A stretch of 56,134 bases of DNA from Mesaphorura yosii (lineage: Eukaryota; Arthropoda; Collembola; Poduromorpha; Tullbergiidae). A program made the position numbers and the translations under genes. Under the pieces are notes generated by a model. That model did not search any database, was not told where the DNA came from, and saw only the letters and a list, made by a program, of their open reading frames with translations. The DNA lies in assembly GCA_009869945.1 (NCBI GenBank), contig WIXG01000439.1, positions 1 to 56,134 of the forward strand, given 5' to 3'. Positions within the stretch are counted from its first letter, which is position 1. Each line of letters opens with the position of its first letter. Shown here in pieces: positions 1 to 56,134 of this stretch.

Positions 1-3000
1 GACAACGGAGCTTGCTGGAAACGAAGAAGAAAAGATGCGATGTTTTTTGAAGTGGAAGTGTGGAATTTGCCAAGCTCCGGAAAATGCTCAATTCTCATCT
101 CATTTTGGTTTCCCACTGCATGTCATCTCATCTCACACTTCACAGATTTCCGCAGCATTGTTGCTTATCTTCGCAATATCTCAAGAACTAGAACGCGAAT
201 TGTACGGGGTTAGATGCGTCGAGTAGAAGTGTGGCCTGAGTTGGAGCTCGAGAGATATTAGATGTAACAAGATAAAAATAAACCTATTGATATCTTGCCT
301 GTATTATAACGCGTATTTATTTCAACACTATGGCGTATAAAGAGTCCCTGGCCGCATGGCTGTGGAATTGGTAACTCGTGGAGTTGAATTAGATATGGAT
401 GGGTTGTTAAGAAGTAGCGAGTGTTTGAAGTCAACTAAATATCTCGGTCCAAACGCAAAAGATCTTGACTGTTTGCTCGAATTTTATCGCCGAAAATGTA
501 AACAAACTTGATCTTCGAAGCGAGGCTGAAAGTAACGCGCGTTCGAAATTCTAATGTGAAGCAGGAATCAAGCGAGTTCACTTTTGGCAAGATTACATTT
601 GCATGTTGTACACTCAGCTCAAGGAATTACGTGGTTTGATTTTCTGACTAGGTGTTGTGCATAATGTACGAAGAAATAGGGCAACGTGAAATATTTTTGT
701 CTTTTGATTCCAGACCTTTCGCACAAATCATAGAGCTGTCAAGTTGGACTAATATTTGCATAGAACCAAAGCAATTGACCTTTTACGTTGACAAAGACAA
801 AGTATAGGCAAGAGTCTCGCCGAAAATGGGGTAAACCTCATAGTAGAAAAGGTCAGAACGTGCAGAATGGATGAATAATATTTTAGCAGTACGTAAACAG
901 TAAAACAAGGCAGTACGGATTGCGTGCCGCGTGCGCCATCGACAAAAATTCAATTTAGAAATTTCATATTGACTACTTCCTTGCACTACTGCATTGCAAA
1001 ACAGGAAGCAGGCTGGTCCTTGTTAATATTTAAGCACGATCTGTTCTACACGACCATTGACGCAGACGCGTTCTGCCTTTGCTTGTGGCTAAATTTTTAA
1101 TATGTCGTACACTACTTGACTGCTAGGAACGAGACTATTAGTTTGCCAGACTAAAGGTAGATTCTGTGCGTTGCGTTGCGCCATAAGTTGTCTCCATTGT
1201 TAGCCACAAAACCTGAATTGTGAAAATGAATGTTGAGAGAATTAATCAGGCCCAATGTCGATCAATATCGTGCAGGTGTGTGGACTGGAAATGCGTTTAC
1301 GAATTGTTGGAATCGAGCTGTGTCGATCCAGTCAGAACTCTTCGGGTCTTAACATAAAACAAAAGGAACAAAATTCGAGGCAAGACGTCTCGACTTGGTT
1401 GCAGAACTGCTAGTACAAAACCACTTTAGTTAATGAAGTTAACTTGGTCATAAAGTTCATTGAAGCAGAGTGCAGAAATTTATGAACCTTTTATGTAATT
1501 GCAGAGTCCCCCACTAACATAGTTACGAGTCACAATAAATTCACTAATTACGAAAAAACAGCAAATTGCGTGTTGTTCCCTTCGCGCTTTTGGTTTCGTG
1601 GAATTGCATTGTTACCACTTTGCTGATGCCACTTGAGATTTCCTTACTTTTATATCGGAGGCATTGAGCTCAAGCTGAAGTTAGCACACATCCTGCTGGA
1701 GAGTTTGGAGCGCGCCAGGTCGAACCAAAACCAAGCCACTTCAATAATATTTCGCTCGTCTCTTTTCTGATGTACTTCTCATTATTCTCGAAATTCTCGT
1801 GCAGTAATTTCAGCAGTCAGTCTTCGGACGAGCAGTCTCGTAGTTTGAGTACTTGCACCTCAATAAATGTTGCTTCTCCTTCATGCGGTTCGTTCCGTGG
1901 ACCTTAACACGTGAATAGCTTACAATTCCTGCACGAACGCGAGTTTTATAAATTGTAATGATGATGCAGGTTTAACCCAAGTTGTGGAGATTTCGCTGTC
2001 AGTGGTTCTCCTCCGTAATTTCCAATATCAATAAATTGGAAATTCTCAGGGCAATACGACTTGATGGGCGAGTGCTTTCACCATGAATCTTTCATTGTAT
2101 GCACAACTACGTGTGGAAATTGAAATACGTGCATTGGAAACCATTTGGGAGATAAAAGGCAATCGTTCCAAACTCATTCTGAGACTTGACGTAAGGCTGA
2201 GTTGTTACACCATGCAGTAAAGCAAAAAACGAGCGCTCAACCCTGAGCTCACTGCAAATTGTTTGTGAAAACATTGCAGGCCATTCCTGTTAACGTTAAC
2301 CATCATTCCATTGCCGTATCATTGCAGTACGTTATTACTTTACCATTTCTCCAGAGACAAATTTACTCCAAGACGAGTACGTGCAAGTGAATACGGGCAC
2401 ATTTGTATTTGGAAGTCTTTTCTTATTTTTATTTGATTTGATTTACTTCCAGTTGCATGGCTTGAGAATTCTTATACATACACAACGTGCGCGTGTCCTC
2501 CTCTGTCCTGGTGCACTGGCATTTATGTAAAATGGATTTATCTACAAACTGTCCGAGCCCTATCCGTCCTTTGTCATGTCTAGTGTGTCAGGTAATAGAA
2601 AAGTCGTCCATGTGAACTCACACTAACAAAAAAGCACATTTGGCTCAAGTTTCATTGCTTCATTCCTTGAAGTCTCATTAAAATTTTATTCAGCAGTTGG
2701 TTGACTGCTTTATTTCGTCGCTCTGCTGCTGCAGGTTGCAACTTTCCCATCGCTTGAGCACTCGTATTCGCATTCACAATTTAAACAGCCAAGTTTATGG
2801 ACCATTATTTGTTTTGTAACTCTTTGAGTCGTGCGCTGCTCTTTTGCCGCACCAGAGATTGGTTCAGTTTGTAGATTAAGAAAGTAAAGTAAAACAAAAA
2901 GAAAATACTAATACCTTCTAACCGTTCAACCGTGCAGCTAATTCAATATTGCGTCCTCTGAGAGCCGGCCGAAACTCGGAGGCGCTACTGCGATCATGAA

Positions 3001-4642
3001 CGCTACTGGTCTAACTGGTGTTCTTAAGCGGGTATTAATATTTATTGTTTGGTTTGGCTTTGGGGCAAACTTTACGATGAGCACGCGAACGAGGAGCTTA
3101 GCGAAGGATTAAATTCGCTACCCGCACGAAACTTTAATATCTGTCAACTTTTCTGGCTGCTTTCTTAGCCTGGCCACGGCTAGGTACTGTATACCACCGT
3201 GGCTAGCACGATTAAAATGTGGAATCGATTGTCTGCATCCGTCTTGGTCATTAGAGAATTCAGTTGCTTTCTTTCTTCCAATAAGTTGGAAATGAATGAG
3301 ACTTTGACCGATTTTGTAAGTGGAAGACAGAAAACTTCTCCTCAAATTCCTCTCGCTTGACAGAGTAAAAGTAAACTCGACATTTGGCTATTTCATTAAC
3401 AATTCCAAAGTAGAAGAGTTGAAGTGGGGACAAACTTTCTTTATCTCGCTTCCGAAGAGTCGACTCTCGAGTATCTCATGACACGATTTTAAAACAATTC
3501 CAACTTTTCTTCTCTAGATTTCCGTTGGTGTACGTGCGATTCTGAAGAAGTGAAAGAAGGTTTGGTTTACTTTGAACTTCGACTCAAACTCGGAAAAACT
3601 TCCTTCCTGTTTTTGCAATCTGGATCGATAAAGAAATGAAAGAGTAACTTGCTTTGTCCCGTCTTCTTCTTGGAAAGCTGAAAAATATTAAAGATGGAAT
3701 TAATAATTGAAGATGAAGTCTGAAGTCAGGGTGAAACATAAAAGCAGGCACACGCTGTTCAAAGTCAGGTTGACTTTAATATTCCATCACGGTGAGAACT
3801 TATTAGAACAGCCCGAATATTATGAGCATTCCTGTGTGCTACTGCGGTTAAACGTCTGTCGCTTTCGTTTCATGTCAATCCTGAATCTGCTAGTTTTGTG
3901 CACTGGGAGAATGTGCCGCTTTCAAACCAACATTGCTTCAAATGTCAGTCCCAATCCAATCCGGCATAATTTGCGTGGAGAAAGTGTGTATCAGAAAGCG
4001 AAAGAGCGCCACCCTTTCGTCATTCTGATACATGCATAAAATGAGATTTAAATATTTACGTACTACAACAAAGATAACAGCTTGGTGCCTGCAATTTATG
4101 TTAACTTATTTTCCAAGGACGAACCATCAATTATATCAAGCCCAGACTCGGAGGCTAGCTAAAGTGTGGTATTTTGTGTCGAATTCAGGTCATGATCACT
4201 TCGCAGAACTCTGAATTCTTAAAATAATTTTCAGGAGAAAACTTCAAACTCGTCATAATTAGTAGATACCGAACTCAATTAAAGAAAGATCCTTCTCCTC
4301 TGAGTTTTAGAGCCAACAGTTTGGCTGCTTCATAAATGAGTTTCAAGTAAAATTCTTGAGAATTTTGAAACAATTATCGCGAAGCTTCAATCTGAATTTT
4401 GTGGCGCATTGCAATTCTCAGAATCGGATTCAGATGAGCGTGGGACGAGTATTTGAGCCTAATTACGAGGCGTATCTAAATAGGAAAGAAATGGAAACGG
4501 GGTTGAATTGCTCAGCCTGTAGCAACTGTCGCTCTTGCCGAGTCACTCCTAATCTAACTCGAATAAATTTAAACTTTCTACTCCGTCCGATAGGTTAAAC
4601 CTTCCATTTTACGCTCCCTTTTGTACTATTGTTGTGTCTTAG
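1..4642. other. No recognised gene; upstream or 5' intronic sequence of the SK gene
   Basis: I see no coding region here with recognisable similarity. The open frames are short and lack splice-site or family support. A splice acceptor (polypyrimidine-like stretch ending in AG at 4641-4642) lies directly before the first SK ATG. Part of this stretch is therefore probably an intron or 5' untranslated sequence of the SK gene, but no upstream exon could be identified. Confidence 0.5.
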
Positions 4643-7600
4643 ATGAGTGCGGCTGCTTCCAACCCGGTACTTTCGGGCTCCACTGAGAATCTGCTGCAGC
4701 CTGCTGGAGACGAAACTAAGCCAACAATTATTCCACTCCCTGCGAGCAGAGGGGTCACTTCAAGTGCAGGAGTGGCAGCAGTCAAGCCCACACCAGGATA
4801 CAGTTCAACAACATATCTTTTCACAGAGTCTGAACCATTTACCAGTGCCAGTGCCACTAACAAGCCTAGTACGTCTGTCGTGGCCATATCCAACGCTGCG
4901 GCTGCGGCTGAAGCTGCTCAACAGCAGTCTAATCGGAACAGAATCCCATTAGCTTTGTGCTCGCAACAGACAGCCTTATCAACGCCAGGCGCTTCACTTT
5001 CGGTCGACGAAGCACCAATCATGATATCAACTGACGAAGACACGGATCAAACCACGTCATTAATCTTGCCAGTTGCTGGTGGGCAGAACTTAACCGCGAC
5101 GACAAGCCAAATTATCAGTTCAAACAGCAGAATCGATCCGCTGATAAACGCAGAGTCAACAAGAAGTGTTCCAGAACTTGAGCTTCACTCCAGGACGAGA
5201 ACAGTCGCTGTGGGTATTGCGGCCGGTGGAAGTACGGACAAGTACTCGATACATTCGGAGAAAGCCAGCTCGAGCGTACCTTCACACGATGGACTGATGT
5301 GCCGTCACAGGTTTGAGCCATTAATTTTGCACTCTGTAATTAAAGCGTTTCATGATAATAATAATTAAGCAAATAAATGTAATCTGAGAACTGAAAATTT
5401 CATATCAAACCTTCAAAATAATTGTCCGTTGCGGTACACATTTTTAGATACTTGGTTCCGCATGGACATCACCGTCATCATGTGCACTGTTCCCGATGCA
5501 ATCCAATCAGCCATCATCATCCACAGTGTCTACCGTTGTCGAGGCACGCGTCTCGCGATAGTGTCAGATCAATCCACATAAGTGAAAGCACTCCGAACAA
5601 TGCGCTTGTACCCACAACGTTCCAATCAATTGGTGGACCGGGAGGACCGTGCACAAGCTCGACCGCAATTCGTCGCCAGCACTCTCAACCAGAAAGCCAT
5701 TGCCTGTATTGTCAAACGCACAGGTAACAATTCATATAATGTTGCAGCCATATCATAACTATTGTAACACACGTCGACGCGTCTTTGTTATTATTATTGT
5801 TGTTATTGCGACCTTTACAGTTCATTGCGGCAGCTGAAAGATCAAAATGACGGAATAGCGGGCATTGCAGCAGATTCACTGCGCATAAACGGTGCAATAC
5901 GGCAGTTTAAACAGGTAATAAAGAGCATTCTATTGGGACTAAACGTGTATTTTCGTCCAACCATTTATTCATTTGTTTGTGACGGTGGTAGTCTATGTTA
6001 TAGTTGTGTAGTCCTTCTGTTCATTGCGTGTGAATTTAATAAGCCGTACTCGTCAATCTTTAAGTATTTTCGTTTCTTAGATTAGATTCTTGATTTGGAA
6101 GCGTAAATTGCATACAGAGCTCGAAATTTAACAAAGAATAACTATTCACATACTTCAACTAGTATCAGTAGACAAATCCCACTCGCTGAGAGCCGGACTC
6201 ACACTCCCCGCCATCTAAACAGCTCAGAGCCAAACTTCTCGTACTGGTGAAAGTACAGAAAGAAACCGCACAACAAAATGTGGCAGGCTCTCACGCTTTC
6301 CCAAATTCGTAGCTTTCTCTCGTAAGACTCAGGAAGTGAGCAATATAATCTTTCCCCATGCCCACTTCTGCTTTTCTTATATCTCAAATGACATTAGCGT
6401 TAATTAAATTTGGAAAGATTGTTCCAACAATACGCACTTGTTTTCTGAAGTACACAGAATTGCTCATATCAGCAAAGATCAAAGACAGAAACCAAACGCA
6501 ATACTAATAATGATCTGAGAACGAGACTTTTACCATAAAAGTAAAAAATATGCAATTTAAAGGAAATTCAGTTTTTCGTAGCGAAACTCATCAACTTTTT
6601 GTTGTGTTGTTCATTTTTGTCCCAGTTTCTGTCTCGAGTCTTGTTCTTGTTTTGATCTCTCGGTCTCATTTTATTGTTGTTTGTCTTTCGGTTTATTTCC
6701 CGTCTTTTGAACATTTGTTTTTTATCCTGTAGCATACGTTGCTTCTTAACCCTTTAACTCTGGCCCAAAATCGACGTGCCCGCTTTCGTCGCGCCTATAC
6801 AACTGAAGCCACTGGAGAAAATGACTTTTCCCGTGCTACCAATTTTACTTCTCATGTGGCAAAAACGGTTCGACTTTTTCTTTATTGTTCCTCAAGTCTA
6901 ATATTCTACTTTAACTTTCTCACATAATGTTAATCGTAATCACAATAGAACATAGAAGTCTTTTAGTCTTTCATCATTCGCATCCGGTTCCTTTGTAATT
7001 CCCCTGCAAGCAGATTCTCAAATAGTCCGTCTACTAGAGCATGTGCCACCGCTTCATAGCACATGCCAATCTCCAAGTGCCCTTTAAACTTTTAGCACTC
7101 TATCTTTGAAAAGACTCCCTCCGCCATTTTTCTACACTGTCAACTTATCGTTGTTCGCTTCCTACTTGCAAAATCCTTCGTTGTTGTCTATGATACCGTC
7201 GTTTCCACTTTAAAGATCAAAGCACAAAGGCAACTTCTTGACAGCCGGCTCTTGAAATTGCACTTCTCGCTGTATCGATAAAATAAAAAATAATCAAGCA
7301 CCCCGACGCATGTCATTCCGCCAGCACAGCAAGGCACACACACGGCACACTTGCTTATATTCGTTATGTCTCGTTGCTTTCTTTGTTGCCTGCCTGATAC
7401 TCTTTTACAACCCAGCAGCAGTCATTCCAACTTCGAAAGAGAAGCCGTCAAGTGTTTGACTTGCTTTTGAGCAGTGAAATTTCTGTGGCCGCATGGTGCG
7501 CACTTCAACTAAAAATAAATGAGTTCCTCTACAATTACGATCTATGAGCCAGTGTCTCTAAAGGGGATTATTTCCACCGACGGTAATCAATTTTTCAATT

Positions 7601-10600
7601 TAGCCTGTCAAGAACACCCATACTTTATGACTGGACTCTGTTGCCTTTGGAGTCTAGAAAGATTCTTTCCACTGTACGGAATTTATGCTGGTAATGGCTA
7701 CAATGATGGCTAAATTCCTTTTCTTTCGAGTGGAGCTGTAGCAGAAAGGAATTTGGACACTTATTTCATTCTGCATCTAGTCTATTGTTGTAAAGGATGT
7801 TCAGTCTTGAGTTGAGCAAATTCCTAACTTGTTAGGTGTATACGTCAGACTGTCAGACGGCTCACGGCTTGCCTGTGACTTATCAAAATGACAAAGGGCT
7901 TGTGTTTGAAGAATTGCAAAAGGAGGAACTTATTTTCCAACAAATTGAAGCGTGATGCATTGGAATTGTGTCCAGTAATTGAAATGGTGTGGATTCTAGG
8001 CTCTCTCGCGAATCAGTGTCCATTCACTGACCACCAGACAAAGAGGCAGATTGGCAAGATTTTGTGTTTGGATCGCATTACGCCGCCAGTAAACCAGACA
8101 TAAATATCCGTTTGCCATTCTGGCCAGACAACGAGCATTAACTGAGCAATAAATTTTGAGACAGAAAACAAAATCAGGCACGGGGGCAGAAACGCAGAGG
8201 CTGCATATCCAAAATCTAACAAGCCATAAAAATTCGGATTCCTATTTACTAGGGACAGAAGAATTATTAGTGTCGATTCAGAATCGAGTGCTAGCCGAAA
8301 TACGGACCTATGGCTCTTAACCTTACAGTGCCCGTGTCTCGTCTCGTTTCCCAGAGTTGGTGCTCCGAGCTCCAATCTATAAATCGTTAGAGAGCCGCGA
8401 AACGATTGCTTTTGCTTCGCTTGCTGTTATTTATTATGCAATGGCCCTGACAAAACACCAGCAACGGGCCCATTCTGTCCTTTCCTAGACGACTCATGTG
8501 TAAAGTGTGTCCGACATGATTGCATTTCGCCTTTCGGATTTCGCGAATGACATAGAAAAACAAAGGCAACACAAAAAATATTAATAAAGTATCCCCAGCG
8601 AGAATTCAACTGTACACTTAAAACTAATACTACAAGTACAAGGCAATGAGCAGGCGAACGAGTCAAGCTGAAGGAAACCCAACTAATACTCGTGTAATGA
8701 GAAAACACCCGGGTACACACATGCGATGTAGGTCTGTAGGCATTTTATTTTTTGGCAAGCTCACAAAACACTTTTTTCAGTAAATAAAACCTATGCGAGA
8801 GAAAAATTATATTGTTTCATAAAAAATTATATCACTGCTCTTTCTCCGCTGCGCTAGTACACGACAAAATGTGCGAAGCACGGACTAGCATCAGAGTATG
8901 CAGTGTCTCACAAGGAGATGACGCGAGGTGCGTATCAAGTTTCGGCTCGCCACCTATACATCACGTAGGGCATGGTTAAAAATGGTTGTGGTGGAACTTT
9001 TAGAACTGAGAAATGGATATTCGATCTTTAACGCGAGACTGAAGTTTTCGTTACAATGCATTTACTGCTTCTCTTAAAACAATGCGAAAAAGAAACAGAA
9101 TAAACCATTAATGTACAAACAAACGTGCACTTTATACCTCACTGTCTCATCATTAAATACTAATTCCGATTAATAATTTTATATTCAGAGGTCAAAACTG
9201 AGTGGTAAGAAATGCTTCCTCGCAGAAGTATTTCTTTTCCACGTTAATTTGTTTGTGCATTAATGTTTTGGTTTGTTTACTTTTCGCATTATTTTATGAT
9301 AGGCATAAATGTATGGTAACGAAAACTTCAATCTCGCGTTAAAGATCGAATATCCATTTCTCAGTTCGAAAAATTTCACCACAACCATTTTTCACCATGC
9401 CCTACATGATGTATAGGTGGCGAGCCGAAACTCGATACGCACCTCGCGTCATCTCCTTGTCAGACCTAAGGCTGGCTCTGGCCGTGCCAGACAACTCGTA
9501 AGTATGCACTGTATGTTACGGTAGTAAAATAATATGAGAAAAGAAGATGTGCCGTGCCATGAGACAGCTGAAATAAAGCAAAGGAAGCGCTTGCGTCCGT
9601 CCGTCGATTTTTGCTTTTGCCTTGCTTTCGCAACGATAGCCTTGTGTTTGCTCGTGAAAAATAGCAACTAGCATACCTCAGCAGAAAAAATATACGCCAC
9701 GCAAAGACTACGCTGGAACGAGAAAAGACTCAGATGGGAGAGCCCGAAAACTGCCGTGCTCTGCTTGCGTGCATAAAGTACGTACGTACAGTGCCGAAAC
9801 TTGGTTCCAAAACCTATACATCTAAAAGATTGAGGCTTGATTCCTCGGGTTTTCTCTATTGTACATTTTAATACTTGCTGTCTACCTCAGACAGAGCAAA
9901 GATAGGACACGGACACACAGCACAGCGCAGACCGTTCCGTGAAGTATATTTATCTAGGGCCGCAGCCTAAATAGTGAAATAGAGCTGCTTGCAGTGCAGC
10001 AGGAAGGCTCAGGGCAATGTAGAAGATCTATTCTGCTTTTACTTATTCAAAATTATTGCACAGCATTACTCATCATCATTGTAAGAAAGGAAGTCTTCAT
10101 GACAAAAATTTAACAATGGTGATTGATGTCAGTGAAAGTTTGCAAGTGAGATCATGGAAAGTAGTTTCAAGCTAAATTGAGTCATAATGAAGTAATGAAC
10201 GGTTTGCAATTAATTCGCCCAGGCCACGGTTTGGAGTGGCAAGCTAGTTAGTGGTTAGTTGTTCAACTCTCTGGAAATTCAAATATGCCCGTATTTCTAC
10301 TTTGTGAAAGTGCAGCAGAGTTATAACAGAGTAAAAGTTGCTGGCCAATTACCTGCCCGCGCACTCATGGCACTGGTACCTTACTTTCTACTTGTCGTTT
10401 ACTGAGAATGCAATTTTGTGTGATCGTGTCCCGTGCTGGTGTGTCTTTCATCTCTTGGTCTTGAGAAATTTCATTGATTACCAAAGCGATGTCATGATAC
10501 GCGTGTTATCGTGTTCTTACATCTGATTATTGCATCATTATAAGTATTAGTAATACTTATCGTGAAAGACATCTATTTATTGCCCACCTCTTCTCTGCTC

Positions 10601-13600
10601 TTCTCTCTCGCCTGGCCTCCTTCGTGTTCTTGCTTCACGAATACAGTGAGCAATTAATCATACTTACTCCGCGTACCTTTACTGCATGCTCTTGAGTGCC
10701 CTGCCCTTGGCTTGCCTTGCATTGATGTTGACGTAATATTGTCTGCATTCTAGTCTAGTCAGAATTCCTAACAAGAATCTAACGAGCTTCGCAATCTTGC
10801 TCGCTGTTTCCATTTCCAGCACCTTAACGCTTCTACCTTTGAACTCTCTTTTTTTCTTCAATAATTATAATTCTTCTTTAGTGTAGTAATAAAGCTAGAT
10901 ATAATTGAGGTCACAAATCTCACAATAATGATGGCAATTGTGAACAATTTGTATTTCTATTTTCGTTCCCCGTCTCCGTGTACTTTCACCGACCAACCGA
11001 ATCTGCTGCTCCCCGCTGCAAAATACAGTTACGTAAACCAGTGTCAACACTCTCAATACCCGGAACAATGAAGGCGACTGGCGACCGCAACCGCGAGGAA
11101 GAAGGCGTGCTCGTCGGGGTAAACGCGGAATACCCCAGGTACACGGAGGACAAACGGAAGCAGTCGTCCTTGGTCGCATCAGGTAATGAAGAAGGCGAGT
11201 AATCTTTTTGTACCTCTGTCGAATTGAAGTAGACGAGATGTAGATGAAATGAATGTGTTTCACGTCACCGTGTGAAAAGAATCCGATAGGCCAAGGCTGC
11301 TTGCTTGCAATGTCCGTAATTTTGATTGAAACGAGCAATTCACAATTCACGAGCTCAGACGGAGCGAACTTTTCCTTTGACGCATTAAAAGTCTTGCTCA
11401 TCTCGTCAAAAGAGTAGCAGTAGGAAAACACTTTTCGAATTTATACATTAGCCGACTTTATCACTGCGTGGATCGCCTCGCTTTGACTTGACTTGACGTC
11501 CTTTGACAGCATGACTTGACTATCAAACCGTGCCCCACATCCCGTAATGCATGCGCGTAATATTATTAAGCGTGCAGCGTACATGCAAGTCATAAAAGAG
11601 ACATTTCATTCCTCCAGGACTTTTAAAATCTTGTTTAATGCGTACATGACCTGGTTTCATATATTGCGATATTGCGATTACGACATGAATCAGTCTCTCA
11701 CTTTGACTCTGCCTCGCTTCGTTCTTATCAGCCACGTTTGCAGACAGTAAAATATGGCCTGGCAAAGCCTAGAAAGTAAACTTTTACTACTGCACAAAGT
11801 TTATGATAAATAGAACAGCACGTACGAACTGCAAGAAAGGCAATTCCTAAAGTACTTCAAAAGTTCAGCACAGCAAATGGAGTGAGTTTGACGGATAGTA
11901 AAATGAATTGGACTTGTCACTTCTCGGATGAAATGGCAATGGGATGGGAAATCGATGCAAAACTGAACTGCGAGCCGTCGCCATTCGCCATTAATACAAT
12001 GCCAACAATGCAATCTCTGAACTCTGTAATAATTCAAGAGCTCGCATCCAATTTACGCAAAGTGCTGTGCTGGTGACGCAGTGCAATTCAAACTCAATTT
12101 TCAAGTGTGCTTGGTTATTTAGTAAAATACCGTAAATTGGGTAAATAACAATAATCTTTTATTATTATATCATCGTGTCTCCTTGTTGTGTACTCTGTAG
12201 GAAAACACAAACCCAACGTTGGTTATCGATTAGGACGAAGAAAAGCCTTATTCGAGAAGCGAAAAAGAATCTCAGACTACGCTCTGGTTATGGGAATGAT
12301 TGGTATTGGACTTATGGTGCTCGAGAACGAACTTTCGTCGGCACATGTTTATGATAAAGTAAATACGAGCATAATGCAATAAGCCTCTTTTTATGGCCCG
12401 AGCCGGGGAGATTTCCCAATTCAAAGGCACTAATTTGTCTCTGTTTTGTGCCTTTCCTTCGTTGGTTTCAGTCGTCATTCTATTCAACCGCACTCAAAAC
12501 ACTGATATCAGTCTCTACCCTAATTCTCTTAGGATTGATTGTTGCATATCATGCATTAGAGGTTCAAGTAAGTGCAATTAGTCTGAATGCAGCCGGTAAT
12601 TTGCTACGTACTTGATTCTATTCAAAGCTCTTTGCCTCGTTTGTGCAGCTATTCATGATAGATAATTGTGCTGATGACTGGAGAATCGCCATGACTTGGC
12701 AGCGTATGACTCAAATATGTCTTGAGCTCGCAATTTGTGCTGTGCATCCAGTGCCTGGAAAATACAATTTCATTTGGACCACAAAAGTGGCCAATCATGC
12801 TGGTGCTCCGACCATCACAAAAGTACGTCAGACTCATGACCGTCGGCGCAAACGCAAAGAATTGTGCACTAATTTTGTTCGTTTCTCTACAGGAAGTGCC
12901 AATAGATGTTGCACTAAGTCTACCAATGTTCTTAAGACTCTATTTAATATGCCGTGTGATGCTTCTTCATTCTAAACTTTTTACCGACGCTTCGTCAAGA
13001 AGCATTGGTGCTTTAAATCGCATTAATTTTAATACCAGGTAAGTGTTCACTTGTCCATCGAGTCTGGGAACAAAACATGCAAGAGTCCCTTCGTCATTTA
13101 AATTTAATGAGCTTCCACTTTCAAATGAAGTTCCTTCCAACAGGACAATGAAAGTCGTGGTCTAAACTTTGTTTGTCGTGGTTCAACTTATGCACTCTGT
13201 TTACATTTGATTCCTTTCACAACGTGTTATCTTTGCCATCGGTTTGTGGCTCCTGGAACTTTATATACTGGCCCCAATTTTTCAAATCATTGTTTACCAA
13301 TTTTCACGTGCATTCTGTATTTAGATTTGTGTTGAAGACATTAATGACGATATGCCCCGGAACAGTTCTGTTGGTCTTCATGGTCTCACTGTGGATCATT
13401 GCATCATGGACATTGCGGCAATGTGAAAGGTCAGAAAATCAATAATTCATATATGTATAGAAAATTTCTCGTTCTGGGCTTTACTTAATCCTCTTGGCTT
13501 CTTACAACATTAAAACGTTTCCATTCGCGCACTTCATAAAGGCATCCAGGATCCAGGAACGAAAATTCCAGAACAAGTGAAGTGACCAAGCTTGTCAGAG

Positions 13601-16600
13601 AACATGCTGAGGGTCGGATCGATGACCTTATGCCATAAATATGCCAATATAACTTCAGTAGCCAGTACCTTTCGTCTGCTTCCCCCTGATCTTTCCCTTG
13701 TTCGATTATGAAAAGTCGTCTGACCCAGTTACGTACTTTTGTCAATGTGGCCTTGTGTACAATTCGTATAATACGTATAATTACCCCAACCCCGCAATCA
13801 TTTATATCTTTCCGAGGTTCGTCCTCGTATTTGTAGATCGGCTTCTTTTATTTTCTCTCGTCGTACCATGCATAATACATAAACGATAAATTCGTTCGCC
13901 AAGTCAATTCCCACCGCTCATTACTGCCGGCTGGGAATTGTTCACGGCGAGCTCGCTTCTTGTCTTTCAATGCAGTGTTCCCTGTTTTCGTAACCCCGCA
14001 GTACAGTTGAGAGAATTGAGAACATGAAACTCCTGTATTAAAAAATTCAGAGTTTTTGAAATGAATCGAGACATAGAGGTAGGATTAGAGACTCGCTTTG
14101 GTAGTAGGCGAACGCCGAAAGCTTTACCTAAGAGTCCAACGGAGAGATAATAGCTGGACAAACTCGGTACAAGGATTACGCAACTCCGTCTCGGAGAGTG
14201 AAGGCGTGGGATTATTTTTGAAACGGAAAAGTAAATACCGATTAGTTGAAGTTATATTTTTGTCTGGCATGGCTGCCAAGAACCGAACCATACACGCTAA
14301 GGACGCAATCAGATGATTTGTTTATACAAATTTTGCAGTCTAGCATTTAGCCCTTATAGTAAACTAGATTTACACATGTAATTTGCCACAAACACTTTAG
14401 ACTACTCTTTCATTCTTGTGTCCGTTTATTTTGAATGTTCTTGCACAGTAAGACCAAGTTAACAAATTAGTGGTTTGGCTATGAAAACTTTCTAGCACTA
14501 CTTGGATGATTTTTTCTTACTAACTCACACACTAATTTTTCTTAGTGCATTTTAGCTAATAGCATTGACCCCAGAATTGAGTCTTCATGCCTTCTGTCCA
14601 TAATTTGGTAAGAGATTCAATCCCAGATTAGACGAGATTTTGACTTTTCACACAATTAAAGACAAAGTCGCAACGTGAAAAATGTTCTCATATCTCTCTC
14701 GTAAAAATGTAAGATCTTGACCATTTACGTGTTGAGCTATTTGATGTCCACACCAAACCCGAATTACAGTAGGCACAAATTAAATTCATCCGAATTTCAC
14801 AACGTTGTCTTCTCATTCTGCTTCTTCTGCGATGTCCTTTGTAAAACACTAACCTGAATGTTACTAACCTTCGATCCTCTTTACTCTAATCTTCATGTAT
14901 GCTTTCCCTTTGCATGTTGCACTGAATGCGCCTTTTAACCAGCTTCCGTGTTACTGTGGCTAATGCAGTCTTGTGTTAAGCTAGGCAAGGCTGTCACTTT
15001 TAACAATGATGACACCGCTTCTGCTTCGCTAATCTATGAGTAAGCTATCGTGTAATTTATTATGCAATCAACTTTAACCTGATCAATGTACTATACACCT
15101 ATACTCTTGTGTGGTGCGATACTGAAATGACTACCATCTAATCCATACAATGCATTCGACGATTTAATTTAATGCGAGCGAATGAAAGCAAGCATAGAAA
15201 AGCCGCCCATCTATAGCGAATTGGTGCAATGGAGAAATCTTCATTTAGCAATATTTTTGACAGCATTAACGTCTGTCGCGACCCATGAGACAATCCTTCG
15301 TCCTTTCATCCAGCGCCGAAAATCAATAAATCATAGTCCATAGTTTATGGCGAACAAAGCCACGCCACGGTGCGATATATCCTTATCAATTATTGCGGAC
15401 ACTGCGTATTGTGTTGATGCGTGGATCCTTGCGTGCCTCCCGACCCCATTGAAACTGCTTCAGAAACACGCCAGCATCGTGTCAGCCTTCATTATTTGAG
15501 CTCATACATTATTAAACCGTTACCAAACGGCCAATTATTGATTTTTATCCAAATTAAAGCCGTTCTGAATATTTAAAATAGTAATTACTTCAGTCAAGAC
15601 CGCGCTTAGGAACTTGCGCCGGAAAATTCGCCTTAATAACATGAATTAGCCCGCACTTTATGCGGTCTATAATCAAAGATGGATTTCTAGTTTCTAAAAG
15701 TCAACCAGACATTTTTCGGCAGGACCCTTAAAAAGTACAACTAAATATTCAAATCTGTTAAGAATAGGTCCCCTAAATCAAGAAGATTGATGACAGCCGG
15801 GCGCTCAAATTATGCAAATTCGGGACATAATGTCGCAAGATGGCTGGAGGATTCCATCGGGGTCCCAATGCGCTGGGCGTTTGTCTTCCGCTGTGCCACT
15901 TCCCTTGACACTCGCATGCCATCGCCATCGTGTTTCTGCAAGGACACAACCTCTCATAAAATATTCCATAGCTGGATCCGCCCATTTCGGGTCATTAAAG
16001 TTACATAATGGAAATGGTGGTTGTAGTAATATTCAACGCACGCGAAATGCCGAAATGAGTCACGCCTAGAGTTAGATTAGCTTCACTTCTCGCGGTCTAG
16101 TATGTCATCGCGTTATTTATTCTACAGTCATTTACGCCGCGCACTAAGCAGTGTTCCGTCCCACCCCATTAAAACATGACATTCTTGCAAAAACCAATAA
16201 TATGAAATATGGCGCAGGCATCATGACACTGACCACGCAAATCTTCTCAACTCGATGTGGTTGATTGCTATTACATTCCTGTGTGTGGGTTATGGTGATA
16301 TTGTGCCGAATACTTACTGCGGACGTGGGATTTGCGTAGCGTGTGGTATGATGGTAAGTTGTGTTACAATAATAACAGATGTAAAGAAATCACACTTACG
16401 ACATTCACGCATTATGTTTCTCCGAAAAATTACATTTTCTGTTCCTTCTTCTGCCACTCTAATGGAGAAAAATGTACTATTTACTTTACAAATGGATTTA
16501 TAGTTCTGGTTTCTGTTTTATTTGAATTTCTGCTGCTGCTGCTGCCGGTGCAATGCAACTGCGCTTATATTTTCTACTCTTCTATCAAACATGTACATAC

Positions 16601-19600
16601 TGTATTTTCGGAGTGCACATTTTCTTGGGCTCTGTTGCTTTCTGACTCACGAGGATTCTTTCGGGATTGAGAGCAAATTGACTTGACTTTTCTGTCTCGC
16701 GTACTAACACATTCACACATGTGCTAAAATTACTAACCAACTGAATGTTTTAATCTGAAGCCAAAAGGCTTACTTGTACATTTCTATGTATTATTTGCTT
16801 CTTCTTTCTGCTGTGGGAATATAATTGGCAAATGAGTTAATTACAAAGTTGTTTCGTAAATTGCCCCAGTTCATTCCGTATTCACCGTGGCAGGCCAAGA
16901 AATCGATCATCGGACGATAAAAATAAAGTGTCTTCAGAACTGAACTCAAACCCACTTTGCCCTCTTCTTAAGTAATTTCTTCGAGAAATGATAGAGCCTG
17001 GAAATGTGGACACTGGTCATTTCAACAGACGATTGCCGATTGATTTTCCAAGAATCGTTTATTCCGAGCTATTCTTAGAATTAAACACTTACTTTTGCTG
17101 TAGTCGCCCGGAACAGAACCGACGAGGCTACCGCTGAAATTAAGACCGTGCAATTTTCATTAAATAATAAGATCAAGCGATTGGAGTAATTTAGAATAAA
17201 CAATGAGACATATTCGCAAATACTCTCAGCACTGCAGAATTGGTGTCATTCAGGTCAAAAACTCTGAACTTTTTAAGCACCTTTATTCACTTGTATACGC
17301 AACGATGAATAACGTAGTTTAATCCCCATCACAAGGCCCAGGTCCAAATCTTCATTTAGTTTGCCCTGAATTATTTACAACCTTCCGCCATTCAAACCCG
17401 GACAGTTTGCAGGCATTTTCACATTCTCATTCGATGATTGAAAGTTGTAGGCAGGCGGCCCCATAAAATGCTAAATGCGTGACGATGGTTCATTGGAACC
17501 ACGCTGACCTAAATGATAAAGTCTGTCGCTTCCCATTCTGCGCTCCCATTTCGCGGTTGTAATAAATAATTTATGAGAGGCTAATTCGTGCTTTGATGCC
17601 TTAAAGTCGTTATACGGAGTGTTATGATAATGCGCGGCGAACGCGACGGAGTAAGGGTCTTGCTGCCATGCATAATGCGTGATAATTTATGTATGAATTA
17701 GATATCATGATCCTGATCATGAGAACATCTTAAACTCCATCTGGCTTATTGCAATAACCTTCCTAAGTGTTGGATATGGTGATATTGTTCCAAACACTTA
17801 CTGCGGACGAGGTATTGCCGTCACGACGGGCATAATGGTAATGGCCTTCAATATGACCATAATTACTTTTAGTCTTTAGAGTAGGCTTCCATTTTACTGC
17901 GGGATAACGTGAATAACGTCACGGAACTCGAGAAAATAGAGTGGGAAGGTGCCATGATCTTGCACTAACATTTCATGAATGACGCCCTGGCTTTTAATGC
18001 TAAACTGCTTCTGACTTGGTCTTGGTTTGTTCAAGTTTTCTAACACGAAATAACACTGCAATTAATGAAAAATGCCTGCTGGCGTTATGACATGCTGTAT
18101 TCACTGGTCAAAAATGAAAGAAACAGTCTGAGCTTATTTAACGCAGGCTAAGAAAATATTCAATCTTCCAACCGTTGTAACGGCTGAAGAGAACTCATGT
18201 AACAGTTAACTCAGGGACACAGCATCCGCAACCCGGACCTTAGAGATTACATGCGCACGTGCAGAATAAGTAATTTTCGGCAAGGCAAACATTTTTCAAG
18301 CGCGGCCTCAAGCGCTTAATGAAGTCAGACATCAAACACTTGCGGTGCGACTGTAATCATGCCAAAACTTTCAATAGCCAAAACTTAAACTATTTGCAAT
18401 GCAGTGCTATTGTGCTGAGAAGAAGCCTACCGCCCAATAACGATATACGGGTCCGAGTTGCGACAGCTGCTCATTCCGCTGCCGTTTTGCTTGGCAGTAC
18501 AGCCTGTCGTAATTATGCCTCGTAGCTCAATCCCGCCGTAAATAATTAAGTATCAACGAAAATATTGATCTTGGATCGCGGATCCCGGGCGTCGAGTTAC
18601 AGTCTTTCGATCCAAAGGTCAATTTCGGTGACGGTGACGACATTAATATCGACGTACTGTCATAATATCCTGTTTCATGTGTTCCATCAGCACGTACGTA
18701 CGAGCGTGTACATCGTACATCGGCAGAAAAGCGACGTAAATGCGGACATGATGAAACTTCTTTTGTACATTAAACAAAGCAGCTGCTGAAATTCAAAAAA
18801 AGCAAACGCCTGTTTTTTCTTTTCGATTCTGTCAACACGCCAGTTTTTACGTCCTAATTTTATGTATTTTAATGCTTAATATTGCATGTTACAATTAACA
18901 CACATTAACACACTGCCGGTATATGCCAAATTACTAATCAGATAATTCATTTTTTACTTCGCAACCCGAATGCATAAATCAAAGGGTGCTGGTTGCACTG
19001 CGCTGTTGGTTGCTGTTGTGTCGAGGAAAATGGAGTTGTCTCGTGCGGAAAAACATGTTCATAACTTCATGATGGATACACAACTAACAAAACGGGTAAA
19101 CTTGCCTGATTTGAGCTTTCTAGTCATACTAATTCTTAGTTCTAGAATTTAGTGAGCAGTTTGAGGCCACAGGGTCGTGTTTAGAGGCATTCCAGCCATC
19201 CATTAGGGAACATTAATTAGCAATTAGTGATCCCGCTTCAAAATTTTTCACATTGGTCCGGTTTGGAGCACAACAACCAACTAATAACTTGTGGACAATA
19301 CGAACTTGTAACACGATATTTTGAGTTTGCGTGCGTTTGTGTCCCATTTTTCTACCGCGCTGCGTGCATTTGCTTCTAACGCTTTTACCACGAGCGAGCT
19401 CATAATTACTGTGTGAATGGATAAATGGAATTCACTCAGCAGAAAACTAATAAATGTCTGAGGGAGATGAATGAACATGAAATTAGAACATTTCATTTGG
19501 GGAAATTTTTAAGAAGTGTTAAATGGATTTTATATGTTTATGACATAATGATATACTTTCACACGCAGGGAAATGGCACAATGGCATTAGTGGTTGCTGT

Positions 19601-20941
19601 GCTCCTTCCGAAATTGACTATGCAGCCTGCAGAGAAAAGAGTTCACACTCTTATGATGCAGAGGCAGTTAGAGAGCAGAGTGAGTCTAGCACTTAAACAG
19701 TGTGCTGTGGTGTGGTGTGGCCAACATTTATAGCTAAGAATAATATTAGCGGTAATTGTTGCTTGGGTGGTAAAGTAAAGTCTTGTGCTTTGCCCGCAGC
19801 CAAGAGGAGTTTTATTGAAGACGAGGGAATGGTTTTAAAATTTCCATCATGTAATGTAGTAAAATCTTGCTTGTAGCAGTTAAAGACTCTGATCCCACTG
19901 CATGGCCACCACAAAGACACACGACCACAAGCAGCTGGAAAAGAGGCAAGACGGGAGGTGAAAGTAGGCCAGATTCGTTCTGAAAAGACGTCCGGAGAAA
20001 TGGGACTTAATTTTTCCACGACTTATCTTAGCCCGTGGCCCAGCTAAACACGATGAATTGCAATAGCATAGATCTAGGCCTAAGTAATTAAATTCCGCTT
20101 CATTAACCAACATGAGCTTGTTTTCGTTAAATCATTCCTACGCAAAAACTAACATGCAACTATGAAAATATTTTTCAGCTTAAAAATTCCGCCGCAAACG
20201 TGCTCCGTGAAACATGGCTGATATATAAGCACACGAAATTAGTGAAGCGAGTCAATCCATCTCGGGTTCGTGCTCATCAGCGAAAGTTCCTACTGGCAAT
20301 CTACGCGTAAGTAACCGTGAACCGTACCGGGTGACGCTTCTATCGGAAAACAATACCATGAATATGCATGACATGGTGAAATCTCTTGACAGGTTAAGAA
20401 AGGTTAAAATGGACCAAAGGAAACTCATGGACAACGCAAATACCATCACGGATATGGCCAAAGTACTAATCCAATAGTCTTGTTCGTAACTCTGAAGGAA
20501 GAAGGCAGTGCTAAGAATCATTTCTTATTTCAGACTCAAAACACGGTGTACGAAATCGTTTCCGATTTGTCTGGAAGGCAAGACCACGTTGAGGATCGTC
20601 TCACAGCCATCGAAGACAAGATGACCAGACTGTATGAGCAAATTGAAGGACTCCCGGATTTAATAACTCGTGTGATTACACGTCAACAGCAACAACAGCT
20701 TCAGGCTAGTAGCGAAGCACAGCAGCAGCAGCAAAGTAGAAATTATTTATTACGTCCAGAGTCGGCTGCCATTTCAGCAGCGAATAATCCTTCATCATCT
20801 TCCACGCAGCAGCAGCAACAACAATGTTCTTCGTCTGCTGCTCACAATTTGCCTCATTCCAAAAGTGTGCCTACATCCACACTTTCCTCCAAGAACCTGC
20901 ATCCTCCTCCTCTTCCACCGAGAACCTCTCCACAACCATAG
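4643..20941 (+). CDS. SK: Small-conductance Ca2+-activated K+ channel (SK/KCNN family)
   Basis: Plasma-membrane K+ channel opened by Ca2+ through constitutively bound calmodulin; it shapes after-hyperpolarisation in neurons and muscle. Proposed exons: 4643-5310, 5448-5723, 5821-5914, 11029-11182, 12201-12358, 12472-12567, 12649-12822, 12893-13038, 13325-13429, one of two pore exons (16218-16353 or 17702-17837), one of two S6 exons (18985-19095 or 19569-19679), 20179-20306, 20393-20462, 20534-20941. All phases agree and give 907 aa. Landmarks: low-complexity N-terminus (1-400), S1 ([13 protein letters not shown]), S2, S3, S4 ([18 protein letters not shown]), S5 ([14 protein letters not shown]), GYGD filter, calmodulin-binding domain ([14 protein letters not shown], then [18 protein letters not shown]), a coiled-coil-like segment and a Gln-rich tail. 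The transmembrane and calmodulin regions closely match the animal SK family. The ATG at 4643 follows a splice acceptor, so the true start may lie further upstream. Confidence 0.96.
5788..5807. repeat. TTATTATTATTGTTG-type trinucleotide microsatellite
   Basis: A short imperfect ATT/GTT repeat in SK intron 2, just upstream of the exon-3 acceptor. It lies in the pyrimidine-rich acceptor region. Confidence 0.6.
6733..6867 (+). other. Candidate in-frame cassette exon of the SK gene
   Basis: A strong pyrimidine-rich acceptor (TTTTTTATCCTGTAG) precedes a 135-nt open stretch that begins [18 protein letters not shown]. It would enter and leave in phase 0, exactly the phase of the junction between SK exons 3 and 4. 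The donor (ACG|GTTCGA) is weak and I do not recognise the peptide. It could be an optional N-terminal cassette or chance. Confidence 0.25.
8910..9460. repeat. Foldback element: long imperfect inverted repeat
   Basis: The left arm (about 8910-9123) reappears as its reverse complement in the right arm (about 9248-9460). It begins ACAAGGAGATGACGCGAGG, and the right arm ends CCTCGCGTCATCTCCTTGT. The arms look roughly 85-90% identical by eye, with a spacer of about 124 bp. There is no open reading frame of note and I see no clear target-site duplication. It lies inside the 5.1 kb SK intron between exons 3 and 4. It is probably a MITE-like or foldback mobile element; in the pre-mRNA it would form a long double-stranded hairpin. 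Confidence 0.85.
16218..16353 (+). other. SK pore exon, version a
   Basis: A 136-nt exon entered in phase 2 (acceptor GCGCAG) and left in phase 0 (ATG|GTAAGT). It encodes the pore loop and filter ([18 protein letters not shown]) and the start of S6. Compared with version b it is richer in cysteine: one just before GYGD and two in the ICVACGMM segment. It has the same length and phases as version b 1.3 kb downstream. Using both, or neither, would shift the frame before the next exon, so the two should be spliced as alternatives. Confidence 0.92.
17702..17837 (+). other. SK pore exon, version b
   Basis: A second 136-nt pore exon with the same phases (acceptor AATTAG, donor ATG|GTAATG). It encodes [18 protein letters not shown] and then IAVTTGIM. 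It differs from version a at 10 of 46 residues. The filter and most of the pore helix are identical; Cys residues of version a are replaced by Ser, Ala and Thr. Confidence 0.92.
18985..19095 (+). other. SK S6/calmodulin-binding exon, version a (canonical)
   Basis: A 111-nt, phase 0-0 exon (acceptor ATCAAAG, donor CGG|GTAAAC). It encodes the inner part of S6 ([16 protein letters not shown]) and the start of the calmodulin-binding domain ([17 protein letters not shown]). This is nearly identical to the usual animal SK sequence, so I take it as the default version. Confidence 0.92.
19569..19679 (+). other. SK S6/calmodulin-binding exon, version b (divergent)
   Basis: A second 111-nt, phase 0-0 exon (acceptor CACACGCAG, donor AGA|GTGAGT). 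It aligns without gaps to version a but matches at only 18 of 37 residues. S6 reads [16 protein letters not shown] and the calmodulin-binding start reads [18 protein letters not shown]. The framework residues AEK, VH, MM and QL are kept, so it is under constraint and not simple decay. Alternative use would change the S6 gate and its link to calmodulin. Confidence 0.88.
20683..20833. repeat. CAG/CAA repeats encoding poly-Gln runs in the SK C-terminus
   Basis: Three CAA/CAG runs encode Gln tracts in the last SK exon: around 20683-20701, around 20720-20733 and around 20808-20825. Ser-rich sequence separates them. They follow the coiled-coil region and are probably length-variable. Confidence 0.8.
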
Positions 20942-21334
20942 AAAATTGTTTACGCTTAGCAGTAGTACGATTATGCATCATTCCTTAAATTCCTTTAGTG
21001 ATTATCGACTGTAAGGTGCGACAGTTTCGCCAATTTGTTGAATATCATTCATTCGTCTCAAGTCTAAAGACCTGCGCTAGCTTGCGGATCACGACAATCG
21101 AACCAATTAAGCTTAAATAGGAGTACTCACGCTCGTGAATCTTAGAACTCCAAATTTCGTTCACAAACCGTTAGACATAAAAAAAACTTTAAATTGTTGT
21201 CTACTTATTAAATCAAATTATTCTAAAAGTCTGTACTTCTTAGCCTCAAACATAAACTCACCGCGGTGGCAGAAACTTATAAGCACTGTATTTTTAGATT
21301 AATTAAGAGAATTACTTTATATTTTGAGATTTGC

Positions 21335-21340
21335 AATAAA
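21335..21340 (+). terminator. Possible SK polyadenylation signal
   Basis: An AATAAA hexamer about 395 nt after the SK stop codon, in AT-rich sequence. It is the first clear canonical signal I noticed downstream, but no transcript evidence supports it. Confidence 0.45.
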
Positions 21341-22043
21341 ATCATGAAGTGTGATCGTAAGTATAATAATATTAAAGTGAAAAGTAAGTAATGCTTTAAA
21401 TGCAAATCCGCTCATTTAATCCTTTTCGAATTAACGTCGAGTCTAAATTACCATTACGATTTTGTGATCGACTTTATTTACTCTAAAACCTGCTACAATG
21501 CTTTTCTTCTAATAATTATCGTAAATTATAATCGGAAACGAGAAAGCCTTGAATTTTATAGAGTACTGAATCATAGGAGTTTATGAATCAATGTACCTCT
21601 TCACCCAATACAATTCCATTAGACTGCATCTTCATATTTTGTGTTGTTATCTTTTGATTCAACTTTTGATTTTTACGTATTCAACGTTAGTCTTTTGGCA
21701 GCGTCTATGTTGTTATTACAATGTACCACTGTTTACAAAGAAATCTCCATTTTATAAAAATAAATATGCTTCGATGAATGATTTACTGTGTATTGATTTA
21801 CCAATGCTTCGGGCATGAAACTCATGAATGGTGCTTACATACTTTTTGTAAGTTCTGGTACTATCATCTTCATTTTATTTCAATGTTACAGTTTAAATTT
21901 TACAGAAGTAGCAACAAAAAATAAGACTTACTATTGACTATCGAGATAGATCACAGAATCCGAAATTATGCACGACAAGAATAAATTTTTATTTGTTTCA
22001 TTTCACTACCTTTCTAAAGCTTTACATTTGTCAGCAAGGTACT

Positions 22044-22533
22044 TCATTTGCGACCTGAAGTTTTTTGAGGCTTATTCTTGTTTCCAAGTTTCAGGAGTAA
22101 ATAGCTTCCAGGAAGCTGTCGCTTATCTCGCATACTGTCGCTGTCGTCCGCATTCTTTTGCTGCTGGACAACAGCCCTTGGAAGCGGATGAAATGCGCGT
22201 TTGGGCACTTGCTGCGTGTTTGATGTCCCCGGACGCCTCATCGGATTATAGTCGCTGGGATGTGGTGACCAAAATCCGCTCTTCTTCAGTAGGACTCCAG
22301 GTGGAATGTACTCCACGAGCTCTTGCGGTTCTGCATGCATAAAAGCACGGTTGATCATTTATTGACTAGATAAAATCAGTCCCACAGTGACGCTCACCAT
22401 AGTATACGTCTTCTCGGTCCAGCAACGCTTCAAGCTCCTCGGAGAGACTTGTGTCGAATCTTCCAGCACAGATTTTCTCAGCCAGGAAGCTCAGAAACAT
22501 CATAAGGAGGACAGCTCTCACGAGTGTAGCCAT
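22044..22533 (-). CDS. Small secreted neuropeptide-like precursor (orphan)
   Basis: Two exons (22533-22398 and 22330-22044) are joined by a short intron with donor ATG|GTGAGC and acceptor GCATGCAG. The phases match (1/1) and give 140 aa. The start MATLVRAVLLMMFLSFLAEKI is a clear signal peptide ending near residue 23. The rest has no cysteine and carries spaced dibasic sites: KK 61-62, RR 77-78, KR 89-90 and KR 115-116. Cleavage there would release peptides such as SGFWSPHPSDYNPM and a C-terminal piece starting QLPGSYLLLKLGN. No Gly amidation donor precedes a dibasic site. A TATA box sits about 130 bp upstream. The architecture suggests a secreted prohormone, but I do not recognise the family; it could be another secreted basic peptide. 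Confidence 0.72.
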
Positions 22534-22661
22534 TTTGAAATATTACAGGATTACGAAAATATATTTTTCTACAATCTACAAAATTCTGGCAAGTTCTAAC
22601 AGAAATTGTTCAATCTGCCCCTCGGCCTGCAACTGACGCAATCCAAGTACTTTTTCCGCCT

Positions 22662-22667
22662 TTTATA
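22662..22667 (-). promoter_or_regulatory. TATA box of the neuropeptide-like gene
   Basis: On the minus strand the sequence reads GCCTATAAAAGG, a strong TATA box. It lies about 130 bp upstream of the ATG at 22533, which predicts a transcription start near 22630 and a 5' leader of roughly 100 nt. Confidence 0.65.
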
Positions 22668-23150
22668 GGCGGCAGAATTGCGTCGTCCTAAAATTAGCAG
22701 TTCTATCCAATAATACGACCGTAATTCTGTAAAAGTCCTCAAATTGGGTTTCGTTTTACATTTTCCATTCATTACGCTTATTCGGGCTGCCTTTGAATTC
22801 TTTCAAATTGCACTCTTATTAAAATAAAAGAGCTTGAGAGCCAAATTCCTCAGCTTGGAACCAATACTTCTGTGAACTTGAATACTGTGACCTCAGGGTG
22901 ATGACTCTCAAATCTCAAGTTTCCTTTTTATGCTCATTAAACCTTATCAAGTGCCAAATGACAAGCGTTTATTTCTGTTTTGGGAATTACAGTCAATTGA
23001 AAAGCCAAACTCTTAGAAAAGCACAGCGCACAGAGTGCCTAAAGCATGACGAATTCAAAATTCAACGTCATAAAATAGCTGAAAAAGAGCTCTAAAGGGA
23101 TTAAGCAAATGATGAATGAGATGCTGCAAACTAATGAGGAAGCGTGTCGT

Positions 23151-25814
23151 TCAAAGCGGGATAGGCGCTTGATCTCCGCCTTGGTGTTCTCCGTTTTCTA
23201 TTTGCGTCTCAATATCACTGCGGTGACGAATCTGGCTCACAGCTCGGTTTTCCTGACGGGTCGGCTTCTTTTTCTGGTCCATAGTCGTTCCCGTTCCGTT
23301 AGATCTGTTGACGCAGCTTTTGGCGAACTCGAACATTAAGGCAAGGAAACCTGCGCCGCTGCCAACCATCATAATCAGAAACACACCAAATAAACTATCC
23401 AAGTCAAGCGGTTTTGGTCCCACAGTTAATCCGGCCTTGACATTTAGCAGTTTTCTGCGAACATCCCAATTCTTTCGAACCCAAGCAGCTCCCTCCTTCT
23501 TTGCTGCGTACCAAATGCGCTCTTTCCAAATCTCGTACAAGCCAGCTTGCAACATATTCAACAGTGACTTATCGAAGGATTCAATCCAGGGTGACCCTTT
23601 TCGGTACGACCATATAATATGAATTTTGACATCAGTATCCTTCGAACCAATGAAGAGCGCCGTGTTTTCATGCGGGGTTAGCACCAATTTCTTTGATATT
23701 GCATACTCGCCGCTCATGCGATAATCTAAAACAAAAGTTTGTCCATAAAAGGACTATTAAAATATGAACCGAATATTGACATAATGGACTACTCTTTTGG
23801 GCTGACATGACATTGAATTATTAAAGTGAATTTTATTGATCGCAGCCGTGTCTGCGAGCTGCGACGCGTGACATACCGAGACAGGCAGCATTCGGATCGT
23901 TAAGTGCTATCAACATGCAGTCGTCAGAGCTATTCACGAGCAAAGATTTCCGGAGAATTCGTTTATGCATCGGATCCGTTGAAATGCTCGTGTAATGGTA
24001 CGCCACACCACCGTAGTTTCGGAAGTACATTTTGTAGGTGGACATGCTCAGCTCGCGATGAGTCTCCTTTGGTAAAAAAAATTAAGACAATGCTGTAGAA
24101 TTCCATTATTTTACAATTCATGAGAGCGAAAAGATAAGAGTTTCAGTCCATTAGCACTTAATAAATCGATACTTAACTCACCGGTATCGGCTCCTGCTGA
24201 AGGAATGACAGGAAAACAATCAATTTTGAGCTATAACTTGCTTGAAACCAAAAACAAAACAATGGAATTTTTCTTAAGTTTAGATTATTAAAACTTATCA
24301 ATCATCGTCAGCGCACTCACTTCTCAGAATGAGACAGAAGAATGTCCACATAAGAATCAAGATACGTATTCGATTTCCTGTCCAGTGTCGCCATGTGGCA
24401 GCCTGCTCCATTAAAATTCTGTACAGAGCATCAATCACCTCGCCCAGCAGGTTGGAATGGGAGTGTGCTTTGTTCAGAGATTTTATGTAGGACACCGCTG
24501 AGAAGTAAAATACTGGCAGTACTAGAAAAACAGTCGTGACAGTTGTAAGCAGCCAAGTATTTGATGTTAGGGGCCAGTAAATTGATTGCCAGCTTGTTTT
24601 GAATGGTGGTCGCAGGATGAAGAATACGCGTACCATATAAATTTGTGTCACGGATGGATCATTGATGACATGTCTGTAGACAGTCGGTGCAACAGCACAA
24701 GCGATGTCTACGCGAAATAAATACGGTCAAGGAGATTTTGACGGACTAACAATGACTAAATTAACTCATTAATTACCGGCTTCTCTCGAGAAAACTTCCC
24801 CAACCGCACCATACCATTTTCCATCCTTTTTGAAGCCGCTCGCACCGTTGAAATGTGCATATCTGATATGAAATGTGAAGTTATTTCTCTTCGCAGCCTC
24901 AACAAACATGGAATAAATTGTTCCTGCACAGAAACGGCAATAAATACGGTAAGCTTTTGGTAGACTTGAAATTCTAAAGGTGTCCGAATCTTACCAGAGC
25001 CCCATTTCAATGTCCCATCTGAATTGTATTCATAGCTGACCAGAGTCGGAATGTTGCATGCCGAAATGAGAAAATTGCGCCCCGTGATTAACGAATCGCA
25101 TTTTCTACTAAACAAGTCCAGAGGCTCATTTTCTCGTTCACAAGTATTCCAAAACGTATTTCGAGAGTTGTTGCCATCTTTCATTATGCCAAATTTGTAT
25201 CTCATGTCCTTGAATCTGTCCGTGGTCAAGAGCGAAGTTACTGGGCCCTGATGCCCAATGTAAAAGAAGTAATCTTTGTGTGGACGTCCGGTCTTTGTTA
25301 CAAGAATTGACTTTGTGAGCTTCATTCCGATATCCGTGCTGGGAACTGTGACAAAAAGCGACACACAGTTCGGCGTGTGTCGCCGGAAGCCAAACCGTAA
25401 TGGTTCGAGGATGTCTTCTTCGCTGAACTCTTCGTCGTATGAGAAATTTGTTCTTGAACTCTCACCTCCATCAAAGGTAAACAATGCCACAGGATTTAAT
25501 TGGTAAAACCTTGCTCTCGAGAATGATTTTCCGAAATCATTAGTTAGATTCTGTAGAAGCGAGTTTGAAGCTGATGACCTTAACGAGTTGGAATAGATGT
25601 CTGCAGATATGAGACTTGATTCAGCCAAAACAGGGTTAAACCAAGCAAACACCCATGTTTCGCAAGCCAGTGCTGTAGACTCAGGATTTCCTGCTGTTTC
25701 TTTCTTGCCATCCTCTGTGAGCTGGATTGCAATGTCAAGTTCAGAAGATTGGCTCAAGAAATCAGAATTCACTATTGTTGCAAGAAACAGAACGAACAAA
25801 ATTTGGCAATGCAT
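23151..25814 (-). CDS. Ionotropic receptor (iGluR-related, divergent)
   Basis: Chemosensory ligand-gated channel family of protostomes. Exons on the minus strand: 25816-24995 (ATG at 25814, signal peptide MHCQILFVLFLATIVNS, extracellular region), 24923-24777 (S1 ligand lobe, with DGKWYGAVGEV), 24707-24321 (end of S1, first membrane segment TTVTTVFLVLPVFYF, pore region, second segment), 24066-23877 (start of S2, with THRELSMSTYKMYF) and 23725-23151 (rest of S2, final membrane helix LFGVFLIMMVGSGAGFLALM and a basic tail). Phases agree except between 24321 and 24066, where one side is phase 1 and the other phase 0. A 15-nt candidate microexon at 24182-24196 lies there but does not restore the frame. 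The gene either has a further microexon or is damaged. I cannot name an orthologue. Confidence 0.85.
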
Positions 25815-26088
25815 ATCTGAAAATCGTGACAATTAACATTTTCACGACTTGCTAAACAGTCGCCTATTCGCATACTAAAATCAAACATGGTGATGCGACG
25901 ACGGTTAAAATCATGGGTTTTATTGTCAAAGATTCACTTAATGGATGCCGTCAAGTGTCAAGGTCATGTTGTCTTTTTAATATGCCTTAAAAGCAAGATC
26001 TGTCATTGTCACATTGTTGAAATCGATCGCTGTCAAAATTAGGTACATAGAAATCAATACAAATGCATCAAAGGCACGTGGATGCCAA

Positions 26089-27955
26089 CTATCTGCCTCT
26101 CGTCGTTGGTGGTTCCTGACGATAGGCCAGACAGAAGCCGATGTTTCCCTCATCGACGTCAGATTCAACTCCGTCGGTTTTGACACGCATAATGAAGGGA
26201 TGAGCGAAAGCTAAATCACAAGACATGAAGGTAGACAGATGTGAGATAAGTCAAGCAACAGTCTCTTCAGATCCGATAAGAAATGAAACAAAAGTCTATT
26301 ACAGCGGATGAATTGAGGTGCCGTTGGATCCGTAAGAGAGGTGCCACAATATCTGTCGTCGGATTTGACCATCAGTGTTGAACTGTTATCCGTCATGATC
26401 AGCACGTAGTCCTCATTACAGGTTCCCTGTGAATTTAATGGAAAATTGGCGTACTTTCAAGCAAAGCAATGAATTTCAGAGCATACACTTGGGTCAAATG
26501 TTGAGTTGCTGCTGTTGCCAGTCATTGCAAAATTGAGAGGCGTCTCCCGTAATTTCTGTATGGCACATGGCGCCCACTACAATACAAGACACAAATCAAG
26601 GTACATGAATATGAATATTTACACGATTAGCTGATGGAACCTGTGAATTGTTTGATCCATTTGACATTAGGTGACACTAACCGTAATTGATCCCGAATCA
26701 TCCTCATTCCTCACGCAAATCGTGTAGTCAAGATTGGCGAGGTGTGGTATCATCGGGTAACCCAAAATTCGGACCTCATCGGAAGGTGATGTGTAATACT
26801 GCAAACATCCTTGTGGAGCTGCCCAGCACCGAGGCATTAAAGATTGAAATTTTTTGAACAGGATAACTTGAGAGCATGCTAACGTACCTCTTGCAAGAGA
26901 ACTGCATTCAATGTATTTCATTTTAACGTTCCACATGCGTTCATCCTGGTTCGAAGCTCCGTCCGTGATCACGGAAATGGTAACTCTATCATTGCTTCCG
27001 AAATCGAGGTACACTGACGAATAAGAAAAGAAATGACGAATTTGAAGTATGGTTGACTTTTAGTTAGTAGCCTTTGCCTCCACAGGCTTACTATGTTGCC
27101 CTGTTAGGTTTCCGCACAAGTTGGAAGGTGCCGCGGTGACTCCATTTATGGTAAAAAGGTCAGTCGTACAAAGCCCATGGGTGTCTGCGATTGCCAGTTC
27201 CATCTTATTGAATTCGAGATGAAGTTGACAAATGCTTGTAGCCGGCTAATTAAAACCAAAAAATTACATTAACATGAAAAATTGTGGCGTGACACATATT
27301 GTATTACTCGCACTTTTTGCACACGAACAGTGCAGATTTCCAAACCTGATGGCACTGTTCTTGCAGGGAAGCCTATATTTTGAAAGGCTGTATTGTTCTG
27401 CATGATTATGGAGTCACAGGTTGCAGTAACTAGTTTAACAAATGTCACACAATTAGAAGAGGGATTCGAAATACCAAAGTTGTGAGAACTTGCCGACGCA
27501 GCAAACACCAAATCCGGAAGCGCAACTGCCGCTAACGACGCCACCAGCACTTCTACACTGAGATCTGCAAACAAACGTAGAAACGAAAGCGGACACGGCC
27601 TGTGAGCTGTTTGGCGTCACCAATGCTCGAATGATCAGTGACTTTACCTCGTGAAGCATGTGCCTATTGTCTCAGCAAGTTCAGGAATGCATGGACTGTT
27701 GTCTATGCGAACAATGGGGAAGAGTGGAAAAACTAGAAGAGTTTGCACTGGAATGAATGGCAGCTTGGCAGCCGGGAGCGTCTCAAAGCATGAAACTACG
27801 AATCACTTACATTTTGAAGAATTTCCGATCGCAAAGTCCCATTGCCTTGTTACGGAAAACACTCCACTCTGAGGAACTTCGCCATGAACTTTGGTGACCG
27901 CCAGCGCAGTTAAAATGGACACGGCCGAAGACAGGAGTAAGAAATCGTGAACCAT
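26089..27955 (-). CDS. Secreted double-CUB-domain protein
   Basis: Ten exons (27955-27811, 27702-27648, 27564-27494, 27429-27308, 27245-27092, 27013-26888, 26818-26682, 26576-26487, 26426-26303, 26210-26089) give 381 aa with every phase consistent. Signal peptide: MVHDFLLLSSAVSILTALAV. A short Cys-rich module follows (GTCFTRSQCRSAGGVV, CASGFGVCCV), as often precedes CUB domains in arthropod secreted proteins. Then come two CUB domains, roughly residues 95-230 (QNIGFP, CQLHLEF) and 232-375 (NLDYTICVRNE, DYVLIMTD, GNIGFCLAYRQ). No catalytic domain or membrane anchor is present, so an extracellular binding role is likely. One intron (27493-27430) uses a GC donor. The partner and process are unknown. 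Confidence 0.88.
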
Positions 27956-29678
27956 GGCGGACGTTTCGACTCAACTGCGTGAACGGATGAACTAAATGTC
28001 ATTGGGTCTCTCAGCATTCAGACTTTCAAGAGTCAATTGAAATTTGATTATTATGTTAGGACATGTAACTGACCTAACTGTAAATTCAGAATATTCCGTA
28101 TGTATACGAGTAATCGTAAATGTGTCGCGATAATGAATCCTGAGTTTCGCTTAGGCTTGATTAGGATGATTGTTATGATTCATCATTATGACATGCCAAG
28201 CACACATCACCGACAGAATTTTGACGGCAGAGGAGTTGGCCGTGTCTATCTTGATCAAGTTCATTCAACAATGCACATGAAGTCGTATTCACAAGCAATA
28301 CAAGGCATTCCACTTCAAAGAATAAATTTCCTTGAAGATGGAATACTGACCTGAATTCGAAATTCTGCCTGATTTACTTATTTAAAAAATTGTTACAGAT
28401 GAACTCATCGGAACATAAAAAAGTAAAAAAACGTAAAAAAAAAGTACCAATCAAATCCAGGGAGCTGTAAAACAGTAATAAAATTCAAAAATCGAAATTA
28501 ACAATATGATTTATACTATAACGAGATTCATCACTTCGAGAAAACGTATCGCATAATTAATTGCATTAAGATCCAACGTTGAAACAGGTAAATCTCATTA
28601 ATGATTGCACATTGTTCTTACACTAATGATTAAAAGTTAGACTAAAATTAATTAATACCTAAGTTACACTAATAAATCTCAACATTTCCTGTTGGAAGCC
28701 GTACATAAACTAGGGTAGGTCACACTTCAGATGAAGTACCTTGGCTGATGTTTTATGTCGATGAAGCTGCCACCGTCCATTTTAGCGTATACTGACTAAA
28801 AAGTAAAGTGAAAGTTGTGTCACAATTTTTAAAATTGGTTATCAATAAATCCTTCGAATTCTATCCATTTTTCTCGAAATTCTATTATGTTTCTTCCATT
28901 TGCGCTTTCAGTAGTGCGGCAGATCTTAGGTTGGGAATCATTCAACTCTTCGTAATATACAGCTGTGATTAATTTCGCTACTAAAGAAGCAACAAATTCT
29001 AAACTGTCAGACTCAGAAATGTACGAGGGCAGAGTTGGGGCGTAGTCTATTTTATAATTAGCTGGATGGGATAATAAAGGAGAGCTACAACTTCGAAACC
29101 ACGTATAAATATGAGAAGAAAAAATGTTTCTGAGTTATCGTTGGCACATTAATAATATCCTTCCAGAGTTTACTTGTAGATAACTATGGCTAATGTAATG
29201 GTTCTAGTTCTGATTGTCCTGAGAAATTAAATCATGAGCTAGGAGTCCACGTCCAAGTAATTTAATTAATTGTTATACAGTTTCACTGGATAATGGCCTA
29301 AATACTGCACTTATAATTTGAGACAAATCCTGTAAGATCCGTAGGTGAAAATTGTGAGTTGTTTTACTAATTAAAATCTGCTTGAAGAAACCATTCCCTT
29401 AGTTTATCTTTGAGATCAAGCTAAACAAACTTACTTCTATGAACCAATACTCCTCGTCGCTATTTCTTTTCCTATTAGCTCTCTTCAGTCAGCGTGAGCG
29501 TGCTATCTCTTTGTGACGCACATTAATATCGTATCCTTGGAATTCACTGGGTCAGTGTTAGTTTTCTAATTAGTTCGCCATATTCGGAAGTTGCAACTGT
29601 TGTCGTCCTCTCCCTCAAAGTCATGAAATATAATTACAAGTAACAGAGCGTATCTATTCGTACGCCGCTCTGGGACTC
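27956..29678. other. Intergenic, AT-rich; no gene seen
   Basis: Between the 5' end of the CUB gene and the 3' end of Homer, both on the minus strand. It must hold the CUB promoter and the Homer 3' untranslated region. I saw no supported open frame or structured repeat. Confidence 0.6.
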
Positions 29679-31178
29679 TCATGTCTGCAGTGCGGTTGTT
29701 ACTTCACGGTGAATTGCAGCTAATTCTTCTATCTTTTCTGCGAGTTGTAAGTTCAATGCTTCAAGAACCCGTCTGCGTGAGTCTTGTGTTTCGAGAGTTA
29801 CGTCAAGTTGTTGTTGCACTTGCTGAAGTGTTAATCGATATGATTCGCTGTCCTAAAATTGAAATTGAACAATGTAATGAATGTAAACAAGGAACCATAG
29901 GCGAATACCACTCATAAGTACTGACTAGTTACCTTCAAGTCGCCTGACCCAACTTTCTCTTTAAGTGCCCGAAGTTCGTCTTCCTTTGCTTTCAACTGTA
30001 AAACTTGACCGTCAACCTTTTCACGCATTGCATTAATCTCTTTCCTTAAATCTGCAGCAGCATCAGCATTGCCTCGTGCAGCTTCAGCTTCCAATACTTT
30101 CTGTTTCATGCGTTGGTTATCTTCTTTGTACGCGTGCAACTGACGTTTCCACTCCTCCACATTTGAGGTGCTTTCCTGGAGCGCAGCAGTGAGTCGTGTG
30201 TTGTTCGTTTTCAGTGTTGCTAATTCTATCTCCCATTTCTTCGCATTTGCGGAACTGTATGCATATAATATGAGCATATTATTGGCTCATCGAATAGACC
30301 TTTCCTTTGTCAGTGTACCTTTGTGCAAGTGCTAATCTCAGACGCTCATTCTCGTACTTCAACTGAGTTTCCGGTGATTGCCCAATTTTGTCCAGTTTAC
30401 CTCCATGTTTGGGACTGTCGGTTGTTCCACCACTGGGAGATACCCCTGACAAACTCTGACTTCGTTGATGAACCACACCCTTGAGTAGGGAGTTTGCGTT
30501 AGCATCATTATTTAAAAGTGATTCTTGATCTTCTTGTCCGTGCTGGTTTCTCGGAGCAAGCGGTGAAGTACCAGTTAACATTGTAGAGGGTGGAGGAATC
30601 GTTGAGTTGCCTAGTCCACTTCCATTTGTAATCTGATCTGGTTTAACCCCACCGCGTTCTTGTTTTATACGGGTTGCTTCTTTTACCTCATGAAACTGGT
30701 CTATAAACTGTGTGGAAATCCATAATTTATTATTACAGGGATCGGCGATGGTGAAGTGCTAGTAATTAAACGGGAGCTTTTGAAACTAACCTTGTTTAGC
30801 TCTACTTCAGAAGGAAATCCCAGTCCGTATACTGTATTCGCTCTGACGTCAGACCATTGACCGAACTTTTGAGATGTTTTCGTAAAACTCATATTTGGCG
30901 TCACAGTGGAATTGATTACAGCCTTGGTCCCTTCCACGCTAATAATTCTGTACAATGACCTTGACGAGTCGTAGAAAAACGAAACCGGAACGGCGATAGT
31001 AGATGCTGGGACCCATGATTTCTTGGTCACTTGATCAATGTGAAAAACGTGTGCCTTGCATGTAAATATAGGCTGCTCCCTAATGAAAATATGTATTAAA
31101 AACAAGTGAATTCAAGAATGCTTACAAAATTATTAGAATTTGAGACTTGGTAATTTGAATTCAGTTAACTTACCCCAT
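29679..31178 (-). CDS. homer: Homer synaptic scaffold protein
   Basis: Postsynaptic and Ca2+-signalling scaffold. Its EVH1 domain binds proline-rich ligands such as group I mGluR, IP3 receptor, TRPC and Shank, and its C-terminal coiled coil tetramerises. Exons: 31178-31174 (ATGGG only), 31079-30791, 30707-30319, 30254-29933, 29852-29679; phases agree and give 392 aa. The EVH1 domain occupies about residues 1-110 ([36 protein letters not shown]), followed by [14 protein letters not shown] Ser/Pro/Gly linker precedes a long coiled coil from about 225 to 390 ([38 protein letters not shown]). It is a full-length, long (Homer1b/c-like) form. Confidence 0.96.
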
Positions 31179-32311
31179 CGTGGCCAGCTTTACAGCCAGT
31201 GTTAAATAAGTGCAATATCTAGCAAATGTTGAATTGTTCACCGAGTTCGCCTCTTTCTGTCATCTCCTGCAAGAAATTGGCCAATGTACATAACTTTGCC
31301 GACAAAAACCATAAACGCAACAATAAGGACCAACCTTGAATATCTTCTCCAGTAGTATCCGTTCAGCTCAAAGTTCAATGCAGTCTTGAGTCTTGACTTA
31401 GTAAGTTAATACCGTTGAGAAATTAATAGCTGCCTTTCGTAAAAGCAAAACATTGTCAAAATGCTGAATACAAACTTCGAAATACTTTAGTAAATAGCTT
31501 AGCAGGATTGCAATGAATCACAACAATAAAACTGCACAAATAATAAAGTAGAAATCAGCGCCAGGCATAAAAGAGTGAGGATGTTTGATCAATTTAGTAA
31601 ATTCTATCCAAAATAATCTCTCCACTTGACTGGCTAGTCCGTATTATTGAACGAATGTATGAATGAACACATATAAAGAGAGGGAGGAATAACCGAAGAT
31701 TGACTTTTTCCTGTTTCTGACAGTTCACTACACTATCATTGTAGTAGAGAGGAGATTGCATTTGAATCTTCCATGTCTGCTCTCTACTGCTTAAAGAAAC
31801 TGGCCGCATCACGTGAATACTTTCTCACAGTGCATTTATCCGTTCCAATTGTGGACGCTGTGAATCTCCATTTAGTCATGATCCACCTCCAACGATGGAA
31901 TGAGCCCGTTGTCGCCGTTGTTCTTTTGGTTTCGATGAACTATCCACGGCATTTGGCACGTCTGATTGTTGACAATACGCTCGCTCAGCTCAGTGAATGA
32001 AGTATGAAGTCTAGACTAACCGAAAGTACGGTTTCATATCAGGTTTATTTCGTCCAGTTAAAGGTACCATGTTATTTAGGATGGCATGACTAGAATAAAA
32101 CTACAGATTTCATGCAGTAGACTTGTAACAATTTTTGCCAGGCAGGATTAACGCCTTATAAGCAGAGCTAAAACAGGGACTAAAATATTCGTGAATAATC
32201 ATCAATAAACATAATCTGAAATGATAACTCGGAAGTCAGATGGATTTTACTCTATCAAAAGACGCGTCGACGCGTCCATGTATCGAGTTTCGATTATGAA
32301 GTCCGGTCAAT
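31179..32311. other. Intergenic between carbonic anhydrase and Homer
   Basis: It holds the Homer promoter and 5' untranslated region and the carbonic anhydrase 3' end. No supported coding region. The only structure I noticed is the 16-bp palindrome listed separately. Confidence 0.6.
32261..32276. repeat. Perfect 16-bp palindrome GACGCGTCGACGCGTC
   Basis: The sequence is identical to its reverse complement and contains ACGCGT twice around a GTCGAC centre. It lies 36 bp past the carbonic anhydrase stop codon. Such CpG-dense palindromes are unusual in this AT-rich window; function is unknown. Confidence 0.9.
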
Positions 32312-35300
32312 CTAAATCGGTTCGAACATCATAAAGCTAATACTCGTCCTTATGTAATTGATAAGAGCAGTCGCAAGACCTACTCCTACAAAAAACGATT
32401 GGGTGATACTAGAATGGCCACTGAAAGTGAAAAATGACGAAGCTCCACTTTTCTTTCCTTCTTGGTCTCCCTTGTCATGAATGCCAAGGTCATCATCGTC
32501 ATCATGTTCATGAGTATCGTGCCCATGTCCATGCACATTCTTTGGCTGAGAGTCCGTGTCAACTTCATTGTCCGACTGAATCGCACCCAAAGTAACAACT
32601 GATTCTAGAACCCGACGGCGCAGCACCGCTTGCGTCGGTCTGAAGTTATTAACCAGTGGTTGTCCTAACTGATCTCTTACACTTCTGAATACAGAAAGCT
32701 GTAAAAAAAAGGAGGTAAATATAGAATCATAGAATTTAAATATGCGTGTACGTTCCAATTCTTGACTGTCTACCTGTCTTTGAGAAATTGGCACGGGTTG
32801 GCGGAAGACTGTCCAAATTACGCTCTCAGCGCATGAGGGCGTGGTGAGCGAACCCTCGTACCGGAACACGTCCAGAATATCCGGGAAGAGTGTGCTCAAA
32901 TTCAGCCCAGGTACAGCGTTGTTAATCAAGTATGGATCCGGGTAGTAGTCCGCAACTTTTTCAATCGCATCAACGATTGGGCTAAGTGCAGGGTTATCCT
33001 TCTTGGTTGCCTATTTAAAAGCATGCAGTCGAACGCTTAAGGGAACTCCATTAATTGCTGGGTGTGCGTAATAAATTGGCGAGCATTTTACGTACAGTGA
33101 AAAATATTCCAATAACAGCAATGGCTTTTGGATTCTGATCAGCAACTGCGGCTAAGATATTTTCATACTTGTCAGAAAAATGAACCATGTGGAGTTCCAT
33201 CGCATAGCTGAAAACGGACAGGATATATTAAGACGGCATTCAGCACGTTGTAGAAAAAACGCTTAATTGAATGGATTGACTACTGACCTAAATCCGTTCA
33301 CTGTATGTTCCGATCCGACTTGATCGACAGACCCCCAATGGAAATGCATCTGCGAGAATTGGTACAGACCTTTGAATCCATCGCTAGCTATCTTCAAGGA
33401 CGACGTCATGTCTTCTTTGAGTTGAACTTGAACTGAAAGAACATCAAGCAGTATGGATCGATCGTCATGACCAGGTGTGTCAGAAGATAACAATGCGGCT
33501 ACTTACTTGTGTGTCCATTGTTCTTAATATAAAAATTTGGCTGCACTTCGCGATATTTTTGATTGATTTTAAAATGCCTCAATCTGTTGGCTGGAACGGC
33601 TTTCTCGGTTTGTATGTCGATCGGTGATTGTGCGAAGCCCGTCTTGCAAACTCCACCCCAGTGTGACGGAGCTGCGACAAGATAATAAAACTCATAGAAT
33701 TAACATGTGCAATCTGCAGGATCTCGTTCAATCTGTAACTTACAGCACTTCTCGTCATCGTAGCACCATGGATGGTCTGAAAAAAAAATTCGCGTGAAAT
33801 AGTGCGATATTAGAACTGAATTATATTATTCTTCCATGCATCACGAAAAATAAATTAAAGATTTGTCTTATTTCGTAAATCGTGACGATGCTAGATCAAT
33901 TCATTCAATTATTGTGTTTCAATTCTTCTAGGAACGTGGCCGGCTATAAAATTTTGCCTGCAGCATGGCAAGTTCTCACGCACACTATGCATGAGGAAAA
34001 GTCAATAAGAGTTTGAGTTTAATACAAAAGGACAAGTTTCCTCATATCTCTGGTCAAACAATGCAGCGGGTGCGACAGCACATTGTATGCGAAAATTATT
34101 TTAGTCGTTCGTTCATTTTGTCTTCAAAATAATTTCCGGACCTTTTTGATCTTACGAAAATTTTCGATCTTATTGTGGTTAATCTGAAAAGACACGTTCG
34201 CATAATTGACGCTTTGGACCCAAGCTGCTCTATTATACAATCATGAATAAAAGAAGTTCCATAGCTCGGCAAGAGTCATCAAATCAAACGGTGCATCAAA
34301 GTGCTTCGTGTACATGAACTTGCATTGCATAAATCATGGCTGTCAGCCATGTTTGCAGAAGTACGCAAATTGCAGTACATTCAATAGAAATGCTAATAGA
34401 TAACCTCTTTCACTTTTACTAACTTCCATATAAAAAACTCAAGACATGCTTCGTGTACTTGATAAGTGTAGAAGTGACGAATAAATCACAAATGACGGCG
34501 GCGGTGCAAAAGTTGACAAGCAATAGTGCCGACTCTTCTGACAATCTGTCTATTATGGTCTGCTCTCGGACCAATATCAACGTCAATCAGACAAAAGTCG
34601 CCTTTGATCGTGCGGAGGCTATCAATTTTCACATTTGACACGGAGAGGGAACTGGTGAAACCGAGCGCTATGGTTAATTTCCAGGGTAATGGATTTTCAC
34701 GGTAAGAGAGAACCACCGAAAAGCGCACCCAAATTGTGTGGGGATCCGAGTCAGATGCAACTGAAGTCGTGAATTCGAAGTTATGAAACAAGTAATGAAA
34801 ATAGTAGGTTAGCTTTGATTAGGTTTGCCATACAAGAATGGCACTTTTATTAAACCAGAGTCGATCTCTGAGGAGTAACCACACCCTTGTATTCATCTCT
34901 AAATTGTTTTTGTCAACAAGGCCAACTGCTAACGCGCCCACGTCATCTCGGTGCAGCGCATTTAAGCTCTTGTCTCTATCCGATATTCAACATGGACTAC
35001 GCTTGTCAATTTATGGCTATAGAATGCCGCAGCCTTCAAGATCAATGTCGGACAAGTCAAGTACAGGATCAAACTGCCGTCATTTTTTTCATCCTGACTG
35101 CGAAAAAGCAATAAATAGACAAATCCACCAAGAACTCTGCGCCAGCTTGGTGTATTTGTCCATGGTGGGCCATCAAATCGAATTAAACTACTAAAGGAAT
35201 TTATGCCTTGAGCCCTGACTGGAATTTCCCTATACATTCTATAGGCATATTACTTCGACCGAGATGACGTTGCATTGAAAGGGTTTCACGAATTTTTCCG

Positions 35301-38300
35301 AAAATCATCGAAGGAAGAAACGACGCATGCGGAAATGCTCATGAAGTATCAGAATTCGCGTGGCGGTAGGATATTGCTCAAGTCTATCGACAAACCCGAA
35401 AAAGTTGAGTGGGGTAGTCCTATGGATTCGATCAGCGAGGCTCTTACTCTTGAAAAGGCCATGAATGAGGTAGAATCACGTGCTTCGATGGATTAACTTT
35501 CCAATTTGAGCAATTACGTTCAATTAATGATCACTGTTTCAGAGTCTGAAAAATGTTCATGCAATCGCATCCAAACACGAGGACTATCATTTGGAAAATT
35601 TCATGGAAGAATGCTTGGTCGAGCAAGTTTCGGCCATCAAAATGCTTGCAGATTATTTGACCAACTTGAGACGTGTTGGCTCGGGGCTTGGTGAATACAT
35701 ATTTGACAAGGACGAATTTCCCAAGATTTCTGGTAGAAGTGACAAATTGAAATTTTAATTTTGGTGAAAGTGAGCATCGGGTACGACGTTTTCAATATTG
35801 CATCAGGTCGGGTTCAATTATAAAATATGATCGTTTAACTTCGAGATTGTGCAAGAACCAGAATATCCAGTCTGAATAAATGTGTCAAAATTGTCTCATA
35901 CTCAATAATCCACTTTCGATAACCTTTTAGCACTGCCAAGTAACGTTACGGCTTCCTTTCATCGATTATAAGGGCTTAAGTTCAACCGGTTTATTGGCTG
36001 GCTGGATTCTCCACTTAATGGAGATGCACTTAGTTGGTGATCACGTAACGACTCTGCCAACAAATGGTCAACTGTTCTGTACGCTGCTATTTATTTATAG
36101 CTTTTATAACTTCCACACGGCAACATTCAGCTTCGTGACGATCGTAAAATTGTGGTGAAATAGCTAAAAGCTCGATACACACTAACACAAAAAATTGGTA
36201 TCAGTTTTGCATATGCAAACCCATTCGCAAGTGCATTCAGTTTCTATTGCTGGTTTGGGTGGTTTTGCTGGGAATAGAATTTTGGGACAGCCGAAAAAGT
36301 TTTCACGGTTGCATAAGCGTGCATGTACAGAAGCGAAGCAATTTAGCCTACATGAATTCATAATTTCAATGTTAACGGAGAAACCTCTCGCGCTTTTCCT
36401 TCTTTGTGAATTCGAGCACGCAAAAAGCGTTAATTAAGAATGATTCCTTGCTATCGATTTTAGCCAATGCAGTACAGTGTGCAAACTCAAGAGTTCAAGA
36501 ACTCGTGTCACACTGCATCATCTTGCCCAACTATTCTGAGTATCTGAAAATGGAGCACTGCAACTACACATTGCCTAAAGCCTCTGTTAAGCTGAGTAAC
36601 ACGATATGTTTATGTTTATTCGTTTACTTTGGCAAGTACGCCTGAGCGTCTGTCTCAGTCTGTCAAGAGCCCATATCTCAACCTGCCCCACTGCGTCCGA
36701 GATTGCGTGTATCTAATTTTGGTTCGCACAAAGATAGAAAAGAATTTGTGAAGAGTATACATACATTTTGACTTTGGCAGCAAGCCCTCGCTTCACTGCA
36801 ATGCACACGCTCAATAATTTACTGCTTGCAGATGTTATTGTCCTTGACCAATGTTACATACTTTTCAGAGCGTTCTAATTTCCCGCTTTGGATACATAAA
36901 CAATCGAAAAATGGTACACGAATCGAAATTCAAGACAAATGGCCACAGTCTTTAGACTAGCTGGTTCGTCGTGACCTATCCCAATTCCGTTTATAGAAGG
37001 TGATGCTTTCACGTTCAACACTTGCGGGTCTGTATGAACATTTCGCTTTTCTAGTCATAAAGATCAACCAAAGTAAGTCGTTTGAATTTCACAACCTTGA
37101 ATTAAGATCGATTGAGCATCCCCAATAAAAAGAAGATCAAATTCGTATCTAATGAGGAAGTTCTCATTTGGTATGAAGCAAATGAAATGCATCAGTACAA
37201 GTCCGGCATACGCATATCCATGAATGCCAAATAGTATTAAGCGCCCTGCACGAGTTTGTTGGTATGAGCATGGATAATTATGACCGCCAAAGTACTAAGC
37301 ATCGAATCCATAATTTTGTGATGCCCAAAATAGTTTTTCTTGTGCCCTCGCTGAACTCGTGAACATTCAGGGTCACTTGCTCCACAAGATTATGCGTCAA
37401 TTTAAATTCTCCGCAAGCATTGGCATTGACGGCGGTAACTGTAATTTCGGTAATTAGCGTCTCGGCGAATCCGAATTAGCATAGATTTGGTTAATGAGGC
37501 CTGTCAAGAGTAACAACAATAACACTCAAACTGACACCTGGGAAAGCCTTGGTGCATAATTAATTAGGTAATTAACCACTAGGTGAGGAATCCTATTGCA
37601 CGAAAGGCTGCCTTCACTGTACGTATTCAGGAGTTTACACCACGCATCTTCACATGAAATTAGTGGTGGCTCTTTTGCTTCCTCGCTTCGTACAATTGTT
37701 TGTGGGAATTTCATACGCCGTGTTGAAAAGACAATTGTTATTTGGTTCCGGTTCCGGTTCATGTTGGAGGCTATATAATTTCTCCAGCACACATTCTCTC
37801 AGGTATTAATTTTTGCGCTCCGGGTCTAATTAAACATGAGACGTGGAAATTAACACGGGCTTGGTTTCAGTGAGCCTGCAACGTCATAACGAAGCATCAA
37901 TGCGTATTTGAGACCCGAAAATAAGGTTACATTAACCAGGGACGAGACGCAGAATTCATGAAACTTAATTAATTATCACGGGATCATAACCAGAACGAAC
38001 CGATGAGCAAACTACGTGCTTACAAATGCGAAGTCGCCTTGAACGAATCTTAATTTCAAAATGCAGCACGAGACGGGTTACTAATCGAAGGTTGACTGTG
38101 AACAAATGTATATGATGGAGATGATCCTTACCGGCAATTCACTTCGTCTAGCTGATTTTTTTGGCAAAGAACATACGGAAAAATACAACGTCTACATTTG
38201 AGATTGCGTATATATGCAATTGTTCAGGATGATCTCGATCAAATTAGCTAAAGGTTGTTCAAGAACAAATCTGACCATGACAGTGGAAGGCAGAGGTCAA

Positions 38301-38809
38301 TTGCGACGAATATTCAAAGTTGAACATGTGGGTCTGATTTTGTTAAAAAATTGAGACTTAACGAGACAGATTGAGTGATGCGCATCTTGAGAAGCCATGC
38401 AGAGCAGAACTTCTGAATGGAAACATTGCAAGCTCAGTCTATGGAAGGTAGAACTTCTACTGCTGAGTACTTAAAAGCTTTCTGCTTTCCCCTCGCAGCT
38501 AGTAGTGGCCAGTTTGGCATTGCGTTCTCCCAACCTTCACTTAATGATTTGTTTTTCTTATGAGTAACTATTTCAGGCCCCACATCTCAACAAACAGCAA
38601 AATGCAACGGGTAACAGAAAAATTTCCCATACCCATGCGTTCACTCTAAATTATTCCTAATGAATTCAATTTAAAAAAAAAGGCTTACCTCCATCAGCTG
38701 TTGCCAAATGCGTGCCCAGGAGCAGGAAGCACGTTAGTATGAGTACGTGAACCAACGCCAGCGTCGGTGCTCCTGTTCGGTGAAAATCCAGTTGCCTGTT
38801 TGGTATCAT
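32312..38809 (-). CDS. Membrane-anchored alpha-carbonic anhydrase
   Basis: Reversible CO2 hydration at the cell surface or in the secretory path. Exons: 38809-38689 (signal peptide), 33776-33744, 33671-33507, 33432-33288, 33207-33096, 33010-32774, 32698-32312; phases agree and give 399 aa. Zinc ligands are present: H136 and H138 in QMHFHWGS and H161 in MELHMVHF. The gatekeeper E148 is in SEHTVNG, and the active-site Thr region is [28 protein letters not shown] is the usual fold start. After the domain comes a His/Asp-rich stretch ([15 protein letters not shown]) and then a hydrophobic C-terminus ([15 protein letters not shown]) that could be a membrane helix or GPI signal. This is closest to the extracellular CA IV/XII/XIV type. 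Intron 1 is 4.9 kb and contains ferritin on the other strand. Confidence 0.95.
34838..35758 (+). CDS. Ferritin heavy chain, possibly mitochondrial, nested in carbonic anhydrase intron 1
   Basis: Oxidises Fe2+ and stores iron in a 24-mer shell. Exons: 34838-35164, 35245-35469, 35543-35758; phases agree and give 255 aa. The H-type ferroxidase ligands are visible: Glu in HQEL, Tyr in LVYLSM, Glu and His in SKEETTHAE, Glu in LTLEKAMNE and Gln in VEQVSAIK. The ferritin fold begins near residue 76. The 70-odd residues before it are rich in Arg, Ser and Leu and nearly free of acidic residues, which suggests a mitochondrial targeting peptide as in known animal mitochondrial ferritins. An internal Met at 70 ([10 protein letters not shown]) could instead give a cytosolic 186-aa form. 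I saw no CAGTG-type iron-responsive hairpin close upstream. Confidence 0.95.
35876..35881 (+). terminator. Ferritin polyadenylation signal (candidate)
   Basis: AATAAA about 120 nt after the ferritin stop codon, a normal distance for a short 3' untranslated region. Confidence 0.55.
35882..38688. other. Carbonic anhydrase intron 1, upstream part; no further gene seen
   Basis: AT-rich sequence between the nested ferritin gene and the signal-peptide exon. Several short open frames occur (for example around 36195-36645), but none has splice support, composition or similarity that I would trust. Confidence 0.55.
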
Positions 38810-41800
38810 TTTTGATACTTGGACAATATTGTACAGGTACAATCAATTGAGCTATCGTAAATTGCAGCTGAGTAGAACGTGTTCAGTGTGGACGTAGGCA
38901 GGATGACATCCCACAATTAATCCACTCCACCTGGGCATAAAATATCAGTATCAATAAATTCTCAGGCAGTTTACTGATCAGTGGGACAGAATTTTCAATA
39001 TTACACAGAAATCATGGCCCGGTGGCAAAATGTCAAATGTCACAAAAGTAAAAATAAGTTCACATTCCAACCACGTACCTCAACCTGGCTTGAGTTGTGC
39101 TGCCCTGGTCTGAAGGTATGAGACGTGCAAGCACGAGCCAATCTTATTGATCTAGTCTCTTGCGTATCTTCACAGATCAACACCTCGCCACACACTGAGT
39201 CTCGCCGAGACTAGTAGAAACAACTATTTATTGGAGAGAGCCAGATAGGAGCACGGATTGCATTTCACAAGCCACACAAGGGTATGCACTTCTAATGATT
39301 CCTAACAGCTTTTTGATGACGCGACGCATCTTCAAATGCCTGTCTGTGGGACAGTACTCACGAAGTACTCAGAAACGCCTGCTAGTAACAATCTGCAGGC
39401 GTCATTCCCCTGAGATTGGGAAACGAAAGTAAAAATTTCAAGACTAAGTATGTCAATGCGCCTATAAAAATGTGGAACCAAACATGTTAAAAGTTAAAAC
39501 TTTACGAGCACTGTCGGATGACAGCTATCGCTGTGAGTAAAGCATTCAGTATGAAAACGGAATTTTATATGCAGTAGCTTCAGATGAGAAAAGAGAAACT
39601 ATCGCAATTGCAAATCGGCGGGGTTAAACCTCAGACACCTTACGCGTTATCTTGGCCGAAGTTTCAACCCTACAAGTAGTGTAATCAGCGAATTGATTTC
39701 CTGGAAATTCGATGACAGGGAAGCAAATAACAAAAGTGTGAATCAATTTACTACCTTTAAGCCCAATGCCAATGCCACATGTTTTGATGAATTTGATTTC
39801 TAGCATGCATTAATTTCCAGATTCGTGTGCCACGTTGCTATTTATTACCATTCAACTTTGGCTCACGTAAACAATAATGCGGAACGCATAAAGTGTGCCG
39901 CCGCTACCGCGTGAGAGATAAGTGCTTTACGGGTTGCGTGAGATTTGCAGTCATTATTGCCAAACCCCAAGCAAATGGGCAAATGTACTCGCAAATTTTA
40001 TTAAACTTTAAGTGCTAGCAGTGCTCGTGCTTAGCAGGCATATGCATATACTGCTGTTGCTATAATTCATTACCATACTCATTTGCATCGCCATTTTCAT
40101 GCAAATGTGAAAATGGCGAATGACAATACAGAAATACAAGTTTCCGAGTCTTCAAGCAGTCTAATAAACAAATGCTGTCACTATTGCACAGGATTTCTTG
40201 ATTTTCATTACAATTATAAATTGCAGGTCAACATAAAGAAATTCGGGCAAGTTCCTATTCTGCATTCTGCAAATGCTGAATGCAGGAAATTAGGAGGGTC
40301 TTAATTCTAGAACAAGCCTCAAAACGCATTCTAACTTTTGACCGCTCCTGTGGAGATGAAGCAATGTTTCCAGATGTGATGCGAATTCATGTGTGTTTCC
40401 TCCACACGTTGTCTTAATCACAGTAAAGCAACACAATGATTGATGACCTTCATTCTGACACGCCTGACCTATCATGCTGCTCCTTGCACACAATCTCATC
40501 TCCGTGGACGGGTTAGTTATATGATAGGAATAGTTTTTCTCACGCTCTTTGTTTTACGAAACACCGAAGTTGCTTGATAATAGATTATGCGATCACGATT
40601 TGGGACCGGACCTCGGGTTGCATCTTGTGCTCATTTGCGATTGCACGACTTACCTATTTGATTTCTCCGTTAAATATAGCGTCTTTTTTCTTTTACATGA
40701 ATGTACAGGAGACGTATGAGAATTCAACTTCAGCGATGTACACAAGTTCCTACTGTAAACTAGTTCCAGCCACTTCTAAGCAATCTAACCAGACTGAGCC
40801 GATATTTTAACGTACCTCATCACCATTGTAGTGCTAATTGTTTTAAAATCTACATTGCATATATCAGAACCACTTGCCACGTTTCGGAAGGGCGCACTCT
40901 GGACAACCCTCGAAAACTAGGAATCGATTAGTTCAAGCAATGTGTATCCGAATTCTTCGGTTTCTTCGTAAAAAGTCTTATAAATCACATTTTAATGCTG
41001 GCAGAGCTGGCAAACATGCAAACTACTTGGCTGAGTGCTGGAGGTGAACTACCCTGACCCGCGTCCAGTAAGCTATGGCCGACTGAACAGTCAAGGAACT
41101 GCACTTTGAATTGAACTGAACTTTCCATTCAAAGGAATTCTGCTGAGAAATCAAATCCGGGAATTAAACAAATGCTTGCAATTATCTTTGGCGAGCTAGC
41201 ATTATTAGGTTTGGGTAGGTCAAAATGTGTAACTTCATCTGTGCAGGTTGTCAATCATTTGTCCAAACAGCCATGGACCAGCACACTATTATCGCATGAC
41301 ACTGAACAGGTCTCAGGAGATTCTCAGCCAGGCACTAATTAGACTGTCAACATTTATGGTTTTTTATACTTTGTAGTCAGAATCAATTACCAAGTCAGTC
41401 AATCGCCAACACGTCAATCCTCGCCTAGATCGCAGGCTATTTCTGGTACTTTTACACAGTGATCTTTTCCGCACATCAAAAGTTGCCTTCGTCAAGGAGA
41501 AAAATCTGGAAGCATGTTTCATGTCCGGCATATGTCAAACGGAAGGCATGAATGTTAATACATTAAATGCATGAGAATAAACTCATACGCCTACGTTTAC
41601 CTTTACGTCAGAAAAAGCTTTCCGGATTCGGGATGCATTATATGCATTATTCTAAGATGTGGTTTTAAACTGAATTAGTATTAGCAGTTCCTCCCGTGTT
41701 TTGAGTGCTGTAAACCTCATGACAAGAACTTCCAGACATGACGTAAAAACAAGCCCAAAAATATGCCCCTGGGAGTGTCTTCAAAGAGTCTCAAATCTCA

Positions 41801-43768
41801 AAGCTTCTCACAACACACTTAAGTGTGTTACATGAAAGCATGCGCTGAATCGTGCCTAATCATCAGCAAAAGGATTCTGTACTACTACTAATTACATAAA
41901 TTACGTCTTTATGATTGTAAGTAGCTCATTTGGAGACGTGTGTTCGACATGCGAGAGTGTATAGCTGGTGAAGTGGAATGTATTGGACTTTGACCCAGAG
42001 CATCAAAGTGCATCGTATCCGCGTGTCGTCGAATCTGCTAATTGCTGCTGTCAAACATCATGTATCTGTGCAGGATTACAATGCACTACAAAAATCAAAA
42101 CACAAAGTGCGCAACACAATTGCGTGGATGTGTGTATTTGAGCTGTGATTCCTGAGCTGGCTCAAGCGTACGCTCGCTGGATTAATTTAGGAATTGGACA
42201 CGCTCGTTGGAAAGAAGTCCCTTTATAGTCCTTGATTACGCCGCAGATCTTCATTTGGGCAACTCAAACATGATGTTAATCTACGCCTCGTAGAGGTACA
42301 GAGCATTAAGAAAGAATTTAGTTCAATTAATGCGCAATTCGTATTGTTGCACATACCGCATTCAAGTCTTATCACAAGTAAAGATATTTGTTTGCAGTAC
42401 GTAAACAAGACGTGTGGGATTGTGAATTAATCAAAACCTGAAACTTACCACACTTTAATTCACATTTGCCTTGCCGCAGTTTTTGCCTGTCAAGAGGAGC
42501 AGGATTTGAAATGAAAATCTCATTTTTCGTGGACGCCAGCGACGGCGATTGTTGCTGAAATTCTGTACACACTCACAGTCACAAACGAAAACACATCTGA
42601 AATCTCCAATCAAGAACTTATTCCAACCTTATTCCTTGAACTCGAAATTGTTTTAAGCTCAATTGAAATAGGCACTCAGCTCCCTGCTCGTTCGTTGTCG
42701 AAGATGACATTTCACAGGTAACCCACAGCATGACATGCAGACTTTACAGGCATAGACATGACTTTAAATATCAGTTATAACTTTTCGCTGTCGTCGTATT
42801 TGGCATGTCCGACATAGTGGCCATATGAGAGCCACTGCCAGGAGCCGTAATAGAGCATATGCGCTGAATAGTGTATTGTGAATGTCAAAAGGCAAATCGA
42901 ATTTCTAGAAAAATATTGGGAAACGTTTTAGACCCGACGCACGTGTAAATTCACCGTCTTTCGTCGTAAGGAACTATTTCGACTGCATGTGCTACAATTT
43001 ACGACACTTATTTACCGGACAATAAAATTCGCATTGCGCAAGGGAGTCCATGAATAAAGAATGTTAATTATCGAGTGGATGGAAACCTTAACCCCAAAAC
43101 TCGAGCAAGCCTTCTCAGTGAAAGCGTGTTGTGGTGGTCAATTGATTGCTTTCCCAGGGTTTTATACTATTCTCTTTCATTAAAAATGGGCGTTCACCAA
43201 TAGAAGTCCATTATCAATGCATGCCGTTTTTTTTACCTGGTTTAGACTTCAAGAACACGCAAATGGAAACGATTGGCTTGGAGCGCTACCACTCGGTGCA
43301 ATGCGTGACTATAGCGTCTATCATCTATCATTCAATTGATTCAGATTCCGTTCACCTGTGTACCAATTAATTCGTGGGCACCATTTTAATTAACTACCAT
43401 CCTGGGAACTCGCTGTTGCAGATTGATTGGAAAGATAGCCTTTGGCTACATTGAAGAAGCGTCTGTTTTCGTAACCTCACTTTGGACTATGAACCAGTGC
43501 TGCTTTGTAATTCAAATGCAGATAGCAAAGTCTACAAACGTTGTATGCGGATGTTTATAATAATTAGAATGGATTTTAATAACGAAGAAACTGAAACTGG
43601 CTCTAACCTAGATGCCCAGAGAATTGATTCCTGTGAAGAGAGCCTAGCTTTGTGTTTTCAAACTGAAATCAGCAGTGCCAACATGCAATGACAGTGCTGT
43701 ACAGACTAACAAGAACATGATAACGTATTCTCAATTCACATTAATCCGTTTGCGGTTACTCTATTTAG
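38810..43768. other. Gene desert of about 5 kb between carbonic anhydrase and murF
   Basis: No recognised coding region, RNA gene or strong repeat. It contains the carbonic anhydrase promoter and whatever lies upstream of murF. Open frames of 60-80 codons on both strands look like chance. Confidence 0.5.
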
Positions 43769-43775
43769 TATAAAA
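43769..43775 (+). promoter_or_regulatory. TATA box upstream of murF
   Basis: TATAAAA 51 bp before the first ATG of the murF frame. A start about 25-30 nt downstream would leave a leader of roughly 20-30 nt. This looks like a eukaryotic core promoter; I saw no convincing Shine-Dalgarno motif before the ATG. Confidence 0.5.
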
Positions 43776-43826
43776 GTGGCTTCGCATCTGCTCGCTTCTA
43801 AATCCAAACTACGTCGAGTTATTGAA

Positions 43827-45359
43827 ATGCCTACGCTTACTAGTTCAGGTGATGAACCCTGCAAACCTCAGTGGGGAAGTCAACAAATTTTGGAATTGAC
43901 AAACGGCCATGCAATAGTTGCTCTTGGAAATTGGGTTGCAACCAGAGCCATGGTTTACTCCTTCAAAGTGAAGCCAGGAGATTTGTTCGTTCTTCTCTTT
44001 CATCACAAGACTCGTTGGGATTTTGTGCAAGAAGCATTCAAGCGCGGAGCGGTTGGGGCCTTGCTGACACGTCCATCGAATTACCAAAACGTGATTGCAG
44101 CTTTGTCGAAAATCGAGCTCAGTAAATGTATTTTCGTCGAAAACAGTCACGCAGCACTGACGGAACTTGGGAAGCACGCGTCCCAGTCGAATTCGTCTTG
44201 CTTGAAGATCGCCATCACAGGCAGTGTGGGCAAAACGAGTACGAAGGAAGGACTGGCTCAGATTTTATCCGAAATCACCCGCAGACAAAACAAGACCGTT
44301 TACTACAATTATCTGAACGAGAACAACGAACTCGGTGTTGGTATATCTCTTGTCTCAATGCCGAAGACCGGATCGGTCGACTACGGAATTTTTGAACTGG
44401 GAATGTCAAATCTAGGCGAAATACGAATGCTTGTGAATATGGTGCGGCCATCAATTGTGATTATCACAAATATTGGCGAATCTCATTTGGAAGCATTTCG
44501 CTGCACAGAGGAAATTGCTGACGCGAAATGTGAAATATTTGAGACCAATTTGGATTCTGACGGCAAGTTGAGAAACATCGTCGCTGTGCTGAATCGGGAC
44601 AACAAACATTACGCACGCATCCTAAATCATGCAACGAAAAACAAAATCACTCAAATTGTAACATTCGGGGAACATTCAGACTCCACTATCCAGTTGCTCC
44701 GTTGCAAAATGGACTCGCAGGGCACCAAAGTCACCATCAAGTACCGTGGTCAATTGTATGATTACCGCGTGGGACAACCAGGCAAAGGTTGGGTTTGGAA
44801 CTCAATGGCCATACTTGCAGCAGTAAGTTGTCTTTGTCCAGACAAAATTCAAGAAGCTGTTCAAGAGTTCAAGCACTTGAAGAGTGTAACTGGAAGAGGA
44901 ACCACTTACACGGTGCAAGTACCCTGTGCTGCCTCCGCGCAAATTACAGTCATCGACGATAGTTACAACGCAAGCCCAACATCGATGCAGTTCGGCCTGG
45001 AAAGGATTGGTCTCATGAATCCTCCCGGCTCAGGGAGGAAAATCGCTGTATTGGGGGACATGGTTGGACTCGGCTCACAAAATGAAGCTCAGTATCATCT
45101 AAGCCTGAAACCAATCTTGGAATCAAATCAAATTGACTTGGTATTTGTCTGTGGGCAGCTAATGAACCGATTGTATGAAACTTTGGACAAGAGATTGCAA
45201 GCTGGAAACGCTGCCAAAGATTCTACAGAACTGATTCCGAAACTGATGGATGCCATTCAGCATGGAGACATAATCTATATTAAGGGATCGCGACGCATGC
45301 GGATGGATTTAATTGTAAAGGCATTTGTGAGCGAATTAAGTTCAGGCGAGCCGCACTGA
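43827..45359 (+). CDS. murF: MurF-type UDP-MurNAc-tripeptide:D-Ala-D-Ala ligase, bacterial origin
   Basis: In bacteria MurF uses ATP to join D-Ala-D-Ala to UDP-MurNAc-tripeptide, the last cytoplasmic step of the peptidoglycan precursor. One intronless frame gives 510 aa from the first ATG (typical MurF about 450-480). Visible motifs: P-loop TGSVGKTS (131-138), ENNELGVG (165-172), SHLEAF (219-224), IADAKCEIF with the Lys that is carbamylated in Mur ligases (K234), DDSYNASPTS (377-386), LGDMVGLG (409-416) and KGSRRMRMD (486-494). All three Mur-ligase domains are present and no stop interrupts them. MVRPSIVIIT and VLNRDN resemble alphaproteobacterial MurF by eye. The neighbours are spliced animal genes and base composition matches the window, so I infer an old, functional horizontal transfer. 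The frame extends 17 codons upstream to a GTG, but that is unlikely to be used in a eukaryote. Confidence 0.95.
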   Translation: MPTLTSSGDEPCKPQWGSQQILELTNGHAIVALGNWVATRAMVYSFKVKPGDLFVLLFHHKTRWDFVQEAFKRGAVGALLTRPSNYQNVIAALSKIELSKCIFVENSHAALTELGKHASQSNSSCLKIAITGSVGKTSTKEGLAQILSEITRRQNKTVYYNYLNENNELGVGISLVSMPKTGSVDYGIFELGMSNLGEIRMLVNMVRPSIVIITNIGESHLEAFRCTEEIADAKCEIFETNLDSDGKLRNIVAVLNRDNKHYARILNHATKNKITQIVTFGEHSDSTIQLLRCKMDSQGTKVTIKYRGQLYDYRVGQPGKGWVWNSMAILAAVSCLCPDKIQEAVQEFKHLKSVTGRGTTYTVQVPCAASAQITVIDDSYNASPTSMQFGLERIGLMNPPGSGRKIAVLGDMVGLGSQNEAQYHLSLKPILESNQIDLVFVCGQLMNRLYETLDKRLQAGNAAKDSTELIPKLMDAIQHGDIIYIKGSRRMRMDLIVKAFVSELSSGEPH

Positions 45360-45913
45360 CCAGTCGCAATTGTGGACCTTATTACGAATTGATTAATTAA
45401 CAAACAAGGAAGACTGTTTTGGTTTTGAGCATTCCACGTAGCACATTTGCACTGCGAATTAAACTTGAGAAGAATTTTTTAAAACTTGAACCTCACACAG
45501 AGGGTCACACACTGTTGTTGACATTTGCGATTCGCAGTAATTAATACAGAACGCAGAACGCCAGTACCCGCACGGCCACACGTAATAAGAAACAGGTTTT
45601 GAATTCATTCTTCTCTTGCTTGCATCGCAGCGGCTGCAAATGGGACTGGTGGCAATTTAAATCTGTCTCGTATACAGTTCGTGCGCGTTAAACAGTGGAA
45701 GCGGAATTGTTATGTCATAATCGTTATCTTTATAATGGGAACTTTAACGCTGATATTGATTTGATGGTCAATATCTTATGAGATTATAAGATAACATAAA
45801 TTCGCCAGCTTGCTATTGTGCAACGTATATTCTATTCTGAAGCGTGGATTCTCTTTGCATAAATGCGGTCATCTGTAAGTGCCATATTATCAGGAACTGC
45901 TCCTGAGCAAAGT
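45360..45913. other. Intergenic between murF and TRAPPC9
   Basis: About 550 bp holding the murF 3' end and the TRAPPC9 promoter and 5' leader. I found no canonical AATAAA soon after murF and no coding sequence. Confidence 0.6.
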
Positions 45914-48900
45914 ATGTCGTACCCGGACTATCAGCAGACGCCCAACGATCACCAGTCCATCTTGGTAGTGGTTCGACATGTTGGTAAGTGTTTCTTAGCT
46001 CTTTCTAAAGATAGGAGGTGAAAATGATCGAACGTTTCCTATATTTAGGGCGTCAACTTCGAACCAAACAATTCACCCGTGCATTCGATCGAATATCACA
46101 TGTGCAACACATCAAAATTGTGGATTCGCAAAACACGGCCTTGTCACGCACAATTTGGATACGATATTTACGCAGCTATCCAGTGGAGAACAATGATTGG
46201 GGAGATTTTCAAACTCATCGGAAGGTTCTTGGACTTATCTCCATTGGGCAATGCAACTCCCAGGAAGAGCTTAACGAGCTTTGTAGGATACACGAGTCAT
46301 TGAAAGTGAAGTATGCGTGGACTCTGTTCGACTCAAGATGTATTTTATTCGGGTTGAATCCGGATGGCAGTATTTATGAAGGCCAGCATTCATCGGATGT
46401 CAGTCCGGTTGTGGACATCAGCCTTCTTGACTCGTTGACAGCCGGTTCATCGCCTCCCCAGTCGATTGAAACTGGGACATCTGGATCAGCTCGGCCTAAA
46501 CCCTCCAGAAGTGTAGATTCGTTCAAGAATCTCGGACCATCATTATCGTCATCAATGTCAGCCTCAATGGACGAAACAATCTCTGAGGAAGGTCCGCCAA
46601 CCGAGGAAGAGGAGGAAAGGCCAATCACCTCTACCATAAAGGACGAGTACGGCAGTCAGTACAGCGACGCAACGGGTCCACCCAGCAGCGGAGACGATGA
46701 CGACTCCAGCAGTACCAGGTCCGAATCTGTGACCGGAACACTTCACTACTCAAGTCTGCCCACTGACCCTCACCCAGGAGATACAACAAAGAGAATAAAC
46801 CCTGAGACAGGCAGCTGCTATTCGGCTTCAAGTGCGTCGAGTGGATCGAAGTCGTTAATAACGCCATCAAATTTCAAAGCAACACCTTTGTTTTATCCAA
46901 CAATGGAACTGAGCCAAAGTTTGGAACATGACATAGAGGAATTTGTTTCCGCATTGTTTTGGGTTCTGGAATCTAAGCGACTGGATAAAGCCGGGTTAGT
47001 TACAGTACTTATTTTAACTCTTCGTCATTTGATTTTGATAAACTTGCTTCCTAACTCAGGCTGAGGAAGGCTGATCGGTCGTTACTACTGTCCACCTTAT
47101 GTGCACCATTCGAGAAGAAGGATTTCGTCGGACTGGACTTGGAATCAAAAAATAATAAGCGTCGTGCTGAAGGAAGACTTAAAAAGCAGTTGGGAGACTT
47201 GAGCTTGCAGGCTGGACTAGCTAATGAAGCGATTCTTCACTATAATGGGGCAATTGAAATTTTGAAATCCGTCAATGACTGGTTGTGGTTGGCTGGCGCC
47301 TTGGAAGGGATTTGTTCAGCATCGGTCTGCATAATGTATCCCCAGCTTCGAAATGCTCCGACCATGCACAGAAACTCTTCATTGCAGCCAGCAGACTTCA
47401 AAATGATCAAGCCAAATTCAGGTTCGCTCCCATCTGGATTGGATCCGAGCGAATTACTTGGAATTACTGACTCGGTGTCGGCTGCCGTGAAATTAAATCC
47501 TAACAAAAACTACTGTTTAAGTCCATTGGAGCTGCTCGAGAAATATCGGGAAGCGGTGACGCATTATGGAAAGTACAGACAGGCGGGTATTATTGAGACG
47601 GAGGCTTCAATTAAAGCCGCTCTAGTGCTAATTGAACAAAAGCAAATCCTGCACGCAGCCGATTTTTTGCAAAATGCAGTGTTCATCAGTTTACAATTAA
47701 CGGAAGAAGAAAAGGTAATCCCATATCTAAAGTATCTATTCCTTTGCACAGGGCAAAAGGAAATAACTAGCATTTTATTTGGTTTATTAATAGATGCAAA
47801 GATTTAATGCTCTCTCCGATTTGTACACTCGTCTTGGATTCAACCGAAAGGCAGCTTTTTTCAAACGAGTCGCAGCTATGAGATGCGTGTCCCCAAGTAA
47901 TCCGCAGCCAAACTGGACTTTGTGTCATTCGCTCCTGCTGCAAGTAATGAATGGATACAATCTATCGTTAAACGCCAACGAGCCATACAAGTTTGGGTAT
48001 TACGGATGGCCACGACTTCAGATCCAGATAATGCAGGAATTAGTTGGCACTGCGAAGAGGAAAGGCAACAGTGCGTTGGCCACAAGGCACATGACCTTGT
48101 TGCTTGGAACTATGCTACCTCACGTGAGTGCAGAATTTGTAAAGTTCTTAATTCATTCAGAACTACAAACAAACTATCGATGTGTTGAAATAATTGAGTT
48201 TGGCATCCGAGTTTAGCTGTCCCGTGATGAGAAGAAAGAATTCGCACTCCAACTTGAGCTCATTACTAAAGAATCCGAAGGATTGCCTGTTCCACTCGTG
48301 CTTGAGAACGGTCTGATTATTCCACCGGTGCATCTACTTAATGTACCTGTCATGAAGTAAGTCGGCATTTTCTTTTAATAGTAATAATCTCGTATAGCAG
48401 CTTCAGCTTTATCTTATCTCGTTTTTGTTTAAGATTGTTTCGACTTGTGCCACCTACACCACATTTGCGAGCTGAAAAGAAGCCGGACGAACAAGCTTCA
48501 TTGTCCAAAGAACCGAACCCCTTTTTCTATTCGTTTCTTCCGTTAACCAACCGCGACAAAATTAATGCAGCAAAAGACAACACGAAGGCCGAATTTTGTT
48601 GGGTAGAAGGCGAAATGTGTGAAGTGAATATTTTACTGGAGAACCCCCTTCCAATTGAGCTGAAGCTAAATTCTATGGTAAGACATCGAGCTTTCTCATT
48701 TGTGAGTGAATTGTTAAGAGTCTTAACATAAGATGCAATACAATAATATTCTTTTTGACACAGAGCTTGATCACCGAAGGAGTGAATTTTCAGATCAACT
48801 CTAATGTAATATCCATCCCAGCGGACTCAACAAAATTCCCTGTGACGCTGACTGGAATCCCATTGGTGCCTGGCAATCTCCGCATATTGGGTTACTCAAC

Positions 48901-50781
48901 CTACACTCTCGGTGTCAAATCAAACATCCGACTCAAGAATTGCCAGCCAGTTGTGTCCTATCCGCATGTTGATGTTGAGATTGTTCCAGGCCTGCCCTCA
49001 CTCGAGATAGAAACTAGCAAACCGAAATCAGAATTCTTCAGTTCGTTTTCAGACTCCATTATCACATCGGCTAGCATCTCACTTCTTATGGGAGAGACGC
49101 AAGAATGTACAATCACGCTAACAAACACCGGCAAAGTTCCAGTTGAGTCAATTGAACTCAATCTGGAATCGAGGATCGAGAAGTACACAAACGATATATT
49201 CAGCTGGTCGCAATCCAATTTGTTGTCGCAACTCCCAATCGCGCCTGGTGCCTCAGCTTCATTTACTGTTTATGTGCATGGAGTTGGTGATTTCATCGGG
49301 CCACGGAGTTCAGAGTATTCTGCGGGTGCTGGTAACACCGTCAGTATTAACAGCATCCCAGCTGGAAACGTGCCTGCTGCCTCAGAAGGGCCCAGCTCAC
49401 TACCAAGCAGACTTGGAGCTATCAGTGAAAGACTGAGGCCAAAGAGAAACGAGTCTTCCGCTTCCAACAGGTTAAACACGTACTTCATCTTTTTGCTAAA
49501 GGCACCTAATTGGTGACATTGATGTTTATACTACAGGTCGTCGAGTGTTCGAAGTGGTGGTGGCAGTAGCTTGAATTCTTTTTCAATGGCAACGCCACAA
49601 CCACCTTCCTTGTTATCTAGTACGAAAGCCTACGAAGCTGTCTTGAAGTTGAAGTATTCCGGTGGTCCTGGATTCAAGAGTGGGCACTTCCGGAGCTGCG
49701 GTATCGCATTGAATGTAGAAGTATCTCCTACATTGTACATTACAAAGTGGGACACATTGCCTGGCGAATCGTAAGTAAACTAAAACCAAATTGCGTCACG
49801 GTGGAATGTATGGTAGGAAGCGATTTTAATCTCGACCCGTGATAACAGGCCTTCGCAATTCTACCTTGTTCTCGACATTTGTAATGCAACCCAACAAGAA
49901 ATGGAACTTCAGTATACAAAATCGAAGCAAATCCTTATTGAAAAGTTGGAAACATGTCGAATTCCAGTTCCCATTGAACGATGTCCTTTACCTAGTACTG
50001 ACAAAGGTAATTACAGTAATTAGCACACAAGCTTCATTTCTTTGCATATGCGAAATGAACAAAGAAGGAATAAATTGATCGTACTCTGTCTCTTTCTAGG
50101 ACATGAAGATGTGGCAAATGAACACATTGTAAATAATGTGGACCTGAAATGGAGCTTGCCGGACGCATCTGGAAAAGCTATTTTGGACGGGATCCGGTTA
50201 ACTCAGTCTATGGTACAACACGTAATCGTTTCTCCAATCCAGTGGGGTAAATGTGCAGATTTTCAGCATAACCTATCTGCCGTTACTGATACTTACTTGT
50301 TGACTTGTATATGTAGAAATTACTGTTAACGGTGAATCAGTAAAAACCGAGGAACTTCGTTTCGATGCTGGGGAAATGATCAATATTGGAATTTGGCTGA
50401 AAAACCATATGAGGGATGAGCTCGATGATATTCTTTTATCATTGGACTGCTTCCAGGATTATCAAAATGGTAAATTCAATTATCGACTGGATTCGCGGTT
50501 TGCAGTAATCGGAAATGATGCGGTCAAAATTCCAAAGGTAAGAGATCACATTGAATGAGAAGTCAAATGGGGTACACAGTCAGCAAATCATCGTTTCTTT
50601 TCAGATTCTTCCTGGAAACACTTTTCAACACTCGCTGTCCATCATCTTTTTCGTTTCCGGATATTACAAGATCGACTTTAAGTGCAATTCCAAAGAAGTA
50701 GGAGAGCCTGGAAGCATAAGCGATTCATTGGAACAACTAGTTTGGAAATACAATCCGCCACTGGATATTCAAATTCATTAA
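45914..50781 (+). CDS. TRAPPC9: TRAPPC9 / Trs120-like TRAPP II subunit
   Basis: Subunit of the TRAPP II tethering and Rab-GEF complex acting at the Golgi and recycling compartments; also called NIBP. Twelve exons (45914-45983, 46049-46994, 47060-47714, 47794-48123, 48217-48356, 48434-48677, 48764-49470, 49537-49770, 49849-50006, 50100-50246, 50317-50537, 50605-50781) give 1342 aa with all phases matching. The N-terminus (MSYPDYQQTPNDHQSILVVV, NNDWGDFQTHRKVLGLISIG, LFDSRCILFGL) and the middle (LCAPFEKKDFVGLDLESK, GFNRKAAFFKRVAAMRCV) are plainly TRAPPC9. It ends in Ig-like beta domains (LKYSGGPG). A Ser/Thr and acidic-rich insert of about 150 residues near residues 143-300 interrupts the N-terminal region. 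Confidence 0.96.
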
Positions 50782-51236
50782 ATCCTGAATCTCAACTGAT
50801 GACTTCGAACATAGAAAACAAGATGAAAAGATGCATTTTTTGTGCTCAATGAATCACTCATTTTTATAATTACAACTGGTAAAGCATCAATTTATGTTAG
50901 AGCTTTATAATTTTCGTCTCTTTTGGACTTTTGTATTTGATTGCCATATTTATTGTAGAAAAAGGTGCATAAATTAGCATAAAGCAAATCATGTTTACGT
51001 TTATTTCCATTGCTTATTTTACAATCACTTGTTATTAATGAAACAAATCTTGTTCTACATATTAGCTGATGTTAGTCGTGGTTTTGTGGTGGTGTACTTT
51101 TGATGAAGTTTAAGTCATTTCCAGGCTTGGGACGGAGTTAAGTACAAAGGCATGAGAGTCAAGCGGCAAGGAAACTTTCAGAAGTAAAACTAAACCACTC
51201 ACTACAAGCCAACATTGCCAGAACAATTGAATAGAA
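50782..51236. other. Short intergenic stretch between convergent genes
   Basis: TRAPPC9 (+) and the GPI-like protein gene (-) converge here, so it holds both 3' ends. Nothing else is seen. Confidence 0.6.
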
Positions 51237-51841
51237 TTAGGCGTTCTTAAATATCAAAAGAGCAACAAGTGCAGTCAAAATGGTGCTCACGAATGATGTT
51301 GACACCTTAACTCCAGCGCCCTCCACTGCTTTACATGCATTGTATCTCGTGATGGGATCTCCGATGTGACCCAACTTGCAAACACAAGTTCCAGTATCTT
51401 TCGAACATTCTGCCAGACTGGCTGTGCAGTTCACGGTGCATGGGAGAAATGTTTCTTTCCATCTTGGGTCGCTGTTGGAAATTGTGGATTCATTCCTGTT
51501 CAGACATCTTAAATCCGTTTTGCTGGTGTCCGCCCCCGGACGATCTGGATTGGTGTAGTTATTCATGCAATAGCAAGTGCCCTTTGGGGCTCCCTATTAT
51601 TTAAACGAAGAAAACTGAAAGAGAGACAGCAGTTTCAGTGCGGGAAAGGCCGGCGTTTTACCTGGCACTCTGAATGTGGTGGACACTGATCCCACTGTTC
51701 ATGTCCGTAGGTGCAGGATTTTGGCAAGCGTCTAAATCTTGGATCCAGATATGGGTCTCCCCATTCCTCCACGTTCCATGAGTGAACAAGCTGGATCAAT
51801 AATAACACCACCAAGCAACGTAGTGCTGTCGACTGGGCCAT
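51237..51841 (-). CDS. Secreted Cys-containing protein, probably GPI-anchored (orphan)
   Basis: Two exons (51841-51662 and 51593-51237; donor CAG|GTAAAA, acceptor AATAATAG, phase 0) give 178 aa. Signal peptide: MAQSTALRCLVVLLLIQLVHS. The mature part has about a dozen cysteines in two clusters: SCTYGHEQWDQCPPHSECQ to KGTCYCMNNY, then PCTVNCTASLAECSKD to GTCVCKLGHIG. The second resembles a small EGF-like or trypsin-inhibitor-like spacing. Several N-glycosylation sequons occur (NES, NCT). The C-terminus is hydrophobic with no charged cytoplasmic tail (STILTALVALLIFKNA), typical of a GPI-attachment signal. I do not recognise a family; a cell-surface role is inferred only from layout. Confidence 0.75.
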
Positions 51842-53897
51842 GTTGACTGGAGTCTGGAGTATGTTGACTGACTGGATGGACGATGATATGCACAGTTCCA
51901 CCGTCGAAAACAAACGGAAATAAAAATCGAATTGAAGGCACTACTGACGGCGCGTTGGAATGCAAGAATTTGCTGATACGTCCAGATAAGCTCCCGTGGA
52001 GTTAAGAATCAGCAAAATCCAGCTCAAGAATGCTTAGGCGTACGCCAGGAAGGGGAAAATGAGATTCTAATACGAGATACGAGTTCTAAGCTTGCGTGAG
52101 AAGGAATGAGATGAATCGAGTAATAAAACTGAAACTGAACATGCGTCCGCCTATCTGCCTATTCTGCTCTGAAGGCTGTCGAAAATATTCCGCTGTATAT
52201 CCCCATGCTACAGTGACGGCCTACCAGGGACCAAACGTTATTTGTTTTCATTCTGTCCTCCTTCTGCTCCTGCTCGACTCCGGCCTTTGTGAGATCATCA
52301 ATCGTTAATTTCATCTCAAGGAAACTGGCAAACGCTAACACCAAAGAGTACCAGACAAAGTAAAGAACCACCACCCTGTTCCATTAAGAGATTAGGTCAC
52401 TCGTCTTATTTTATTATTATGGAAGATTCGAACGGACGTTTTCTGCCCTGAATTTTAATAAACGTACGACTCCACTCACACGTCGAGATTTGTGCGTGCT
52501 GAAAGACAATAAAATTAGTTCACGATGAGATGCATGCCGTTTTCTTGAGAAAAGGACAGTCATTTTGTGATTTTGTCTGCCCTCCGTGTCGACACCAATA
52601 AAAACGATATTATTATAGGTTTGTTTATCAGTTCCCAAAGTACATCGTTCATGCTCATTGCTCATGTATTTTTGTAATGTATGTGGCCTAATGTATGATT
52701 TGGAACAAACAAACGAAAAAGCATGGCACAGATAGCAAATAGCAAGACAGAACCAATCCGAAAATGACTGGGTGTTTGGGATCTGTCTAAAATAGAGACA
52801 GCCACAAAGTAATTGTATAGCATTAGCGTTATATTTCTGTTGACATTGAGGTTACCGATTGCTGGCGTGGAGCCAACTGGATCAAGTTTACGCTCACCGT
52901 GTACATGTTCCATGTGCCTGCTGGCATATGACTATGGATCAGATAAACGCGGGGCTGGGATGCACAAAGCGAAACTAATCAATTCAATTTACTTCTACGA
53001 GCGAGACCAAGAAACACAAATTAATGGCGCAGGGCGCAGCGGCAGAGTTATTTCTTAAAAGAGTAGACGGGAAACGTTTAATAATTTGCACTTTATTGTC
53101 AATTTATCTCCGATTAGCGAAGGTTTACTAACTGAATTTAGTGACTTTGAAGAACGCAGAAGGAAGCTCTTGCAAGGTTGAATTCTTTTAGTTTGTGACA
53201 GCATACGAGTTTTGAATGCAACATTTTCTCATTCAAGCGTGGTAAACTGACAAATAACGCCAGCTTGTGTGTAACCATGGACAGCAACGAACATGGTAAA
53301 ATGATGACAGCGCGAAGTAACTCAACATGCTTGACACTTGACTTGCTAATGCCTATAAATAATAGAAGGGAAAGAGAAGCATGAGAGCGGAGTGTGCCAT
53401 ATGCTAATCATGTGACATTGAGGCAATCATACGCTTAATTATGTTAGGTACTAAGAGCAAACAGCAAAGAGTAAATTCAGTAATTCGTCACTTGAACTTG
53501 AGTAACTTGAGCGAATGCGACGCCTCGCATTAATTCAATTTAGAAGTCAAAGATGAAACACAACATTTGATGGCTTCGATGACATGACACACTTGACCTT
53601 CGATCTGGAACGCTAAACCCAGCAAAAAGATGCGAAACAGTGTCGGCTTGAATCAAAGGAAAAATCAAACAACACCACGAGCCAGTTAGAGTGCATGTAT
53701 GAACTCTGACTCTTCTCTTCATATCAACAAAATCAATGGAAATGGGAATTTTACGACAGACGAGCAGAAGAACAACTCGGAATAATTTAATGACTCAATA
53801 AAAATTCGTATTGTTCTCTCCCAAAATGCCAAGCATTTTTATGGCCAACGTGCACGTTCATCTGAGTTAACTAGAAGACAATTGAACAAATTAAGAC
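51842..53897. other. Intergenic, no gene seen
   Basis: About 2 kb holding the promoter of the GPI-like gene and the 3' end of the GDPD gene. Short open frames on both strands have no support. Confidence 0.55.
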
Positions 53898-55428
53898 TTA
53901 TACTCCTTGCTTCTCATACTCGAGTCTGATCAGCAACGATTCTCCAACATTTTCAATAAACAACGCATCTACTCCGATCTTGAAGAAATAATTCATTTCA
54001 CTCTTCTTGTTTTTAGCCGACAAGGGGCACACTGATACTCCGCCTTGCCCCGTGCAATTCGTGTTGACGGAGCCTTGGGAATATTCTCGTGAGTCCCGCA
54101 ATGTAAACACGGCCACCTTCAGCCCCATGCCATGAGCGCCAGGCACAACACTCCCTGGTTCGATTAGATTCGGAAACGATATGGAATTGGATAGACTTGG
54201 ATCGAGGAGCAAATCCTTAAATATGGCAACGTAATTTGCGTATCCAACGATTTCTTTGAAGCCACTGTACGTGTAATCTCTGGGTTGAATTCCAAGTAGC
54301 AAGAGTTGTTCGTATCTGATTTGACGCCTCAAATATCTGAGTGTGTCGTGATGAAATGACTGGACAATTACAGATGGGCACGCAATCGGCTCAACTTGAC
54401 TTTCGTTCAGCTTCGCAATGCAGTTCTCTTCTGGTGACGCGACAGTCGCGTAACCATTTGCATGCATCACGTCCAAGAATTTTTCCTCCATGTAATGCGG
54501 CGACTTGTCACTGTTGTGAAACGCCGGGAACTTTAGTTCGGGTGCAATACCTGAAAAACATTCCGAAAAAATTGATTCGTAGAGAATAAGCAAAGAGATT
54601 TTGGCAGGATTGTTTCTAGTCAATGGTTGAAAGAGATGTGTTTCCAGGTAAATTGTTTCAGGATAAATTGTTCCCGGTAAATTGTTCCCGATAAATTGTT
54701 CCAGAAAACGGTTGTTGACATATTGCTCTATCTAATAAGAAAATTATCCAGAAAATCGCACATTACTTATGCTCACCAATTTTTCGATTCAACTTGACTG
54801 TCATTGTGTGTGCTATGTCGAGAAACTCCTGGAAGGTTGGAATCCCAAATTCGAAATTAAAGTATTGTGGGCGAATTCCTACATTAGGTTGTCGAACTCG
54901 CAGTTTCTGTAGTTCAGCATACGTGAAGTCCTTGATGACCCAGTCATTCCTGGATGTTTCCACTCCAAATTCTTCAGACTCCGCTGACGTAAAATTCCGC
55001 CGCAGGCGTTCAAATTCTGGGTGAGACTCCACATCGGACTCCGCCTTCAAGAACAAGTCGTGATAGCACACGAAGACACCGTCCTTCGTAAGGTACAGAT
55101 CAGGCTCGAGGTAGTCCGCTCCTTCAATGGCAGCGATGTCGTACGCCGGAAGGGTGTTGGCGGGAAGAAGCACGCGCTCGCCACGATGTGCAAGAAGAAG
55201 TGGTGGCTTGCCATTTAGTGTCTTCCATGGATTGCCTGGACCAGACCACGAAATTACCGAAAATGATGCCCCACGCCCCTTATTTAGCCAACCCTCCCAG
55301 GTAATACCTCTTGTTTCTTCCTCACCGGAGTTTTCGTCATCTGGGCTGCCGTCGCTCGGAAATGACATGGAATGAAGACAGCAGTGAAGAATGCCCAGAG
55401 TTTCCAGTAATACTTTAAGGGACACCAT
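53898..55428 (-). CDS. Secreted glycerophosphodiester phosphodiesterase, GlpQ-like
   Basis: Hydrolyses glycerophosphodiesters to glycerol-3-phosphate and an alcohol. Two exons (55428-54777 and 54550-53898; donor ATTG|GTGAGC, acceptor TTTTTCAG, phase 1) give 434 aa. An N-terminal hydrophobic stretch (LLETLGILHCCLH) suggests secretion. The GDPD signature is present: H81-R82 in LAHRGERV, E108 and D110 in ADYLEPDLYLTKDG, and H123 in VCYHD. Here PANT replaces the more common PENT. The two TIM-barrel halves are KDFTYAELQKLR to GIPTFQEFLDIA and APELKFPAFH to VIVQSF. The ADYLEPDL, TKDGV and FTYAELQKLR style resembles bacterial and fungal secreted GlpQ more than the animal GDE family, so an acquired gene is possible; an intron is present. 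Confidence 0.92.
54642..54703. repeat. Short tandem repeat, about 4 copies of a 14-15 bp unit
   Basis: Imperfect units of the form TTCCCGGTAAATTG run head to tail inside the GDPD intron. It looks like an ordinary minisatellite. Confidence 0.8.
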
Positions 55429-56134
55429 GTTGGAATATCTGTCGTTGCTCGGGTACGAAACCAGTAATCAGCTTCGTCCTATACTCGATAATAGAAATCT
55501 CGTCTTGGGTACTCCGCCGTCAGGAAAGTTCTGAGCAATTGAACTTCCACATTGTGCGTGAGTCTTAGCTTCCCAACACTACGAACCCCAGAATTGTCCA
55601 ATCTGATAGACAGATGAATTGTGCATATTTGCACTCATTCAAAGTTCCATTCAATTGAAAGTTCAAGAGTCTATATAATTCGAAAAAAACCAATTGGACG
55701 CCTAATTTATTTATGGATGGTGCTAAGTGAAAAGAATCGGTTCGATATTTCTCAAAAGCAATTCAAATGTCAATAGTTTATTGACTCCTCAATTCTATAA
55801 TTACATAATTCAACAATAAGTTATTGACGGTATTGAATTGAAATTCAGGGAGCAATAAAGTGAGAATTGAACAAGTGGCTGTAGTTCTTAAGCAAGTAAA
55901 TAATGACACAGTATCATATAATTATTACAGCAATTCCATCGTTCATCGCCAAATTGAGGCACTGGCACTAGTAATATTTGGAGCAGGGATGCAAAAAATG
56001 TCATGATGTTTTGATATCGGATATTTTGCGAAACGCCGACAAAGACGTAAAAAGATAAGAATAATTTTGGTTTTAAAGTTATTGATGGCCCTTATGAATG
56101 CGAATACGCGTCGTTGAGACCGTACGACCAATGA
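55429..56134. other. Upstream of the GDPD gene; no gene seen
   Basis: The promoter side of the GDPD gene up to the window edge. A 62-codon open frame at 55943-56131 (-) has no recognisable similarity, and I leave it out. Confidence 0.5.

Follow-up and report, generated by a model that had tools for sequence, protein, structure and literature searches.

A bacterial-type murA-F and ddl gene set in the genome assembly of the springtail Mesaphorura yosii

The genome assembly of the springtail Mesaphorura yosii (93.0 Mb, 1127 contigs) encodes relatives of all seven enzymes of the soluble arm of bacterial peptidoglycan precursor synthesis, MurA to MurF and Ddl. The murF gene lies in the window, the 56,134-nucleotide stretch analysed here, which is one entire contig. 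The original prediction had called for a search of the same genome for murA-E and ddl, and profile searches of the contigs located all of them on five other contigs, so that the seven genes are spread over six contigs, 56 to 970 kb in length. Horizontal transfer of the set is near certain; the use to which it is put is inferred. The best explanation, to which we give about an even chance, is an old transfer, probably alphaproteobacterial, of genes retained because they provide an unseen intracellular bacterium with wall precursor. If true, animals can take over the soluble bacterial-wall pathway more than once, the described animal case that we found being the mealybug (PMC5664097, available text). 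The full springtail set would then predict a host-dependent, so far unseen symbiont that receives its wall precursor from the springtail, and host control over proto-organelles would become testable in a small-genome soil animal.

The murF gene and its surroundings in the window

As originally described, murF is a single intron-free frame of 510 sense codons, running from the ATG at 43827 to the end of the stop codon at 45359; in 300 base shuffles of window positions 43000-46000 the longest stop-free frame was 168 codons. The gene and its surroundings comprise the following features.

43769..43776, plus strand: TATAAAAG, possible animal-type core promoter, 58 bp 5' of the murF ATG (consensus match only)
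43827..45359, plus strand: MurF-like coding sequence, 510 amino acids plus stop, single exon (open reading frame, Pfam, NCBIfam, alignment)
43956..44018, plus strand: N-domain stretch, codons 44-64, with D30, R32, D49 and H51 (E. coli numbering) replaced (73 bacterial rows)
44217..44237, plus strand: P-loop TGSVGKT of the ATPase domain, codons 131-137, kept (sequence, alignment)
45458..45463, plus strand: ATTAAA, possible poly(A) signal, 99 bp 3' of the murF stop (consensus match only)
45914..49513, plus strand: springtail TRAPPC9 (brunelleschi), exon 1 from 45914 and more exons to about 49513 (homology, tree)

The TATA pattern of the first feature occurs across the window at a density of 0.032 per 100 bp. 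A TATA word within 300 bp is absent at all six other mur-pathway genes, and no poly(A) word was found within 400 bp of murB.

The TRAPPC9 ATG (45914) lies 554 bp downstream of the murF stop and a GT donor follows its first exon. The TRAPPC9 exons find their best matches in Orchesella cincta (58%, covering 72% of the query) and Allacma fusca (49%, covering 95%), and a 14-row tree joins the host sequence with these two in one clade with support 100/100. The contig that murF has in common with this springtail gene supports its location in an animal genome. Upstream, the nearest Pfam match among the ten window open reading frames (ORFs) tested is a carbonic anhydrase exon ending at about 32.9 kb, some 10.9 kb from murF, with a WH1 exon next beyond it.

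The MurF protein matches Mur_ligase_M (E 3.5e-39) and Mur_ligase_C (E 1.2e-13) in Pfam and the NCBIfam murF model (E 2.8e-82), its top NCBIfam models being PRK14093 (best, 322.4 bits) and TIGR01143, with 70.8 bits for the MurE model TIGR01085. Its best solved-structure match (E 6.7e-35) is presumably E. coli MurF, judging by the entry code. Both curated cut-offs are missed (TIGR01143, 276.9 versus 288.6; PRK14093, 322.4 versus 544), and the Pfam search found no N-terminal Mur domain PF01225 at E 0.001. Y44, F46, T62 and W64 replace D30, R32, D49 and H51, which are near-invariant in 73 bacterial rows and which we take to hold the UDP part of the UDP-MurNAc substrate; together with A42, these account for five of the nine near-invariant MurF positions lost. 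The ATPase centre is intact, with the P-loop TGSxGKT (T131-T137) and the carbamoylated-lysine site K234. The protein thus resembles the PRK14093 form of bacterial MurF in its ATP-binding loop, its Mg-binding lysine and its central and C-terminal domains, but differs from it in the near-invariant N-domain residues and in scoring below both cut-offs. The earlier statement that every key Mur-ligase motif is present therefore holds for the six motifs it listed, all found in the translation, but does not extend to the N-terminal domain. Because TIGR01143 is missed, the N-domain residues are replaced and PF01225 was not found, we regard the protein as a MurF by descent, with a putative MurF function. 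This altered MurF is the main fact opposing a plain copy of the bacterial pathway.

Among the 120 best of 7908 matches in a search of 5.8 billion proteins, the top identity to MurF was about 39-40%, and the few, shortened organism names (Kilo-, Alph-, Prot-, Pseu-, Pelagibiu-) included no animal. Near-complete identity to one bacterium, which had been named as a sign of contamination, did not appear. Since no listed relative exceeds about 40% identity and the codons are host-like (see below), contamination of murF is very unlikely.

The six other genes and their host context

A Mur-ligase profile search of the assembly gave four places, namely murF, MurE (contig C1, 553 amino acids), MurD (C331, 511 amino acids counted from the first in-frame ATG) and MurC (C49, in two parts around a 74-bp stretch); MurA lies on C87, and Ddl and MurB both lie on C2, about 86 kb apart. 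Each of the six enzymes other than MurF exceeds one or more of the curated NCBIfam cut-offs for its own type: MurA TIGR01072 (422.4 versus 392.7), MurB TIGR00179 (172.9 versus 144.5), spliced MurC TIGR01082 (382.1 versus 335.1), MurD TIGR01087 (305 versus 211.95), MurE TIGR01085 (351.9 versus 257.3) and Ddl NF002378 (261.4 versus 243). Ddl falls below TIGR01205 (212 versus 245.65), and MurE below the DAP-type equivalog NF001124 (414.7 versus 476) and also below NF001126. The 74-bp stretch in murC reads as a GT-AG intron (GTATTG...TTTTCAG) within the ATP-binding loop, and its predicted excision restores GTHGKT.

The motifs of the individual enzymes are largely in place. MurE keeps the DNPR motif (D459-R462), whose Arg marks the meso-DAP-type enzyme. 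In Lys-type MurE the position of this Arg is taken by Asn (PMC6736417, available text). Also kept, in MurD, MurE and MurF, is the lysine whose bacterial counterpart is carbamoylated; the role of this residue in Mur ligases has been described (PMC3060825, available text). In MurB, Cys287 stands at a position that is Ser in at least 97% of 49 bacterial rows. We take this serine to be catalytic in E. coli MurB. Aligned with solved MurA, the springtail MurA contains the GGC, ENRF and DLR motifs, whose roles we take from general knowledge. An N-terminal hydrophobic stretch of MurB (locus L015, 718-860) resembles, and may be, a membrane anchor, and Ddl carries an extra acidic N-terminal stretch.

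Thirty ORFs of the assembly were tested against Pfam, of which 16 had no match; the 14 matched ones include two shikimate ORFs (C146), one PRiA4_ORF3 near murD and one weak DUF3824. By Pfam, murE has an MBT-repeat gene at a distance of about 3 kb, murC a Ufd2 core at about 2 kb, ddl Med25 at about 2 kb and PP2C at about 6 kb, and murD NADPH-oxidase-type, BTB and desaturase exons at 10-40 kb, while the murA contig holds a wax-ester-synthase-type gene and, farther away, a trypsin. The two ORFs beside murB gave no Pfam match, and murB is tied to host genes only via those about 80-90 kb away on C2. The PRiA4_ORF3-type gene (locus L021, 2895-3260) lies about 6 kb from murD and belongs to a family that is presumably of mobile-element type.

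Codon use was correlated with that of host exons and of bacterial dcw genes; the first host pool held the two shikimate ORFs, which are perhaps transferred themselves, and the comparison was therefore redone without them. The host and bacterial correlations, respectively, were 0.71 and 0.03 for MurF, 0.56 and -0.24 for MurE, 0.58 and -0.16 for MurD, and 0.43 and -0.12 for MurA; they were mixed for MurC (0.46 and 0.32) and MurB (0.40 and 0.33). Ddl gave 0.18 and 0.65, and 0.44 when compared with two host exons from the contig on which it lies; its GC3 is 0.71 versus 0.55-0.66 for the C2 ORFs (Med25, PP2C and one without Pfam match). Local composition may explain part of this result, which counts against a uniform host signature. 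Contamination or a contig chimera would agree with a window that is one whole 56-kb contig, with Ddl codons nearer the bacterial set and with the two unmatched ORFs beside murB. We nevertheless hold such an artefact to be extremely improbable, given seven genes on six sizeable contigs, the murC intron, host-like codons in MurF, MurE, MurD and MurA, an identity of at most 49% to any relative among the matches listed, and five other bacterial wall-gene families of which none was found in the assembly.

Outside this set, a second ATP-grasp place above the PF07478 cut-off (C551) scored far below the Ddl cut-offs and was left out, and the same search of the assembly gave three weaker places. This ATP-grasp ORF (locus L007, C551:18806-22414, 1144-3022) has weak Ddl similarity and overlaps an ORF that by eye is methyltransferase-like; the local GC is about 0.5, and the ORF is possibly another transferred gene.

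Origin and conservation of the gene set

The reference set is biased, since it consists of 80 loci fetched by MurF alignment, mostly alphaproteobacteria by title, and one E. coli region. On this biased set, the six genes compared (MurB-F and Ddl) lean to Alphaproteobacteria, with E. coli ranking 76th of 76 for MurF, 77th of 77 for MurE, 71st of 72 for MurD, 67th of 68 for MurC and 42nd of 44 for Ddl, the MurB comparison set being one without an E. coli row. MurA was compared with plasmid records and solved structures only, and among the 25 of 140 plasmid records listed alphaproteobacteria reached 274 bits, Legionella 262, Firmicutes 248-252 and E. coli 237. Trees built on chosen subsets of rows (the Ddl of locus L052, with a branch of 10, was kept in the Ddl tree) place springtail MurF, MurD, MurC, Ddl and MurB on long branches without a firm bacterial sister. 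Profiles, identities and ranks thus support the proposed alphaproteobacterium-like donor, whereas the trees do not give its finer placement.

MurE has one closer relative, a metagenome protein of 484 amino acids on a 2256-bp JGI contig (P0241), which scored 381 bits versus 303 for the next match and is the sister of springtail MurE with support 100/99, on branches of 1.2 (P0241) and 2.06 (springtail). At three columns of 90% or more uniformity the two proteins deviate in the same way; two of these shared residues occur in none of the 187 other rows and one in 9 of the 187. The start of P0241 is unlike a bacterial MurE N-terminus, perhaps owing to an upstream intron, and the protein may belong to another soil animal or to a relative of the donor. 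No springtail name occurs among the 120 best listed rows for MurF or MurE, and the trait may therefore be confined to few springtails. In the comparison with solved structures, springtail MurE is closer to bacterial MurE (4e-56) than to MurE-like chains that we take to be of plants (3e-42 to 1e-24); no plant is among the named rows of the MurE protein search, in which most of the matches listed are nameless.

At an identity of 34-49% to the best bacterial rows, the six enzymes other than MurA keep 324 of 373 near-invariant residues, that is 34/43 in MurF, 62/70 in MurE, 57/61 in MurD, 81/97 in MurC, 48/54 in MurB and 42/48 in Ddl. A residue was taken as near-invariant when found in at least 97% of 36 to 73 bacterial rows and matching E. 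coli where an E. coli row was present. The counts drew on 72 of 77 bacterial loci for MurF, 67 of 77 for MurE, 63 of 71 for MurD, 62 of 67 for MurC, 49 of 60 for MurB and 35 of 44 for Ddl, with the E. coli row added for each enzyme except MurB. Rows outside length limits, rows of 120 bits or less and the misassigned locus L047 (branch 10) were left out of these alignments and of that for the residues shared by MurE and P0241. All seven frames are stop-free over 367-559 codons. This retention of residues at such low identity supports the view that the genes were kept under selection for long. Once-useful genes that are now drifting, MurF furthest gone, would account for the long springtail branches of MurF, MurD, MurC, MurE, Ddl and MurB, for the N-domain losses of MurF and for the loss of 16 of 97 near-invariant MurC residues; against the seven open frames and the residues kept, we rate such decay as improbable.

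Steps not found and possible use of the pathway

Profile searches of the assembly found no PF00905 transpeptidase, no bacterial MraY, no Asp/Glu racemase (MurI), no alanine racemase (Alr) C-domain and no DAP epimerase (DapF). These searches were positive in 8 to 12 of 14 control genomes; since each exon is read separately, a host racemase with many introns could escape them. Of the D-amino-acid genes that had also been proposed as a check, Alr and MurI were looked for and not found. The failure to find these five wall-gene families suggests that no ordinary walled bacterium was co-assembled, and no symbiont sequence was encountered in the assembly. With MraY, transpeptidase, the Ala and Glu racemases and DAP epimerase not found, the UDP-linked precursor looks like the endpoint of the pathway, whose D-amino acids would have to come from bacteria. 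The only MraY candidate consisted of three PF00953 places, all on contig C226, and the stretch compared matched a dolichyl-phosphate GlcNAc-phosphotransferase structure far more strongly (8.9e-24) than MraY (0.089), for which reason we read it as host DPAGT1.

In the scenario that we favour, the springtail lineage would long ago have gained murA-F and ddl from an alphaproteobacterium, or from several bacteria, after which the genes dispersed over the nuclear genome, most acquired host-like codons, murC gained a spliceosomal intron and purifying selection acted. Following the known bacterial order, MurA and MurB would convert UDP-GlcNAc to UDP-MurNAc, to which MurC would add L-Ala, MurD D-Glu and MurE meso-DAP; Ddl would join two D-Ala into the dipeptide that MurF attaches. 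The product would be a UDP-MurNAc peptide, requiring D-Glu, D-Ala and DAP. As Alr, MurI, DapF, MraY and PF00905 were not found in the assembly, the D-amino acids and DAP would most simply be bacterial, and the lipid and polymer steps would take place inside a bacterium. The host would then feed wall growth in an intracellular symbiont whose own mur genes are gone, and could control that wall in this way. The gene set, its location, the intron, the conserved residues and the steps not found are observations; expression, enzyme activity and the symbiont we infer, and a function in a symbiont wall is plausible.

Supply or control of a symbiont wall is the reading that we rank as most likely. Next, and rather unlikely, comes the possibility that the springtail makes UDP-muramyl peptides for itself, with retuned MurF and MurB and no dependent symbiont, be it for tuning of peptidoglycan sensing, as a defence compound or for reuse of gut-bacterial muropeptides and D-amino acids. 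The replaced N-domain residues of MurF next to a kept ATPase centre, the change from Ser to Cys in MurB and the lack of a symbiont MraY, transpeptidase, MurI, Alr or DapF in the assembly would all suit such a use, as would the beta-lactam pathway present in some springtails (PMC8138834, available text). It fits less well with enzymes for all seven soluble steps being present, with the DNPR motif kept in MurE and with the nested symbionts of the animal parallel (PMC5664097, available text).

This closest parallel to the proposed supply of a symbiont is the mealybug, whose nuclear genome carries murA-F and ddlB of bacterial origin, the same seven enzymes (PMC5664097, available text). The springtail likewise has murA-F and ddl in its nuclear genome, with the N-domain reservation for MurF. 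The mealybug belongs to a different hexapod class. According to the same text, it feeds on sap, harbours nested symbionts and has its genes as a group from several bacterial sources, whereas six of the springtail genes lean alphaproteobacterial on a biased set; the mealybug further possesses mltB, amiD, lysA and dapF, of which dapF was sought here and not found. Moss and plant plastid peptidoglycan genes (MurE/PAP11 and others), as far as the available sources describe them, are also eukaryotic nuclear genes of the same pathway, but serve a plastid. In our tentative estimate, somewhat short of even, a second, independent animal lineage, Collembola, took over the whole soluble arm, perhaps from one alphaproteobacterial source, with D-amino acids and DAP coming from an undescribed organelle-like symbiont, or, more boldly, with a new animal muropeptide arising via a MurF for which the UDP-linked acceptor is no longer a substrate.

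Springtails do take up many microbial genes, as illustrated by the 809 horizontally acquired genes reported for Folsomia candida (PMC5490193, available text). The abstract of that genome report stresses lignocellulose breakdown and antibiotic genes, and its main text, as available, is without the words 'peptidoglycan' and 'mur'; in open-licence texts we found no report of mur genes in springtails.

Two further observations concern the assembly as a whole. No COX1 match above the cut-off was found in it, and the mitochondrial genome therefore seems absent. Contig C146 (locus L033, C146:155500-165400) carries a near-complete shikimate pathway resembling a split AROM protein, a pathway that to our knowledge is normally absent from animals, with dehydroquinate synthase and type I dehydroquinase on one strand and EPSP synthase, shikimate kinase and shikimate dehydrogenase on the other (1773-3743, minus strand; 4433-8159, plus strand).
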